A DNA stretch of 54,671 nt. Origin: an uncultured Oscillospiraceae bacterium (GTDB lineage Bacteria; Bacillota; Clostridia; Oscillospirales; Oscillospiraceae). The position numbers and the translations under genes were made by a program. The notes under the pieces were generated by a model, which made no database searches, was not told where the DNA came from, and was given only the letters and a program-made list of their open reading frames with translations. Within the stretch, counting starts at the first letter, position 1; every line of letters starts with the position of its first letter. This document shows positions 1 through 54,671 of the stretch, piece by piece. The stretch spans positions 1 to 54,671 of the forward strand of contig CATKZW010000019.1 of assembly GCA_949841465.1 (NCBI GenBank), given 5' to 3'.

Positions 1-130
1 AGACTGAGAACTTGACCCTGCTGTCCTACAGCTATTCTATCATGGGCATCTCATAGCCTGCTGCCCTAAAGTGAACTAAGCAGACACACTCTAAATCGTC
101 TGCAAATCTTATTATACGAGGAGAATTCCA

Positions 131-460
131 ATGATATTGGATTATTCCACTATGGAGACGACCCATATTCCCGGCTTTCTAGGAGGCGAGGGTACCGTTC
201 ATGCCCAGATGCGGGTGGATGAGCTGGGCAAAATATTGAAGGGAGTGCTGGACCCTGGCGCCTCGATCGGCTACCACGCCCATGAGACCAGCAGTGAGAT
301 CATCTATATTCTGTCCGGCGCCGGCAAGGTGAAATATGATGACGGCGAGGAGCTGCTGAAGGCTGGAGACTGCCACTACTGCCCTAAGGGTCATGCGCAT
401 TCTCTTATCAACAACAGCGACGGCCCGCTGGAATTTTTCGCCGTTGTTCCGAATCAATGA
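131..460 (+). CDS. Cupin domain protein
   Basis: Single-domain cupin of 109 aa. The double-stranded beta-helix is recognisable: a first motif around residues 45-65 (GYHAHETSSEIIYILSG, with two His and a Glu as probable metal ligands) and a second around 78-90 (GDCHYCPKGHAHSL). Such small cupins bind a divalent metal and act as isomerases, dioxygenases or sugar-binding modules; the substrate cannot be read from the sequence. The ATG is preceded by an AGGAGAA ribosome site. The HIT gene follows 31 bp later on the same strand, so they may be co-transcribed. Confidence 0.85.
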   Translation: MILDYSTMETTHIPGFLGGEGTVHAQMRVDELGKILKGVLDPGASIGYHAHETSSEIIYILSGAGKVKYDDGEELLKAGDCHYCPKGHAHSLINNSDGPLEFFAVVPNQ

Positions 461-491
461 CGAAGCGTGACAATTAAAGGAGGTTTGACCT

Positions 492-845
492 ATGCTCGGT
501 ACACAAAACCCCGACTGCCTGTTCTGCAAGATTGTCAAGGGGGAGATCCCCTCCAAGATCATCTACAAGGACGAGAAATGCGTGGCTTTCCACGATATCG
601 ATCCCCAGGCCCCGACCCATTTTCTGGTCATTCCTAAGGTGCATATCGGCTCCTGCGGGGAGATCAACGGGACCAATTCTCTCGTGGTCAGCCGCTGCTT
701 TGAGGTCATCTCCAAGGTGACGAAGGAGCTGGGGATCACCGACTTCCGTGTGGTGTCCAACTGCGGTCCCCAGGCAGGTCAGTCCGTTCCCCACCTGCAT
801 TTCCATGTGCTTGCGGGCCGGGATATGACGTGGCCTCCGGGTTAA
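492..845 (+). CDS. HIT family nucleotide-binding hydrolase
   Basis: A 117-aa histidine-triad protein of the HINT/PKCI group. It begins with the CLFCKIVKGEIPS pattern typical of the family and ends with the triad PHLHFHV (His 101, 103, 105), the middle of which forms the nucleotidyl intermediate with purine nucleoside phosphoramidates. Length is normal. An AAAGGAGG ribosome site lies 8 bp before the ATG. It is followed at once by a strong terminator, so the cupin-HIT pair probably forms a short transcription unit. The cellular substrate is not predictable. Confidence 0.93.
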   Translation: MLGTQNPDCLFCKIVKGEIPSKIIYKDEKCVAFHDIDPQAPTHFLVIPKVHIGSCGEINGTNSLVVSRCFEVISKVTKELGITDFRVVSNCGPQAGQSVPHLHFHVLAGRDMTWPPG

Positions 846-855
846 AAACAACTGT

Positions 856-895
856 AAAGCCCAGTTCCTTTACAAAAGGAGCTGGGCTTTTCTTT
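856..895 (+). terminator. Rho-independent terminator after HIT gene
   Basis: Near-perfect 16-bp stem (AAAGCCCAGTTCCTTT paired with AAAGGAGCTGGGCTTT, one G-U pair) with a three-base loop and a T-rich tail, 10 bp after the HIT stop codon. Confidence 0.9.
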
Positions 896-938
896 ATCAA
901 AACTTTATAAATCCTTTCGCATTTTTGCGGGACTGATG

Positions 939-947
939 TGATATAAT
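939..947 (+). promoter_or_regulatory. Extended -10 promoter of the CmpB-like gene
   Basis: TG-A-TATAAT extended -10 element lying 26 bp before the ATG at 973. No good -35 hexamer is visible at the usual spacing, which fits an extended -10 promoter. Confidence 0.5.
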
Positions 948-972
948 GATATAAACAAAGGAGGCGAAAGGC

Positions 973-1683
973 ATGATACGAGAGACCGCAGTGCGGCCGC
1001 CGGAGGGCCAGGTATGGGAGGCGGCGGAAGCGGCGGCTGCCGAACCGCTGACCATGTACCGGGTGCTGTGGCTGTTCCTCATTGCGGGCTTTGCCGGGGA
1101 CTTCATCGAAGTGGTGTTCTGGCTGGTCACTCGGGGGGAGCTCATCAGCCGCAGCAGTTTGGTCTATGGGCCGTTCAGTTTGGTATGGGGGCTGGCGGCG
1201 GTGCTCCTCACGATGGTGTTTCACCGCATAGGTGACAGGGGCGGCGGCCGAATTTTCATAATCGGAACGGTGCTGGGCGGCTTGTACGAATACATATGCT
1301 CCTGGGTGCAGGAGATCCTGTTCGGCGCCTGTTTTTGGGATTACCGCCATCTCCCGCTGAACATCCACGGCCGGGTCAATCTGGTATTCTGCCTGTTTTG
1401 GGGATTTGCGGCATTGACATGGGTACGGCTGGTTTACCCGGTACTGTGTGTCTTTATTGACCGCGTTCCCAGACAGCAGGGCAGAAGGATTGTCCGGGCC
1501 GCGGCATTGTTTCTGGTGTGCAGTGCGGTGCTGTCTGCCGCCGCTTTGCTTCGGATGGATCAGCGGCACAGAGATGTGCCCGCTTCCAACGCGGTGACCC
1601 GTTTTTTGGATGAGGCTTATCCAGACAGCATGTTGAGGGACCGATACCCCAACATGGGCATCTTGGATGAGATCGGCTGGTGA
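973..1683 (+). CDS. Putative ABC-transporter type IV (CmpB-like) membrane protein
   Basis: A 236-aa integral membrane protein with about five hydrophobic segments. The SRSSLVYGPFSLVWG stretch (around residues 57-71) and the YEYICSWVQEILFG...DYRHLPLNIHGRVNL block are hallmarks of the CmpB-like 'putative ABC-transporter type IV' family common in Clostridia. No ATP-binding subunit lies next to it, so a transport role is only a family label. GGAGGCG precedes the ATG. The region after residue 180 carries an extra soluble tail ending near 236 that is not part of the family core. The gene is convergent with the FAD/Rieske gene. Confidence 0.8.
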   Translation: MIRETAVRPPEGQVWEAAEAAAAEPLTMYRVLWLFLIAGFAGDFIEVVFWLVTRGELISRSSLVYGPFSLVWGLAAVLLTMVFHRIGDRGGGRIFIIGTVLGGLYEYICSWVQEILFGACFWDYRHLPLNIHGRVNLVFCLFWGFAALTWVRLVYPVLCVFIDRVPRQQGRRIVRAAALFLVCSAVLSAAALLRMDQRHRDVPASNAVTRFLDEAYPDSMLRDRYPNMGILDEIGW

Positions 1684-1686
1684 ATG

Positions 1687-1719
1687 AAAGCCGCTCCGGA
1701 TTGTTCCGGGGCGGTTTTT
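1687..1719 (+). terminator. Terminator between convergent genes
   Basis: Stem AAGCCGCTCCGGA / TTCCGGGGCGGTTT with loop TTG and a TTTTT tail, directly after the CmpB-like gene. Its right end touches the stop codon of the convergent FAD/Rieske gene, so it probably serves the plus strand. Confidence 0.8.
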
Positions 1720-3041
1720 CATGCTTTGGGGCGTTTTGTGCGGTCGTGGATCAGGTTTCCGGTGGCGGGACCGTCCAAGAGCCGCCCGTCCTCAGCGAAT
1801 CGGGAGCCGTGACAGGGACAGTCCCAGGAATGCTCCTGACGGTTGTATTTCAGTGCGCAGCCCATGTGAGGGCATCGGGGCCGGGTAGGGGTGAGCAGGT
1901 TTAAAACGCTTTCCCCAGTGTTTGCGGCCAGCTGTGGGTGGAATACGGAGCGGGAGGGCGCAAAAGCATCCTGACAGGGGGAACTCCGGCCCAGGACCAG
2001 ATCGGTCACCAGGGTAGCGGCGGCCATGGACGAGGTCATCCCCCACTTATTGAAACCGGTAACGGCATACAGCCTGGGGAGGCGCGGGGAATACAGGCCG
2101 ATATAGGGCGCGCCGTCCAGGGTCATGCAGTCCTGAGCGGCCCAGCGGCATACGGGTCTGGCATCCGGCCAATGGCGGCGGGCGAAGCTCTCCAGCCCGG
2201 CCCAGCCGGCGCTCTGCCTGCCGGTGCGGTGTGCTCCGCCCCCCAGCAGGAGCAGGCCGTCGTAATTGCGGAAGGACAGCCCTTTGCCACTGGCGTCCAC
2301 ATACATTCCATCTAAATCCGGAGCGCCCTTCAGAGCCAGTACATAGGAGCGGCTCTGATACAGTTTCAGCCAATAACAGCCGAATTTATTGAGGAATGGG
2401 AAATGAGTGGTCACCACGATGTGATCCGCTTTGATGGTCCCTGCATCTGTGACGGCCTCGCCGGTCTTGACTTCCAGCACCCGGGTGTGTTCGTAAATCC
2501 GTAAGCCGTCCACGATGCCGGCGGCGAATTTCAGGGGGTGAAATTGGGCCTGCTGATCGAACCGCACCGCCCCCGCCACCGGGAAGGGAAGCGCCGTCTC
2601 AGACACCAGCGCAGCGGGGCAGTCCAGCCGCTCCAGCGCGGCCATTTCTTTGTCCAGCTCCCCCTGGCTGTCCAGGGTATAGACGTAGTTGGGCTTTTCC
2701 TCAAAGTCACAAGGGATGTCCTGGCACAGGTCCCGAATTCGCTCCAGCGCGGCCTGATTGGCGTGCAGATATGCCTGGGTGCGCGTCAGGCCGAATTCCT
2801 TCAGCAGCTTGTGATAGACCAGTCCGTGCTGGACGGTGAGCTTGGCGGTGGTATTTTTCGTCACGCCGCCGCACAGCCGTCCCGCCTCTGTCAGAACACA
2901 GTCCATTCCGGCCCGAGCCAGCTCATGGGCGCACAGCAGTCCCGCCAGTCCGCCGCCAATGACCAGCACGTCGGTGTGGAGGTCTCTGCGAAGGGGCTGA
3001 AATTTGGGAAGCTGGGCGGTTTTCTCCCAGATGGATTCCAC
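1719..3041 (-). CDS. FAD-dependent oxidoreductase with C-terminal Rieske domain
   Basis: A 440-aa fusion. The N-terminus holds a DAO-type FAD-binding Rossmann motif (VIGGGLAGLLCAHELARAG, GGGLAG at 29-34) and GGGAHRTG. The C-terminus is a complete Rieske [2Fe-2S] module with ligands Cys390, His392, Cys408 and His411 and the disulfide pair Cys395/Cys410 (CPHMGC...CPCHGS). Proteins of this architecture occur in Bacillus and Clostridia and are thought to oxidise small amines or similar substrates and pass electrons through the Rieske centre; the substrate is unknown. Translation starts at a GTG with AGAGGTG 7 bp upstream. It lies downstream of GtrA and an iron alcohol dehydrogenase on the same strand. 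Confidence 0.92.
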   Translation of the reverse strand: MESIWEKTAQLPKFQPLRRDLHTDVLVIGGGLAGLLCAHELARAGMDCVLTEAGRLCGGVTKNTTAKLTVQHGLVYHKLLKEFGLTRTQAYLHANQAALERIRDLCQDIPCDFEEKPNYVYTLDSQGELDKEMAALERLDCPAALVSETALPFPVAGAVRFDQQAQFHPLKFAAGIVDGLRIYEHTRVLEVKTGEAVTDAGTIKADHIVVTTHFPFLNKFGCYWLKLYQSRSYVLALKGAPDLDGMYVDASGKGLSFRNYDGLLLLGGGAHRTGRQSAGWAGLESFARRHWPDARPVCRWAAQDCMTLDGAPYIGLYSPRLPRLYAVTGFNKWGMTSSMAAATLVTDLVLGRSSPCQDAFAPSRSVFHPQLAANTGESVLNLLTPTRPRCPHMGCALKYNRQEHSWDCPCHGSRFAEDGRLLDGPATGNLIHDRTKRPKA

Positions 3042-3095
3042 AGTGCATCACCTCTTGGAGGTAGTATGTGTGATTTTGAGGTGAATATGTGAGAA

Positions 3096-3121
3096 CAGAG
3101 GACCGCAAAGGCGGCCCTCCG
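3096..3121 (-). terminator. Hairpin between GtrA and FAD/Rieske genes
   Basis: On the minus strand GAGGGCCGC-CTTT-GCGGTCCTC forms a GC-rich stem just after the GtrA stop codon. There is no clear T tract, so it may be a weak terminator or a processing/stability hairpin. Confidence 0.45.
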
Positions 3122-3125
3122 TTTA

Positions 3126-3548
3126 TCAGTCAGGTTTCTTTTTAAATATGATAAATTTGCTCAACACGTAGTTGACCACGATCACTACTACATTGGCAGC
3201 CAGCTTGACAACGGCTTCATTGCAACAAAGCCGTTCAACAAAAAGCCACAAAATGCCCGTTTCCAGTCCCAGGGAGAACAGGCGGGAGGCGACCATCTGC
3301 CACAGCTCCCGCAGGGCAACCTGCCAGGTCCAGTCCTTGGACTGGAATACGAACAGCTTGTAGACGAAGTAGGCGAACAGCACACTTACCATCCAGGCGG
3401 TCACGTTGCTGGCGAGCAAGTTTACGTGGAGGCCGGATCTCAGCAGGAAGTAGGACACATAGTTGACCGCGGTGGTCATAACACCCCAGAATCCGTAGCT
3501 GACCAGCTCCCGGTGCTTGCGCAGGAGGCCGCGTATCGTGTCAATCAT
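3126..3548 (-). CDS. GtrA family membrane protein
   Basis: A 140-aa protein with four predicted membrane helices, matching the GtrA/PF04138 pattern: LVSYGFWGVMTTAVNY near the start, SFLFAY/VLFAYFVYKLFVF in the middle and NYVLSKFIIFKK at the end. GtrA proteins are thought to flip polyprenyl-linked sugars during cell-surface glycosylation. No glycosyltransferase lies next to it, so its lipid-sugar partner is unknown. It starts 10 bp after the stop of the alcohol dehydrogenase gene, so the two are probably co-transcribed. Confidence 0.93.
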   Translation of the reverse strand: MIDTIRGLLRKHRELVSYGFWGVMTTAVNYVSYFLLRSGLHVNLLASNVTAWMVSVLFAYFVYKLFVFQSKDWTWQVALRELWQMVASRLFSLGLETGILWLFVERLCCNEAVVKLAANVVVIVVNYVLSKFIIFKKKPD

Positions 3549-3557
3549 AGGGCTGCC

Positions 3558-4739
3558 TCACAGAGCCATGCGATAGATGGCGGCCATGTCCGCCTCATAC
3601 AGCACCTTGGCCGTTCCCTTTTTCCCTCCGGCACCCCGGGCGCAGGAGGCCGCCATGGCCAGAATCTGCTCTTCGGTGGGCTCTACGCCCAGCTCCTTCA
3701 GGGTGACGGGCATATGGATGGAACGGAAGAAATCCTCCAGGGCGGCGATGCCCGCCAGGGCGGTTTCCCCATCGTCGGCTTTGGGCGTGACGTCCATCAC
3801 ATTGACGGCGAATTGGACAAACCGGGACAGACAGTCCCTGTACACATACCGGGCCCAGCTGGGCCACACGGCGGACAGCCCCGCGCCGTGGGTCACGTCA
3901 AACATGCCGCCCAGCTCGTGCTCCAGGCCGTGAGAGACGAAGTCCATGCCGTCTGCGCCCAGGCCGGTGAGGTCGTTGTGGGACAGGGAGCTGGCCCACA
4001 TCACCTCCGCACGGGCCTCGTAGTTGGCGGGGTCGTCCTGGAGAATGAGGGCATTTTTCATCACCGTGCGCAGCAGACCCTCGGCGATGCGGTCAGTGAG
4101 TTCCATATTGCCGCCCTGGGTGAAGTAACGCTCCAGGGTGTGCATCATGATGTCGGTGCAGCCCGCCGCCGTCTGGTAGGCGGGCAGGGTGGCAGTCAGC
4201 TCAGGGTTCATGATGGCCAGCTTGAGCCGGCACAGATTGTTGCGGCAGCCCCGCTTTTCCCCGGTTTCTTCGTTGGTGATGACGCTGCTGTTGCTCATCT
4301 CGCTGCCCGCGGCCGCGATGGTGAGCACGCAGGCCACAGGGAAGCAGGCTTTTGCCGTACGCTTTTGGGCGTACAGGTCCCATACGTCATATTCCGGCTC
4401 CGCCAGGGCGTAGGCGATGGCCTTGGATGAGTCGATGACCGAGCCGCCGCCTACGGCTAGAATCAGCTCCGCGCCGAATTGACGGGCCAGCTCCGTGCCC
4501 TCCCGCACCTTGGACAGCCTGGGGTTGGGCACCACGCCGCCCAGCTGGGTGTGGGCGATGCCCGCCTCATCCAGGCTGGCAGCCACCCGGTCCAGCAGGC
4601 CGGAGCGAACAACGCTCCCGCCGCCGTAGTGGATGAGCACCCGGCTCACGCCCAGCTCTTTAAGCAGCCGGCCGGTGCGGGCCTCCACGCCCCGTCCAAA
4701 GACCACGCGGGTGGGAGCAAAAAATTCAAAATCAAACAT
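3558..4739 (-). CDS. Iron-containing alcohol dehydrogenase
   Basis: A 393-aa group III (Fe-ADH) dehydrogenase. The N-terminal NAD(P) domain shows VVFGRGVEARTG and GGGSVIDSSKAIA; the C-terminal domain carries metal-ligand regions (D...M..H in TDIMMHTLE, and HGLEHELGGMFDVTHGAGL with the family His residues). The similarity is to the YqdH/BDH (butanol dehydrogenase-like) subgroup that reduces aldehydes. The chosen ATG follows TAGGAGGTATTCTG, an ideal ribosome site; an upstream ATG at 4772 would add 11 unlikely residues. A good divergent promoter lies upstream at 4787-4814. Confidence 0.94.
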   Translation of the reverse strand: MFDFEFFAPTRVVFGRGVEARTGRLLKELGVSRVLIHYGGGSVVRSGLLDRVAASLDEAGIAHTQLGGVVPNPRLSKVREGTELARQFGAELILAVGGGSVIDSSKAIAYALAEPEYDVWDLYAQKRTAKACFPVACVLTIAAAGSEMSNSSVITNEETGEKRGCRNNLCRLKLAIMNPELTATLPAYQTAAGCTDIMMHTLERYFTQGGNMELTDRIAEGLLRTVMKNALILQDDPANYEARAEVMWASSLSHNDLTGLGADGMDFVSHGLEHELGGMFDVTHGAGLSAVWPSWARYVYRDCLSRFVQFAVNVMDVTPKADDGETALAGIAALEDFFRSIHMPVTLKELGVEPTEEQILAMAASCARGAGGKKGTAKVLYEADMAAIYRMAL

Positions 4740-4786
4740 CAGAATACCTCCTATGGGGTGTCTGCCCCGCATTTTGCATGAATATC

Positions 4787-4814
4787 ATTATAAACGATTT
4801 CCTGCTGTTGGCAA
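4787..4814 (-). promoter_or_regulatory. Promoter of the alcohol dehydrogenase operon
   Basis: On the minus strand TTGCCA, a 16-bp spacer and a perfect TATAAT, ending 47 bp before the start codon. Confidence 0.75.
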
Positions 4815-4870
4815 GTCCTTTTTCATGAGAGCTGAAAAACAAGTAAGTTTCCACTTTGAACATTTTAGGC

Positions 4871-4899
4871 GTGACTTTTCTTTGCCGCTGTGGTATATT
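4871..4899 (+). promoter_or_regulatory. Candidate promoter of the DUF3842 gene
   Basis: GTGACT (4 of 6 consensus), a 17-bp spacer and TATATT (5 of 6), 32 bp before the ATG of the DUF3842 gene; it is divergent from the alcohol dehydrogenase promoter. Confidence 0.5.
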
Positions 4900-4931
4900 T
4901 GGAAAAGACTGAGTATAGGACAGGTGAACGC

Positions 4932-5378
4932 ATGAACATCCTTGTGATCGATGCCCAGGGCGGCGGCATCGGCAGGCAGCTGGTGGCCGCTGTGAAAAAA
5001 ATGTTCCCCGACGATACCGTCACAGCGGTGGGCACCAATAGCCTGGCCGCCTCCGCCATGCTGAAGGCCGGGGCGGATTTCGTGGCCACGGGGGAGAACG
5101 CCGTGGTGGTGAACTGCCGCAGGGCGGACGTCATTGTGGCCCCCATCGGGGCAGTCATTGCCGACGCCATGCTGGGGGAGATCACTCCGGCCATGGCACT
5201 GGCGGCGGGGCAGAGCCCGGCGAAGCGCATTCTGCTGCCTATCGCCCACTGTGACAATATGGTGGTGGGCACAAAGGATTTGAGCATGGGCCAGCTGGTG
5301 CAGGAGGCGGTGGAGCGGCTGAGAGAGATCCGCAGGGGGTGCGAAGCAAAACAAAACACCGGTGGACAAATAAGATAA
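4932..5378 (+). CDS. DUF3842 family protein
   Basis: A 148-aa protein matching the DUF3842 pattern: MNILVIDAQGGGIGRQLV at the N-terminus (a Rossmann-like beta-strand with a glycine-rich loop), GTNSLAASAMLKAGA, and ILLPIAHCDNMVVG with a conserved Cys. The fold suggests nucleotide or cofactor binding, but the function of the family is unknown. The start was placed at the ATG where homology begins, 9 bp after an AGG ribosome site; an upstream in-frame ATG at 4890 has no support. The nucleotidyltransferase gene starts 17 bp downstream, so an operon is likely. Confidence 0.88.
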   Translation: MNILVIDAQGGGIGRQLVAAVKKMFPDDTVTAVGTNSLAASAMLKAGADFVATGENAVVVNCRRADVIVAPIGAVIADAMLGEITPAMALAAGQSPAKRILLPIAHCDNMVVGTKDLSMGQLVQEAVERLREIRRGCEAKQNTGGQIR

Positions 5379-5395
5379 AAAAGGAGAGATGTGTG

Positions 5396-6313
5396 ATGAA
5401 CAAGCCCGTTCTGGTTATCATGGCGGCGGGTATGGGCAGCCGGTACGGCGGCCTCAAGCAGCTGGATCCGGTGGGCCGGCACGACCAGGTGATTTTGGAC
5501 TACTCCATCTATGACGCCCGCCGGGCGGGGTTTGAGACGGTGGTATTTGTCATCAAAGAGGAGATTGAGGAGGAGTTCAAGGTCCGGGTGGGCAGGCGCG
5601 TGGAACGGCACATGGACGTGAAGTACGTTTTCCAGCGCAGGGATGATCTGCCGGAGGGCTACACGGTTCCCGAGGGGCGGGTGAAGCCCTGGGGGACGGC
5701 TCAGGCAGCGCTGGCGGCGCGGAATGTGGTGAGCGGTCCCTTTGCCATTATCAACGCCGATGACTACTATGGTCCGGAAGCATACCGGAAAATCTATGAT
5801 TACCTGTCGAATAACCGGCCTTATCACTATGCCATGGTGGGCTATCGCCTGAGAAATACAGTGACAGAGAACGGTTCCGTGGCTCGGGGTGTGTGCAATG
5901 TGGACGAGGATGGAACCTTAATCGACATACACGAGCGCACTGCCATTGAGAAGGACGGGGACAATGCCCGCTATACCGAGGACGGCGGCCGGAGCTGGAC
6001 GGCGCTTCCCGGTGGGACGCTGGTGTCCATGAACATGTGGGGCTTTGACCGCAGCTTTTTGGATGAGGCAGGAGATCGTTTCCCTGCGTTCCTGGACAAG
6101 GCCCTGGCGGAAAACCCGCTGAAGGGGGAGTATTTCCTGCCCAGCGTGGTGGATCAGCTGATTCGGGAGGGGAAGGCCCAGGTACAGGTGCTGCTCAGCG
6201 AGGACAAATGGTATGGCATCACCTACCGGGAGGACAAGCCCACTGTCACCGCCGCCGTCGCGGCCATGACGGAGGCAGGGCTGTATCCGGACGAGCTGTG
6301 GCCGGGGCAGTGA
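5396..6313 (+). CDS. Sugar-phosphate nucleotidyltransferase
   Basis: A 305-aa nucleotidyltransferase. It has the signature VIMAAGMGSRYGGLKQLDPVG (residues 6-26, glycine-rich NTP loop and catalytic Lys), INADDYYG (metal-binding Asp) and a WGTAQA contact. This subgroup resembles dTDP-glucose/UDP-glucose-type pyrophosphorylases but lacks the beta-helix tail. It may make an NDP-sugar for surface glycans; the nucleotide and sugar are not known. The ATG at 5396 follows AAGGAGAGATGTGTG. The aldose epimerase gene follows 19 bp later, consistent with a sugar-metabolism operon. Confidence 0.88.
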   Translation: MNKPVLVIMAAGMGSRYGGLKQLDPVGRHDQVILDYSIYDARRAGFETVVFVIKEEIEEEFKVRVGRRVERHMDVKYVFQRRDDLPEGYTVPEGRVKPWGTAQAALAARNVVSGPFAIINADDYYGPEAYRKIYDYLSNNRPYHYAMVGYRLRNTVTENGSVARGVCNVDEDGTLIDIHERTAIEKDGDNARYTEDGGRSWTALPGGTLVSMNMWGFDRSFLDEAGDRFPAFLDKALAENPLKGEYFLPSVVDQLIREGKAQVQVLLSEDKWYGITYREDKPTVTAAVAAMTEAGLYPDELWPGQ

Positions 6314-6332
6314 GGGAAAAGGGGGCGCGGAC

Positions 6333-7214
6333 ATGAGAGTTGAATTGAAACGAGGCGCATATTCCGCCGCTGTGGATACCAAGGGTGGGGAGCTGGTTTC
6401 CGTTCGAGATGGGCAGGGTGTGGAGTATATCTGGCAGGGAGATCCCAAATCCTGGCCAGGGCAGAACCCAAACCTGTTTCCCATTGTGGGGAATCTGAAA
6501 GGCGGACAGGTGACCATCAACGGGAAAACCTGTGAGATGGCCCGGCACGGCTTTGCCCGACGCAGTGAGTTTACCGTGACGGAGCGGGGAGAGGACTACG
6601 TGGTGATGGAGCTGCGGGACACCCCGGAGACGCTGGCGTGTTACCCCTATCATTTTGTGCTCCGGGTGCGGCATCAGCTGGTGGAAAATGGATTTTGCAC
6701 CCGGTTTGAGGTGCAGAACCCCGGCGGGGTGGACCTGCTGTTCTGCGTGGGAGCCCACACCGGTATCAATTGTCCGTTGGAGGCGGGAAAGCGGTTTGAA
6801 GACTACCGGCTGGTGTTTGACCAGACGGAGGATATCAAGGCCATGATCCCCACAGCCCAGGGGCTGCTGTCCGCCGGGCGGTACGGCCCTGCGCTGGAGA
6901 ATACCGAGACGCTTCCTCTGGACCACGCTGTGTTTGACCGGGTGGACACCCTGATCTTTGAGGGACTGCGCTCCAAAGGGGTCACCCTGCGGCACAGGGA
7001 CGGGGGCAGGGAGGTCCGCATGGAATTTGGTGAGTTCCCCATGATTGCCTTCTGGACCGCGCCAAACGCCGGCGCCCCCTACATCTGCCTGGAGCCCTGG
7101 CACGGCTGTGCCGCCTACGAGGAGGAGAGCGGCGAGTTTGCCGGTAAAGCCCACGTGATCCGGCTGGCTCCCGGCGGGGAAAAACAGTTAAGCTATACCG
7201 TGACCGTGGGGTGA
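6333..7214 (+). CDS. Aldose 1-epimerase family protein
   Basis: A 293-aa galactose-mutarotase-like beta-sandwich protein of the LacX/YeaD-like branch. Visible landmarks are YIWQGDPKSWPGQNPNLFPIVG, the active-site region ARHGFARRSEF (His and Arg) and the late CLEPWHG with the Glu that usually acts as general base. These enzymes interconvert alpha and beta anomers of aldoses or hexose-6-phosphates. It follows the nucleotidyltransferase by 19 bp, and the RidA gene follows by 47 bp. The exact sugar is not predictable. Confidence 0.9.
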   Translation: MRVELKRGAYSAAVDTKGGELVSVRDGQGVEYIWQGDPKSWPGQNPNLFPIVGNLKGGQVTINGKTCEMARHGFARRSEFTVTERGEDYVVMELRDTPETLACYPYHFVLRVRHQLVENGFCTRFEVQNPGGVDLLFCVGAHTGINCPLEAGKRFEDYRLVFDQTEDIKAMIPTAQGLLSAGRYGPALENTETLPLDHAVFDRVDTLIFEGLRSKGVTLRHRDGGREVRMEFGEFPMIAFWTAPNAGAPYICLEPWHGCAAYEEESGEFAGKAHVIRLAPGGEKQLSYTVTVG

Positions 7215-7261
7215 GCGGCCTTTCCACCGCCTCAATAGTTCAAAAAAGGAGAACGATCACC

Positions 7262-7639
7262 ATGAATAAAGCCATTCACACTGATAACGCCCCCGCCGCC
7301 ATCGGCCCTTATTCCCAGGCGGTCCGGTGGGGCAATACCGTCTATGTGTCCGGGCAGCTCCCTATCGACCCCGCCACCGGTGCTTTCGCCGGGGAGGATA
7401 TCGCGGCCCAGACCCGCCAATCCCTCACCAACATCAAAAATATTCTGGCGGCGGAGGGGCTGGATATGTCCCATGTGGTCAAGACCACCGTCATGCTCAA
7501 GGACATTGCCGATTTTGCCGCCATGAACGAGGTGTACGCCGAGTTTTTCGCCGCGCCCTATCCCGCCCGGGCCGCCTATCAGGTGGCCGCGCTGCCCAAG
7601 GATGCGCGGGTGGAAATCGAGTGCATCGCCGCCTTTTAA
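7262..7639 (+). CDS. ridA: RidA family reactive intermediate deaminase
   Basis: A 125-aa RidA/YjgF/UK114 protein with the complete family pattern: APAAIGPYSQAVRWGN at the start, VYVSGQLPIDP, TRQSLTNIKNILAAEG, and the C-terminal PARAAYQVAALPKDARVEIECIA including the arginine of the carboxylate-binding site. Enzymatically it hydrolyses 2-aminoacrylate and related enamines released by PLP enzymes such as threonine dehydratase. The ATG follows AAAAGGAG. The next ORF overlaps or abuts its 3' end. Confidence 0.96.
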   Translation: MNKAIHTDNAPAAIGPYSQAVRWGNTVYVSGQLPIDPATGAFAGEDIAAQTRQSLTNIKNILAAEGLDMSHVVKTTVMLKDIADFAAMNEVYAEFFAAPYPARAAYQVAALPKDARVEIECIAAF

Positions 7640-7643
7640 GCGG

Positions 7644-7898
7644 GTGGAACGGCTGACAGACCTGCCCAATATCGGTCCGGTGCTGGCAGGGAATCTGGAG
7701 AAGATCGGCGTGGCTGGGGCGGATCAGCTCCGTGAGCTGGGGGCGGAGGAGGCGTTTGTGCGCATCCGCGCCCAGGTTGATCCAACCGCCTGCCTCCACC
7801 AGCTGGAGGCTCTGGCGGGAGCGGTAGAAGGGGTCAGGAAAAATCTGCTGCCTTCAGAACGCAAGGCGGAGCTGAGGGCGTGGTTTAAGAATCTGTGA
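7644..7898 (+). CDS. TfoX C-terminal domain protein
   Basis: A short protein (84 aa from GTG 7644) corresponding to the stand-alone TfoX/Sxy C-terminal domain: LTDLPNIGPVLAGNLEKIGV is a helix-hairpin-helix-like element, followed by GADQLRELGAEEAFVRI and a helical tail. The N-terminal TfoX half is absent, as in many Firmicute homologues. Function is unknown; the fold suggests nucleic-acid contact. The start is uncertain: an ATG at 7602 lies inside ridA and would add 14 non-homologous residues, while the GTG sits right before the conserved region. It lies between ridA and tgt on one strand. Confidence 0.75.
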   Translation: MERLTDLPNIGPVLAGNLEKIGVAGADQLRELGAEEAFVRIRAQVDPTACLHQLEALAGAVEGVRKNLLPSERKAELRAWFKNL

Positions 7899-7909
7899 GG
7901 GAGGACGCG

Positions 7910-9043
7910 ATGTTTCGAGTGGTCAAAACCGAGGGCAGTGCCCGTCGGGGGGAGTTCACCTGCCCCCATGGCGTGGTGCAGACCCCGGTGTTTATGAATG
8001 TGGGCACTCAAGGGGCCATCAAGGGCGCCCTGTCCGCTTTTGATTTGAAGGAAATCGGCTGCCAGATCGAGCTGTCCAACACCTACCACCTCCACCTGCG
8101 CCCCGGTGACAATGTGGTGCGGGAGATGGGCGGGCTGCATAAGTTCATGCGGTGGGATGGGCCCATGCTCACCGACTCCGGCGGATTCCAGGTGTTCTCC
8201 CTGGCTGGTCTGCGGAAGATCACCGAGGAGGGGGTCACCTTTTCCTCCCACATCGACGGCAGGCGCATCTTTATGGGGCCGGAGGAGTCCATGCGCATCC
8301 AGTCCAACCTGGGCAGCGACGTGGCCATGGCATTTGACGAGTGCGTGGAGAATCCCGCGCCCTACGACTATGCCAAAGCCTCCTGTGAACGGACCCTGCG
8401 CTGGCTGGAGCGTTGCGCGGCGGAGCATGACAAGCTGAATGCCTTGCCAGACTGTGTCAACCCGGGGCAGATGCTGTTCGGTATCAACCAAGGGGCCACC
8501 TACGAGGATCTGCGGGTGTGGCATATGAAGGAGACAGCTAAGATCGACTGCGGGGGCTATGCCATCGGCGGCCTGGCGGTGGGGGAGCCCACCGAGGTGA
8601 TGTACCGAATCATTGAGGCGGTGGAGCCCCACATGCCCGCAGACAAGCCCCGGTATCTCATGGGCGTGGGTACGCCGTCCAACATCATCGAGGGCGTGGC
8701 CCGAGGGATCGACTTTTTTGACTGTGTCATGCCCGCCCGCAACGCCCGCCATGGCAAGCTGTTCACCTGGGAGGGGACGCTGAACATCAAAAACGAGCGC
8801 TTCAAGCTGGATGAGCGGCCCATTGACCCTGGCTGTGACTGCCCGGTGTGCCGGAATTTCTCCCGGGCGTATCTGCGCCACCTGTTTGTGGCGGGGGAGA
8901 TGCTGGCCATGCGGCTGGCGGTGATGCACAACCTGTATTTCTATAATGAGCTGGTCAGGCGCATACGAGATGCCCTGGATGTGGGACAGTTCGCTGCTTT
9001 CCGGTCGGAATATTCGGAGAAACTGTCCGGCAGAGCGGAGTAA
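7910..9043 (+). CDS. tgt: Queuine tRNA-ribosyltransferase
   Basis: A 377-aa TGT TIM-barrel enzyme that exchanges guanine-34 in GUN-anticodon tRNAs for a queuosine precursor (preQ1 in bacteria). Visible are DSGGFQVFSL (catalytic base Asp), the substrate pocket FDECVE and GGYAIGGLAVGEP, the nucleophile region IDFFDCVMPARNARHG, and the zinc site CDCPVC...H near residues 305-335. Length is usual. The ATG follows GAGGGAGGACGCG. No queuosine synthesis genes (queA, queC-F) are in the window. It ends before a strong hairpin and is convergent with desulfoferrodoxin. Confidence 0.98.
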   Translation: MFRVVKTEGSARRGEFTCPHGVVQTPVFMNVGTQGAIKGALSAFDLKEIGCQIELSNTYHLHLRPGDNVVREMGGLHKFMRWDGPMLTDSGGFQVFSLAGLRKITEEGVTFSSHIDGRRIFMGPEESMRIQSNLGSDVAMAFDECVENPAPYDYAKASCERTLRWLERCAAEHDKLNALPDCVNPGQMLFGINQGATYEDLRVWHMKETAKIDCGGYAIGGLAVGEPTEVMYRIIEAVEPHMPADKPRYLMGVGTPSNIIEGVARGIDFFDCVMPARNARHGKLFTWEGTLNIKNERFKLDERPIDPGCDCPVCRNFSRAYLRHLFVAGEMLAMRLAVMHNLYFYNELVRRIRDALDVGQFAAFRSEYSEKLSGRAE

Positions 9044-9065
9044 GAACCTGGACCAAGCTATACAA

Positions 9066-9109
9066 GCAAACCGGCTCCATGGAGCAAAAACTCCATGGGG
9101 CCGGTTTGC
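9066..9109 (+). terminator. Hairpin between tgt and desulfoferrodoxin
   Basis: A long stem, GCAAACCGGCTCCATGGAG against CTCCATGGGGCCGGTTTGC, loop CAAAAA. There is no long T tract on either side, but its place between convergent genes argues for a bidirectional terminator. Confidence 0.7.
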
Positions 9110-9139
9110 CTGTCTACTGTCTCAGAGCTGCGGCCTGCG

Positions 9140-9514
9140 TCAGCCCTTCCAAAGGCCGTGCAGGTTGCAGTAGGAGTACGCCGCCTCTACCTCGTCCGCG
9201 TCGCACAGGGCAAAGCTGACCTCTGGGCTGTGGCCAGGGCGCAGAGTTTTATACTGTGCGCCCTGCTTGGTCTGCAAGGCTACCCATTCGATGGAGTGCT
9301 CGTCCAGCATGGGGTGATGGGTCGAGCCGACGCATACGGTCACTCGGTTGCCCTCTACTCGGTATACGGGGATGTGCTTCTCTGTGGACGCCTCTGCGGT
9401 GCCGGGGACGAGTTCCTTCATCGGTTCCCCACAGCACATGATGGGGACGCCGGCATCCTTGATTACGGAGACGATATTCCCGCAGTGTGCGCAGATCAGA
9501 AATTTTTGTTCCAT
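9140..9514 (-). CDS. Desulfoferrodoxin (superoxide reductase)
   Basis: A 124-aa two-domain superoxide reductase, reducing superoxide to peroxide in anaerobes without releasing oxygen. The N-terminal desulforedoxin domain has its four iron ligands (Cys8, Cys11, Cys27, Cys28). The catalytic neelaredoxin domain shows EKHIP (Glu45, Lys46, His47), His67, His73, and Cys116/His119 in SYCNLHG, the full Fe(His)4Cys centre. It starts at an ATG after GGAGGCAAACCAAA. It appears to be monocistronic; electrons would come from rubredoxin, not encoded here. Confidence 0.97.
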   Translation of the reverse strand: MEQKFLICAHCGNIVSVIKDAGVPIMCCGEPMKELVPGTAEASTEKHIPVYRVEGNRVTVCVGSTHHPMLDEHSIEWVALQTKQGAQYKTLRPGHSPEVSFALCDADEVEAAYSYCNLHGLWKG

Positions 9515-9638
9515 TTTGGTTTGCCTCCTGATGAAATCTTATGCCGCTATGGACGTGGAAAAGCAGCATTTTTAAGAATACATGCCACATGCCATCTTAT
9601 CTTTCCGTGTGGCAGGCAGTGGTATTATCAGTGTGCCC

Positions 9639-9676
9639 ACCGCCGCTAAATCCCATGCAATGGATTTAGCGGCGGT
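9639..9676. repeat. Perfect 15-bp inverted repeat upstream of recombinase region
   Basis: ACCGCCGCTAAATCC and GGATTTAGCGGCGGT are perfect reverse complements separated by CATGCAAT. Neither side is followed by a T tract, so it is not a standard terminator. It lies in the intergenic gap between desulfoferrodoxin (minus) and the recombinase (plus). It could be a terminator without U tract, a protein-binding site, or a mobile-element end. Confidence 0.8.
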
Positions 9677-9763
9677 CGATTTGATCTCAGCAGACGTCCA
9701 TGGGAAATCCTCACTGTTTAGAACATCCAAATAGTGGATATTCTTGCTGCGGAGGGGATGCAG

Positions 9764-9931
9764 GTGAAGTTCAGGTATTTCGATCCAGAAGGCCGCCCAA
9801 TTGCTCCGGAGCAGCTGCGTGCGATGCAGATCATGACGCCAGCGATGGACCATGTCTTTGTGACGGTATTGGAGCGCCTGGAAAAAAGTGAAAATTTGAA
9901 AAGCCCAATTGAAAAAGCCAAACTGAAATGA
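9764..9931 (+). CDS. Small hypothetical protein upstream of recombinase
   Basis: A 55-aa ORF (KFRYFDPEGRPIAPEQLRAM...), basic at its C-terminus. I do not recognise the family. The GTG at 9764 was chosen because GGAGGGG lies 8 bp upstream; alternatives are ATG 9758 (too close to that site) and GTG 9734. It ends 56 bp before the recombinase and is on the same strand, so it may be part of the same element, for example an excision or regulatory factor, but that is inference. The sequence looks like coherent protein rather than random translation, with a beta-strand then helices. Confidence 0.5.
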   Translation: MKFRYFDPEGRPIAPEQLRAMQIMTPAMDHVFVTVLERLEKSENLKSPIEKAKLK

Positions 9932-9987
9932 TATGATGAAACCATGGCTTCGCGGCCGGGGCTGATTTTGTTGATTGGAGGTACTAT

Positions 9988-11406
9988 GTGAGTAAATCAA
10001 AAATGTTTCAGCCGCTGGAAACTGTCAGTGAGCTGACGCTGGCCCTTTACCGCCGCGTATCGACAGACAAACAGGCCGATGAGGGATATTCTCTGGACGT
10101 TCAGCAGGAAAAACTCCAAGCGTACGCCAAAACGTTTTCCAATGTAAGGGAAGTGCGGGATTATATGGACGACGGCTACTCCGGCAGCAGTCTGGACCGC
10201 CCGGGGATCGGGCGTTTGATGAAGGACATTCAGGCCGGCGAGATTACGCACGTGATCGTGGTAAAGCTGGACCGTCTGAGCAGAAGCCAGAAGGATACGC
10301 TGCACTTGATTGAAGACGTGATGATCCCGGCAAACGTGGCGTTCATCTCCATCATGGAGAGCTTCAACACCGACACCGCATTCGGAAGGGCGATGGTGGG
10401 CATTCTGTCCGTGTTTGCTCAGCTGGAACGGGAAAATATTTTCGAACGCACCCGCGGCGGTATGCAGAAACGGGTGGAGAAGGGCTACTGGCCCGGCGGG
10501 GGGCGGACGCCTTACGGTTATGACTATGACCCTGCGAGGGGGATTTTAGTCCCCAACGAGCAGGCGGAAATGGTCCGTTATATCTACGACCGCTATCTTG
10601 CCGGTGTATCCATGCAGACCATTGCGGACAACCTTGATTTAAAGTATGAAAAGCTGGTCTATAACATCATCACCCGAAAATCCAACGCAGGCTATATTGT
10701 CTACAAGGGGGAGGAGTACAAGGGCCTTCACGAGCCTATTGTTTCTCTGGATACCTATGACCGCGCCATGGAGCTCCTGGCGGAGCGCTCCGCAGCCAAG
10801 CTGGTGACCAAAACCAGTCATCTGCTCACGGGACTGTGCCGCTGTGGGACCTGTGGGGCGAGGATGCGGTACATGAAGTGGGGGAAAACTGGGTATAAAC
10901 TGGTGTGCTACTCCCAGCAGCGCAGCAAAAAATACCTGGTGCGCGACCCGGACTGTGACGGGCCCTCCCCCTTTGCCGAGGATGTGGAGGAGGGCGTGGT
11001 GGGCGCCCTGTTTGCGGCCTCCAAAGAGAGGCTGGAAAACGCCCGCAAATCTGTGGAGTCAGGTAGTTTGACCGGTATGCTCCAGGAGCAGCTTCAGCGG
11101 GCGGAGGCAAAGCTCCGCCGCCTGTACAGTCTGTACGGCGACAGCGGAGATGACTACCTGTTGGATGCGATCCACGATGCGAAAGAGGATATTGACCGTC
11201 TAAATGGAACGCTCAGAGAGGAGCGCACAAAGGGAGCGTCCACCCAGTCCGCCATGAATGCCTATGAAAAACTGGAGAGTATTCAGGACGCTTGGCCGTA
11301 TATGTCTGTTCAGGAGCGGCGGGTAGTTCTGGTTTCCGTTGTGGAAAGCGTTACAATTTCCGGCGATTACACCGATGTAAAGCTGAAATTTGGACTGTCT
11401 GCATAA
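9988..11406 (+). CDS. Large serine recombinase
   Basis: A 472-aa large serine recombinase. The resolvase catalytic domain spans about 18-160 with the nucleophile Ser25 in YRRVSTDKQADEGYSL, and the arginine-bearing segments DGYSGSSLDRPGI and KLDRLSRSQKDTLHL. A recombinase domain follows (GYWPGGGRTPYGYDYD), then a zinc ribbon (CRCGTCGARM...CYS) and a coiled coil near 355-440 with the VSVVESVTISGD tail. It starts at GTG after TTGGAGGTACTAT. Such enzymes integrate and excise elements at short att sites, usually located next to their own gene. Here the stop codon is about 27 bp from the point where sigG homology starts, so sigG is very likely the target. Nothing suggests that the enzyme is inactive. 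Confidence 0.97.
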   Translation: MSKSKMFQPLETVSELTLALYRRVSTDKQADEGYSLDVQQEKLQAYAKTFSNVREVRDYMDDGYSGSSLDRPGIGRLMKDIQAGEITHVIVVKLDRLSRSQKDTLHLIEDVMIPANVAFISIMESFNTDTAFGRAMVGILSVFAQLERENIFERTRGGMQKRVEKGYWPGGGRTPYGYDYDPARGILVPNEQAEMVRYIYDRYLAGVSMQTIADNLDLKYEKLVYNIITRKSNAGYIVYKGEEYKGLHEPIVSLDTYDRAMELLAERSAAKLVTKTSHLLTGLCRCGTCGARMRYMKWGKTGYKLVCYSQQRSKKYLVRDPDCDGPSPFAEDVEEGVVGALFAASKERLENARKSVESGSLTGMLQEQLQRAEAKLRRLYSLYGDSGDDYLLDAIHDAKEDIDRLNGTLREERTKGASTQSAMNAYEKLESIQDAWPYMSVQERRVVLVSVVESVTISGDYTDVKLKFGLSA

Positions 11407-11440
11407 CAAAAACTTGGTTTCAACTTCGGAACGCTGTGCC
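11407..11440 (+). other. Probable recombination junction (att) within sigG
   Basis: The interval between the recombinase stop and the first sigG-like codons (GCT GTG CCG ATG at 11433). To its right the sequence encodes AVPMIVGEIRRYL, to its left the translation no longer resembles SigG (expected NVRFSTY or similar). This marks the crossover zone to within some tens of bases; the core dinucleotide cannot be defined without the other junction. Confidence 0.55.
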
Positions 11441-11927
11441 GATGATTGTGGGAGAAATTCGCCGTTATCTCCGGGACAACAGTGCGATCCGGGTTTCTCG
11501 GTCGGTGCGGGACACCGCCTACCGGGTGCTTCAGGCGAAGGAGAAGTATATGGCCGAGCATCAGAAGGAGCCCACGGTGGACGAGATTGCCCAGATCCTG
11601 GAGTTGCGCAGGGAAGACGTGGTGATGGCGTTGGACGCAGTGGTAGACCCGGTGTCGTTATTTGAGCCGGTGTACTCCGATGGCGGGGACACAGTGTGCG
11701 TTATGGACCAGGTGCGGGACAAGAAGAACACCGACGAGGCCTGGCTGGAGCACATTGCCCTGGGGGACGCCATCAGCAAGCTGGATGAGCGGGAGCGGCG
11801 CATCCTTGCTCTGCGCTTTTTTCAGGGTAAGACGCAGATGGAGGTATCCGCCGAGGTGGGGATTTCCCAGGCGCAGGTATCGCGACTGGAAAAAAATGCA
11901 CTGAACCGAATACGAAAAGAGCTGTAA
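11433..11927 (+). pseudogene. sigG: 3' fragment of sporulation sigma factor SigG
   Basis: This stretch encodes the last ~164 residues of a forespore sigma factor. AVPMIVGEIRRYLRDN, IRVSRSVRDTAYR, DPVSLFEPVYSDGGD and FFQGKTQMEVSAEVGISQAQ match SigG best. Sigma regions 3 and 4 (with the helix-turn-helix that reads -35 elements) are present. Missing are the N-terminal core-binding and -10-reading parts, about 115 residues in SigG. The open frame runs back into the recombinase gene (possible ATG at 11292), but that part is unrelated to sigma factors. No 5' half is found on either strand of the window. Therefore it is either the 3' half of a gene that is rejoined after excision of the recombinase element, or a dead remnant. 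The downstream terminator is intact and the coding frame has no lesions, which suggests recent or regulated interruption. Confidence 0.9.
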
Positions 11928-11951
11928 AGTGAAAGCCGTATACACAAAAGA

Positions 11952-11990
11952 CCCCGCAAACCTTTTTGTGGATTTGCGGGGAACTTTTTC
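11952..11990 (+). terminator. Terminator after sigG fragment
   Basis: CCCCGCAAA / TTTGCGGGG stem with a 12-base loop and a T-rich tail (AACTTTTTC), between the convergent sigG fragment and EFR1 gene; it may work in both directions. Confidence 0.85.
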
Positions 11991-11993
11991 AAA

Positions 11994-12767
11994 TCACTTT
12001 AACAGATACTTTTCCACACAGCCTTGTTCAATTACTTTTTTGCCCAGTAGGGTAATAGCTTGTGTGGGGCACCTGTTGGCACAGCGGTAGCACATAGTAC
12101 ACTGTGTCCCTGGTGCTGCGTGTTTTTTATCCATGTTCAGAGAGAGGTTACTCATGGGACACAGCTGTACACATTGCCCGCATCCGACACATTTTGCGAT
12201 ATTGATTTTCAGCTTGTCAGAATAACTTCTGGTTTTATTGTAGAAATAGAGGCGTTGACCGAATAGTCCTATAAAATGAGAAAGTGGTCCAAGCCCCTCC
12301 TGAGGAGGCGTTCCCCTGATGAAAGCATTTGCCGCACAGTTTATTTTCAGTTCCGCTTGTCTGACGAGTTGTTGATTTTTGCTCAACGACCTCTTCAACA
12401 TGGGTTCGTCACAAATGCTGTCAGGCATTTTTATGTGAAGGCCGCCGGTTATAACAGCGTCGTATCTGCGAAGCAGGCGGGCCAGCACCCCGGCGCCGTC
12501 CCCGCTGAACAGCCCCATAGTGGCGATCACAAATATTCGCTTTCTGCACCATAGTTGGTCATTTGCAGCCACAAAATCACGCAGCATTTTCGGCAGGTTA
12601 CTGTATTGGACAGGGTATCCGATCACCAACTCCTGATGCTTCTGGATTTCGTGCGCGGCATCTGGGCTTTCAATGGAAATTGCTTTAGCATCTGGGCTGT
12701 ATTGACGCAAAAACAGTTCTACACAGTATCTTGAATTTCCTGTGCCGCTGAAATAAATTCCGAGCAT
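11994..12767 (-). CDS. EFR1 family ferrodoxin (flavodoxin + 2[4Fe-4S])
   Basis: A 257-aa protein with an N-terminal flavodoxin-like domain, where YFSGTGNSRYC (residues 5-15) is the FMN phosphate loop, and a C-terminal bacterial ferredoxin pair: CVGCGQCVQLCP and CTMCYRCANRCP, eight cysteines for two [4Fe-4S] clusters. This EFR1 architecture is common in anaerobic Firmicutes and is assumed to carry electrons in the cytoplasm; the partner is unknown. The ATG follows GGAGGCACAAACT. Base composition is lower in GC than its neighbours, which hints at a different origin. Confidence 0.93.
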   Translation of the reverse strand: MLGIYFSGTGNSRYCVELFLRQYSPDAKAISIESPDAAHEIQKHQELVIGYPVQYSNLPKMLRDFVAANDQLWCRKRIFVIATMGLFSGDGAGVLARLLRRYDAVITGGLHIKMPDSICDEPMLKRSLSKNQQLVRQAELKINCAANAFIRGTPPQEGLGPLSHFIGLFGQRLYFYNKTRSYSDKLKINIAKCVGCGQCVQLCPMSNLSLNMDKKHAAPGTQCTMCYRCANRCPTQAITLLGKKVIEQGCVEKYLLK

Positions 12768-12785
12768 AGTTTGTGCCTCCGCGAT

Positions 12786-12818
12786 ATAAAAAGGGCGGTA
12801 TACGCTGTATACCGCCCT
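12786..12818 (-). terminator. Terminator after tsf
   Basis: AGGGCGGTATAC / GTATACCGCCCT, a perfect 12-bp stem with a three-base loop, followed on the minus strand by TTTTT. Confidence 0.92.
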
Positions 12819-12837
12819 GATTTATGGTGAGAGAAAC

Positions 12838-13749
12838 TTACTGTGCCAGCTTGGCAATCTCCTCAGCAAAATTCTCCTGCTTCTTTTCGATGCCCTCGCC
12901 CTTCTCAAAGCGCACAGCGTCCTTCAGGGCAACGGTGCCGCCCAGCTTCTTGGCAGCGGCGTTCATATACTGCTCCACAGTGACCTCATTGTCCTTGACA
13001 AAGGTCTGCTGGAGCAGGCAGTTCTCAGAGTAGAACTTGTTCAGCTTGCCCATGACGATCTTTTCCTTGACCTGGTCGGGCTTGCTGGCCATCTTGGGAT
13101 CGTTGGCCATCTGGGCCAGAAGGATCTTCTTCTCCTCGTCCAGCACCTCCTGGGTGACCTGGCTTTTGTCCAGGAAGCGGGGGTTCAAGGCCGCGATCTG
13201 CATGGCCATATCCTTGCCAATCTCAGTGGCATCGATGCCGCCGGTGACCTCCAGGTTGACCAGCACACCGATCTTGCCGCCGGCGTGGATATAGGGGACG
13301 GAGACGCCGTCGGCGAAGCGGGCAAAGCGGCGGATCTTAATATTCTCGCCGATGACCAGGACCATTTCCTGCTGCTGCTGGATCACGGTGAGGTCGGTGC
13401 CGTTGTACTTGCACTCCATCAGCGCGTCCAGGTCGGCGGGAGCACAGTCGACCACGGTGGCGGCCACACCCTTGACAAAGTCCACAAACTTCTCGTTCTT
13501 GCCCACAAAGTCGGTCTCGGCGTTGACCTCGACCACCACGCCCACGCCGTTGATCACCGCGGCGTAGGCCATGCCTTCGGCAGCGATGCGGCCCGCCTTC
13601 TTGGCAGATGCAGCCAGGCCCTTCTCGCGCAGCCACTCAACGGCCTTGTCCATGTCGCCGTCGGAGGCGGCCAGGGCCTTCTTGCAGTCCATCATGCCCA
13701 CGCCGGTCATTTCCCGCAGGGCCTTTACATCCTGTGCAGTGATTGCCAT
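12838..13749 (-). CDS. tsf: Translation elongation factor Ts
   Basis: A 303-aa EF-Ts, the nucleotide exchange factor that frees GDP from EF-Tu. The N-terminal UBA-like domain includes VKALREMTGVGMMDCKKAL, and the core has the classical NAETDFVGKNEKF motif (around residues 78-90) that contacts the EF-Tu G domain. Length and ends are normal. It lies 97 bp downstream of rpsB, with an intrinsic hairpin in between, so part of its expression is probably read-through from rpsB. Confidence 0.99.
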   Translation of the reverse strand: MAITAQDVKALREMTGVGMMDCKKALAASDGDMDKAVEWLREKGLAASAKKAGRIAAEGMAYAAVINGVGVVVEVNAETDFVGKNEKFVDFVKGVAATVVDCAPADLDALMECKYNGTDLTVIQQQQEMVLVIGENIKIRRFARFADGVSVPYIHAGGKIGVLVNLEVTGGIDATEIGKDMAMQIAALNPRFLDKSQVTQEVLDEEKKILLAQMANDPKMASKPDQVKEKIVMGKLNKFYSENCLLQQTFVKDNEVTVEQYMNAAAKKLGGTVALKDAVRFEKGEGIEKKQENFAEEIAKLAQ

Positions 13750-13775
13750 AATATCGTTACCTCCAAATATAATTG

Positions 13776-13811
13776 TAAAAACAAGCGCCCGCCCGCATGG
13801 GCGGGCGCTTG
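13776..13811 (-). terminator. Attenuator-like terminator between rpsB and tsf
   Basis: A perfect 13-bp stem CAAGCGCCCGCCC / GGGCGGGCGCTTG with a four-base loop, and on the minus strand a TTTTTAC tail. Since tsf has no obvious promoter between this and its start, it probably lowers, rather than abolishes, transcription into tsf. Confidence 0.85.
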
Positions 13812-13846
13812 GGTGTTGAAACGCTCAGCCAGAGTAGGGGAGAGGC

Positions 13847-14581
13847 TTACTCGGCGGCGGGGGCGGGCTCCTCAGCCTTCTCGGCGGGGGTGGCGTCCTG
13901 GCCCTGACGGCCCTCCTGCACAGCGTTGGCCATGACGGAGGAGATCAGCTTGATGGCGCGGATGGCATCGTCGTTGCCGGGGATGACGTAGTCGATCTCA
14001 TCAGGGTCGCAGTTGGTGTCCACGATGGCCACAATGGGGATATTCAGCTTGCGGGCCTCGTTGATGGCGTTGCGCTCCTTGCGGGGGTCAACGACGAACA
14101 GGGCGCCGGGGAGCTTACGCATCTCGACCACGCCGCCCAGATACTTCTCCAGCTTGCTGATCTCGCCCAGCAGCTTCATGACCTCCTTCTTCGGGAGCAT
14201 ATCGAAGGTGCCGTCCTCCTGCATCTTTTTCAGCTGGTTCAGACGGTCTACGCGGGTGCGCATGGTCTTGAAGTTGGTCATCATGCCGCCCAGCCAGCGG
14301 GCGTTGACGTAGAACATGCCGCAGCGGGTGGCCTCCTCACGGATAGCGTCCTGGGCCTGCTTCTTGGTGCCCACGAACAGCAGGGACTGACCGTTGCCGG
14401 ACAGCTCCTTCACGAAGGAGTAGGCCTCCTCCAGCTTCTTCACGGTCTTCTGCAGGTCGATGATATAGATGCCGTTGCGTTCCGTGTAGATGTAGGTGGC
14501 CATTTTGGGGTTCCACCGGCGGGTCTGGTGGCCAAAGTGCACACCGGCCTCCAAAAGCTGCTTCATAGATACGACTGCCAT
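13847..14581 (-). CDS. rpsB: 30S ribosomal protein S2
   Basis: A 244-aa S2 protein of the small subunit. It starts [23 protein letters not shown] and contains [23 protein letters not shown], the P-D-P-like [16 protein letters not shown] and [14 protein letters not shown], all typical. A tail rich in Glu, Ala and Pro ends the protein. The start was set at the ATG 6 bp after AGGAGGAAAAA; an upstream ATG at 14626 would add 15 non-homologous residues. It has a strong promoter at 14693-14721. It runs divergently from pyrH, unlike the usual rpsB-tsf-pyrH order. Confidence 0.99.
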
Positions 14582-14692
14582 TGATTTTTCCTCCTGTTTT
14601 TTGGTTTTTACCTCCGAAAGCTTCATTTTTCCCGCCCACCTTTCTGGAAAGGCACCGGGCGAAAAATCGGCTCTCGTGCGGAATGCCTGGAT

Positions 14693-14721
14693 ATTCTACC
14701 ACAACTTATGGGGGAACGCAA
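14693..14721 (-). promoter_or_regulatory. Promoter of rpsB-tsf
   Basis: On the minus strand TTGCGT, exactly 17 bp, then TAGAAT, placing transcription start roughly 105 bp before the rpsB ATG. The leader includes an A-rich stretch and no obvious complex fold. Confidence 0.8.
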
Positions 14722-14728
14722 GCATTTT

Positions 14729-15013
14729 TCACCAGTTGTTGAGAAAAAAGTCTGCCTGTTCAGGGGTTCCGCCCAGTGAGGCGGCGTCTACCAGAATGAT
14801 ATCCTCTCCGACGCGCCGGACAGCGGACCAGGGGAATACCGCGTCCGGTTCCCGGCCCAGCAGCCCCCAGAGCCGGGGCCGGCCCCGGATGATGACCGCC
14901 TCGATTGCCCCGCGGTCCAGGTCCAGCTCCACATCGCTGACGAATCCGTATCGGACTCCGCTGGTGATGTCGATGATCTCCTTATATTGCAGCTCCGCGA
15001 TGCGGCAGATCAT
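14729..15013 (-). CDS. YlmC/YmxH family sporulation protein
   Basis: A 94-aa PRC-barrel-like protein of the YlmC/YmxH family. The start MICRIAELQYKEIIDITSG.R.G.VSDVELD and the later W..V.R.GEDIILVD pattern match. In Bacillus and Clostridia these small proteins are tied to sporulation and are often encoded just after sigE-sigG. Here the gene lies about 2.8 kb past the sigG fragment, on the opposite strand and in front of rpsB-tsf. The start ATG follows GGAGGGCATACT; an upstream ATG would add 26 unlikely residues. Exact role is not known. Confidence 0.88.
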   Translation of the reverse strand: MICRIAELQYKEIIDITSGVRYGFVSDVELDLDRGAIEAVIIRGRPRLWGLLGREPDAVFPWSAVRRVGEDIILVDAASLGGTPEQADFFLNNW

Positions 15014-15112
15014 AGTATGCCCTCCTTTTTCCGGTTCCATTGATTTTATGAGGAGGGCGGGTCGTCCCATCCCGTACCGAGAAAAATACACGGAAAATTT
15101 TCAATTAACCTC

Positions 15113-15141
15113 TAGGCAAATGGCAGGTTTTCCAGTATAAT
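15113..15141 (+). promoter_or_regulatory. Candidate promoter of the pyrH-polC operon
   Basis: TAGGCA (4 of 6), a 17-bp spacer and a perfect TATAAT, 47 bp before the pyrH ATG. TGGCAG and CTGCCA flank the -10 region as a short inverted repeat. Confidence 0.6.
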
Positions 15142-15188
15142 ACTGCCATGAGTACGATCCAATTCTGGGATAAGAGAGGATGAGAGCC

Positions 15189-15926
15189 ATGAACGAGCTG
15201 AAATACCGGCGTGTGCTGCTGAAGGTCAGCGGTGAGGCGCTGGGCGGCGAGGCGGGCCGGGGGCTGGACTTTGACGTGATTGAGCACGTGTGCGACGTGG
15301 TGGCCCGCTGCGCCGAGGAAGGCGTCCAGGTGGGCATCGTGGTGGGCGGCGGCAACTTCTGGCGCGGCCTGAAGGACGGTAAGGGGATGCATGAGCGGGT
15401 CCGGGCGGACCACATGGGCATGCTGGCTACCGCCATCAACTGCCTGGCCCTGGCTGATGTGCTGGAGCGCAAGGGCGTGGACGTCCGGGTGCAGACCGCC
15501 ATCGAGATGCGCGCAATGGCAGAGCCCTATGTCCGCTCAAAGGCCATCCGGCATCTGGAGAAGGGCAGGGTGGTCATCTTCGGGTGCGGCACCGGAAGCC
15601 CCTTCTTCTCCACCGACACGGCAGCGGTGCTCCGGGCGGCGGAGATCAACGCGGACATCATCCTTTTGGCTAAGAACGTGGATGGTGTGTACAGCGCGGA
15701 CCCGCTGAAGGACCCGGGGGCGGTGAAGTACGACAGCATCACCTACGACGACGTGCTGGCCCGCCACTTGGGCGTGATGGACTCCACCGCCACGTCCCTG
15801 TGCATGGACAATAACATCCCTATTATCCTCTTTGCGCTGAAGGACCCGGAAAATATCCTCCGTGTGGTGCACGGAGAGAAAATTGGAACGATTGTAAAGG
15901 ACATAGGAGGAAAGGATCATGACTGA
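15189..15926 (+). CDS. pyrH: UMP kinase
   Basis: A 245-aa bacterial UMP kinase that phosphorylates UMP to UDP with ATP and opens pyrimidine nucleotide supply. Family features are [13 protein letters not shown] (phosphate-binding Lys/Gly), [27 protein letters not shown] and [20 protein letters not shown]. The ATG at 15189 has AGAGAGGA 8 bp upstream; ATG 15180 is possible and adds three residues. It overlaps frr by 8 bp, so the two are translationally coupled. It heads a long operon through polC. Confidence 0.98.
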
Positions 15927-16473
15927 TTTCTGCAAGAGCTATGATGAGAAAATGAGCAAGACCATCGAAGTGGTAAAGAGCGACTTTGCCAGCGTCCGGG
16001 CAGGCCGGGCCAACGCCGGTGTGCTGGACCGGATCCAGGTGCCCTACTACGGCACCCCCACCCCCATCCAGCAGGTGGCCAGCATCTCCACCCCCGACCC
16101 GCGCACCCTCCAGATCCAGCCCTGGGACGGCAGCATTCTCAAGGCCATTGAGAAAGCCATCCAGACCTCCGACCTGGGCATTAACCCCCAAAATGACGGG
16201 CGGGTGATTCGGCTGGCTTTCCCCCAGCTCACCGAGGAGCGCCGTGTGGAGCTGACCAAGCAGGTGCGCAAGTATGGGGAGAACGGCAAGGTGGCTATCC
16301 GCAACATCCGCCGGGACGCCATGGATACCTTAAAGTCCCTGGAAAAGAAGTCGGAGATCACTGAGGACGATCGCAAGCAGAGCGAGAAGGAGCTTCAGGA
16401 GCTGACGGATAAGCGCTGCAAGGAGATCGATACCCTCACCGCCGCCAAGGAGAAGGAACTGATGGCGGTCTGA
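15919..16473 (+). CDS. frr: Ribosome recycling factor
   Basis: A 184-aa RRF, which with EF-G splits post-termination ribosomes. It shows the conserved [21 protein letters not shown] (near 25-45), the domain II segment and the C-terminal helix [23 protein letters not shown]. Length is exactly usual. Its ATG lies inside the end of pyrH after AGGAGGAAAGGATC. Confidence 0.99.
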
Positions 16474-16488
16474 TCTGAACTTTCCAGC

Positions 16489-16521
16489 GCATACAAGGGG
16501 GGGCGCACCCCCCTTGTATGC
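16489..16521 (+). terminator. Strong hairpin between frr and uppS
   Basis: A perfect 14-bp stem GCATACAAGGGGGG / CCCCCCTTGTATGC with loop GCGCA, but no T tract follows. It may be an attenuator, an RNase-protected mRNA end, or a pause site separating pyrH-frr from the lipid genes. Confidence 0.6.
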
Positions 16522-16586
16522 TGTCCAGGCACTTATGACACGGTTCTTTTTTGGCTACACTTTCAATAAAGTTAGGATGGGTGTGT

Positions 16587-17330
16587 ATGGCATTCTTTCG
16601 CGGCCGGGCTAAGGCCCCTGAGGTGGATTTGGAGCATCTGCCACGACATGTGGCCATCATCATGGACGGCAACGGCCGCTGGGCCAGGAGCCGGGGGCTG
16701 CCCCGGAAGGCTGGTCATGCCGCCGGGGCAGAGACCTTCCGGACCATCGCCACCTTTGCCAAGGAGCTGGGGCTGGAATTTCTGACGGTGTACGCCTTCT
16801 CCACTGAGAACTGGAAGCGGCCGGAGGATGAAGTGGCGTCCATTATGAAGCTGCTGGAGAAGTATCTCCACGAGGCCATTGAGACCATGGCCAGGGACAA
16901 GGTGAAAATGGCTTTCTTCGGGGACCTATCCCCATTAGCGCCCCACCTCCAGGCCCTGTGCCGGGAGACGGAAGAGATCTCTAAGGGGTACGACGGCTGT
17001 CAGGTGAATATCTGCCTGAACTATGGCGGCCGGGACGAACTGGTGCGGGCGGCGAAGGCCTTTGCTCTGGATTGCGTAGAGGGCAGAGCGGACCCAGGCC
17101 ATTTGACCGAGGATGCGTTTGGAGGCTATCTCTATTCCGCCAATGTGCCTGATCCGGACCTCATCATCCGGCCCAGCGGAGAGATCCGGACCTCTAATTT
17201 CCTGGTGTGGCAGTCCGCCTATTCGGAGTTCTACTTTACCGACGTACTCTGGCCCGACTTCACCAAGGAGGAGCTGCTCAAGGCCCTGGCGGCCTATCAG
17301 GGCCGCTCCCGACGGTATGGAGGTGTGTGA
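16587..17330 (+). CDS. uppS: Isoprenyl (undecaprenyl) diphosphate synthase
   Basis: A 247-aa cis-prenyltransferase that extends farnesyl diphosphate with isopentenyl units to make the undecaprenyl carrier for wall synthesis. Motifs present: HVAIIMDGNGRWARSRGLPRKAGHAAG (catalytic Asp and substrate Arg/His), TVYAFSTENWKRP, and the C-terminal DPDLIIRPSGEIRTSNFL with ..YSEFYFTDVLWPDF. The start ATG lies in front of MAFFRGRAK; an ATG at 16551 would add 12 residues outside homology. cdsA starts 1 bp after its stop. Confidence 0.98.
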   Translation: MAFFRGRAKAPEVDLEHLPRHVAIIMDGNGRWARSRGLPRKAGHAAGAETFRTIATFAKELGLEFLTVYAFSTENWKRPEDEVASIMKLLEKYLHEAIETMARDKVKMAFFGDLSPLAPHLQALCRETEEISKGYDGCQVNICLNYGGRDELVRAAKAFALDCVEGRADPGHLTEDAFGGYLYSANVPDPDLIIRPSGEIRTSNFLVWQSAYSEFYFTDVLWPDFTKEELLKALAAYQGRSRRYGGV

Positions 17331-17331
17331 G

Positions 17332-18156
17332 ATGGCGAAACGGATCATTGTGGCGTGCATTTTTGTGCCTGTTATGCTGTGGATCATGCTGGTGCCGCCT
17401 CCGCTGGCATGGACGGCGCTGGTCTGCTTTATCTCCGCCGTGGCTGCCTTTGAGCTGCTGCGGGCCGTGGGCGGGGGAAAGATTACCCTTCCTATGAAAA
17501 TAATCACCATCGCATCCGCGGCCTTACTGCCTTTTGGAAGCTGGGCGGGGCTGGGGACGGCCTATGTAAACCTGCTGTCCTTTGTGGTGATGGCGGTGTG
17601 CTTTTGGTGCGCCATCCGCGCCTACGACGAAGACGGCGCATCCATCGGCTTTTTTCATGTGCTGGCGGCGCTGTTTGGGGGGATCATTGTCCCTCTGGGC
17701 CTGGCCGCCCTGGTGGAGCTGCGGCGGATGGACCATGGGAAGTATTTGGTGCTGCTGGCGGTGCTGCTGACCTTTGTCACTGATGCCGGGGCCTACTTTT
17801 CCGGCGTGTTTTTGGGAAAGCACAAGGGGATTACCAAAGTCAGTCCCAACAAGAGCGTAGAAGGCTACATCGGCGGTTTCGCCACTGGGGTGCTGTTCGC
17901 GGTCCTCTACGGTCTAGCTGCCAGCAGGATTGCGGGAGACAGCGTAAACCTGCTTTCGCTGGCTCTGTGCGGGTTGTTTGGCGCTCTGGCGACTGAGGTG
18001 GGTGACCTGGCGTTCTCCTTTATTAAAAGGCAGTACGGCGTGAAGGATTACGGCCGCATTCTGCCCGGCCACGGCGGGATGCTGGACCGATTTGACAGCA
18101 TGATCTTCTGCGGGCCGGTGGTGCTGTTTATTGTGCAGTGCCTGCCGGTGTTTTGA
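17332..18156 (+). CDS. cdsA: Phosphatidate cytidylyltransferase
   Basis: A 274-aa integral membrane enzyme with about seven hydrophobic segments; it makes CDP-diacylglycerol for phospholipid synthesis. The CTP-transferase signature is near the end: GDLAFSFIKRQYGVKDYGRILPGHGGMLDRFDSM (residues about 223-256). SPNKSVEGYIGGF precedes it, with the catalytic Lys. The ATG at 17332 follows GGAGGTGTGTGAG. It sits between uppS and dxr, the common Firmicute order. Confidence 0.97.
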   Translation: MAKRIIVACIFVPVMLWIMLVPPPLAWTALVCFISAVAAFELLRAVGGGKITLPMKIITIASAALLPFGSWAGLGTAYVNLLSFVVMAVCFWCAIRAYDEDGASIGFFHVLAALFGGIIVPLGLAALVELRRMDHGKYLVLLAVLLTFVTDAGAYFSGVFLGKHKGITKVSPNKSVEGYIGGFATGVLFAVLYGLAASRIAGDSVNLLSLALCGLFGALATEVGDLAFSFIKRQYGVKDYGRILPGHGGMLDRFDSMIFCGPVVLFIVQCLPVF

Positions 18157-18167
18157 GAGGCGGTAGC

Positions 18168-19316
18168 ATGAGACGAACCCTTTCTATTTTAGGCTCCAGC
18201 GGCTCCATCGGGCGGCAGACGCTGAAAGTTGCGGAGGCCTGCGGCCATGATGTGGCAGCCATCACTGTGAACAAAAGTGCGGAGCTGGCCGAGGCCCAGG
18301 CCCGGCAGTTCAAGCCACGGCTGGCGGTGGCGGTGGATGAAACAGCTGCCGCTGATCTGCGGGTGCGGCTGGCGGACACTGGGGTAAAGGTGCTGTCAGG
18401 GCAGGAGGGACTGCTGGAGGCTGCGGCACTTCCGGAGGCGGACACGGTGGTCACGGCTATCGTAGGGGTGGCGGGATTGAAACCCACCCTTGCGGCAATC
18501 GACTGCGGCAAGCGCATTGCCCTGGCCAATAAGGAGACCTTGGTTTGCGCCGGGGAGCTGGTGATGGCCCGTGCCGGGGAGAGGGGGGCGGAGATTGTCC
18601 CCGTGGACTCAGAGCATTCCGCAATCTTCCAGTGCCTCCAGGGGTGCCGCAATCGGGGCGAGGTGCGGCGGCTCATTATTACCGCGTCAGGTGGGCCTTT
18701 CTATGGAAAGAGCAGTAAAGAGCTTTCCCTTGTCACAAAGGAGCAGGCGTTAAAGCACCCAAACTGGGCCATGGGCGCAAAGATAACCATTGACTCCGCC
18801 ACGCTGATGAACAAGGGATTGGAGTTTATTGAGGCCATGCGGCTGTACGCCATGCCTCCAGAGCGCATTCAGATCGTGGTGCACCGGGAGAGCATCGTCC
18901 ACTCCTTGGTGGAGTTTGAGGATGGGGCCATTCTGGCTCAGCTGGGCAGTGCGGATATGTGCCTGCCCATTCAGTATGCCCTCACCTGGCCGGAGCGGAC
19001 GGCAGGCCCGGCAAAGCCGCTGGATCTGCTGAGCTGTCCGCCGCTGACCTTCCAGAAGCCTGATCCGGAGACCTTCCGGTGTCTGGGCCTGGCGCTGGAG
19101 TGTGCGGAGAAGGGTGGTACGTCCACCGCCATCCTAAATGGTGCCAACGAGGCGGCGGTGGCTCTGTTCCTTGAGGACAAAATCACGTTTCTGGATATCC
19201 CCCGGCTGGTGGAAATTGCTCTGGACCGGGTGTCTGCGCTCATGACGCCCAACCTGGACGATATTCTGGAGGCTGACCGCGCCGCCCGCAAGGCGGTTTA
19301 TGAATCTGTGAGGTGA
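18168..19316 (+). CDS. dxr: 1-deoxy-D-xylulose 5-phosphate reductoisomerase
   Basis: A 382-aa enzyme of the MEP pathway, converting DXP to methylerythritol phosphate with NADPH. Present are the NADPH loop LGSSGSIGRQTL, the LANKETLVCAG segment, VPVDSEHSAIFQ (metal-binding Asp and Glu), ITASGGPFYG, the flexible loop HPNWAMGAKITIDSATLMNKGLE and INGANEAAVA-like LNGANEAAVALFL. The start ATG has GAGGCGGTAGC before it; an ORF ATG at 18138 lies within cdsA and is less likely. Together with ispG nearby this shows the non-mevalonate route. Confidence 0.98.
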   Translation: MRRTLSILGSSGSIGRQTLKVAEACGHDVAAITVNKSAELAEAQARQFKPRLAVAVDETAAADLRVRLADTGVKVLSGQEGLLEAAALPEADTVVTAIVGVAGLKPTLAAIDCGKRIALANKETLVCAGELVMARAGERGAEIVPVDSEHSAIFQCLQGCRNRGEVRRLIITASGGPFYGKSSKELSLVTKEQALKHPNWAMGAKITIDSATLMNKGLEFIEAMRLYAMPPERIQIVVHRESIVHSLVEFEDGAILAQLGSADMCLPIQYALTWPERTAGPAKPLDLLSCPPLTFQKPDPETFRCLGLALECAEKGGTSTAILNGANEAAVALFLEDKITFLDIPRLVEIALDRVSALMTPNLDDILEADRAARKAVYESVR

Positions 19317-19322
19317 CTAATC

Positions 19323-20417
19323 TTGGCAAGATTCCTTTATATCCTGCTGGCAATCCTGCTGTTTGGTGTGCTGATTGCCATTCATGAATTTGGCCATTTT
19401 TTTACCGCCAAGCTGTTAGGCGTGAAGGTGAACGAGTTCGCCATCGGTATGGGTCCGCTGATCTGGCAGAGCAAAAAAGGTACGGGGGAGCCCTGGGAGG
19501 AAGGAAAAACCCTTTACAGTCTGCGGCTGTTCCCCATTGGCGGCTACTGCGCTATGGAGGGGGAGGATGAGGACACAGGCGACCCCGGCGCTTTTTCGCG
19601 GCAGGCAGGGTGGAAGAAAATCATTATACTCTGTGCCGGGTCATTCATGAACTTTGTGCTGGGGCTGGTCATGACGGTGGTGCTGTTTTTGGGCATTTCC
19701 CAGGCCCGGGTCCCGGAGATTACCCAGTTTGCCGGCGGCTTTCAGCATGAGGGAGCGGACGGCCTCATGGTGGGCGACCGCATCGTGGAGGTGGATGGTC
19801 ACGGCATCTGGCTGTATGCCGATGTGCAGACGTATCTCTCGCGGAATGACGGAAATGGCGTGGACCTGGTGGTGGAGCGGGACGGAGCGCGGATTTCCTT
19901 GAGCGACTTCCCAATGGGCCGCTATGAGTATGAGTTTGAGGGCCGCCAATATCGTGGCTTTGGCCTGATTTTTGGGGCGGTGGAAGAGCTGTCCATTGTT
20001 CAGCGGATTGGTCAGGGCTTCGCTCAGACCATTGATTTTGTGCGCGTTATCTGGATGAGCCTGGGCGACCTGCTGACGGGCCAGGTGGCGGTGTCCGAGC
20101 TGTCCGGAGTGATCGGTGTAGTGGATGTGGTGTCCGAGGTGGGCGCCGGGTCGGCGACGGTGGCGCTGGGTGTTCAGAATGTGTTCTACTTTATGGCTCT
20201 CATTGCCGTCAATCTGGCGGTGATGAACATGCTGCCCATCCCGGCGCTGGACGGCGGGCGGATTTTCTTTGTGCTGCTCAACGGTGTGATCTATGCAATC
20301 AGCCGCCGGCGCATTCCGGAGAAGTATGAGGGCTATGTTCACGCCGGAGCGTTTGTGGTGCTGCTGGCGCTGATGGCGGTGATAGCACTCCATGACGTAT
20401 GGAATATTTTCGCATAG
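19323..20417 (+). CDS. rseP: RIP metalloprotease RseP/RasP (site-2 protease)
   Basis: A 364-aa membrane zinc protease that cuts anti-sigma factors and signal-peptide remnants in the membrane. The zinc motif HEFGH lies near residue 22; a PDZ domain covers about 125-210; the second metal site [15 protein letters not shown] is near 305-320. It seems to start at TTG, 7 bp after GAGGTG, and no better start is seen. It lies in the standard dxr-rseP-ispG order and begins 6 bp after dxr. Confidence 0.95.
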
Positions 20418-20431
20418 GCAGGTTTTTTATA

Positions 20432-21469
20432 ATGACAAGACAGATTCATGTGGGAGGAGTCCCCGTGGGCGGGGACGCCCCCGTTTCCATCCAGTCCATG
20501 ACCAATACCCCGACCCATGATGTGGAGGCTACTTTATCTCAGATCAGGGCGCTGGCTGCGGCGGGGTGTGATATCGTCCGGGTGGCGGTGCCTGATATGG
20601 CGGCCGCCAAGGCCATTGGGGCGCTGAAGGCGGGCAGCCCTGTGCCGCTGGTGGCGGACATTCATTTTGACTATCGCTTGGCCCTGGAGGCGGCGGAGCA
20701 GGGGATTGATAAGATCCGAATCAACCCCGGAAATATCGGAGCACCGGAACGGGTGGAGGCGGTGGCCAAGGCCTGTAAGGAGCGGGGCATCCCCATCCGG
20801 GTGGGGGTGAACGGCGGCTCACTGGAGAAGGAGCTGCTGGCCAAGTACGGCGGCCCTACTCCGGAGGCCATGGTGGAAAGCGCGCTGGGACATATCAAGC
20901 TGTTGGCGCAGTATGGCTTTGAGGACATCTGTGTGTCGCTGAAAGCCTCCTCCGTGCCCGTTACGATGCAGGCCTACCGGCTCATGGCGGAGCGGTACGA
21001 CTATCCTCTGCACCTGGGGGTCACCGAGGCGGGCACCCGGGAGCTGGGCGAACTGAAAGCGGCGGCGGGCATTGGCGGGCTGCTGGCGCTGGGGATTGGG
21101 GACACCCTGCGGGTGAGCCTCACTGCCGATCCGGTGGAGGAGGTTTTTGCGGCGCGGAGGATTCTCAAAGCCATCGGCCTGCGCCGGGAGGGGCCGGAGC
21201 TTATCGCCTGTCCCACCTGCGGTCGGACGCAGATCGACCTGATCCCCATGGCCCGGCAGGTGGAGGAGCTTTTGAAGGATGTGGACAAGCCCATCACAGT
21301 GGCGGTGATGGGGTGTGTGGTCAACGGCCCCGGCGAGGCCAGTCACGCCGATGTGGGGCTGGCGGGCGGCAAGGGCGAGGGTGTGCTGTTCAAGCATGGT
21401 CAGATTGTAGCCAAGGTGCCGGAGGAGCGGCTGGTGCCAGAGCTGATGAAGCTCATTGATATGTTGTAA
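20432..21469 (+). CDS. ispG: 4-hydroxy-3-methylbut-2-enyl-diphosphate synthase
   Basis: A 345-aa IspG/GcpE, which uses a [4Fe-4S] cluster and reduced flavodoxin or ferredoxin to convert MEcPP to HMBPP. The TIM barrel begins with [13 protein letters not shown] and [11 protein letters not shown] and INPGNIG; the cluster domain near the C-terminus has [11 protein letters not shown] and [11 protein letters not shown]. Length is normal for Firmicutes. The start is 14 bp after rseP. Between it and polC a GNAT gene is inserted. Confidence 0.98.
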
Positions 21470-21491
21470 TATAGTAAGAGGAGAAAAAACG

Positions 21492-22043
21492 ATGAACCAT
21501 ATAGGGACGCAGTGCATAGAGACGGACCGGCTGATTCTGCGCCGGTTTGAGCTGTCGGACGCCCAGTCTATGTTTGACAACTGGGCGTCTGATGACAAGG
21601 TGACAAAATATCTTACCTGGCCCACCCACAGCGACGTATCGGTGACGGAGCAGGTGCTGGGGGACTGGGTGCCTCAGTATACTAAGGACGACTGCTATCG
21701 ATGGGCAATTATTTTAAAAGAAAACGGCCCGCAGCCCATCGGGGGCATTGACGTGTGCCATTGGCGCGAGAATGGAAAGGTTCCGGAAATCGGCTATTGC
21801 ATGGGCAAGCGCTGGTGGCACCAGGGAGTCATGAGCGAAGCGCTGGGCGCGGTGATTGCGTTCCTGTTTGACCGGGTGGGCGTTCAGCGGATTATCGCCC
21901 GCCACGACGTTAACAACCCCCATTCCGGCGGCGTGATGCGCAAGTGCGGCATGAAGTTTGAAGAGATACGGGAAAAGGCGAACCAGAATAACCAGGGTGT
22001 GTGTGACTGCGCCTGCTACGCCATTGAGATTAGCGACAGATAG
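21492..22043 (+). CDS. GNAT family N-acetyltransferase
   Basis: A 183-aa acetyltransferase of the RimJ/RimL type: IETDRLILRRFELSDAQSMF at the start, then PIGGIDVCHW, the acetyl-CoA loop region IGYCMGKRWWHQGVMSEALGAVIAFLF and a final GMKFEEI. The acceptor (a protein N-terminus, antibiotic or small amine) cannot be read. The ATG follows AAGAGGAGAAAAAACG. It interrupts the otherwise canonical ispG-polC adjacency but is co-directional and closely spaced. Confidence 0.92.
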   Translation: MNHIGTQCIETDRLILRRFELSDAQSMFDNWASDDKVTKYLTWPTHSDVSVTEQVLGDWVPQYTKDDCYRWAIILKENGPQPIGGIDVCHWRENGKVPEIGYCMGKRWWHQGVMSEALGAVIAFLFDRVGVQRIIARHDVNNPHSGGVMRKCGMKFEEIREKANQNNQGVCDCACYAIEISDR

Positions 22044-22060
22044 CGAGGAGGACCGGCGGT

Positions 22061-25000
22061 ATGCCTACGTTTCAACAGACCTTTGCCAACTGCCCCTTCC
22101 CAGAAGGGGTTTTGGCCGTTTTAGGGGGATACCCCGTCCAGGTGCGGGTGCGCAAGGCTCAGCGGGTCATGGAGGTGATGGCCAGCGGTGCCGCGGTCTC
22201 CCAGGAGATATTGGCCCAGGCGGCGGACGTGCTGAAGCGGGCCTTTGGGCTCAGCGCGGTCACGGTGGCGGTGGACCAGCCCCAAACCGACGTGCCGGAA
22301 CGGCCTGAGGCGGCTCCGCCTCAGAAGGAGAACACCGTTCAGGCCCAGCCAGCGCCGGAGAAGCGGCCTGTACCTGAACCGGCAGCGGAAAAGCCTGGGA
22401 CCCCGCCGAAAGCTCCAGCCCCGGAAAAAGCGCCGCCCCAGGACTTGGAGTCCCAGATGAAGGCCATGCGCCGCAGACTGATGGGGACAGGTGGGCAAAC
22501 GTCAGGCAGCGGCACAAGTTCCGGCGGCAAAAAGAAGCGTGAAAAGGTGATTTACGGCAGGATCACCGCCAAGAAAAAACCGACCCCGCTCAGCGAACTT
22601 ACCTTGGATATGAGCGGCGTATTGGTGGAGGGCGAGGTGTTCAATGTGGAGCACCGGGAGTTCCCCCGGCGGAAATCCTGGGCGGTGTGCTTCGACATCA
22701 CCGACTTCACCAGCTCCATCCGCGTCACCCGGTATATGGAGGCGGAGGAGGCCAAGCCCATCATCGAGCAGGTGAAAAAGGGACAACGTCTCCAAATTCA
22801 AGGGAGGCCGAACCTGGGCAAGTTTGACAACAACGACCTGGTGCTGGAGCCCTATGGCATTGTGGAGGTGCCAAAGCCGGAAGGGCGGAAGGATACTGCC
22901 CCGGAGAAGCGGGTGGAGCTTCACCTACATACGAAAATGTCCCAGATGGACGCGCTGTGCGACACAAAAACAGTGGTGAAGCAGGCTATCGAGTGGGGCC
23001 ATCCCGCCATCGCCATCACGGACCACGGGGTGGTGCAGTCCTTCCCGGACGCATACAGCGCCTCCGGCCGGGGGGAGAAAATCAAGGTGCTGTACGGCGT
23101 GGAGGCGTATTACCAGAACGATGTGGATGAGCTGATGCCGGTCCATGGCCCGGGGGACATGTCTTTAGATGAGGAGTTTGTGGCCTTTGACCTGGAGACC
23201 ACCGGCCTGGACGCCAGGTCCGATGCGATTATTGAAATCGGCGCGGTGCGTGTCCGGGACGGGAAAGTGGTGGACAAGTTTACCTCCTTTGCCCAGCCGG
23301 GGCGGCCCCTCAGCGCCAAAACGGTGTCCCTCACCGGCATTACCGATGAGCTGCTAAAGGGTGCGCCCACCCCGGAGGAGGCGGTAGACGCTTTTCTGGA
23401 CTGGGCGGGAGAGGCGCCTCTATGCGCACACAACGCGGCGTTTGACACCGGCTTCATCCGGGAATACTGCGCCCGCTCCGGCCGCCGCTTTGATCCGCTG
23501 TACTTTGACACCTTTGTGCTGGCCCAGTACCTGTGTCCCAAGCTGCCCAATCATAAGCTGGACACGGTGGCCAACGCGCTGGGGCTGCCGCCCTTCCAGC
23601 ACCACCGCGCCTATGACGACGCAGAGACCTGCGGCCTGATCCTGGCGGCGCTGATTTCCATGCTCCAGAAGCAGGGAGTGGAACAGGCGGCCCAGATCAA
23701 CCGGACGTTCGCAGGCAAAAAGCGGGGCGGCCGGGGGCGGCGCTCCCCGTACCACTTGATTATCCTGGCGAAAAATCAGGTCGGACTGCGCAACCTTTAT
23801 AAATTGGTGTCCAAGGCCCATCTGGAGCATTTTAACCGCTTTCCCATTATGCCAAAGTCCCTGGTAGATGAAAACAGGGAGGGGCTCATCATCGGCTCCG
23901 CCTGTGAGGCGGGGGAGCTGTTCCAGGCGGTGGTCGGCGGCAAGGAGGACCGGGAGCTGGAGCGCATCGCCGCCTGGTACGACTTTTTGGAGATTCAGCC
24001 TCTGTCCAATAACGCCTATATGCTCCGGCCTGATAAGGAGGGCAACCGTGCTGCCCGGGACATGGAGGACCTGCGGGCCTTCAACCGCCGCGTGGCGGCC
24101 CTGGGGGAGCGTCTGGGCAAGCCGGTGTGCGCCACCGGAGACGTCCATTTTATGAATCCGGAGGATGAGGTCTACCGCCATGTTCTGCTGGCGGCAAAGG
24201 AGTTTGAGGATGCCGACCAGCCCAACCCGCTTTACTTCCGCACCACAGACGAGATGCTGGAGGAGTTTTCCTATCTGGGTAAAGAGAAGGCCCATGAGGT
24301 GGTGGTGGACAACCCCCAGCGCATCGCGGACTGGTGTGACAACGTGCGTCCTCTGCCTGACGGGCTGTTCGCGCCAAAGCTGGAGAACTCTGATGGGGAA
24401 CTGAAGGATCTCGTGTGGGGTAAAGCTCATCTCCTTTACGGGGACAACCCGCCCCAAATTGTGGTGGACCGCATCAACGCGGAGCTTGTGGACATCATTC
24501 GGTGCAAATACGACGTCATCTATATGTCCGCCCAGAAGCTGGTGCAGAACTCGCTGGAGCACGGCTATCTGGTGGGGTCCCGGGGATCGGTGGGCTCGTC
24601 CCTGGTGGCGTTCATGTCGGGCATCACCGAGGTGAACTCCCTGCCTGCCCACTATCGCTGCCCCAACTGCAGGCACGCCGACTTCGACTATGCCCAGGAC
24701 CCGGCCCACCCCTATGGCTGCGGCGCGGATATGCCGGACAAGAAGTGTCCCGTCTGCGGCGCAGATTATGAAAAAGATGGTTTCAACATCCCCTTTGAGA
24801 CCTTCCTGGGCTTTGGCGGCGATAAAGTGCCCGACATTGACCTGAACTTCTCCGGGGAGTACCAGGCCAATGCCCACAAATATACCTTTGAGCTGTTTGG
24901 AAAAGAGCATGTGTTCCGGGCGGGCACCATCGGCACCGTGGCGGAAAAGACCGCCATTGGCTACGCCAAGAAATATCTGGAGCAGGTAGGGCGGTCTGAT

Positions 25001-26293
25001 GTGCCCTTTGCCGAGGTGCTCCGGCTGGCCAAGGGCTGCGAAGGGGTCAAACGCACCACCGGCCAGCATCCCGGCGGAATGGTGGTCATTCCTCAGGACA
25101 AGGAGATTTATGACTTCTGTCCCGCTCAGCACCCGGCAGACGACAAGGATTCGGACATCATCACCACCCATTTTGAATACCATTCCATGGAGTCCAACCT
25201 GCTCAAGCTGGATATGCTGGGCCACGACGACCCGTCCATGATTCGGATGCTGGAGGACCTGACAGAGGTGAATGCCCAGAAAATTCCCCTGGACGACCCC
25301 AAGACCATGAGCCTGTTCACCACATCGGAGCACCTGGGCTTTACCAACGATCCCGTCCTGGGTCCAACCGGGGCGGTGGCTGTGCCGGAGTTCAACACCA
25401 GCTTTACCCGGGGTGTGCTGGAGGAGACCCAGCCTGTCCAGTTTGATACTCTGCTGCGGATCTCCGGCTTTACTCATGGCACCGATGTGTGGCTGGGCAA
25501 TGCCAGAGACCTCATTCTCAACGGGACGGCAAGCGCCCAGGAGTGCGTAGGGTGCCGTGACGATATCATGATTTACCTCATCTCCAAGGGGGTAGACGCC
25601 AAGCTGGCGTTTAAAATCATGGAGGCCGTGCGAAAAGGCAAGGTGAAGAAGGGCGGCTTCCAGGACGGCTGGGCGGAGACCATGAAGGAGCACAATGTGC
25701 CCGAGTGGTACATCGACTCGCTGGCTAAGATCGCCTACCTGTTCCCCAAGGCCCACGCGGTGGCCTATGTGATGATGGCCTTCCGCATCGCATGGTTCAA
25801 GGTCCACCGGCCGCTGGCTTTTTACGCCGCATATTTCTCCATCCGGGCCAAAGCCTTTGACGAGAAGTATATGTGCCGGGGAATGGAAGTGGTGAAGCGG
25901 AAGATGGCGGAAATCAATGTCAAGAAGAACGCCAAGGATAAAAAGGACCGCCCGACAGCGGTGGAGGAGGATATGCTCACCACGCTGGAGGTGTGCTACG
26001 AGTTCTACCTCCGGGGATTCAGCTTTGCCAGGATGGATATTTCCCGGTCCCACGCCGTCAATTTTCTGGTGGATTGGGAGAAAAACGCTCTGATACCGCC
26101 CTTTACCTCTGTGGCCGGTTTGGGCGAGACGGTGGGCTGGGATATCATGGACAAGCGGCAGGGGAAGGATTTCTTATCCATTGAGGAGTTTTCTCTGGCC
26201 TGTACCAAGGTGTCCGCCACCCATCTGGCCCAGCTCAAGGAGGCGGGGGCATTTGGAGATTTACCGGACAGCAGTCAATTTTCGCTGTTTTAA
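22061..26293 (+). CDS. polC: DNA polymerase III alpha subunit, PolC type
   Basis: A 1410-aa PolC replicase. In order: an N-terminal domain, a Pro/Ala/Glu-rich linker around 85-135, OB fold (about 180-275), PHP domain beginning VELHLHTKMSQMDALC (near 286), an inserted DEDDh 3'-5' exonuclease (VAFDLETTGLD near 373; HRAYDDAE near 521), resumed PHP, then palm and fingers with a four-Cys zinc-type insertion (CPNCRHADFDY...CPVCGADY near 866-905), PDIDLNFSGE (near 923), and TTGQHPGGMVVIP. The C-terminus ends with the SQFSLF-type sequence that resembles a beta-clamp-binding peptide. Restricted to Firmicutes and relatives, where it is the main replicase. Start ATG has GAGGAGGACCGGCGGT upstream. Confidence 0.99.
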   Translation: MPTFQQTFANCPFPEGVLAVLGGYPVQVRVRKAQRVMEVMASGAAVSQEILAQAADVLKRAFGLSAVTVAVDQPQTDVPERPEAAPPQKENTVQAQPAPEKRPVPEPAAEKPGTPPKAPAPEKAPPQDLESQMKAMRRRLMGTGGQTSGSGTSSGGKKKREKVIYGRITAKKKPTPLSELTLDMSGVLVEGEVFNVEHREFPRRKSWAVCFDITDFTSSIRVTRYMEAEEAKPIIEQVKKGQRLQIQGRPNLGKFDNNDLVLEPYGIVEVPKPEGRKDTAPEKRVELHLHTKMSQMDALCDTKTVVKQAIEWGHPAIAITDHGVVQSFPDAYSASGRGEKIKVLYGVEAYYQNDVDELMPVHGPGDMSLDEEFVAFDLETTGLDARSDAIIEIGAVRVRDGKVVDKFTSFAQPGRPLSAKTVSLTGITDELLKGAPTPEEAVDAFLDWAGEAPLCAHNAAFDTGFIREYCARSGRRFDPLYFDTFVLAQYLCPKLPNHKLDTVANALGLPPFQHHRAYDDAETCGLILAALISMLQKQGVEQAAQINRTFAGKKRGGRGRRSPYHLIILAKNQVGLRNLYKLVSKAHLEHFNRFPIMPKSLVDENREGLIIGSACEAGELFQAVVGGKEDRELERIAAWYDFLEIQPLSNNAYMLRPDKEGNRAARDMEDLRAFNRRVAALGERLGKPVCATGDVHFMNPEDEVYRHVLLAAKEFEDADQPNPLYFRTTDEMLEEFSYLGKEKAHEVVVDNPQRIADWCDNVRPLPDGLFAPKLENSDGELKDLVWGKAHLLYGDNPPQIVVDRINAELVDIIRCKYDVIYMSAQKLVQNSLEHGYLVGSRGSVGSSLVAFMSGITEVNSLPAHYRCPNCRHADFDYAQDPAHPYGCGADMPDKKCPVCGADYEKDGFNIPFETFLGFGGDKVPDIDLNFSGEYQANAHKYTFELFGKEHVFRAGTIGTVAEKTAIGYAKKYLEQVGRSDVPFAEVLRLAKGCEGVKRTTGQHPGGMVVIPQDKEIYDFCPAQHPADDKDSDIITTHFEYHSMESNLLKLDMLGHDDPSMIRMLEDLTEVNAQKIPLDDPKTMSLFTTSEHLGFTNDPVLGPTGAVAVPEFNTSFTRGVLEETQPVQFDTLLRISGFTHGTDVWLGNARDLILNGTASAQECVGCRDDIMIYLISKGVDAKLAFKIMEAVRKGKVKKGGFQDGWAETMKEHNVPEWYIDSLAKIAYLFPKAHAVAYVMMAFRIAWFKVHRPLAFYAAYFSIRAKAFDEKYMCRGMEVVKRKMAEINVKKNAKDKKDRPTAVEEDMLTTLEVCYEFYLRGFSFARMDISRSHAVNFLVDWEKNALIPPFTSVAGLGETVGWDIMDKRQGKDFLSIEEFSLACTKVSATHLAQLKEAGAFGDLPDSSQFSLF

Positions 26294-26311
26294 AGGAAGG
26301 AATAGGACGGG

Positions 26312-26809
26312 ATGATTCTAAAAGACGATAGAGGCAATGAGCTTCTTGATTTCATCGTATGCAGGGAAGATTGTGCGGATTTGAGCTATGCACCCATAAC
26401 GCATTGCCTTTTGGCTGTAAGAGTTGGAAACGACTATTTGTTGGGGTGGAATAACTACCGGCATGACTGGGAGATTTTCGGTGGATGCCGGGAAGAAGGG
26501 GAGACGCTTCGCACCTGTATTCTGCGGGAGTGCCGGGAGGAATTGGGGCTTGATAGCTTGGAACTTCACTTTCTTGGACTGGCGCATTATCGTCTGGCCC
26601 CCGGATATTTTAATCCGGAATGGCATGAGGAATATGGCGGCCTGTATGGGGTGACGCTGCCAATAGAATACTTGCAAACGATGGAGATGCGGAGGACAGA
26701 TCGGGACGAAATCAAAAAAATAGCTTTACTCAGTACGATTGCAGAAAATGGATTGATTGCTCCAATTGATAAAAAACTGCTGGACTACTGGGAGCAGCGA
26801 CTTAAATGA
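26312..26809 (+). CDS. NUDIX hydrolase
   Basis: A 165-aa NUDIX protein. The Nudix box runs FGGCREEGETLRTCILRECREELG (GX5EX7REUXEE-like, near residues 55-77), with metal-binding glutamates intact. Substrate is unknown; candidates are damaged nucleotides or nucleotide-sugars. The gene begins 18 bp after polC but its codon use is more AT-rich than its neighbours, suggesting recent acquisition. A his promoter follows it. Confidence 0.9.
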   Translation: MILKDDRGNELLDFIVCREDCADLSYAPITHCLLAVRVGNDYLLGWNNYRHDWEIFGGCREEGETLRTCILRECREELGLDSLELHFLGLAHYRLAPGYFNPEWHEEYGGLYGVTLPIEYLQTMEMRRTDRDEIKKIALLSTIAENGLIAPIDKKLLDYWEQRLK

Positions 26810-26816
26810 TTCGGGG

Positions 26817-26845
26817 TTGACACAACACTGGGGATGTGGTATGAT
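26817..26845 (+). promoter_or_regulatory. Promoter of the his operon
   Basis: A perfect TTGACA, 17-bp spacer and TATGAT, 39 bp before the hisZ ATG. The leader is short, leaving no room for a T-box or attenuator leader peptide. Confidence 0.9.
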
Positions 26846-26884
26846 TCATCACATTAGCGAACTAAAGAATTTGGAGGCTATCCC

Positions 26885-28051
26885 ATGAACATCCACATTA
26901 ACACCCCTGAGGGCACCCGGGACCGCCTGTTCTCCGAGTGCCTGGAACGCCGTCAGGTGCAGTCCGCCCTGGTGAAGCTGTTCCGCCTCCGGGGGTACAC
27001 AGAGGTTATCACCCCGGAGGTCGAGTTTTACGACCTGTTCGTCCAGTCCGGCAATCCCATTCCCCAGGAATCCATGCTGAAGATCATCGACCGCTCAGGG
27101 AAGATCATGGTCATGCGGCCCGACTGCACCGCCCCCATTGCCCGGGTGGCGGCCACCAAGCTGAAAAACCTGGTGCTGCCCCAGCGGCTGTACTACGACC
27201 AGACCGTGTTCCGTTCCGGACAGGCCCACCAGGGCGGCAGCAGCGAGATCGCCCAGTGCGGCGTGGAGATGATTGGCGCGGTGGGGGAGAAGGCTGACCT
27301 GGAGATGGTGGCCATGGCGGTGGACGCTTTGCGTACCTGCGGGCTGCGGCAGTTCCACATCGAGCTGGGCCATGCCGGGTTTTACCGGGCGCTGGCGGGG
27401 CGGATGAAAATGCCCCAGGACGAGCTGGAGCGCCTGCGCACGGCCATTGAGGGCAAGAATTTTGCCTTGCTCAACGACCTGCTGGAGCCCTACCGGGGAG
27501 AGGCCGCCTATGCCGCCCTGCGCCGCCTGCCCTATCTGTTCGGCGGGGTGGAGGTGCTGGACGAGGCGGAAACCCTGGCAGGGCAATGCGACAGTCTGGG
27601 GTATCTGCGGCGGCTGTACGGTGAGCTGTCCGCCGCCGGGTATGGGGACTGTGTCCGCTTCGACCTGGGGCTGGTGCACCAGCTGGATTACTACACCGGC
27701 ATGGTGTTCCGGGGCTACGCTGAAGGCGCGGGCGCACCGGTGCTGTCCGGCGGCCGGTACGACGGGCTGATGGAGCAGTTTGGCCGAAAGGCGGAGGCCA
27801 CCGGCTTTGCGGTGGACGTGGACGCGGTGGGAGCCTGCCTTACGGTGGAAACGCCCAAGCTGGAAACGGTGATCCACTACGGTCCCGGTCTGCTGTCCCA
27901 GGCGCTGGCGGTGGTGGACAGCCGCCCGGCGGGGAGCTGTGAGCTGTCTCCCTGCCGCACGCTGGACAGCACCGTAAATCTGGCCCGCGAGAAGGGCGCG
28001 GCCAGGGTGCTGCTGCTGGACAGCGAAGGGGAGAGGTGGATGACGGTATGA
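26885..28051 (+). CDS. hisZ: ATP phosphoribosyltransferase regulatory subunit
   Basis: A 388-aa HisZ, a catalytically inert paralogue of histidyl-tRNA synthetase that forms an octameric complex with the short HisG and confers histidine feedback. Class II synthetase motif 1-3 remnants are visible: VITPEVEFYDLFVQSG, MVMRPDCTAPIARV, RLYYDQTVFRSG and LGLVHQLDYYTGMVFRGY...GGRYDGL. It leads the operon and overlaps hisG by ATGA. Its presence agrees with the short (213-aa) HisG here. Confidence 0.96.
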   Translation: MNIHINTPEGTRDRLFSECLERRQVQSALVKLFRLRGYTEVITPEVEFYDLFVQSGNPIPQESMLKIIDRSGKIMVMRPDCTAPIARVAATKLKNLVLPQRLYYDQTVFRSGQAHQGGSSEIAQCGVEMIGAVGEKADLEMVAMAVDALRTCGLRQFHIELGHAGFYRALAGRMKMPQDELERLRTAIEGKNFALLNDLLEPYRGEAAYAALRRLPYLFGGVEVLDEAETLAGQCDSLGYLRRLYGELSAAGYGDCVRFDLGLVHQLDYYTGMVFRGYAEGAGAPVLSGGRYDGLMEQFGRKAEATGFAVDVDAVGACLTVETPKLETVIHYGPGLLSQALAVVDSRPAGSCELSPCRTLDSTVNLAREKGAARVLLLDSEGERWMTV

Positions 28052-28689
28052 GCGAACGGCTGCGAATTGCCCTGACGAAGGGGCGTTTACAGGACAAATC
28101 AGTGGAGCTGTTTGAGGACATGGGGCTGGACTGTGCGCCGGTGCGAAGTCCTGGACGGAGGCTCATCCACGCACTGCCTAATTATCCTCTGGATGTGGTG
28201 CTGGCCAAGGCCCCGGACGTTATCACTTATGTGGAGCATGGCGTATGCGATCTGGGCGTGGTGGGAAAAGACACCATTTTGGAGAAGGGTGGGGCCTTCT
28301 ATGAGGTGCTGGACCTTGGCTTTGGCCGCTGCCGGTTTGCCCTAGCAGTGAAAAAGGGCAGCGATTTCTATGGAACCTATAAAACCCGGCGCATCGCCTC
28401 CAAGTATCCCAATGTCACCCGGGCCTTTTTCGAAGGCAAAGGAATGGATGTGGATATCATCAAAATTGAGGGCAGTGTGGAGCTGGCTCCTATCCTTGAC
28501 CTGGCGGACGGCATTGTGGACATTGTGGAGACGGGGGCCACCCTGAAGGAGAACGGCCTGGAGCCCATTGAGGATGTAGCCCAGGTGTCGGCGCGGCTGA
28601 TTGTCAATACCGCGTCTATGAAGCTGTACAAAAATGAGATCACAGACTTTTTGTCCCGGGTAGAGCGGGAATTGGAGGGAAGGGCATGA
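28048..28689 (+). CDS. hisG: ATP phosphoribosyltransferase, short form
   Basis: A 213-aa catalytic subunit for the first step of histidine synthesis, joining ATP and PRPP. It has RIALTKGRLQDKSVELF, DLGVVGKDTILE and the PRPP-binding loop LADGIVDIVETGATLKENGL. It lacks the C-terminal regulatory domain of long HisG, so it needs HisZ. The ATG overlaps the hisZ stop (ATGA) after GAGAGGTGGATGACGG; a GTG at 28036 is a weaker alternative. Confidence 0.98.
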   Translation: MSERLRIALTKGRLQDKSVELFEDMGLDCAPVRSPGRRLIHALPNYPLDVVLAKAPDVITYVEHGVCDLGVVGKDTILEKGGAFYEVLDLGFGRCRFALAVKKGSDFYGTYKTRRIASKYPNVTRAFFEGKGMDVDIIKIEGSVELAPILDLADGIVDIVETGATLKENGLEPIEDVAQVSARLIVNTASMKLYKNEITDFLSRVERELEGRA

Positions 28690-29972
28690 TTACGATCATC
28701 AAAGCGGACGGCTCCGCCGAGCGCCGGCAGCTGGATGCCATGAGGGCCAGGGCGGCGGAGAAAAACGCGGATATTGAGCTCACCGTCCAGGCGGTGATGG
28801 ACAACGTGCGGCAGGAGGGTATGCCGGCGGTGGAGCGCTATTCCCGCCAATTTGACCATACGGCGCCCTATGAGATTCCAAAGGAACAGCTGGAGGAGGC
28901 CGCAAAGCGGGTGCCGCCGGAGCTGTTGTCGGCTTTGCAGAGGAGCGCGGACCATATCCGCGCCTACCAAAGCCGTCTGCGTGACGAGATCCGGTTTGGC
29001 GAGGTGAGCTGGGAGAGCCCGGTGGGAGGCATGGTGGGGCGTATTGTCCGCCCCCTGCACCGGGTGGGCGTCTACGTCCCCGGCGGGCGGGCGGCCTATC
29101 CCAGTTCGGTGCTGATGAACGTGCTGCCGGCCAAAGTGGCGGGAGTGGATGAGGTCATCATGGTCACGCCCCCCACAAATTACCTGAACGACGCGGTGCT
29201 GGCGGCGGCTTGGGTGGCCGGTGCGGACCGGGCCATCGCTGTGGGCGGGGTCCAGGCGGTGGCGGCGCTCACCTATGGAGCCGGTTTCATCCCCAGGGTG
29301 GACAAGCTGGTGGGGCCGGGCAACGCCTATGTGGCGGCGGCCAAACGGCTGGCCTACGGTGTTTTGGACATCGACATGGTGGCCGGACCATCTGAGGTCC
29401 TCGTCATTGCAGACGGTGCCGCCAATTCCAAGTATGTGGCGGCGGACCTGTTGAGCCAGGCGGAACACGATCCGCTGGCGTCGGCAGTGCTCTTGACCAC
29501 CAGTCAGGCACTGGCGGAGGCGGTGGATCAGGAAATTATCCGCCAAACCGGTTATCTGAGCCGCAGCGAGATCATGGAGGCGTCGCTGAGGGATTACGGC
29601 TGCGCCATTGTGTGCGAAACTCTGGAGGAGTGTGCTGAGTTGGCGGATGAAATCGCGCCGGAGCATTTGGAAATCGTCACAGAAAATCCCAGGGCAGTGC
29701 TGCCCCTTCTGCACAACGCCGGGGCCATTTTCCTAGGCGCCAATACGCCGGAGCCGCTGGGCGATTACATGGCTGGGCCGGATCATGTGCTGCCCACCTC
29801 CGGGACAGCACGGTTTTTCTCACCGCTGTCTGTGGACGCGTTCATTAAGAAAACCAGCGTTTTGGAGTTTGGACGGGAGGAGCTTGCCAGGGTCAAGGAT
29901 GAGGTCATTACTCTGGCCCGGTCGGAGGAGCTCACCGCCCACGCCAATTCCATACAGGTCCGATTTGAGTAA
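28686..29972 (+). CDS. hisD: Histidinol dehydrogenase
   Basis: A 428-aa zinc enzyme for the last two oxidations, histidinol to histidine. Landmarks: GRIVRPLHRVGVYVPGGRAAYPSSVLMN, VDKLVGPGNAYVAAAKR, DMVAGPSEVLVIAD, LLSQAEHDPLASAVL (zinc-binding and catalytic residues) and LPTSGTARFFSPLSV. It overlaps hisG by ATGA, so these genes are translationally coupled. Length matches the family. Confidence 0.99.
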   Translation: MITIIKADGSAERRQLDAMRARAAEKNADIELTVQAVMDNVRQEGMPAVERYSRQFDHTAPYEIPKEQLEEAAKRVPPELLSALQRSADHIRAYQSRLRDEIRFGEVSWESPVGGMVGRIVRPLHRVGVYVPGGRAAYPSSVLMNVLPAKVAGVDEVIMVTPPTNYLNDAVLAAAWVAGADRAIAVGGVQAVAALTYGAGFIPRVDKLVGPGNAYVAAAKRLAYGVLDIDMVAGPSEVLVIADGAANSKYVAADLLSQAEHDPLASAVLLTTSQALAEAVDQEIIRQTGYLSRSEIMEASLRDYGCAIVCETLEECAELADEIAPEHLEIVTENPRAVLPLLHNAGAIFLGANTPEPLGDYMAGPDHVLPTSGTARFFSPLSVDAFIKKTSVLEFGREELARVKDEVITLARSEELTAHANSIQVRFE

Positions 29973-29986
29973 AGGAGGAGGACGCC

Positions 29987-30562
29987 ATGCGGCAAGCGGC
30001 AATTCAGAGAACCACAAAAGAGACAGACATCAGCGCTGCCCTGTGCTTGGACGGGGGAGAGGTGAACGTGTCTACCGGCATCGGTTTTTTTGACCACATG
30101 CTCACCGCTCTGGCCTTTTATGCCGGGTTTGGGCTGGAGCTGTCCGCATTGGGCGACCTCCATATAGACGGCCATCACACGGTGGAAGATGTGGGAATTG
30201 TGCTGGGGCAGGCGTTTAAAGAGGCGCTGGGCGATAAGCGGGGCATTCATCGCTACGGGACCGCATTCGTGCCTATGGATGAGGCGCTGTGCCGTACGGT
30301 GCTGGACTGTTCCAACCGGCCTTTTATGGTGTTTGACGCGCCCATGCCGCAGCCCATGATCGGCGGCTATGACAGCTGCCTTACGGCGGAATTTATGCGA
30401 GCGTTTGCGGTGAACAGTGGAATCACTTTACACCAAAAATGCGAGTACGGAGACAACGCTCACCATATCACGGAGGCGCTGTTTAAGTCCTTGGGACAGG
30501 CTCTGAAGGAGGCCGTGCGGATGGAGGGGGATGGCGTCGTCTCCACGAAAGGAGCGCTGTGA
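29987..30562 (+). CDS. hisB: Imidazoleglycerol-phosphate dehydratase
   Basis: A 191-aa single-function HisB, dehydrating imidazoleglycerol phosphate. It has the His/Glu manganese motifs GIGFFDHMLTALAFY and DGHHTVEDVGIVLGQA, and FMRAFAVNSGITLH then GDNAHHITEALFKSLGQAL. No fused phosphatase domain is present, as usual in Firmicutes. It lies 14 bp after hisD with AAAGGAGGAGGACGCC. Its stop shares an A with the hisH ATG. Confidence 0.99.
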   Translation: MRQAAIQRTTKETDISAALCLDGGEVNVSTGIGFFDHMLTALAFYAGFGLELSALGDLHIDGHHTVEDVGIVLGQAFKEALGDKRGIHRYGTAFVPMDEALCRTVLDCSNRPFMVFDAPMPQPMIGGYDSCLTAEFMRAFAVNSGITLHQKCEYGDNAHHITEALFKSLGQALKEAVRMEGDGVVSTKGAL

Positions 30563-31167
30563 TGAAATATACCGCTATCGTGGATTACGGCGTGGGCAAC
30601 TTGAAAAGCGTAGCAAACGCAATGGCATATATTGGACAGCGGACCTTGGTTACTGGCGATGCCGAAGAGCTGGAGCGGGCGGACGCAGTCATCCTCCCTG
30701 GGGTGGGGGCGTTTCCTGACGCGGCGGACAAACTGCGGGAGACGAGACTGGATCAGGTCCTGCTCAATCAAGCGGGGCGCAAGCCTATTCTGGGTATCTG
30801 TTTGGGGATGCAGCTGCTGTTCGACTGGGGCGAAGAGGGGAGAAGCTGTAAAGGATTAGGGCTTGTCGGAGGAAGTGTGAAGCTCATTCAGACTGATTTC
30901 AAGCTGCCGCACATTGGCTGGAACAGCCTGGTCTTTCAGAACGGCTCCCCTCTGTTTCGGGGATTGGAGGACGGGGCATACGTTTACTTTGTTCACTCTT
31001 ACTGTGGGTACGCTGACCGGGAAGAAAATGTGATTGCCCGTACACAATATGGTCCTTCGGTGGTGGCGGCAGTGTCTCACAACGGGGTATATGGCTGTCA
31101 GTTTCACCCGGAAAAAAGCGGTGAAGTGGGCTTGCAGATTCTAAAGAATTTTGGAGAATTAAACTGA
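30562..31167 (+). CDS. hisH: Imidazole glycerol phosphate synthase, glutamine amidotransferase subunit
   Basis: A 201-aa class I glutamine amidotransferase that feeds ammonia to HisF. Catalytic Cys is in LGICLGMQLLFD (near residue 78), and the partner His-Glu in GCQFHPEKSG (near 180). IVDYGVGNLKSVANA opens the protein. It begins in the TGATG junction with hisB; a GTG one codon earlier is also possible. Confidence 0.98.
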   Translation: MKYTAIVDYGVGNLKSVANAMAYIGQRTLVTGDAEELERADAVILPGVGAFPDAADKLRETRLDQVLLNQAGRKPILGICLGMQLLFDWGEEGRSCKGLGLVGGSVKLIQTDFKLPHIGWNSLVFQNGSPLFRGLEDGAYVYFVHSYCGYADREENVIARTQYGPSVVAAVSHNGVYGCQFHPEKSGEVGLQILKNFGELN

Positions 31168-31889
31168 TGATTTTATTGCCGGCAATCGACATGAAAGGCG
31201 GACAATGTGTCCGTCTGAAAAAGGGGGAGTTTTCCACTGTCAGCCAGGTGGCTGACAGCGCAGTGGGGACTGCCAGGGCCTTTGCGGCCGCCGGGGCGAA
31301 GTGGGTCCATATGGTGGACTTGGATGGCGCTCGTGACGGTGTGCGGGCTAACTTTCCATATATCTCAGAGGTTATCCAACAGTCCGGCCTGTCTGTAGAG
31401 CTGGGCGGCGGCATTAAGACGCGGGAGGACGTGGACGCGGTGGCCGAAGCGGGTGCAGCCCGTCTGGTCATTGGCTCCGCCGCTGTCACCCACCCGGAAG
31501 TGGTGGACTATGCCCTGTCCTGTTATGGAAACCGGGTGGCGGTGGGGATCGACTGCCTGAATGGGCAGGTGCGCACCGCGGGCTGGGAGCAGAATTCTGG
31601 GCTGAGCGGGTTGGAACTGGCCCAGAAGATGGAAGAAAAAGGGGTCAGAACCCTGATTTTCACTGATATTGCCACTGATGGGATGCTGTCCGGGCCCAGC
31701 TTTGGCCAGCTTGCAGCGCTGCAAAAGGCGGTGAAGTGCAATATTGTAGCTTCAGGCGGCGTGACTACCCTGGATGATGTGAAACGCCTGCGGGATATGG
31801 GCTTGTATGGGGCTATCATCGGCAAGGCGTACTACGCCGGGACCATCGATTTGGCGGAGGCTGTCCGAGAAGCGGGGGCGCAGCAGTGA
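31167..31889 (+). CDS. hisA: ProFAR isomerase
   Basis: A 240-aa TIM-barrel isomerase acting on ProFAR in the fourth step of histidine synthesis. It has [19 protein letters not shown] with the catalytic Asp, [41 protein letters not shown] (second Asp) and [15 protein letters not shown]. Its ATG overlaps the hisH stop as TGATG. The downstream broken kinase ORF begins within its stop. Confidence 0.99.
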
Positions 31890-32206
31890 AAATCACGGTG
31901 ATCGGGTACAGTGGGTCAGGAAAGTCGACGCTGGCCCAGGTACTGGGGCAGCGGTACGGCATCCCGGTGCTGCACCTTGATCGGGTGCACTAGGCCCCCG
32001 GCTGGCAGGAACGGGACAGGGCGGACATGGGCGAGGGCTGTCTGGAGAAGATGGATCCGGAATTTATGCAGTGGCTGCTGCGGAAAGGCTGCAGGGCGCA
32101 GAAGGAAAAATGGTTAGCGGCAGGTTTGGAGAAATACCTGGACAAAGTAACCGTTTTGAAGAGCCAAAGGGATATTGACCGATATTTGGAGGGGCTTTCA
32201 TGTTAG
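31886..32206 (+). pseudogene. Broken P-loop kinase (FlaR-like topology modulation family)
   Basis: A decayed gene inside the his operon. From GTG 31886 it encodes [20 protein letters not shown], a Walker A motif, then [11 protein letters not shown] and an in-frame TAG at 31991. The frame continues past it with PGWQERDRADMGEGCLEKMDPEFMQWLLRKG and a C-terminal part to 32206. The middle of the usual protein (with the DGNY segment) is missing, so there is both a nonsense codon and a deletion of roughly 60-70 codons. The family is that of adenylate-kinase-like 'DNA topology modulation' ATPases. It starts in the GTGA overlap with hisA and its end overlaps hisF, so it was once part of the operon. 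Confidence 0.8.
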
Positions 32207-32955
32207 CGAAACGGATTATTCCCTGCCTGGACGTCCGGGACGGTCGGGTGGTGAAGGGGGTCAACTTCATCAACATCCGGGATGCCGGTGACCCGGTGGA
32301 ATTGGCGAAATACTACTCGGACCAGGGGGCGGACGAGATTGTTTTTCTGGACATCACCGCCACCAGCGACGCCAGAGATACAGTGGTCGACGTTGTGGAG
32401 CGCACGGCGTCCCAGGTCTTCGTCCCCTTGACGGTGGGAGGCGGCATCCGTACGCTGGATGACTTTCAGCGTCTGCTCCGGGCGGGGGCGGATAAGATCT
32501 CTGTCAACTCCGCTGCTGTAAAGGATGAAACCTTGATTGTCCGTGCTGCACAACGGTTTGGTTCTCAATGCGTGGTTTTAGCCATCGATGCCAAGCTCCG
32601 CCCTGAGGGCTGGTATGAGGTGGTGGTGGCAGGAGGCCGGACACCCACCGGGCTGGACGCAGTAGAGTGGGCCAAGCGTGGCCAAGCGCTGGGGGCGGGG
32701 GAAATTTTGCTCACTTCCATGGATGCGGACGGGACTAAGGCGGGGTTTGACCTGGCGATGACGAAAGCGGTGACAGATGCCGTCTCCATCCCGGTGATTG
32801 CCTCCGGAGGCTGCGGCGGTCTGGAGCATTTTGCTCAGGTGTTTGAAGAGACGGATTGCGATGCGGCGCTGGCCGCCAGTCTGTTCCACTTTGGGGAACT
32901 GACGGTGCCGCAGGTGAAGGAATTCTTGCGAAGCAGGAGTATTTTAGTTAGGTAA
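32200..32955 (+). CDS. hisF: Imidazole glycerol phosphate synthase, cyclase subunit
   Basis: A 251-aa TIM barrel that, with HisH, forms imidazoleglycerol phosphate and AICAR. It has [18 protein letters not shown] (catalytic Asp), [39 protein letters not shown] (second Asp) and [13 protein letters not shown]. The ATG follows GGAGGGGCTTTC and lies in the end of the broken kinase gene. Confidence 0.99.
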
Positions 32956-33005
32956 GAGGCCTTAATCAATAAGTTCTTTTGGAATCTGCACTGGGGGAGT
33001 AGCAT

Positions 33006-33326
33006 ATGTTTGACCTTGATCTGCTGTTTCAAAAATCAGAGCTGATCCCGGTGATTATTCAGGATGCGGACAGCCGGGAGGTGCTCATGCTGGGGTTCAC
33101 CAACCGGGAGGCGGTAGATCGCACCATCCAAACCAAAACGGCCTGGTTTTGGAGTCGAAGCCGTCAGAAGCTGTGGAATAAGGGGGAGACCAGCGGCAAT
33201 TTTCTCCATGTCCGGGAGATGTATACCGACTGTGACACCGATACCCTGCTCTATATCTGCAGGCCTGACGGTCCAACCTGCCACACAGGAGCAAGCAGTT
33301 GCTTTTTCAATCAGATTGAGTTATAA
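33006..33326 (+). CDS. hisI: Phosphoribosyl-AMP cyclohydrolase
   Basis: A 106-aa metal-dependent enzyme opening the ring of PR-AMP. The family pattern is complete: VIIQDADSREVLMLGFTNREAVDRT, AWFWSRSRQKLWNKGETSGN, and the metal site DCDTDTLLYICRPDGPTCHTG (Asp, Cys residues). It is separate from HisE, which follows as its own gene 29 bp downstream. The ATG has GGGGGAGTAGCAT ahead. Confidence 0.98.
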   Translation: MFDLDLLFQKSELIPVIIQDADSREVLMLGFTNREAVDRTIQTKTAWFWSRSRQKLWNKGETSGNFLHVREMYTDCDTDTLLYICRPDGPTCHTGASSCFFNQIEL

Positions 33327-33355
33327 TTATGAAAGCGAGTTTGGAGGGATATGCT

Positions 33356-33682
33356 ATGGACAGTACGCTTGAGCGGCTTTATGCAGTGGTTCTGGACCGC
33401 AAGGCCAACCCGCAGGAGGGGTCCTATACCTGCTACCTGTTTGACAAAGGGCTGGATAAGATTCTGAAAAAAGTGGGGGAGGAGTGTGCTGAGACCATTA
33501 TTGCTGCTAAAAACGACGTTCCCAGTGATACGGTGGGGGAGATATCCGACCTTATTTATCACCTCATGGTAATGATGGCGGAAAAGGGAATTCCCTTAGA
33601 GGACGTGCTGGCCGAATTGGACCGACGGTCCCAGAAGATTGGAAACCTGAAGCAGATGAAACAAGTGGATAAGGAGAGCTGA
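33356..33682 (+). CDS. hisE: Phosphoribosyl-ATP pyrophosphatase
   Basis: A 108-aa all-alpha MazG-like pyrophosphatase for the second step of histidine synthesis. It has GSYTCYLFDKGLDKILKKVGEECAETIIAAK with the E-E-x-x-E metal motif, and GEISDLIYHLMVMM. The ATG follows TTGGAGGGATATGCT; the frame opens further upstream at 33329 without support. Last his gene; no hisC or histidinol phosphatase is in the window. The BI-1 gene starts 2 bp later. Confidence 0.97.
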   Translation: MDSTLERLYAVVLDRKANPQEGSYTCYLFDKGLDKILKKVGEECAETIIAAKNDVPSDTVGEISDLIYHLMVMMAEKGIPLEDVLAELDRRSQKIGNLKQMKQVDKES

Positions 33683-33684
33683 GT

Positions 33685-34407
33685 ATGGAAGAACAAAGAT
33701 TCAACCGCTATGATTTTGACAGCGACTATGCCCAAAGCAGACTGACACTGAACCAGTATATGGCCCGAACCTTTGGGTGGATGTTTATGGGCCTGACCGT
33801 CACCTTCCTGATGGCTGCGGTCCTGGCCATGAGCGGTCTGGTGTTCGTTTTCTTTGCAAATCCCTATATTCCCGTCGTTTTGCTGGTTGCGGAGGTGGTG
33901 GTGGTCCTGGTCATGTCTGCCGGCATTCTGGATCGGTCGGTGGGAGTCACCCGGACGCTGTTTACGGTATACTCCATTCTCAACGGCATCGTATTTTCTG
34001 TGTACTTCGTGGCCTATGATGTGGTCAACCTGATTTTCATCTTTGGCCTGACCGCGCTGTTTTTCGGCGGTTTTGCGCTCTACGGGCGGGTCACCAAAAC
34101 CGATTTGTCCAGGCTGCGGCCGCTGCTGGTGGGTGGGCTCATTTTCCTGATTATCGCGGGCCTGCTGACCATGTTTATCAACCTGTCTGCCATGGAGCGG
34201 ATCATCACCATGGTCGGTATTGTGGTGTTTTTGTGCTTTACCGCTTACGATACCCAGAAGATCAAAGCCAATTACGAGTATTTCTATGGCGACGAGACTA
34301 TGCTGCAAAAGGCATCTATTTTCTCCGCCCTCCAGCTGTATTTGGATTTCATCAACCTGTTCCTCTATCTGCTTCGTTTTTTGGGGCGGAGCAGAAGCCG
34401 CAGCTAA
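33685..34407 (+). CDS. Bax inhibitor-1/YccA family membrane protein
   Basis: A 240-aa protein with seven hydrophobic helices, of the BI-1/YccA/TMBIM family. Recognisable parts are LNQYMARTFGWMFMGLTVTF at the start, and the later CFTAYDTQKIKANYEYF with the conserved aspartate region of the proposed calcium/proton channel site. It is fused to the end of the his operon (2 bp spacing), sharing its promoter unless there is an internal one. Function in bacteria is poorly known; it may influence membrane protein quality control or ion leak. Confidence 0.92.
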   Translation: MEEQRFNRYDFDSDYAQSRLTLNQYMARTFGWMFMGLTVTFLMAAVLAMSGLVFVFFANPYIPVVLLVAEVVVVLVMSAGILDRSVGVTRTLFTVYSILNGIVFSVYFVAYDVVNLIFIFGLTALFFGGFALYGRVTKTDLSRLRPLLVGGLIFLIIAGLLTMFINLSAMERIITMVGIVVFLCFTAYDTQKIKANYEYFYGDETMLQKASIFSALQLYLDFINLFLYLLRFLGRSRSRS

Positions 34408-34419
34408 AGTAAACCGCGC

Positions 34420-34459
34420 AAAAAGGGACACCGCCTAAATTAGACGGTGTCCCTTTTTC
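34420..34459 (+). terminator. Terminator of the his operon
   Basis: AAAAAGGGACACCG / CGGTGTCCCTTTTT, a 14-bp stem with T tail, just after the BI-1 stop. Confidence 0.93.
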
Positions 34460-34470
34460 AAGCTAAAATA

Positions 34471-34491
34471 AAAACGTCCCCCAAGGGGACG
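34471..34491 (-). terminator. Terminator of the 27-codon mini-gene
   Basis: On the minus strand CGTCCCC-TTG-GGGGACG followed by TTTTTATTTT; a compact and convincing intrinsic terminator 35 bp after the mini-gene stop. Confidence 0.88.
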
Positions 34492-34525
34492 AGTCAAATC
34501 CTATACCATTGAAATTCCGTCTGGC

Positions 34526-34609
34526 TCAGCGATCGCTGGGAACGGTAGTCTCTCCGGCGAAGATCAACTCGTCGATATCAACGGGCACATTCTGAAAGAG
34601 GACCTTCAT
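34526..34609 (-). CDS. 27-aa small protein in its own transcription unit
   Basis: A 27-codon ORF beginning MKVLFQNVPVDIDELIFAGE and ending SDR. The case for a real gene is its signals: a promoter at 34641-34669, the ribosome site GAGGAGGTGATGACC exactly before the ATG, and an intrinsic terminator after the stop, giving a transcript of roughly 150-160 nt. The peptide is acidic, has no Cys and no clear membrane helix. I do not recognise it. It might be a small regulatory protein, a peptide-precursor, or the coded part of a small RNA. It lies between the convergent his operon and the tRNA-Gly promoter. Confidence 0.7.
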   Translation of the reverse strand: MKVLFQNVPVDIDELIFAGETTVPSDR

Positions 34610-34640
34610 GGTCATCACCTCCTCGATTTTCTTGTTGTAT

Positions 34641-34669
34641 ATTGTAGCAATATTTTCTGGATTTGTAAA
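34641..34669 (-). promoter_or_regulatory. Promoter of the 27-codon mini-gene
   Basis: On the minus strand TTTACA, 17-bp spacer, TACAAT (each one mismatch from consensus), 32 bp before the mini-gene ATG. Confidence 0.85.
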
Positions 34670-34737
34670 GAGGTTTTTGTGAAAAAATTGAAAAAACATT
34701 ATTTGGATATCAAGGCAATCGTTTCAGTAAAAAATGC

Positions 34738-34766
34738 TTGCATTTCTCCTCCAAGTCTGTTATAAT
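34738..34766 (+). promoter_or_regulatory. Promoter of tRNA-Gly
   Basis: TTGCAT, 17-bp spacer and a perfect TATAAT, 12 bp before the tRNA. Confidence 0.85.
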
Positions 34767-34778
34767 AAAAAAGAACTT

Positions 34779-34852
34779 GCGGGTGTAGTTCAATGGCAGA
34801 ATGTCAGCTTCCCAAGCTGAACACGGGGGTTCGATTCCCCTCACCCGCTCCA
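34779..34852 (+). tRNA. tRNA-Gly (CCC)
   Basis: 74 nt with CCA encoded. Acceptor arm GCGGGTG / CACCCGC, anticodon stem TCAGC / GCTGA with loop TTCCCAA (anticodon CCC), T-loop GGGGG-TTCGATT-CCCC. The fold is complete and has its own promoter and terminator. Confidence 0.96.
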
Positions 34853-34853
34853 T

Positions 34854-34893
34854 ACCGCCGTAAGCACCAAAATGCTTGCGGCGGTCTTTATTT
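34854..34893 (+). terminator. Terminator after tRNA-Gly
   Basis: ACCGCCGTAAGCA / TGCTTGCGGCGGT stem with loop CCAAAA and a CTTTATTT tail. Confidence 0.9.
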
Positions 34894-35005
34894 GCGCTCA
34901 GCCAGTTGATCAATTATATTTTCAATGCGTCCGGTTCCAGGTTTGCATAAAATTCCCATCCAGGACATACAGTAATACAGACTGTGTGGACAAGGAGGGG
35001 CAGCG

Positions 35006-35995
35006 ATGGACGGGGCATCCAGACGCAGAACAACGGTACGCGGGGGCCGGCGGCCTGTCCAAAGGACCAGGCGCACTGCGAGGAACAGCGAGGCGGAGAG
35101 TAACCAGCGCAGGCTCATCCAGCTGGGAGCCAGTCTGGCACTGTTTCTGCTGGTGTACATTGGGCGGGGCGTGTTTCCCGCACAGCTGACAGCATGGCAG
35201 AAGCTGGCCTCCGCCGATGTGGACTTCCGGGCGGCGTTCCAGCAGTTTAACACCGCGCTGTCTCAAGGAGAGCCGGTGACAGAGGCGCTGGAAGTGCTGT
35301 GCGTCACTTTGCTGGGAGGCGAGGCGGAGGATGAAACGCCCGAACTGCCTGCTGAAACGCAGACGCCCACCGTTGTACTGTTGAGCCAGACCGGCCGCGG
35401 AGGATTGACGTATCTTGGCAGCCATGGCGTTCTGGAGAAGACAGGCTTTCCACAAAAGGAGGACGAGCCACAGGCTCCTGACCCGGTTCCCTCAGAGCCT
35501 GCGCCAACTCAGCCTGCTGTGGTGACGGCAATGGCCCAAGAGTACACCGACGACGGCGTCAAGCTGCCCCGGAATGTGAGCATGGCTTATTATGAGCTGG
35601 GGCTCAGCGAAACCTGTGTACCTGTGGCCGGTTCGGCAACCTCCGGGTTTGGGTACCGAGACAGCCCCATCAATGGGGTCAACGAGTTCCATCTGGCGCT
35701 GGACATCGGCGCGGAAGAAGGGGAGGAGATCGGTGCTTTTGCTGCTGGGACGGTGGAATATATCGGGACAAGCGATGAGTTTGGCAATTATTTAAAGATC
35801 AATCACGAAAACAACGTAAGCAGTTTTTACGCCCATTGCAGCAAACTGCTGGTGCATAAAGGGGATCAGGTGGCTTGCGGACAGACGGTAGCACTGGTGG
35901 GACAGACAGGCAACGCCACCGGCCCCCATCTTCACCTGACCATAGAGAAAGACAACATCCGTCTGGACCCGGCATACTATGTGGATCTGTCATGA
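35006..35995 (+). CDS. M23 family peptidase, SpoIVFA-like
   Basis: A 329-aa protein: a basic, Arg-rich N-terminus (about 40 residues), one membrane helix (LIQLGASLALFLLVYIGRG near 37-55), a long variable region with a Pro-rich linker, and a C-terminal LytM/M23 domain from about 215. The zinc/catalytic residues look complete: FHLALDIG (His-x3-Asp) and GPHLHLTI (HxH). Because the next gene is an M50 protease and rplS follows, it is probably the SpoIVFA counterpart that holds and regulates SpoIVFB in the forespore outer membrane. It could alternatively be an active peptidoglycan hydrolase. ATG follows AAGGAGGGGCAGCG. It overlaps the M50 gene. Confidence 0.85.
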   Translation: MDGASRRRTTVRGGRRPVQRTRRTARNSEAESNQRRLIQLGASLALFLLVYIGRGVFPAQLTAWQKLASADVDFRAAFQQFNTALSQGEPVTEALEVLCVTLLGGEAEDETPELPAETQTPTVVLLSQTGRGGLTYLGSHGVLEKTGFPQKEDEPQAPDPVPSEPAPTQPAVVTAMAQEYTDDGVKLPRNVSMAYYELGLSETCVPVAGSATSGFGYRDSPINGVNEFHLALDIGAEEGEEIGAFAAGTVEYIGTSDEFGNYLKINHENNVSSFYAHCSKLLVHKGDQVACGQTVALVGQTGNATGPHLHLTIEKDNIRLDPAYYVDLS

Positions 35996-36563
35996 CCGCC
36001 CCCGGGTGGAGATAAGCCCCGGCTTCCTGCTGCTGCTGGGGGTGCTGTTCTGGCTGGACGAGGGGGTTGGCCTACTGCCATGGGGTCTGCTGGCATGTCT
36101 GCTCCACGAGCTGGGGCACATCGCAGCGGCCATCTCTTTCGGTGGATGGGTGAAGGAGTTGTCTCTGAGCGCAGTGGGGGCGGAACTGCGCATCGGCTAT
36201 GACGCACCTCTGAGGTATGCCAAAGACAGCCTGGTAGCTTTGGCCGGCCCGGCCGCTAATCTGCTTGCCGGCGGGCTGTTCACCGTCCTGGGATGGAAAC
36301 TGGCGGCAGCAAGCAGCCTGGCGGTGGGAGCGTTCAACCTTTTGCCCATCCTGCCTCTGGATGGGGGACGGGTGGTGTACAGTCTGCTGGCTGACCACCT
36401 GGATTTTGACTGGGCGGAGCGGCTGATGACAGCGCTGTCCGGCTGCCTGGTGGGGGTGCTGGTAGGGGTGGGAACGGTGGCTGCGGTCCATTACGCCAAT
36501 GTCACGCTGCTGATCACCGCCTTGTGGCTGCTGGCAGGGATGCTGCGCCGAGAGAACAGATAA
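35979..36563 (+). CDS. M50 family membrane metalloprotease, SpoIVFB-like
   Basis: A 194-aa short site-2 protease. It has the zinc motif LLHELGHIAAA (near 46) and the second metal element FNLLPILPLDGGRVVYS (near 125), with about six membrane segments; there is no PDZ and no CBS domain. In Bacillus SpoIVFB cleaves pro-SigmaK in the mother cell. The partner gene upstream overlaps by 17 bp, the usual spoIVFA-spoIVFB order. The start is uncertain: ATG 35979 lies inside the M23 gene, GTG 36006 right at homology; neither has a clear ribosome site, so coupling is likely. Confidence 0.85.
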   Translation: MWICHDRPRVEISPGFLLLLGVLFWLDEGVGLLPWGLLACLLHELGHIAAAISFGGWVKELSLSAVGAELRIGYDAPLRYAKDSLVALAGPAANLLAGGLFTVLGWKLAAASSLAVGAFNLLPILPLDGGRVVYSLLADHLDFDWAERLMTALSGCLVGVLVGVGTVAAVHYANVTLLITALWLLAGMLRRENR

Positions 36564-36591
36564 TTTTTTGCCGGGAAACTGGAAAAAAACC

Positions 36592-36620
36592 TTGCAAATT
36601 TATGGGCAGTGTGATAAACT
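36592..36620 (+). promoter_or_regulatory. Candidate promoter of rplS
   Basis: TTGCAA, 17-bp spacer, TAAACT, ahead of the structured leader of rplS. Confidence 0.6.
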
Positions 36621-36633
36621 ACCTTCGTCTAAA

Positions 36634-36682
36634 AAGGGCGGTCCTCTGCGCAGCCAAATGGCTTGGACGCATGAACGCCTGA
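36634..36682 (+). ncRNA. Structured leader of rplS (L19 leader candidate)
   Basis: In the 5' UTR of rplS a nested hairpin can be drawn: outer GGGCG / CGCCT, middle TGCG / CGCA, inner AGCC-AAAT-GGCT. Firmicutes often carry an autoregulatory L19 leader at this place, in which L19 protein binding blocks its own translation. Assignment to that family is inferred from position and nested fold. Confidence 0.6.
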
Positions 36683-36701
36683 AAATAGGAGGAAAGTACA
36701 A

Positions 36702-37043
36702 ATGGATCTGCTTCAGCAATTCAGCGACAAGTACATGAAGGAGGAAGCTCCTTCTGTCCGCGTGGGCGACACTGTCCGGGTGCACATCCGGGTCAAGGAA
36801 GGCAACCGTGAGCGTATTCAGGTGTTCGAGGGCACTGTGATCGCCAAGAAGCACGGCGGCATTGAGGAGAGCTTCACCGTCCGTCGTATTTCCTACGGCG
36901 TAGGCGTGGAAAAGGTGTTCCCCCTGCACGCACCCACCATTGAGAAGGTGGAGACCGTCCGCAAGGGTAAGGTTCGCCGGGCCAAGTTGTACTACCTGCG
37001 CGACCGCGTGGGCAAGGCCGCCAAGGTCAAAGAGGACCTGTAA
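36702..37043 (+). CDS. rplS: 50S ribosomal protein L19
   Basis: A 113-aa L19 found at the 30S-50S interface. It shows [51 protein letters not shown] and [20 protein letters not shown]. Length and ends normal. The ATG follows AGGAGGAAAGTACAA. A terminator follows directly, so it is largely monocistronic. Confidence 0.99.
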
Positions 37044-37053
37044 GCTGCGCGAT

Positions 37054-37086
37054 AAAAAAGGAGCGGGTGACCGCTCCTTTTTTATT
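37054..37086 (+). terminator. Terminator after rplS
   Basis: AAAAAAGGAGCGG-GTGA-CCGCTCCTTTTTT, a compact stem and long T tract. Some read-through to rbgA is possible since rbgA lacks a clear promoter. Confidence 0.92.
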
Positions 37087-37122
37087 AAGAGGTGCTGAAT
37101 GAGCAGAAAGAGGGCTGATCTG

Positions 37123-37977
37123 ATGAATATCCAGTGGTACCCCGGACATATGACCAAGACCCGTCGTCAGATGGAGAACGATGTGAAGCTGGTGGATTTG
37201 GTGGCTGAGGTGGTGGACGCCAGAATTCCAATCTCAAGCCGAAATCCAGACATCGATACCATTGTGGGGGACCGGCCGCGGCTCGTCATTTTCAACCGTG
37301 CGGACCAGGCTGATCCGGCAATGACTGTCAAATGGATGGCGTGGTTCAAGGCTAAAGGGTACGGTGTGCTTGAGACGGATGCCAAGTCCGGCAAAGGTGT
37401 GGCCCAGTTTTCCACCGCTGCCAAGGCAGTTTTGAAGGACAAGCTGGCCGCCTGGAAGGCTAAGGGTCAGGTGGGCAGACCCATCCGAGCCATGGTGGTG
37501 GGCGTGCCCAACGTGGGCAAATCCACCTTTATCAATAAGGTGGCCAAGCGCAAGTCCGCCAAAGCCAGCGACCGCCCCGGCGTTACTCGGGGGAAGCAGT
37601 GGGTGAGTGTGGATGCGGGGCTGGAGCTGCTGGACACGCCGGGCATATTGTGGCCCAAATTTGAGGACGAGACCACCGGACTCCATTTGGCGTTCACCGG
37701 TGCGGTGAAAGACGAGGTGACCGACCTTGAGGAACTGGCCTGTGCGCTGCTGGAGCTGCTGCGAGACCGCTACCCAAAAGTGCTGGAGGAGCGGTATAAA
37801 CTCACCCAGCCGGAGGGGCTCCAGGGTTGGGAACTGCTGGAGCAGTGTGCCCGGAAGCGCGGTATGCTGATCTCCGGCGGTGAGGCAGACACGGAGCGAA
37901 TGTCAAAGGTGCTGCTGGATGAGTTCCGTGGTGGCAAGTTAGGACGCTTTACACTGGAAACGCCGGAGGACTTATAG
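37123..37977 (+). CDS. rbgA: Ribosome biogenesis GTPase YlqF/RbgA
   Basis: A 284-aa circularly permuted GTPase that finishes 50S assembly. The permuted order is visible: G4 FNRAD (near residue 62), G5 TDAKSG, then G1 VGVPNVGKSTFINKV (near 125), G2 and G3 DTPGILWP. N-terminus IQWYPGHMTKTRRQME is typical. ATG 37123 matches family starts; ATG 37099 would add eight residues and also has a ribosome site. It is followed by rnhB, the common rplS-rbgA-rnhB-yraN order. Confidence 0.96.
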   Translation: MNIQWYPGHMTKTRRQMENDVKLVDLVAEVVDARIPISSRNPDIDTIVGDRPRLVIFNRADQADPAMTVKWMAWFKAKGYGVLETDAKSGKGVAQFSTAAKAVLKDKLAAWKAKGQVGRPIRAMVVGVPNVGKSTFINKVAKRKSAKASDRPGVTRGKQWVSVDAGLELLDTPGILWPKFEDETTGLHLAFTGAVKDEVTDLEELACALLELLRDRYPKVLEERYKLTQPEGLQGWELLEQCARKRGMLISGGEADTERMSKVLLDEFRGGKLGRFTLETPEDL

Positions 37978-37993
37978 AGAGGGGAGAGATCTC

Positions 37994-38599
37994 ATGCCCG
38001 GGTGGGAGTTAGAACGGAACGCCATGGCTCGGGGATATCAAGCCGTATGCGGCTGTGATGAGGCAGGGGCCGGACCGCTGGCAGGGCGCGTATACGCCGG
38101 GGCGGTGATCCTGCCCGATGGTCTGGAGCTGCCTGGGCTCAATGATTCTAAGAAGGTGACGGAAAAGCGGAGGGAAGTGCTGTATGACCAAATTATTGAC
38201 CGGGCGGTGGCCTGGGCAGTGGCTTGGGTGGAGCCGGGAGAGATTGACCAGATCGATATCCTGAACAGCCGTGTCAAAGCCATGCAGCTGGCAATCGGTA
38301 AACTGGAGCCCCAAGCGGACTTTGCATTGATTGACGGCAATCGAAACCGTGGGAAGCTCTGTTCCATCGACACTCCCCACACGCTTGTTGTGAAGGGAGA
38401 TTCCTTGTCAGTGTCTATTGCCGCGGCCTCCATTTTGGCCAAGGTGAGCCGGGATCGGTACATGGGTGAGATGGCCGCGATTTATCCTCAATACGACTTT
38501 GAGCGCCACAAAGGTTATCCAACCAAGCGGCATTATGAGCTGCTGCGGGAGCATGGACCGTGCCCCATCCACCGCCGCTCTTTTCTGAAAAACCTGTGA
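37994..38599 (+). CDS. rnhB: Ribonuclease HII
   Basis: A 201-aa type 2 RNase H that removes ribonucleotides from DNA and RNA of hybrids. Catalytic acids are in VCGCDEAGAGPLAG (Asp-Glu, near 20), the DGNRNRG segment and ERHKGYPTKRH near the C-terminus. ATG after GAGGGGAGAGATCTC. Its stop overlaps the yraN start as GTGA. Confidence 0.98.
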   Translation: MPGWELERNAMARGYQAVCGCDEAGAGPLAGRVYAGAVILPDGLELPGLNDSKKVTEKRREVLYDQIIDRAVAWAVAWVEPGEIDQIDILNSRVKAMQLAIGKLEPQADFALIDGNRNRGKLCSIDTPHTLVVKGDSLSVSIAAASILAKVSRDRYMGEMAAIYPQYDFERHKGYPTKRHYELLREHGPCPIHRRSFLKNL

Positions 38600-38967
38600 G
38601 CGGCGGGGGAGAGGCCCGCCGTTTAGGCCAATGGGGTGAGGCCTTGGTGGCGGAGGATCTGCGGCGGAAGGGTTGGATTGTAGTGGAGACGAACTTTCAC
38701 AGTCGAATGGGCGAACTGGATATTGTGGCTGAAAGTGGGCGTTATCTGGCCTTTGTGGAAGTCAAGCTGCGGAAAAACGACAGGTTCGGCGCGGCCTGCG
38801 AGGCGGTGACCCCGGCCAAGCAGCGCAGGCTCCGGGCCGCCGCGGAATTTTACCTGATGCGGCACCCCACAAGTCTCCAGCCCCGGTTCGACGTGGCGGA
38901 AGTATATGCACCCCAGGGAGTCCACACCGAGAAGCCGGGCATATACTATATCGAAAATGCTTTTTAA
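38596..38967 (+). CDS. YraN family (UPF0102) putative endonuclease
   Basis: A 123-aa protein with the restriction-endonuclease-like core: GQWGEALVAEDLRRKGWIVVETNFHSRMGELDIVAESGRYLAFVEVKLR (Glu, Asp and E-x-K spacing). Function unresolved; it is often beside rnhB. GTG at 38596 overlaps the rnhB stop; an alternative GTG at 38560 would add 12 residues within rnhB and looks less likely. Confidence 0.93.
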   Translation: MSGGGEARRLGQWGEALVAEDLRRKGWIVVETNFHSRMGELDIVAESGRYLAFVEVKLRKNDRFGAACEAVTPAKQRRLRAAAEFYLMRHPTSLQPRFDVAEVYAPQGVHTEKPGIYYIENAF

Positions 38968-38979
38968 GGGGGAATTGCG

Positions 38980-39915
38980 ATGCATGTCTCCGTATTTGAC
39001 GCCCACTGCGACACCATCTCCCGCTGCTGGCGGGAATACGAGGGGCTTGATTCTAACTCTGGGGCGGTTTCCCTGGATCGGACGGCAGGTTTTGAGCGAT
39101 ATTGCCAGTTTTTTGCCCTGTGGACTGCGGACGGCTATACCGGCTATCCGTCAGGCGGGGATTCGGTGGAACGGGCCTACCACATCCTGCTGCGCTGCTT
39201 CAAGGACCAGATGGCCCGGAACTCGGCCAAAATCGTCCAGTGCCGCACCGCCGTGGAGGCGGAGCGGGCCAACCGTCAGGGGAAAGCGGCGGCGTTCCTG
39301 TCAGTGGAGGGGGCAGAGCTGCTGGGGTGCGACCCGGCACAGCTGGATCAGGCGGCAGCAGATGGGGTGGCGGCCATCAACCTGACCTGGAACCACGCCA
39401 ACGCGCTGTCCGGTTCCCATTGTGATGAGCAAGGCAGGGGGTTGTCCCCTGTTGGCCGCGAATTTGTGTCCCAAATGGAGAATTTACATATCCTGGTGGA
39501 TGTGTCCCACCTGTCTGAGGCAGGGTTCTGGGACGTAGCGGAGATGGCCCGGCGGCCCTTCATCGCCAGCCACTCCAACGCAAAATCTGTGTGGGATCAC
39601 ACAAGGAACTTGACGGATGGGCAAATAAATGCGATAATAAAAAATCAAGGTGTGATTGGGCTCAACTTTTACGAGGGGTTCGTGGGAGGCAGCCAGGACT
39701 TGGATATGGTTCGGGCTCATTTGGATCATATTTTGGGGCTAGGCGGCGAAAAAAACGCCGCTTTGGGCGGCGACTGGGACGGCTGTGATCTCATCTCCGA
39801 CCTGCCCGCCATCGACGGCCTGCCCCGGCTTTATGAGCATCTTTTGCGCCATGGTTATGGGGAAACGGTCCTTCAAGACCTGTTTTACAATAATTTAATG
39901 AGAGTAGTGAGATAA
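38980..39915 (+). CDS. Membrane dipeptidase (M19 family)
   Basis: A 311-aa amidohydrolase-fold dipeptidase. Metal-binding elements: FDAHCDTI (His-x-Asp near 7), AAFLSVEGAELL, ITTNH-like NLTWNHAN, VDVSHLSEAGFWDV, IASHSNAKSV and GGDWDG. These enzymes hydrolyse dipeptides, including those with a D-residue, using two zinc ions. No signal peptide is seen, so it is probably cytoplasmic. ATG after AAGGGGGAATTGCG. It precedes thrC by 2 bp. Confidence 0.93.
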   Translation: MHVSVFDAHCDTISRCWREYEGLDSNSGAVSLDRTAGFERYCQFFALWTADGYTGYPSGGDSVERAYHILLRCFKDQMARNSAKIVQCRTAVEAERANRQGKAAAFLSVEGAELLGCDPAQLDQAAADGVAAINLTWNHANALSGSHCDEQGRGLSPVGREFVSQMENLHILVDVSHLSEAGFWDVAEMARRPFIASHSNAKSVWDHTRNLTDGQINAIIKNQGVIGLNFYEGFVGGSQDLDMVRAHLDHILGLGGEKNAALGGDWDGCDLISDLPAIDGLPRLYEHLLRHGYGETVLQDLFYNNLMRVVR

Positions 39916-39917
39916 GC

Positions 39918-41405
39918 ATGAACTATTTGAGCACGAGAAATAAAGACATGCGCATGAGCGCCGCCCAGGCCATTGCCAAGGGCCTCTCGCCCGACGGCGG
40001 CCTGCTGACCCCGGCGGTGCTGCCCCGGCTGCCGTCCTCCGCAGTGGAGACCATGAAGGAGATGTCCTACCAGCAGCGGGTGGTGTACATCATGAACAGC
40101 TTTCTGGAGGGTTTCGCCGCCTCCGAGCTGACCGCCTATGCTGCCGAGGCCTACGGCGGGGGCAAATTCTCCCACGAAGATATCGCTCCCGTGCGCAGGC
40201 TGGACGACAACACCTACTGCCTGGAGCTGTGGCACGGCCCCACCTGTGCCTTTAAAGACATGGCGCTTCAGCTCCTGCCCCATTTGCTCACTGCCTCTCT
40301 GGAGAAGAACGACGAGAAAAAGACGGTGTGCATCCTGGTGGCCACCTCCGGTGACACGGGCAAGGCGGCTCTGGAGGGCTTCCGCAATGTGGACAAGACC
40401 AGGATTCTGGTGTTCTATCCCAAGGACGGTGTATCCGACATTCAGGAGCGCCAGATGGTCACGCAGGAGGGGGGCAACGTGGGGGTGTGCTCCGTGGTGG
40501 GCAACTTCGACGATGCCCAGGCCGGCGTGAAGCAGATATTTTCCGACGAGGAGCTGGCCGAGGTGCTGGCGGAGCGGGGGTATTTCCTGTCCTCCGCCAA
40601 CTCCATCAACTGGGGCCGGGTGCTGCCTCAGATTGTGTACTACGCCTCCGCCTACTGTGACCTGCTGAAGAGCGAGGCCATTACCAAGGGCCAGGCCGTC
40701 AATGTGTGCGTGCCCACCGGCAACTTCGGCAATATTTTGGCTGCGTACTACGCCAAGGCCATGGGCATCCCCATCAACAGGCTGATCTGCGCCTCCAACC
40801 AGAACAACGTTCTCACCGATTTTATCAGCACCGGCACCTATGACCGCAACCGCACCTTCTTCAATACCATTTCCCCGTCTATGGACATCCTCATCTCCAG
40901 CAATCTGGAGCGGATGCTGTTTGAGCTGTCCGGCCGGGACGACAAGCTGGTGCGGGAGTATATGTCCCAGTTGGCTGAGTACGGCAGCTATCGGGTGGAC
41001 AGCTCCATCCGCACCAAGCTGAAAAAGGAATTCAGCGCCGGGTACTGCGACGATCAGCAGACCAAGGCCATGATTGCCAAGATGTGGAATGAGCAGAACT
41101 ACCTCATTGATCCCCACACCGCTGTGGCGTTCCACGTGCTGGAGGAATACCGGGCGGAGACCGGGGACGATATGGCGACCATCACAGTGTCCACTGCCAG
41201 CCCCTTCAAGTTCTGTGACAGCGTACTGGATGCCCTGGGCGTGAAGGAGAAGAAGACCGGGCTGGAGATCCTGGACCAGCTTACTCAAGTCACCGGCGTG
41301 CCCACTCCCGCGCCGCTGGCCCGGCTGAAGAAGCGCCAGCGCCGTTTTGAGGGCAGCGTGGACAAGGACGCTATGAAGCGCTGTGTGCTGGACTTTTTGA
41401 AATAA
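39918..41405 (+). CDS. thrC: Threonine synthase
   Basis: A 495-aa PLP-dependent enzyme turning O-phosphohomoserine into threonine; the long (type 2) form. N-terminal LSTRNKDMRMSAAQAIAKGLSPDGGLLTP, the lysine binding PLP in GPTCAFKDMALQLLP (near residue 113), the phosphate loop CVPTGNFGNILAAYYAKAMG and ATSGDTGKAALEGF. ATG after GTGAGATAAGC. No other threonine gene lies here. Confidence 0.98.
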   Translation: MNYLSTRNKDMRMSAAQAIAKGLSPDGGLLTPAVLPRLPSSAVETMKEMSYQQRVVYIMNSFLEGFAASELTAYAAEAYGGGKFSHEDIAPVRRLDDNTYCLELWHGPTCAFKDMALQLLPHLLTASLEKNDEKKTVCILVATSGDTGKAALEGFRNVDKTRILVFYPKDGVSDIQERQMVTQEGGNVGVCSVVGNFDDAQAGVKQIFSDEELAEVLAERGYFLSSANSINWGRVLPQIVYYASAYCDLLKSEAITKGQAVNVCVPTGNFGNILAAYYAKAMGIPINRLICASNQNNVLTDFISTGTYDRNRTFFNTISPSMDILISSNLERMLFELSGRDDKLVREYMSQLAEYGSYRVDSSIRTKLKKEFSAGYCDDQQTKAMIAKMWNEQNYLIDPHTAVAFHVLEEYRAETGDDMATITVSTASPFKFCDSVLDALGVKEKKTGLEILDQLTQVTGVPTPAPLARLKKRQRRFEGSVDKDAMKRCVLDFLK

Positions 41406-41416
41406 GAGGTGATAGG

Positions 41417-42106
41417 ATGGCTCTCTACGCCATCGGCGATACCCACCTTTCTCTGGGCGCAGACAAGCCCATGGATGTATTCGGCGGCGGCTGGGAAGGC
41501 TACGTGGACAAGCTCCAGGAAGGCTTTGCCTCGGTGGAAGACGCCGACACGGTGGTGCTGTGCGGCGACCTGTCCTGGGGAATGAGCTTGGAGGAGGCCA
41601 GGGACGACTTTGCTTTCCTCAACGGCAAGCTGCCGGGGGAGAAGTGGCTGCTCAAGGGTAACCACGACTACTGGTGGAACACCGCTGCCAAGATGAACGC
41701 CTTTTTCCAGGCCAACGGGTTTGACCGCCTCCACATCCTGCACAACAACTGTGCGCTTTATGGGGAGACCGCGCTGTGCGGCACCCGGGGGTGGTTCTTT
41801 GAGGAAAACGGCGGACCCCAGATGGGAAAGGTGTTCAAACGGGAACTGATCCGTCTTGAGGCATCGCTGAAAGCGGCGGGGGAGCGGGAGAAGCTGTGTT
41901 TTCTCCACTATCCGCCCCTGTACCAGGGATACCGCTGTCAGGAAATCATCGACCTGCTGGAACGGTATGGGGTAACGGCCTGCTATTACGGCCATCTCCA
42001 CGGGCCCAGCCACCGGCTGGCAATTGAAGGCGCACAGGGCGGGGTGGACTATCATCTGGTATCTGCGGACTTTGTCGGATTCCGTCCAAAAAAAATTTTG
42101 GATTAA
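41417..42106 (+). CDS. Metallophosphoesterase
   Basis: A 229-aa calcineurin-like phosphoesterase. Metal and catalytic motifs: AIGDTHLSLG (Asp-x-His), VVLCGDLSWG (Gly-Asp), LKGNHDYWW (Gly-Asn-His-Asp), and late YYGHLHGPSH (Gly-His-x-His). Substrate is unknown. It has AAGAGGTGATAGG before the ATG. It starts 11 bp after thrC and ends before the trigger factor promoter. Confidence 0.93.
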   Translation: MALYAIGDTHLSLGADKPMDVFGGGWEGYVDKLQEGFASVEDADTVVLCGDLSWGMSLEEARDDFAFLNGKLPGEKWLLKGNHDYWWNTAAKMNAFFQANGFDRLHILHNNCALYGETALCGTRGWFFEENGGPQMGKVFKRELIRLEASLKAAGEREKLCFLHYPPLYQGYRCQEIIDLLERYGVTACYYGHLHGPSHRLAIEGAQGGVDYHLVSADFVGFRPKKILD

Positions 42107-42119
42107 GCATAAAAAACAG

Positions 42120-42148
42120 TGGAAATCTCTGCGCCTATCTGATAGAAT
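42120..42148 (+). promoter_or_regulatory. Candidate promoter of tig
   Basis: TGGAAA, 17-bp spacer, TAGAAT, 66 bp before the tig ATG. The leader between has a GGCCC/GGGCC hairpin. Confidence 0.55.
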
Positions 42149-42213
42149 AGGTTGGATTATTTAGAAAGAAGGCCCAGCAGCTTTTCGGCGGGCCGAGCTT
42201 GGAGGAACATACC

Positions 42214-43554
42214 ATGAACATCAAGAGCAACGAGAAAAAGGAAAACAGCACCTATGAACTGGTGATCGAGGTCGGAGCCGCCGAGTTCCAGGCTGCCATT
42301 GACAAGGTGTACAACCGTCAGAAGAACCGCATCAACGTCCCCGGCTTCCGCAAGGGCAAGGCCCCCCGGAAGATGGTGGAAAAGATGTACGGCGCTGAGA
42401 TCTTCTTTGAGGACGCTGTCTCCTTGGCTTACCCCGATGCCTACGAGGGAGCGCTGAAGGAGACGGGCATTAAGCCCGTGGCCTATCCCCAGTTGGAGGT
42501 GCTGGACGTCAGCGCCGACGGCTTCACCTTTAAAGCCACTGTCACCGTCAAGCCGGAGGCATCCATCAAGGACTACAAGGGTATGCCTGTGGCCAAGCCT
42601 GACGTGAAGGTGTCCGCCGCTGACATCAAGGCGGAGCTGAAGCCGTACATCGACCGGGCCTCCCGCCTGGTGAGCGTGGAGCGCAAGGCCAAGAAGGGCG
42701 ACACTGCGGTCATCGACTTTGAAGGTTTCAAGGACGGCGAACCCTTCCAGGGCGGCAAGGGCGAAAACTACAGCCTGGAGCTGGGCTCCGGCTCCTTTGT
42801 CCCCGGCTTCGAGGATCAGGTCATCGGCATGAAGGCGGGCGAGGAGAAGGATCTGGACATTACTTTCCCCGAGAACTACACCCCCGAGCTGGCCGGTGCC
42901 GCTGTGGTGTTCAAGGTCAAGGTCCACGAGGTGAAGGAGAAGCAGGAGCCTGAGGTGGACGATGAGTTTGCCAAGGACGTGTCCGAGTTCGACACCCTGG
43001 AGGAGTTCAAGAAGGATTTGGGCGAGAAGCTGAAGACCCGCCGCCAGGAGCAGGCCGACCGGGACTTTGAAGCCGCCGTTATCGACGCGCTCCTGGAGAA
43101 GCTGGAGTGCGAGGTGCCCCAGGCCATGGTGGACTACCGCGCCGACAAGATGCTGGAGGATTACGCCAACCGCATCCAGAGTCAGGGCATTGGCTTTGAG
43201 GACTATCTGCGGATGATGGGTTTGTCCATAGATGATATGCGGGCCCAGTCCAAGACCGCCGCCGACCGGGCGGTGCGCAGTGACCTGGCCCTGGAGGCAG
43301 TGGCCGCTGCTGAGGGCATGGAGATTTCCGACGCCGAGGTGGACGAGGAGATCGGCAAGCTGGCCGAGCAGTACAGCATGGAGGTGGACAAGGTCCGCAA
43401 CATCGTCAACGCGGAGGATGTCCGTCACGACCTTATGGTGCGCAAAGCGCTGGAGCTGGTGAAGGCTTCCGTGAAGAAGCCTGCCAAGAAGCCTGCCAAA
43501 AAGGCTGAAAAGGCGGAGGAAAAGTCTGACGAGACGGAGAAAACCGAGGAGTAA
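42214..43554 (+). CDS. tig: Trigger factor
   Basis: A 446-aa ribosome-bound chaperone with prolyl isomerase activity. The ribosome-binding loop GFRKGKAPRKMVEKMYG lies near 40-56; an FKBP-type domain spans about 150-245 (GDTAVIDFEGFKDGEPFQGG); the C-terminal helical domain follows. The end is unusual in a Lys/Glu-rich tail with VKKPAKKPAKKAEKAEE repeats, which should be disordered and is common in Firmicutes of high GC. Start ATG after GGAGGAACATACC. It heads the tig-clpP-clpX-lon cluster. Confidence 0.98.
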   Translation: MNIKSNEKKENSTYELVIEVGAAEFQAAIDKVYNRQKNRINVPGFRKGKAPRKMVEKMYGAEIFFEDAVSLAYPDAYEGALKETGIKPVAYPQLEVLDVSADGFTFKATVTVKPEASIKDYKGMPVAKPDVKVSAADIKAELKPYIDRASRLVSVERKAKKGDTAVIDFEGFKDGEPFQGGKGENYSLELGSGSFVPGFEDQVIGMKAGEEKDLDITFPENYTPELAGAAVVFKVKVHEVKEKQEPEVDDEFAKDVSEFDTLEEFKKDLGEKLKTRRQEQADRDFEAAVIDALLEKLECEVPQAMVDYRADKMLEDYANRIQSQGIGFEDYLRMMGLSIDDMRAQSKTAADRAVRSDLALEAVAAAEGMEISDAEVDEEIGKLAEQYSMEVDKVRNIVNAEDVRHDLMVRKALELVKASVKKPAKKPAKKAEKAEEKSDETEKTEE

Positions 43555-43668
43555 TCAAAAATCCGCACCTTTTTGAGAGAGGGATGGAATAACCGCCGCC
43601 GGAGAATGGGCATAATAGCCAGCGCTGGCGGGAATCAGGGAGATTCCCCATCTGAAAGGAGAAGCATT

Positions 43669-44250
43669 ATGAGTTTAGTACCCTATGTAGTGGAACAGAC
43701 CAGCCGGGGTGAGCGGTCCTATGATATTTTTTCCCGGCTGCTGAACGATCGAATCGTATTCTTAGGCGAAGAGGTCAATGCTACCACCGCATCCCTGGTG
43801 GTGGCCCAGCTGCTCTACCTGGAGGCCCAGGACCCGGACAAGGACATCCAGCTCTATATCAACAGCCCCGGCGGTTCTGTCACGGACGGCATGGCCATCT
43901 ATGACACCATGCAGTACATCAAGTGTGATGTGTCCACCATCTGTGTGGGCATGGCTGCCTCGATGGGGGCGTTCCTGCTGTCTTCCGGCGCTAAGGGCAA
44001 GCGCATGGCCCTGCCTAACGCTGAGATCATGATCCACCAACCCTCCGCTGGGACACAGGGGCAGATTACCGACATGGCCATCCACCTGAAGCGCCTGGAA
44101 ATCATTAAAAAGCGGATGAATGTCATCTTGGCCGACAACTGTGGCAAAAATGTGGAGCAGGTTACCGCCGATTGTGAGCGGGACAATTTTATGACCGCTG
44201 ATGAGGCCCTGGAGTACGGGCTCATCGATAAGATCGTTACCAATCGCTGA
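43669..44250 (+). CDS. clpP: ATP-dependent Clp protease proteolytic subunit
   Basis: A 193-aa serine protease subunit that forms the tetradecamer. Catalytic triad regions: [16 protein letters not shown] (Ser), [12 protein letters not shown] (His) and [10 protein letters not shown] (Asp). The propeptide is short. ATG after AAAGGAGAAGCATT; an ATG at 43573 has no homology. It lies 114 bp after tig and is followed by clpX after a modest hairpin. Confidence 0.99.
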
Positions 44251-44258
44251 GCAGGTCG

Positions 44259-44287
44259 AAGAGCGGAGGCTGCCGTCTCCGCTCTTT
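44259..44287 (+). terminator. Hairpin between clpP and clpX
   Basis: AAGAGCGGAG / CTCCGCTCTT stem with an eight-base loop, only three T after. Likely an attenuator or processing site rather than a complete stop. Confidence 0.55.
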
Positions 44288-44315
44288 GGCGCTTTCCTGA
44301 AAGGAAGACCAGAAT

Positions 44316-45629
44316 ATGGCAAGAGACGACTACAAATCGGTGCGCTGTTCTTTCTGCGGCAAGCACCAGGAGCAGGTGGAGCGCATTATCGCCGGTCCCG
44401 GCGCCTATATTTGCAATGAATGTGTCCGCCTGTGCGTAAATATCCTGGGGGATGAGCCCGACGATATCCCCGATATGCCGGATATCCCGGACGTTATCCC
44501 CACCCCCAAAGAGATGGTGTCCGTGTTGGATGAGTATATCATCGGGCAGGATGACGCTAAAAAGGCGCTGTCTGTGGCGGTGTATAACCACTATAAGCGG
44601 ATTTATTTTGGCGGCGGGGAAAATGTGGAGCTCCAAAAGAGCAATATCCTCATGGTGGGCCCCACCGGCTGCGGCAAGACCCTGTTTGCCCAGACGCTGG
44701 CCCGCATTCTGAAGGTGCCCTTTGCCATTGCCGACGCCACCACCCTCACAGAGGCGGGCTATGTGGGCGACGATGTGGAGAATATCCTGCTTCGTCTGGT
44801 CCAGGCCGCTGACTACGACATCGAACTGGCTCAGCGCGGCATCATCTATGTGGATGAGATCGACAAGATTGCCCGGAAGAGCGAGAATACCTCCATCACC
44901 CGGGATGTGTCCGGCGAGGGCGTGCAGCAGGCACTGTTGAAAATCCTGGAGGGCACCGTGGCCAATGTGCCGCCTCAGGGCGGGCGGAAGCATCCTCATC
45001 AGGAGTTCCTCCAGATCGACACCAAAAATATCCTGTTTATCTGTGGCGGCGCATTTGACGGGCTGGACAAGATCATTGAGCATCGACTGGATAAGAAAAC
45101 CATCGGCTTTGGCTCGGATGTAAAGACTGCGGCGGAGCGGGAAAAAGCGGACGTATTCAAGGCTGTCCAGCCCCACGATTTGCTGAAGTACGGCATCATC
45201 CCGGAGCTGGTGGGCCGTCTGCCCATCATTACCACGCTGAAGGCGCTGGATCGGGAGCAGCTGGTGCGCATTCTCACCGAGCCGAAAAATGCGCTGGTAA
45301 AACAGTACAAGTGCCTGATGGATTACGATAATGTGGCGTTGGAGTTCACGCCGGAGGCGTTGGACGCTGCCGCCGACAAGGCGCTGGAGCGTAAGATCGG
45401 AGCCCGTGGTCTGCGGGCGGTGCTGGAGGAGGTCATGACCCCGGTGATGTATGATGCTCCCTCCGACCCCAGCATCGCAAAGGTGACTGTGACGGCGGAG
45501 TCGATCCGCGGTGAGAGCGGCGCGGAAATTCAGCGCCAGGAAGGACGTCCGGCGCGGCCCAGGCTGGGAGCCGCAGCACTGCGCTCCGAAAAGGGCGGAC
45601 AGGCATCCCCCCGGGGGAACGCCTCCTGA
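44316..45629 (+). CDS. clpX: ATP-dependent Clp protease ATP-binding subunit ClpX
   Basis: A 437-aa AAA+ unfoldase. N-terminal zinc-binding domain with [17 protein letters not shown] then ICNECVRLC, four Cys; Walker [14 protein letters not shown] (near 115), Walker [10 protein letters not shown], sensor and [20 protein letters not shown]. The C-terminus after about residue 395 is an untypical Arg/Gly-rich tail. ATG after AAAGGAAGACCAGAAT. Partner of ClpP upstream. Confidence 0.98.
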
Positions 45630-45645
45630 ATATGGTATTGTGTCG

Positions 45646-45671
45646 GTGGGGTGGGCAGCGGCCCACCCCAC
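45646..45671 (+). terminator. Hairpin between clpX and lon
   Basis: A perfect 11-bp stem GTGGGGTGGGC / GCCCACCCCAC with loop AGCG and only TT after. Probable attenuator or mRNA boundary. Confidence 0.55.
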
Positions 45672-45697
45672 TTGAGTATGGAAAGGAGTGAGAACCC

Positions 45698-48106
45698 ATG
45701 ACAAATCTGCAGCTGGTGACCATGCCTGTTTTGGCCCTGCGGGGGCTGACTGTGTTTCCACATCTGATGCTCCATTTTGATGTGGGCCGTGCCGCCTCAA
45801 TTCAGGCGCTGGAGGAAGCTATGGGGGAGAATCGGGAGATATTCCTGATCACGCAGCGGGATCTCACCGTGGAAAATCCAACCCAGAGCGATCTATACGC
45901 CATCGGTACTGTGGCTGAGGTGAAGCAGATTCTGCGGCTCCCGGAGAACGGTGTCCGGGTCATGGTGGAGGGAAAAAGCCGGGGCAGGCTGATTCAGCTG
46001 ATTTCCTCAGAGCCCTATATCACCGCTCAAGTAGAGTATTTGGCGGAGCTGACCTCTCCGAAGGGGAATTCTCCGCGTACTGAGGCCGCCATTCGGCAGA
46101 TTTACAACCAGATGGAGCAGTACACCGAGCTGTCCGACCGGGTAACACCGGAAATCTACCTGAAGCTGCTGGCCAGCGACGACCCAGGCTATATCGCCGA
46201 TTACGCCGCGCAGAACCTCCCATTGCGGTTTGAAGACAAGCAGGCGGTGCTGGAAGAACTGCGGCCTGTCCGCCGGCTGGACCGCCTGTGCCGCATTTTA
46301 GGCAGGGAAGTGGAGATATTAGAGGTGGAAAGTGAGCTGGCGGCCAAAATCCATGAGCAAGTGGCCGCCAGTCAGCGCAGCTATTTCCTCCGGGAACAGC
46401 TCCGGGTCATTCAGCGGGAGCTGGGCGAAGGGGAGGAGGACGACGACGAGATTGCCGACTATCGGCGCCGCATCACCCAGGCGAAGCTGCCGGAGGAGGT
46501 GGGGGAGAAGCTGCTCAAAGAGGTGAAGCACCTGGAAAAGCAGCCCTATGGCTCGTCGGAGGCGGCAGTTATCCGCACTTATTTGGACACATGCTTAGAG
46601 CTGCCCTGGCAGGTCAAAACCCGTGAACGGGTCAATGTGGCGGCAGTGTCCAAGGTGCTGGACGCGGATCACTATGGCCTTGATAAGGTAAAAGAGCGGA
46701 TTTTGGAATTTGTGGCGGTGAAGCAGCTGGCTCCTGATTTAAAGGGTCAGATCATTTGCCTGGTCGGCCCGCCGGGGGTGGGCAAGACCTCCATTGCCAT
46801 GAGCATAGCTAAAGCGATGAACCGCAAGCTGGCCCGAATTTCCCTGGGTGGAATTCGGGATGAGGCAGATATCCGCGGACACCGAAAAACCTATGTGGGG
46901 GCCATGCCGGGACGCATTATTGCCGGTGTCAAGCAGGCGGGGAGCTCAAATCCGGTGCTTTTACTGGATGAGATTGATAAAGTGGGCAGCGATCACAGGG
47001 GAGACCCTGCAGCAGCGCTGCTGGAGGTGCTGGATGGGGAGCAGAACAGCGCCTTCCGGGATCATTATCTGGAACTGCCCTTTGATTTGTCCGATGTGAT
47101 GTTTATCACAACCGCCAATACCACCGACACCATTCCCAAGCCGCTGCTGGACCGCATGGAGATTATCGAACTGCCTAGCTATACGGACAAGGAAAAGGTG
47201 CAGATTGCCAAGCGTCACTTGCTGCCACGGGAGCTGAAAAGGCATGGCCTTACCCGAAGGCAGATGAAAATCAGCGACGACGGCCTGGAACAGCTGATAG
47301 CCGGATATACCAAAGAGTCCGGCGTCCGTCTGCTGGAGCGAAAGCTGGCGGCTTTGTGCCGGAAGTGCGCGGCCAAAATTGTAAAGTGTGATGTAAAGCA
47401 AATAAGCATTACAGAGGGCGATTTGCAAGAGCTTCTTGGCCCTCGCCGTTATCTGGATGACACACCGTCCCGGGAGCCGCTGGTGGGTGTGGTCAACGGT
47501 CTGGCCTGGACCTCTGTGGGCGGCGATATCCTGGAGGTCGAGGTCAATGTGGTGCCGGGTACGGGAAAAGTGTCCCTGACCGGCAACTTGGGCGATGTGA
47601 TGAAGGAGTCCGCTAAAGCGGCGCTGTCCTATATTCGCAGCCGGGCGGTCCAGCTGGGGGTTGATCCGGAATTTCACAGCAGCAAGGATGTTCACATCCA
47701 TTTCCCGGAGGGAGCGGTGCCCAAGGATGGACCGTCCGCCGGTATCGCCATTGCCACCGCCATTGTATCTGCTCTCACAGGCGTACCGGTGCGGCAGGAT
47801 GTAGCAATGACAGGCGAAATCACTTTACGAGGCAGGGTGTTGGCCATTGGCGGACTTCGGGAAAAGACTATGGGTGCTTTGAGAGCTGGTGTGACCAAGG
47901 TTGTTATTCCTTCGGACAATATGAAAGACCTTGAAGAAATCGACCAGACCGTGCGGGCCGCTATGACGTTCCTGCCGGTGAAGCAGGCCGATGAGGTGCT
48001 GGTCCATGCACTGGTGGGTACCCTGCCGATTCAGGCAGACAGCGTCCCACGGCAGACGCCGGAGGTTCCCAAGAATGTGGGATGCGCAGTCAACCTGCGG
48101 CAGTGA
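45698..48106 (+). CDS. lon: Endopeptidase La (Lon protease)
   Basis: An 802-aa LonA. The N-terminal substrate domain runs to about 300, then the AAA+ module with Walker [22 protein letters not shown] (near 358) and Walker [12 protein letters not shown], and the C-terminal protease with [17 protein letters not shown] (catalytic Ser near 680) and [14 protein letters not shown] (catalytic Lys near 720). ATG after AAAGGAGTGAGAACCC. It forms a group with clpP-clpX and engB as in Bacillus (lonA-ysxC). Confidence 0.99.
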
Positions 48107-48116
48107 GGGAACAGGC

Positions 48117-48716
48117 ATGACGGTAAATTGGAATGTGGCGGAATTTATACGTTCCGCGGCAAAACCTGCGGATTTCCCCCGGGACGGGTTGCCGCAGATG
48201 GTATTTGCCGGACGGTCCAATGTGGGGAAATCATCGGTCATTAACCGGCTGCTCAACCGGAAAAATTTTGCTCGAGTGGGCGCCGCGCCTGGAAAGACCA
48301 CTCATATTAACTATTTTCGCATTGATCAGAAACTGTACCTTGTGGATTTGCCTGGCTATGGCTATGCCAAAGTCTCCAAGCGGGAACGCGACCGCTGGGG
48401 CAGACTGATTGAGGCATGGTTTGCCGACAGGTCACGGATGACGCTGGGCATGTTGGTTGTAGACGCTCGGCACAAGCCCACAGCAGATGATTGTACCATG
48501 GCTCAGGTGTTTTTGGGCGCAGGGAAGCCCTTCATTGTGGTAGCAAATAAACTGGATAAGCTGAAAAAGAGCGAAATCGAAAGCAATGCACAATGCATTC
48601 GTGATACGTTAGAACTGCCGGATGGGGTTCCCCTCATCTTATTCTCAGCGGAAAAAGGGGAGGGCAGAGCAGAGCTTTTGGGGCAGATTTTAAGCCATTT
48701 GGAGGGGACAGTATGA
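48117..48716 (+). CDS. engB: Ribosome biogenesis GTP-binding protein YsxC/EngB
   Basis: A 199-aa TrmE-Era-like GTPase needed for 50S assembly. G1 FAGRSNVGKSSVINRL (near 35), G2 KTTHINYF, G3 DLPGYGYAKVSK, G4 NKLDKLKK and G5 FSAEKGEG are all intact. It starts 10 bp after lon. Its stop overlaps the FAH gene start as ATGA. Confidence 0.98.
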   Translation: MTVNWNVAEFIRSAAKPADFPRDGLPQMVFAGRSNVGKSSVINRLLNRKNFARVGAAPGKTTHINYFRIDQKLYLVDLPGYGYAKVSKRERDRWGRLIEAWFADRSRMTLGMLVVDARHKPTADDCTMAQVFLGAGKPFIVVANKLDKLKKSEIESNAQCIRDTLELPDGVPLILFSAEKGEGRAELLGQILSHLEGTV

Positions 48717-49465
48717 AGTATGTGTATTTTTCTCGGACTGAAGGCCCCTGCTGGGGTGTTGTTAAGGGAGAGGACGTATTTACTTTGACCAAGCCGCCTT
48801 TTGATGGGGTAGATTATGATGGGAAAAGTCTGCCGCTGAATCAGTGTAAGCTCTTGGCTCCATGCATGCCCACTAAGATCATTTGTGTAGGTAAAAATTA
48901 TGCTGACCATGCACGTGAGATGGGCTCAGAAGCGCCTGGGTTCCCGGTGCTGTTTATGAAAGGGTTAAATACCCTGAATCGGCCGGATGGCGCAGTTCAT
49001 GCTCCGGATTTCGTGGAGCGGCTGGATTATGAGGGCGAGCTTGGTGTGGTCATTAAACGCAAAGCAAAGAGTGTAAAGGCAAAAGACTTTTCGGATTATG
49101 TGCTGGGCTACACTTGTCTGAATGATATTACGGCACGGGATATCCAAAAGCATGATGGTCAGTGGACGCGAGGCAAGTCCATGGATGGATTTTGTCCAAT
49201 TGGTCCTTGGGTGACGGATGAAGTGGATCCGGCGGTTCTAAGCCTGACCACTCGTCTGAACGGCAAGGTAGTGCAAAAAGGGGAAACTGCCGACCTCATT
49301 ACTCCAGTGCCTCAGCTTTTGGAATTCATCACTGCTGCCATGACTTTGGAACCGGGGGATGTTGTGGCCACCGGTACCCCTGCAGGCGTGGGGCCTATGA
49401 TCCCCGGAGATGTGGTGGAAGTGGAAATCGAAGGGATTGGGGTCTTAAAAAATCAAGTAATTTGA
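48713..49465 (+). CDS. Fumarylacetoacetate hydrolase family protein
   Basis: A 250-aa FAH-fold protein. The family block ICVGKNYADHAREMG, then FMKGLNTLNRP, RLDYEGELGVVIKRKAK (Glu-x-Glu metal ligands), DVTARDIQ-like DITARDIQK, FCPIGPWVTDE and ATGTPAGVGPM is intact. Members hydrolyse or decarboxylate acylpyruvates and oxaloacetate; the closest guess is acylpyruvase / oxaloacetate decarboxylase, not proved. Composition is slightly lower in GC than lon. It ends before a good terminator. Confidence 0.95.
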   Translation: MKYVYFSRTEGPCWGVVKGEDVFTLTKPPFDGVDYDGKSLPLNQCKLLAPCMPTKIICVGKNYADHAREMGSEAPGFPVLFMKGLNTLNRPDGAVHAPDFVERLDYEGELGVVIKRKAKSVKAKDFSDYVLGYTCLNDITARDIQKHDGQWTRGKSMDGFCPIGPWVTDEVDPAVLSLTTRLNGKVVQKGETADLITPVPQLLEFITAAMTLEPGDVVATGTPAGVGPMIPGDVVEVEIEGIGVLKNQVI

Positions 49466-49470
49466 ATAGA

Positions 49471-49508
49471 AATCCGGTGGGCGAACACGCTCACCGGATT
49501 TTTTTTAA
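49471..49508 (+). terminator. Terminator after FAH-family gene
   Basis: AATCCGGTG...CACCGGATT stem extended by GCG/CGC around a small loop, with TTTTTTTT tail. Confidence 0.93.
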
Positions 49509-49535
49509 AACTTGCTAAAACTTGCGAAAAAAGGC

Positions 49536-49563
49536 TTGACAAATGCCGCCATTCTGGTATAAT
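49536..49563 (+). promoter_or_regulatory. Promoter of tRNA-Gln
   Basis: A perfect TTGACA, 16-bp spacer and perfect TATAAT, 31 bp before the tRNA. Confidence 0.93.
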
Positions 49564-49594
49564 AGCTTACGGTTCCAAGATGAGATAATGACAT

Positions 49595-49668
49595 AGCGGA
49601 TTAGTGTAATGGTAGCACACCAGACTCTGACTCTGTTTGTGAGGGTTCGAATCCTTCATCCGCTGCCA
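49595..49668 (+). tRNA. tRNA-Gln (CTG)
   Basis: 74 nt with encoded CCA. Acceptor AGCGGAT / ATCCGCT, anticodon loop CTCTGAC (anticodon CTG), T-loop GGGTTCGAATCC. Discriminator base is G. It has its own promoter and terminator. Confidence 0.94.
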
Positions 49669-49671
49669 GTA

Positions 49672-49712
49672 AAATTCCTGAAACAATTTTGTTTCAGGAA
49701 TTTTTGTATTTT
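49672..49712 (+). terminator. Terminator after tRNA-Gln
   Basis: AAATTCCTGAAAC / GTTTCAGGAATTT stem with loop AATTTT and a T-rich tail. Confidence 0.93.
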
Positions 49713-49851
49713 CATGCCTGCGAGCAGCTTTTTCGTGCAATCCGACGGTGTACATGAGGCTGATTCGGACTCGCTGCAGCAGGAGAAGGAGCCAGCCTGT
49801 GGGCTTGCAAATGAACTGATAGGAATTTCTGTTGTTTTTTTCGGTAAACAC

Positions 49852-49880
49852 TTGCAAACGATAGCCATATTGGGTATACT
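49852..49880 (+). promoter_or_regulatory. Promoter of the DUF1858 gene
   Basis: TTGCAA, 17-bp spacer, TATACT, 40 bp before the ATG. The 140 bp between the tRNA terminator and this promoter shows no gene or clear fold. Confidence 0.82.
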
Positions 49881-49919
49881 ATATCCGTTCGACAAATACT
49901 GCAAGGAGGCTGTCCCGAC

Positions 49920-50117
49920 ATGGCTCAGATCACAAAAGACACCATCATCGGCGATATTCTGGATATCGCGCCTGACACCGCTCCCATTTTCCTGTCCATT
50001 GGCATGCACTGCCTGGGCTGCCCGTCCTCCCGTGGAGAGACTGTGGAGCAGGCCTGTATGGTCCACGGTGTAGACGTGGATGCTCTGCTGGATAAGCTGA
50101 ATAGCTCCATCGGTTGA
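49920..50117 (+). CDS. DUF1858 domain protein (redox disulfide type)
   Basis: A 65-aa protein matching the hybrid-cluster-protein-associated disulfide family: ITKDTIIGDILDIAPDTAPIF, then MHCLGCPSSRGETVEQAC with a CxxC pair, and a helical end. It is thought to take part in anaerobic thiol redox reactions. The ATG follows AAGGAGGCTGTCCCGAC. Monocistronic, with promoter and terminator on each side. Confidence 0.93.
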   Translation: MAQITKDTIIGDILDIAPDTAPIFLSIGMHCLGCPSSRGETVEQACMVHGVDVDALLDKLNSSIG

Positions 50118-50125
50118 GGTATTTT

Positions 50126-50157
50126 GAAAAGAGCGGAGGGTTCCGCTCTTTTCCTTT
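50126..50157 (+). terminator. Terminator after DUF1858 gene
   Basis: GAAAAGAGCGGA / TCCGCTCTTTTC stem with a four-base loop and T-rich tail, before the TrmK-Nif3 gene. Confidence 0.9.
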
Positions 50158-50183
50158 ACTCTGGGAAGGGCAGGGAAGAGGAT

Positions 50184-51653
50184 ATGGAATTGATGCCGAG
50201 GCTCCAGGTTATCGCAAATAAAGTGCCGCAGGGTGCGCGGCTGGCAGACGTGGGCACCGACCATGGACATCTGCCGGTATGGCTGCTGCTGAACGGTCGG
50301 ATCGACCGTGCCATCGCCGCAGATCTGCGGGCCGGCCCTTTGAACCGGGCACGGGAGACCGCACGACAGTATGGTCAGACAGAGCGGGTCTCTTTCCGTC
50401 TGTGCGACGGTTTGGTCGATGTCAGAGCGGAAGAGGCGGACACGGTGGTCATTGCCGGTATGGGTGGCGAGACCATCGCAGCCATTTTAAAAGCTGCGCC
50501 TTGGTGCCGGATGGATAAGCTTCTGCTTCTGCAGCCCATGACCGGTGCACCCAAGCTGCGGGAGTGGCTTCAGGTAAATGGATATGCCATTTTAGATGAG
50601 GAGATTGTCCGAGAAGGGAAAAAGCTTTACAGTATTTGGACTGTAATGGGCGGTAATATGCCGGCGCTGACTCCAGCAGAGCTGTGGGCGGGGAAGAACC
50701 GCTCCGCTCCACTGCGGAAAGAATTTCTGGATATGATGGAGCGGAAGGCGGAGCGGGCGCTTCAAGGCCATCTTGCGGCCCAGTCGCCGGACCAAGCCGC
50801 AGTCACCCGGCTAAAGGCAGTGACTGCGGGACTTCGAGAGATGAAAAAGGAGTTGATCCCTGTGACCACAGTTGGAATGGTATATGAGTTTTTGCAGGAA
50901 AAGGCACCCTTTGAGCTCCAGGAGGGGTTTGACAACGCGGGTTTTCTGGTGGGTAGAGAAGGGGCATCCGTCAGCAAAATTCTGGTGGCTCTGGATATCA
51001 CTGAGCAGGTGGTTCAGGAAGCGTCGGAGCAGGGTGCCCAGCTCATTGTAGCTCACCATCCGGTGATTTTTGGCGGCGTTAAGTCCGTGACGGATCAGAC
51101 AGTTGCCGGACGGGTTCTGCTGTCTTTGGCAGAAAACGGAATCGCCGCCATTTGCACCCACACCAATCTGGATGCGGTAGAGGGAGGCGTGAATGACGCT
51201 CTTGCACTGCGCTTAGGGCTAACCGACATCGGGCAGCTGAAGCAGGCGGGTGTAGACGGACAGGGACGCCCCTATGGTATCGGCCGAGTGGGATTTGTCC
51301 CAGAGCAGCCGTTATACGACTTTGCCATGGCAGTAAAGCGTCTGCTGGGGGCCAATGGCATCCGCCTGGTGGATGGGGGAAAGCCTGTGCATATGGTGGC
51401 GGTGGGCGGCGGCGCCTGTGCAGACTTTATAGACGACGCTTTGGCGCAAGGCTGTGACACCTTTGTTACTTCCGACGTGAAGTATCACCAGTTTCTGGAA
51501 AGCCGGGCGCTGGGGTTGAATTTGGTGGACGCAGGGCACTTCCCCACAGAGGATGTGGTGTGCCCGGTGCTCCGGGGCTGGCTGGCCAAACGGTTCCCGC
51601 ATGTATCTACGTCCATTTCTCAGCGGCACACGGAGGTATTTTCCTACCTTTGA
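50184..51653 (+). CDS. TrmK-Nif3 fusion: tRNA (adenine-22-N1)-methyltransferase + Nif3-like dinuclear metal protein
   Basis: One 489-aa frame joins two proteins that are usually separate neighbours. Residues 1-222 are TrmK, which methylates A22 in tRNA: LADVGTDHGHLPVWLL is the SAM loop, followed by VVIAGMGGETIAAIL. From about 227 it is a complete Nif3-like domain (YqfO/YbgI): AHHPVIFGG, THTNLDAVEGGVNDALA, and VDAGHFPTED supply the dinuclear metal ligands. An internal GTG at 50862 has AAAGGAG 9 bp upstream, so free Nif3 protein (263 aa) can also be made. The +1 frame has a TGA at 50854-50856, so one small indel would split the two. Start ATG 50184 after GGAAGAGGAT. I am sure of both domains; less sure that the fusion is expressed as one chain. 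Confidence 0.88.
   Translation: MELMPRLQVIANKVPQGARLADVGTDHGHLPVWLLLNGRIDRAIAADLRAGPLNRARETARQYGQTERVSFRLCDGLVDVRAEEADTVVIAGMGGETIAAILKAAPWCRMDKLLLLQPMTGAPKLREWLQVNGYAILDEEIVREGKKLYSIWTVMGGNMPALTPAELWAGKNRSAPLRKEFLDMMERKAERALQGHLAAQSPDQAAVTRLKAVTAGLREMKKELIPVTTVGMVYEFLQEKAPFELQEGFDNAGFLVGREGASVSKILVALDITEQVVQEASEQGAQLIVAHHPVIFGGVKSVTDQTVAGRVLLSLAENGIAAICTHTNLDAVEGGVNDALALRLGLTDIGQLKQAGVDGQGRPYGIGRVGFVPEQPLYDFAMAVKRLLGANGIRLVDGGKPVHMVAVGGGACADFIDDALAQGCDTFVTSDVKYHQFLESRALGLNLVDAGHFPTEDVVCPVLRGWLAKRFPHVSTSISQRHTEVFSYL
50846..50864 (+). promoter_or_regulatory. Internal ribosome site for the Nif3 part
   Basis: AAAGGAG 9 bp before an in-frame GTG (50862) that coincides with the start of the Nif3 homology, suggesting independent translation of the second domain. 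Confidence 0.6.
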
Positions 51654-51709
51654 TTCAGGCATAAAGCGGCCTCCGCTTCCATATGGTGAAGAGAAGGGGG
51701 GACTGGCTC

Positions 51710-52429
51710 ATGAAACGTGATATTCTGTTGCTTTTGGCGTGTCTGTGTGTACTGGCTGGAGTGAATTTGTTTGGAGCGGACCGCGTCGTACCGGCTGTAA
51801 CCAATCCCGGTGCGCAGGAAACGTGGACCTTGATCTTGGACGCTGGACACGGTGGGGAAGACGGCGGAGCCAGCACAGCGGCAGGGGAGAAGGAGAGCGA
51901 CATCAACCTGGCCATCGTTTTAAAGACCCAGTCATTGATGGCATTTTTGGGCGCGGAGCCGCAGCTCACTCGGGACACGGACATCTCTATCCACAGCGAC
52001 GAAGCCAAAACCATCCGGCAGAAAAAGGTCTCAGACTTAAAAAATCGGGTGGCAATGGTGGAAAGCATTCCAAATGCTCTGCTGATCAGTGTACACCAGA
52101 ATCACTTTACAGATCCGAGATACAGCGGATCTCAAGTGTTTTATAACAGCGATGATGTGAGCCGGCAGTGGGGGGAGGATACCCAGGAGGTGCTCCAGCA
52201 GGTGCTGGACTCTGACAATGTCCGGGAGGCCAAGCCTGTGTCGGACGGCATCTACTTATTCGATCATATCAGCTGTCCGGCTATCCTAGTGGAGTGCGGC
52301 TTCCTCAGCAATGGAGAGGAGGCGGCGCTGCTGCGCACGGACGCGTATCAGCGCAAGATCGCCATCGCGCTGGCTGGAACATATTTTAACGAACTGCAAA
52401 AGATACCCGCAGCATTGGGAGGGAAATGA
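51710..52429 (+). CDS. N-acetylmuramoyl-L-alanine amidase, CwlD-like
   Basis: A 239-aa secreted amidase_3. A signal peptide or membrane anchor covers about 1-24 (KRDILLLLACLCVLAGVNLFG), then ILDAGHGGEDGGAS (zinc His), a Glu in AGEKESDINLA, SVHQNHF (zinc His) and ILVECGFLSNGEEA (catalytic Glu). The size and layout match CwlD, which with PdaA makes muramic lactam in spore cortex; a vegetative amidase is possible. ATG after AAGGGGGGACTGGCTC. radA follows by 1 bp. Confidence 0.88.
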   Translation: MKRDILLLLACLCVLAGVNLFGADRVVPAVTNPGAQETWTLILDAGHGGEDGGASTAAGEKESDINLAIVLKTQSLMAFLGAEPQLTRDTDISIHSDEAKTIRQKKVSDLKNRVAMVESIPNALLISVHQNHFTDPRYSGSQVFYNSDDVSRQWGEDTQEVLQQVLDSDNVREAKPVSDGIYLFDHISCPAILVECGFLSNGEEAALLRTDAYQRKIAIALAGTYFNELQKIPAALGGK

Positions 52430-52430
52430 C

Positions 52431-53795
52431 ATGGCTAAGACCAAATCTGTATTTTATTGTACAGAGTGCGGAAATGAAACCTTGAAATGGCTGGGTAAGT
52501 GTCCCGCCTGCGGGGCGTGGAATACCATTGTGGAGCAGCCAGCGGTGGATGCCAAGAGAAAAGCGACAGTGCCTGGCTCCAGCGGCCTAAGCATTCGGCG
52601 GCCCAAGCCTATGGCTGAGGTGGAGGCAGTGGATGAGCTCCGCTTCAACACCGGCATGAATGAGCTGGACCGTGTGCTGGGCGGCGGCGCGGTCAAGGGC
52701 TCACTGGTGCTGGTGGGAGGCGCGCCAGGCATTGGAAAATCCACATTGATGCTGCAAATTTGTGACAATTTGTGTCGCTTTTCTCAAGTTTTATATGTAT
52801 CTGGAGAGGAATCAGAGCGCCAAATTAAGCTGCGTGCTCAGCGGCTTGGCATATGCGATAAGGGCCTGTCGCTTTTTTCTGAGACTAATTTGGACGATAT
52901 CGTGGCCGCCGTCCAAGAGAGTAAGCCGGACGTCCTCATTGTGGACTCCATCCAGACCATTTATAATGGCGATTCCAGCTCTTCGCCGGGCAGCGTGACC
53001 CAGGTAAAGGAGTGCACGATGGCGCTGATGCATCTGGCCAAGGGCATGGGAGTTACAGTGTTTGTGGTGGGGCATATTAATAAGGAGGGCTCGCTGGCTG
53101 GACCTAAGGTGCTGGAGCATATGGTGGACTGTGTGCTTCATTTCGAGGGGGAGGAGCACAATTCCTACCGTATTTTGCGGGCGGCAAAAAATCGCTTCGG
53201 CGCCACCAACGAGATCGGTGTGTTTGAAATGGGCGATCAGGGTTTGGTAGAAGTACCCAATCCATCGGAAGCCATGTTGTACGGGCGGCCGGAGAACATG
53301 CCCGGTTCCTGCGTTACTTGTGTGATGGAGGGGGTGCGGCCGGTACTGGCAGAGGTCCAGGCGCTGCTGTCGCCTTCAGCTTATGGAAACGCCCGTCGGT
53401 CCAGCAACGGTTTCGACTACAACCGGGCTATGATGATGGCGGCAGTGCTGGAGAAACGGGGCGGCTTGGTGTTGTCCAGCTGCGACTTCTACGTGAATGT
53501 CATTGGTGGCTTGACCCTGGACGAGCCTGCAGCCGATCTGGCTTTGGTTGTGGCGCTGGCGTCCAGTTTTCGGGATAAGCCTGTTCCCTTTGATTTAGCG
53601 GCCATTGGCGAGGTGGGCCTCACTGGAGAGCTGAGGTCGGTGAATGCCATCAATCAGCGACTCAGCGAGGTGCGGCGGCTTGGTTTTTCCAAATGCCTGA
53701 TTCCGGCCCGGAACAGCGGGAAGATTGTGACGCCTGCCGGCCTAGATCTGATCTGGGTCGGAAACATTCGTGAAGCCATTGCTGTGCTGGTTTGA
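52431..53795 (+). CDS. radA: DNA repair protein RadA
   Basis: A 454-aa RadA/Sms branch-migration factor. N-terminal zinc finger YCTECGNETLKWLGKCPACGAW (four Cys), RecA-like ATPase with Walker A GGAPGIGKSTLMLQ (near 95), the RadA-specific AKNRFGATNEIGVFEM (KNRFG motif) and a C-terminal Lon-like domain without the catalytic pair. It acts in homologous recombination repair. Start ATG after GGGAGGGAAATGAC. The final 54 bp overlap a small ORF on the opposite strand. Confidence 0.98.
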   Translation: MAKTKSVFYCTECGNETLKWLGKCPACGAWNTIVEQPAVDAKRKATVPGSSGLSIRRPKPMAEVEAVDELRFNTGMNELDRVLGGGAVKGSLVLVGGAPGIGKSTLMLQICDNLCRFSQVLYVSGEESERQIKLRAQRLGICDKGLSLFSETNLDDIVAAVQESKPDVLIVDSIQTIYNGDSSSSPGSVTQVKECTMALMHLAKGMGVTVFVVGHINKEGSLAGPKVLEHMVDCVLHFEGEEHNSYRILRAAKNRFGATNEIGVFEMGDQGLVEVPNPSEAMLYGRPENMPGSCVTCVMEGVRPVLAEVQALLSPSAYGNARRSSNGFDYNRAMMMAAVLEKRGGLVLSSCDFYVNVIGGLTLDEPAADLALVVALASSFRDKPVPFDLAAIGEVGLTGELRSVNAINQRLSEVRRLGFSKCLIPARNSGKIVTPAGLDLIWVGNIREAIAVLV

Positions 53796-53921
53796 CAGCT
53801 TTGGCGTGAAATTCAGGCAGGCATCGTTTGGGACAGCCTGACCCACAGTCTGGGCCTGGGCCAATGTGCACAGGCCTTCGTCCTGAAATTTGCAGTTTTG
53901 CGTACATGGAATGAAGCTCAT
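53742..53921 (-). CDS. Small Cys-containing protein, antisense to radA end
   Basis: A 59-aa ORF beginning MSFIPCTQNCKFQDEGLCTL and containing four Cys in the first two thirds (Cys6, Cys10, Cys18, Cys35 approximately). The C-x3-C-x7-C pattern resembles a very common short Clostridial protein of unknown role, probably metal-binding, which is usually about 40-55 aa. ATG has AGGTGATTTGT before it. Its C-terminal 18 codons overlap radA on the other strand, and the tail is longer than I would expect. No function can be assigned. Confidence 0.65.
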   Translation of the reverse strand: MSFIPCTQNCKFQDEGLCTLAQAQTVGQAVPNDACLNFTPKLSNQHSNGFTNVSDPDQI

Positions 53922-54035
53922 ACAAATCACCTGAATTATATGATTTAAAAACAAAGCCGAATAGGCCGATTGGGAGGAGATGTGGACTGGCACATATCCA
54001 ACTCAATAAAAAGTAGGTTTTAGTTTTATGATGTG

Positions 54036-54067
54036 CAAAAGCAGGGGAGACTATCCCCTGCTTTTTA
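54036..54067. terminator. Hairpin after the coiled-coil gene
   Basis: AAAAGCAGGGGA-GACTA-TCCCCTGCTTTT. T tracts exist in both directions, so it may serve the minus-strand coiled-coil gene; 53922-54035 otherwise contains no gene. Confidence 0.8.
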
Positions 54068-54325
54068 CTGTACTTTTTTCAGTTCTTGTATTTCTCGGTT
54101 GATACGTATGATTGCGGCTTGGTGTACATCGAGCTGATCCTGAAGCTGCTCTGTCCGGCGCTCAATCTTGTCGTCAATACGCTCTAAGATCATGTTATGG
54201 CCTTCCGCTAGCTTTTGGATATCAGGCTTAAGTTGAAGTTCGATCATAGCCGTATTCTTCTTCACGTCTTGTTTGATTTCGGCCACTTGTTGTAGAATTT
54301 CTTCCAACAATTCTCTGTCTGTCAT
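54065..54325 (-). CDS. Small coiled-coil protein
   Basis: An 86-aa, highly charged protein that is helical throughout: RELLEEILQQVAEIKQDVKKNTAMIE has clear heptads, as has IERRTEQLQDQLDVHQAAI, and the end EIQELKKVQ. It resembles small coiled-coil proteins widespread in Clostridia without known function, often described in the vicinity of mobile elements. ATG after TAGGAGGGGACAAGC. Own promoter at 54358-54386. Confidence 0.85.
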   Translation of the reverse strand: MTDRELLEEILQQVAEIKQDVKKNTAMIELQLKPDIQKLAEGHNMILERIDDKIERRTEQLQDQLDVHQAAIIRINREIQELKKVQ

Positions 54326-54357
54326 GCTTGTCCCCTCCTAAAATAATCGATAATAAA

Positions 54358-54386
54358 ATCATATCATACTCACCGAGGCCAGTCAA
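54358..54386 (-). promoter_or_regulatory. Promoter of the coiled-coil gene
   Basis: On the minus strand TTGACT, 17-bp spacer, TATGAT, 33 bp before the ATG. Confidence 0.85.
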
Positions 54387-54405
54387 GCCCGCGGGGGAGA
54401 CCTAG

Positions 54406-54671
54406 CAGGGCAACAGCATTTAAGATTTCGCAAATAAAATTTGCAGGAAACAGTTAGGGTCAAGTGCGGCGGAAAAGCGTTTTCGTTTCAAGCTGACCCT
54501 GGGGCCGAAGTCGGCGTGTTTGCAGAGAGCGAGGGCGGTCTTATGCAGGACGTTTAAATTCAAGGGAGACATATCTTTCCTGGCCCTGGAGGAATCTTCC
54601 TCAAAGATAACGTCCAAGGCCCAATGAAGCTGATTCTCAATGGACCAATGCTTGCGTACCGCGTAAGCAAA
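54406..54671 (-). mobile_element. End of an ISAs1-type insertion sequence (truncated by window)
   Basis: The transposase end lies at 54420; CAGGGCAACAGC at 54406 resembles the CAGGGC-type terminal repeat of this family, so the IS end is probably here. The other end is outside the window, so neither the inverted repeat partner nor a target duplication can be checked. Confidence 0.6.
54420..54671 (-). CDS. ISAs1 family transposase, C-terminal part
   Basis: Partial; the gene continues beyond the right edge. In frame from the edge: AYAVRKHWSIENQLHWALDV followed by IFEEDSSRARKD, the RxHWxIENxLHWxLDVxFxED pattern of ISAs1/H-repeat transposases that contains the catalytic Glu, then SPLNLNVLHKTALAL. 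About 83 residues are visible. The stop is 14 bp inside the supposed IS end. The nearest 5' part, with the other DDE residues, is not seen, so intactness is unknown. Confidence 0.88.
   Translation of the reverse strand, partial: FAYAVRKHWSIENQLHWALDVIFEEDSSRARKDMSPLNLNVLHKTALALCKHADFGPRVSLKRKRFSAALDPNCFLQILFAKS

Follow-up and report, generated by a model that had tools for sequence, protein, structure and literature searches.

The forespore sigma factor gene sigG of the source genome (G000) is broken into two open halves, and the 3' half lies directly behind the gene of a large serine recombinase (LSR). SigK acts in the mother cell, which is terminal, and SigG acts in the forespore. We consider it likely that sigG represents a skin-like split sigma gene, which would be rejoined in the forespore and split again by the LSR alone after germination. 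On the sequence evidence, the position of an LSR beside a broken sigG is not a matter of chance, since the same break codon recurs across many species. A preliminary description of this DNA had placed a skin-type LSR within sigG, and this reading is borne out in part: a 5' half is present, joining leaves the frame open and the same state recurs across genera. The source genome comprises 136 contigs (92.87% complete, 0.6% contaminated), and the window, that is, the whole stretch analyzed, is its contig C19 of 54,671 b. Coordinates are collected in Table 1; gene names without a family search were assigned by eye.

Table 1. Features of the split sigG locus (window coordinates unless another contig is named)
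Feature	Position	Strand	Basis
SigF-like (forespore) promoter motif GTTTA-N15-GGATATTC	9716..9743	+	aligned in five species; upstream of small ORF
Small ORF, 57 aa, candidate recombination directionality factor	9758..9931	+	profile search, position, conservation
Sigma-A-like promoter TTGAAA-N17-TATGAT for LSR alone	9909..9937	+	pattern scan; predicted
Large serine recombinase, 472 aa	9988..11406	+	Pfam PF00239, PF07508, PF13408; PHROG integrase 2e-111
attR-like junction	11417..11460	+	arm GTTTCAACTTCGGAA, inferred CC core 11439-11440, then sigG half-site
sigG 3' half	11439..11927	+	TIGR02850 (spore_sigG) model positions 90-253, E 5.2e-77
sigG 5' half	C4:96298-96579	-	TIGR02850 model positions 2-95

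The two halves of sigG and their junctions

Similarity to sigG begins at 11430, ~ 24 b past the LSR stop codon (TAA), and the frame stays open without break to its stop, in line with the earlier view of a lesion-free 3' half directly after the LSR (gap then given as ~ 27 b). At E <= 0.001 the TIGR02850 model matches nothing else in the window, which agrees with the reported absence of a 5' half there; a genome-wide search located this half on contig C4. No intact sigG was found by the TIGR02850 search of the genome. Further matches in G000 score lower (E 2.7e-50 and above) and probably represent other sporulation sigma factors. The 3' half is 97% identical to the intact sigG of the relative G037. 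Of the terminator that was thought to be kept behind it, a GC-rich inverted repeat at 11952-11981, past the stop codon, is present; the terminator scan assigns this repeat to the minus strand only, and its three calls in the region stand against a shuffle mean of 2.5.

Intact relatives such as G023 and G037 display the order sigE-sigG-(EFR1)-tsf, with EFR1 seen in G023. In the source genome, the EFR1-tsf side stays with the 3' half, and the 5' half adjoins smc. Contig C4 reads sigE(+), an ECF sigma gene, a copper-amine-oxidase N-terminal-domain gene, orf195(-), the sigG 5' half(-) and smc(+). The alternative of a large rearrangement, raised in the preliminary description, is supported in so far as the halves lie on separate contigs with neighbors (smc; tgt) unlike those of intact relatives. 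Orienting C4 against C19 by the gene order of relatives failed, as the neighbors are too rearranged. C19 was also considered as a circular contig and rejected, its ends overlapping neither one another nor the ends of C4.

The recombinase is assigned to the large serine recombinases by its three domains (Resolvase, Recombinase and Zn ribbon) together with RVST within ALYRRVSTDKQ, which we take to be the catalytic-serine motif. Six LSR peptide patterns gave no match in viral contigs. Matches were obtained to 982 phage records, all below 60% identity (best 44% among the 10 matches listed), and to at least 5000 plasmid records, with all 5000 counted below 60% identity. The record MT839977.1 (“Bacteriophage sp.”, L243) carries an LSR beside a sigG 3' half at 3933-5846 and is, hence, probably a bacterial contig.

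The arm GTTTCAACTTCGGAA of the window junction repeats, in inverted orientation, the arm found on C4 at the junction of the 5' half, and the outer arms of both junctions are inverted repeats about the dinucleotide CC. In sigG sense, with a slash at the break, the 5' half terminates ..GGGGTGCC/GATGGATTTCCGAAGTTGAAAC and the 3' half opens GTTTCAACTTCGGAACGCTGTGCC/GATGATTGTGGG. This arm symmetry would fit, as expected, attL and attR sites derived from a palindromic attP. The break point falls in the proline codon of GVP/M, Pro-96 in the numbering of G037. CC stands on both sides of the junction in all 22 genomes with both halves; since the proline codon always starts with CC and a few further bases are shared in some species, the exact crossover is only inferred, from the arm symmetry.

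When the halves are joined at this codon, an open full-length sigG results in 22/22 genomes, with a length of 256-259 aa except in G437 (274 aa, with a different C-terminus). The 22 are G000, G034, G228, G426, G221, G152, G212, G044, G261, G300, G433, G435, G421 and G436-G444; not counted are G336, G368, G434, G087 and G092, in which only the 3' half was seen, and G063, G158, G213 and G045. Both halves in one genome, attL/attR-like junctions and an open in-frame join are the features of a skin-type split. No rejoined version was found among the assemblies examined. In 15 genomes, the att arms match those of their own species at 12.7 of 18 positions versus 9.2 across species. Within genus g4 (seven genomes), the pairing has a permutation p of ~ 0.005; the G000-like group shows no such effect (p = 1.0), and the trend runs opposite in g23, where own arms score 9 versus 11 for each other's.

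Recurrence, layout and selection among relatives

Among 42 genomes of the genus, 37 carry a full-length sigG, two a split one (G000 and G034) and three neither (G027, G029 and G039, whose assemblies are 69-76% complete). The closer relatives G023 and G040 have an intact sigG and no such LSR. A close LSR (E <= 1e-60) occurs in G000 and G034 only, at 86% identity; three further matches in the genus reach 34-39%, including one to another gene of G000 itself. In an even sample of 150 family genomes, 133 have a sigG match at E <= 1e-58 and 17 do not, and in 13 of the 150 the sole such match is a 3' half starting at model position 79-93. Comparison of the locus in relatives, as the preliminary description had advised, thus reveals the same split at the same codon in many species and an intact gene in G023, G037 and G040.

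Relatives of the LSR at E <= 1e-130 are present in 14 of 400 family genomes, G000 included. A sigG half has an LSR within 5 kb at 23 of 25 loci (10 of 12 from GTDB contigs plus 15 others, with L114 and L115 left out), or in 22 of 24 distinct genomes, as L104 repeats L051. In 20 of these 23 loci the LSR precedes the 3' half and is co-directional with it, and in three it is convergent with the 5' half. No LSR was seen in the short loci L094 (G396) and L099 (G152); the halves of G152 lie farther away. In g4, the 3' half was detected in 10/11 genomes. Two of its members, G433 and G435, carry an additional intact sigG unlike their halves. It was rejected as a joined state, given no blastn match to the halves in G433 and 74-79% matches, 106 b of them in sigG, in G435, and looks like another organism's copy as judged from these comparisons.

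The layout of the halves differs between species. In four genomes they lie on one contig as direct repeats, 6,714 b (G228), 6,448 b (G426), 6,419 b (G221) and 25,230 b (G152) apart. The split in these genomes is an ordinary 6.4-25 kb direct insertion, with the halves flanking one direct-repeat element as in skin; this is not the case in G034. Here, sigE and the sigG 5' half lie on contig C25, and tsf, the sigG 3' half and the LSR on contig C10; the two contigs share an overlap of exactly 55 b. This 55-mer is present nowhere else in the genome besides the two contig ends, so the contigs are very likely adjacent and the sites very likely inverted, ~ 65 kb apart. Rejoining between inverted sites would be a lossless inversion. 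The earlier expectation that excision would be permanent is therefore not upheld for G034: its sites appear inverted, no DNA would be lost on rejoining, and a renewed split by the LSR alone would be expected. In g4, the halves lie on different contigs, in G212 at least 144 kb apart by contig positions, and the same holds for the nine genomes G436-G444. By eye, the 25-kb element of G152 (L149-L150, C10:23500-54500) contains a Cas-like operon, a long repeat array and a relaxase-like gene. In G034 (L040), two further serine-recombinase-like ORFs at 6755-8194 and 11231-12637 flank the 3' half and the LSR.

Raw pN/pS ratios, which are rough because synonymous divergence is near saturation, amount to 0.057 (5' half) and 0.041 (3' half) between G000 and G034, and to 0.02-0.12 and 0.05-0.14, respectively, for seven g4 pairs. 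For intact sigG they are 0.01-0.05 (G037, G011 and G022 each versus G023) and 0.10-0.14 (G019-G023). Pairs among G436-G438 reach 0.30-0.54, which counts against a functional reading or reflects faster evolution; the altered C-terminus in the 3' half of G437 also counts against it. In four g4 species the order of ORFs before the LSR is alike by eye, and LSR divergence is in step with that of sigG, indicating that the split is probably ancestral in g4. Low pN/pS there then speaks for function. The closer relatives of G000 are intact, so its split may be recent and its low ratio may predate the split, which makes this ratio not informative.

These data bear on the alternative that a mobile element used the sigG site as attB and a later rearrangement killed the gene, leaving strains that no longer sporulate. 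The patchy spread of the split (the two genus genomes and 13 family genomes above) would suit such a history, as would the many genomes with halves on different contigs and the raised ratios among G436-G438. The LSRs of G436 and G437 are 92% identical while their sigG halves are 75% and 56% identical, indicating that the LSR module moves, which points the same way. Nevertheless, both halves are open in all 22 genomes, purifying selection acts across g4 despite the near-saturated synonymous divergence, and the att arms co-vary there. Compact elements of similar size also persist in two g23 species, and the small ORF described below has a forespore-type promoter motif ahead of it. We regard a dead sigG as unlikely overall. 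As for the dead disruption that the preliminary description had put forward, it is improbable in g4, where the halves are under purifying selection, but may still apply to G000 itself.

The candidate directionality factor and the putative promoters

A functional, skin-like split would call on the small ORF ahead of the LSR as candidate directionality factor. A profile seeded with G000 and G034 was run on 28 genomes; it recognized this ORF in 16 (domain E < 1e-3) and gave weak matches (E 0.06-0.15) in three more, a total of 19. In 19/19, the ORF is on the strand of the LSR, and its end ranges from 115 b short of the LSR start to an overlap of 14 b. A similar ORF was recognized by eye in G426 and G221, and none was found in the remaining 7/28 (G092, G421 and five distant genomes). 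The ORF has no Pfam or PHROG match, and its best hit among solved structures is not significant (E 0.35); its predicted structure, of low confidence (mean pLDDT 73.9, pTM 0.39), is mostly helical.

The SigF consensus reads GYWTA, about 15 bases, GGNNANANT. The motif GTTTA-N15-GG is shared at the same place before the small ORF in the five closest species. The unloosened consensus matches 5 of the 19 upstream regions, G000 being without a match. A loosened pattern (GYWTR, 13-16, GGNNAN[AT]), devised after the five closest species had been seen, matches 15/19, including G000 and, outside those five, 10 of the other 14, nine of them g4 congeners. By comparison, 300 shuffles averaged 0.86 matches per 19 regions and never exceeded 4, and 25 of 450 upstream regions used as controls matched. 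The loose pattern is absent before the small ORF in G228, G396, G152 and G087, and in G034 its match sits in a shifted register. A motif of this type is also sigG's own promoter in 7/15 genomes scanned.

A sigma-A-like box, TTGAAR-N17-TATRAT, occupies the same position before the LSR in 5/5 close species. In the window alone, this pattern has one match versus a shuffle mean of 1.7, i.e. no excess. The box is not conserved in g4, where a looser pattern matches in three of five species at differing positions. A GC-rich inverted repeat was seen by eye between small ORF and LSR in g4 (L152, L154, L156 and L158).

The presence of a sigma-A-like promoter immediately ahead of the LSR in five species, along with the inverted layout, would also suit a rejoining that takes place in the mother cell or, at random, in vegetative cells, the latter as a phase variation in which a sigG ON minority is spore-competent, rather than a forespore-triggered event. 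Against this stand the SigF-like motif that precedes the small ORF and the behavior of the C. difficile skin LSR, which is reported to carry out attP x attB recombination alone and to require its directionality factor for the reverse (PMC5025042). Taken together, we consider this alternative improbable.

A second candidate for the factor, orf195 (P0004), follows the 5' half in G000, G436, G437 and G438. It was set aside as directionality factor, with only a weak 35% fragment in G152, no occurrence seen between 5' half and tsf in G034 and no gene of this name at four labelled g4 5'-half loci; given its patchy presence, it is an accessory candidate only. In G436 and G437 (L218, L216), orf195 is fused in frame with the sigG 5' half, so that the sigG promoter would drive its expression up to the point of rejoining.

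Proposed mechanism and relation to known systems

Rejoining of a skin-like split in the forespore can be outlined as follows. Site-specific recombination by the LSR would have split sigG at the Pro-96 codon. In vegetative cells the gene would be kept split (attL/attR) as the default of the LSR alone, probably expressed from the sigma-A-type promoter. After asymmetric division, forespore SigF would transcribe small ORF and LSR, and the small protein, acting as putative directionality factor, would promote attL x attR recombination and thereby rejoin sigG in frame. SigG would then be produced in the forespore. With direct-repeat sites (the 6.4-25 kb insertions) a circle would be released, and with inverted sites (G034, ~ 65 kb) the segment would flip without loss. 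In the germinated cell, the LSR without its partner would presumably split sigG again, and we infer the same operation for G000 itself. That the split in the window is an artefact of assembly or binning is highly improbable: the halves are indeed on separate contigs of a genome in 136 pieces, but neither contig stops at its junction, both have matching att arms there, and many other genomes show the same junction, four of them with the halves on a single contig.

The genes tsf and rpsB are essential. As a tentative extension of the forespore-rejoining model, the system might form a self-resetting germline switch, in which a SigF-driven factor and the LSR would, in the forespore, invert a large chromosomal segment with essential genes (~ 65 kb in G034) and so complete sigG with no loss of DNA, and the sigma-A-driven LSR alone would flip it back in the germinated cell. 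The genome inherited through each spore would then be rearranged and restored in every generation.

By analogy, the skin element of C. difficile would be the closest model: as in skin of sigK in Bacillus subtilis and Clostridioides difficile, a sporulation sigma gene is split by an LSR element and rejoined, and in C. difficile the LSR is described as constitutive, its directionality factor as mother-cell-specific, and the LSR as able to invert DNA between inverted attP and attB (PMC5025042). Unlike in skin, the target here is sigG of the forespore with a forespore-type promoter motif, whereas sigK works in the terminal mother cell, and some split-sigG species lack a single compact element between the halves. 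In size, the small ORF resembles the 58-aa partner of the LSR in the SPbeta prophage within spsM (sprA/sprB), where the timing of the partner is reported to govern rejoining; SPbeta differs as an active prophage with a mother-cell promoter (PMC4191935). The gin element in gerE of Bacillus cereus is likewise described as a non-phage intervening element with serine recombinases, but it has three of them and gerE is a mother-cell regulator (PMC5595907). The yin element of Clostridium botulinum also lies within a sporulation gene, yet it is prophage-like and its target yabG encodes a protease (PMC10747680). No report of a split sigG was found among the matches listed in the open-licence PMC literature.

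The cited sporulation rearrangements occur in the mother cell, where loss of DNA is harmless because the cell dies. A split sigG puts the rearrangement into the inherited cell, and it must, therefore, be reversible or lossless. The sequences suggest how this could be achieved: through sites in inverted orientation, a directionality factor driven in the forespore and, in some species, expression of the LSR alone from a vegetative promoter. Surveys that filter genes by length or score could report sigG as missing from such gut Clostridia and class them as non-sporulating, although the gene is there in two pieces. Two odd partial sigG matches, in G171 (C69:11663-12283, model positions 48-254) and G176 (C68:18534-18929, 2-133), possibly represent other break points.
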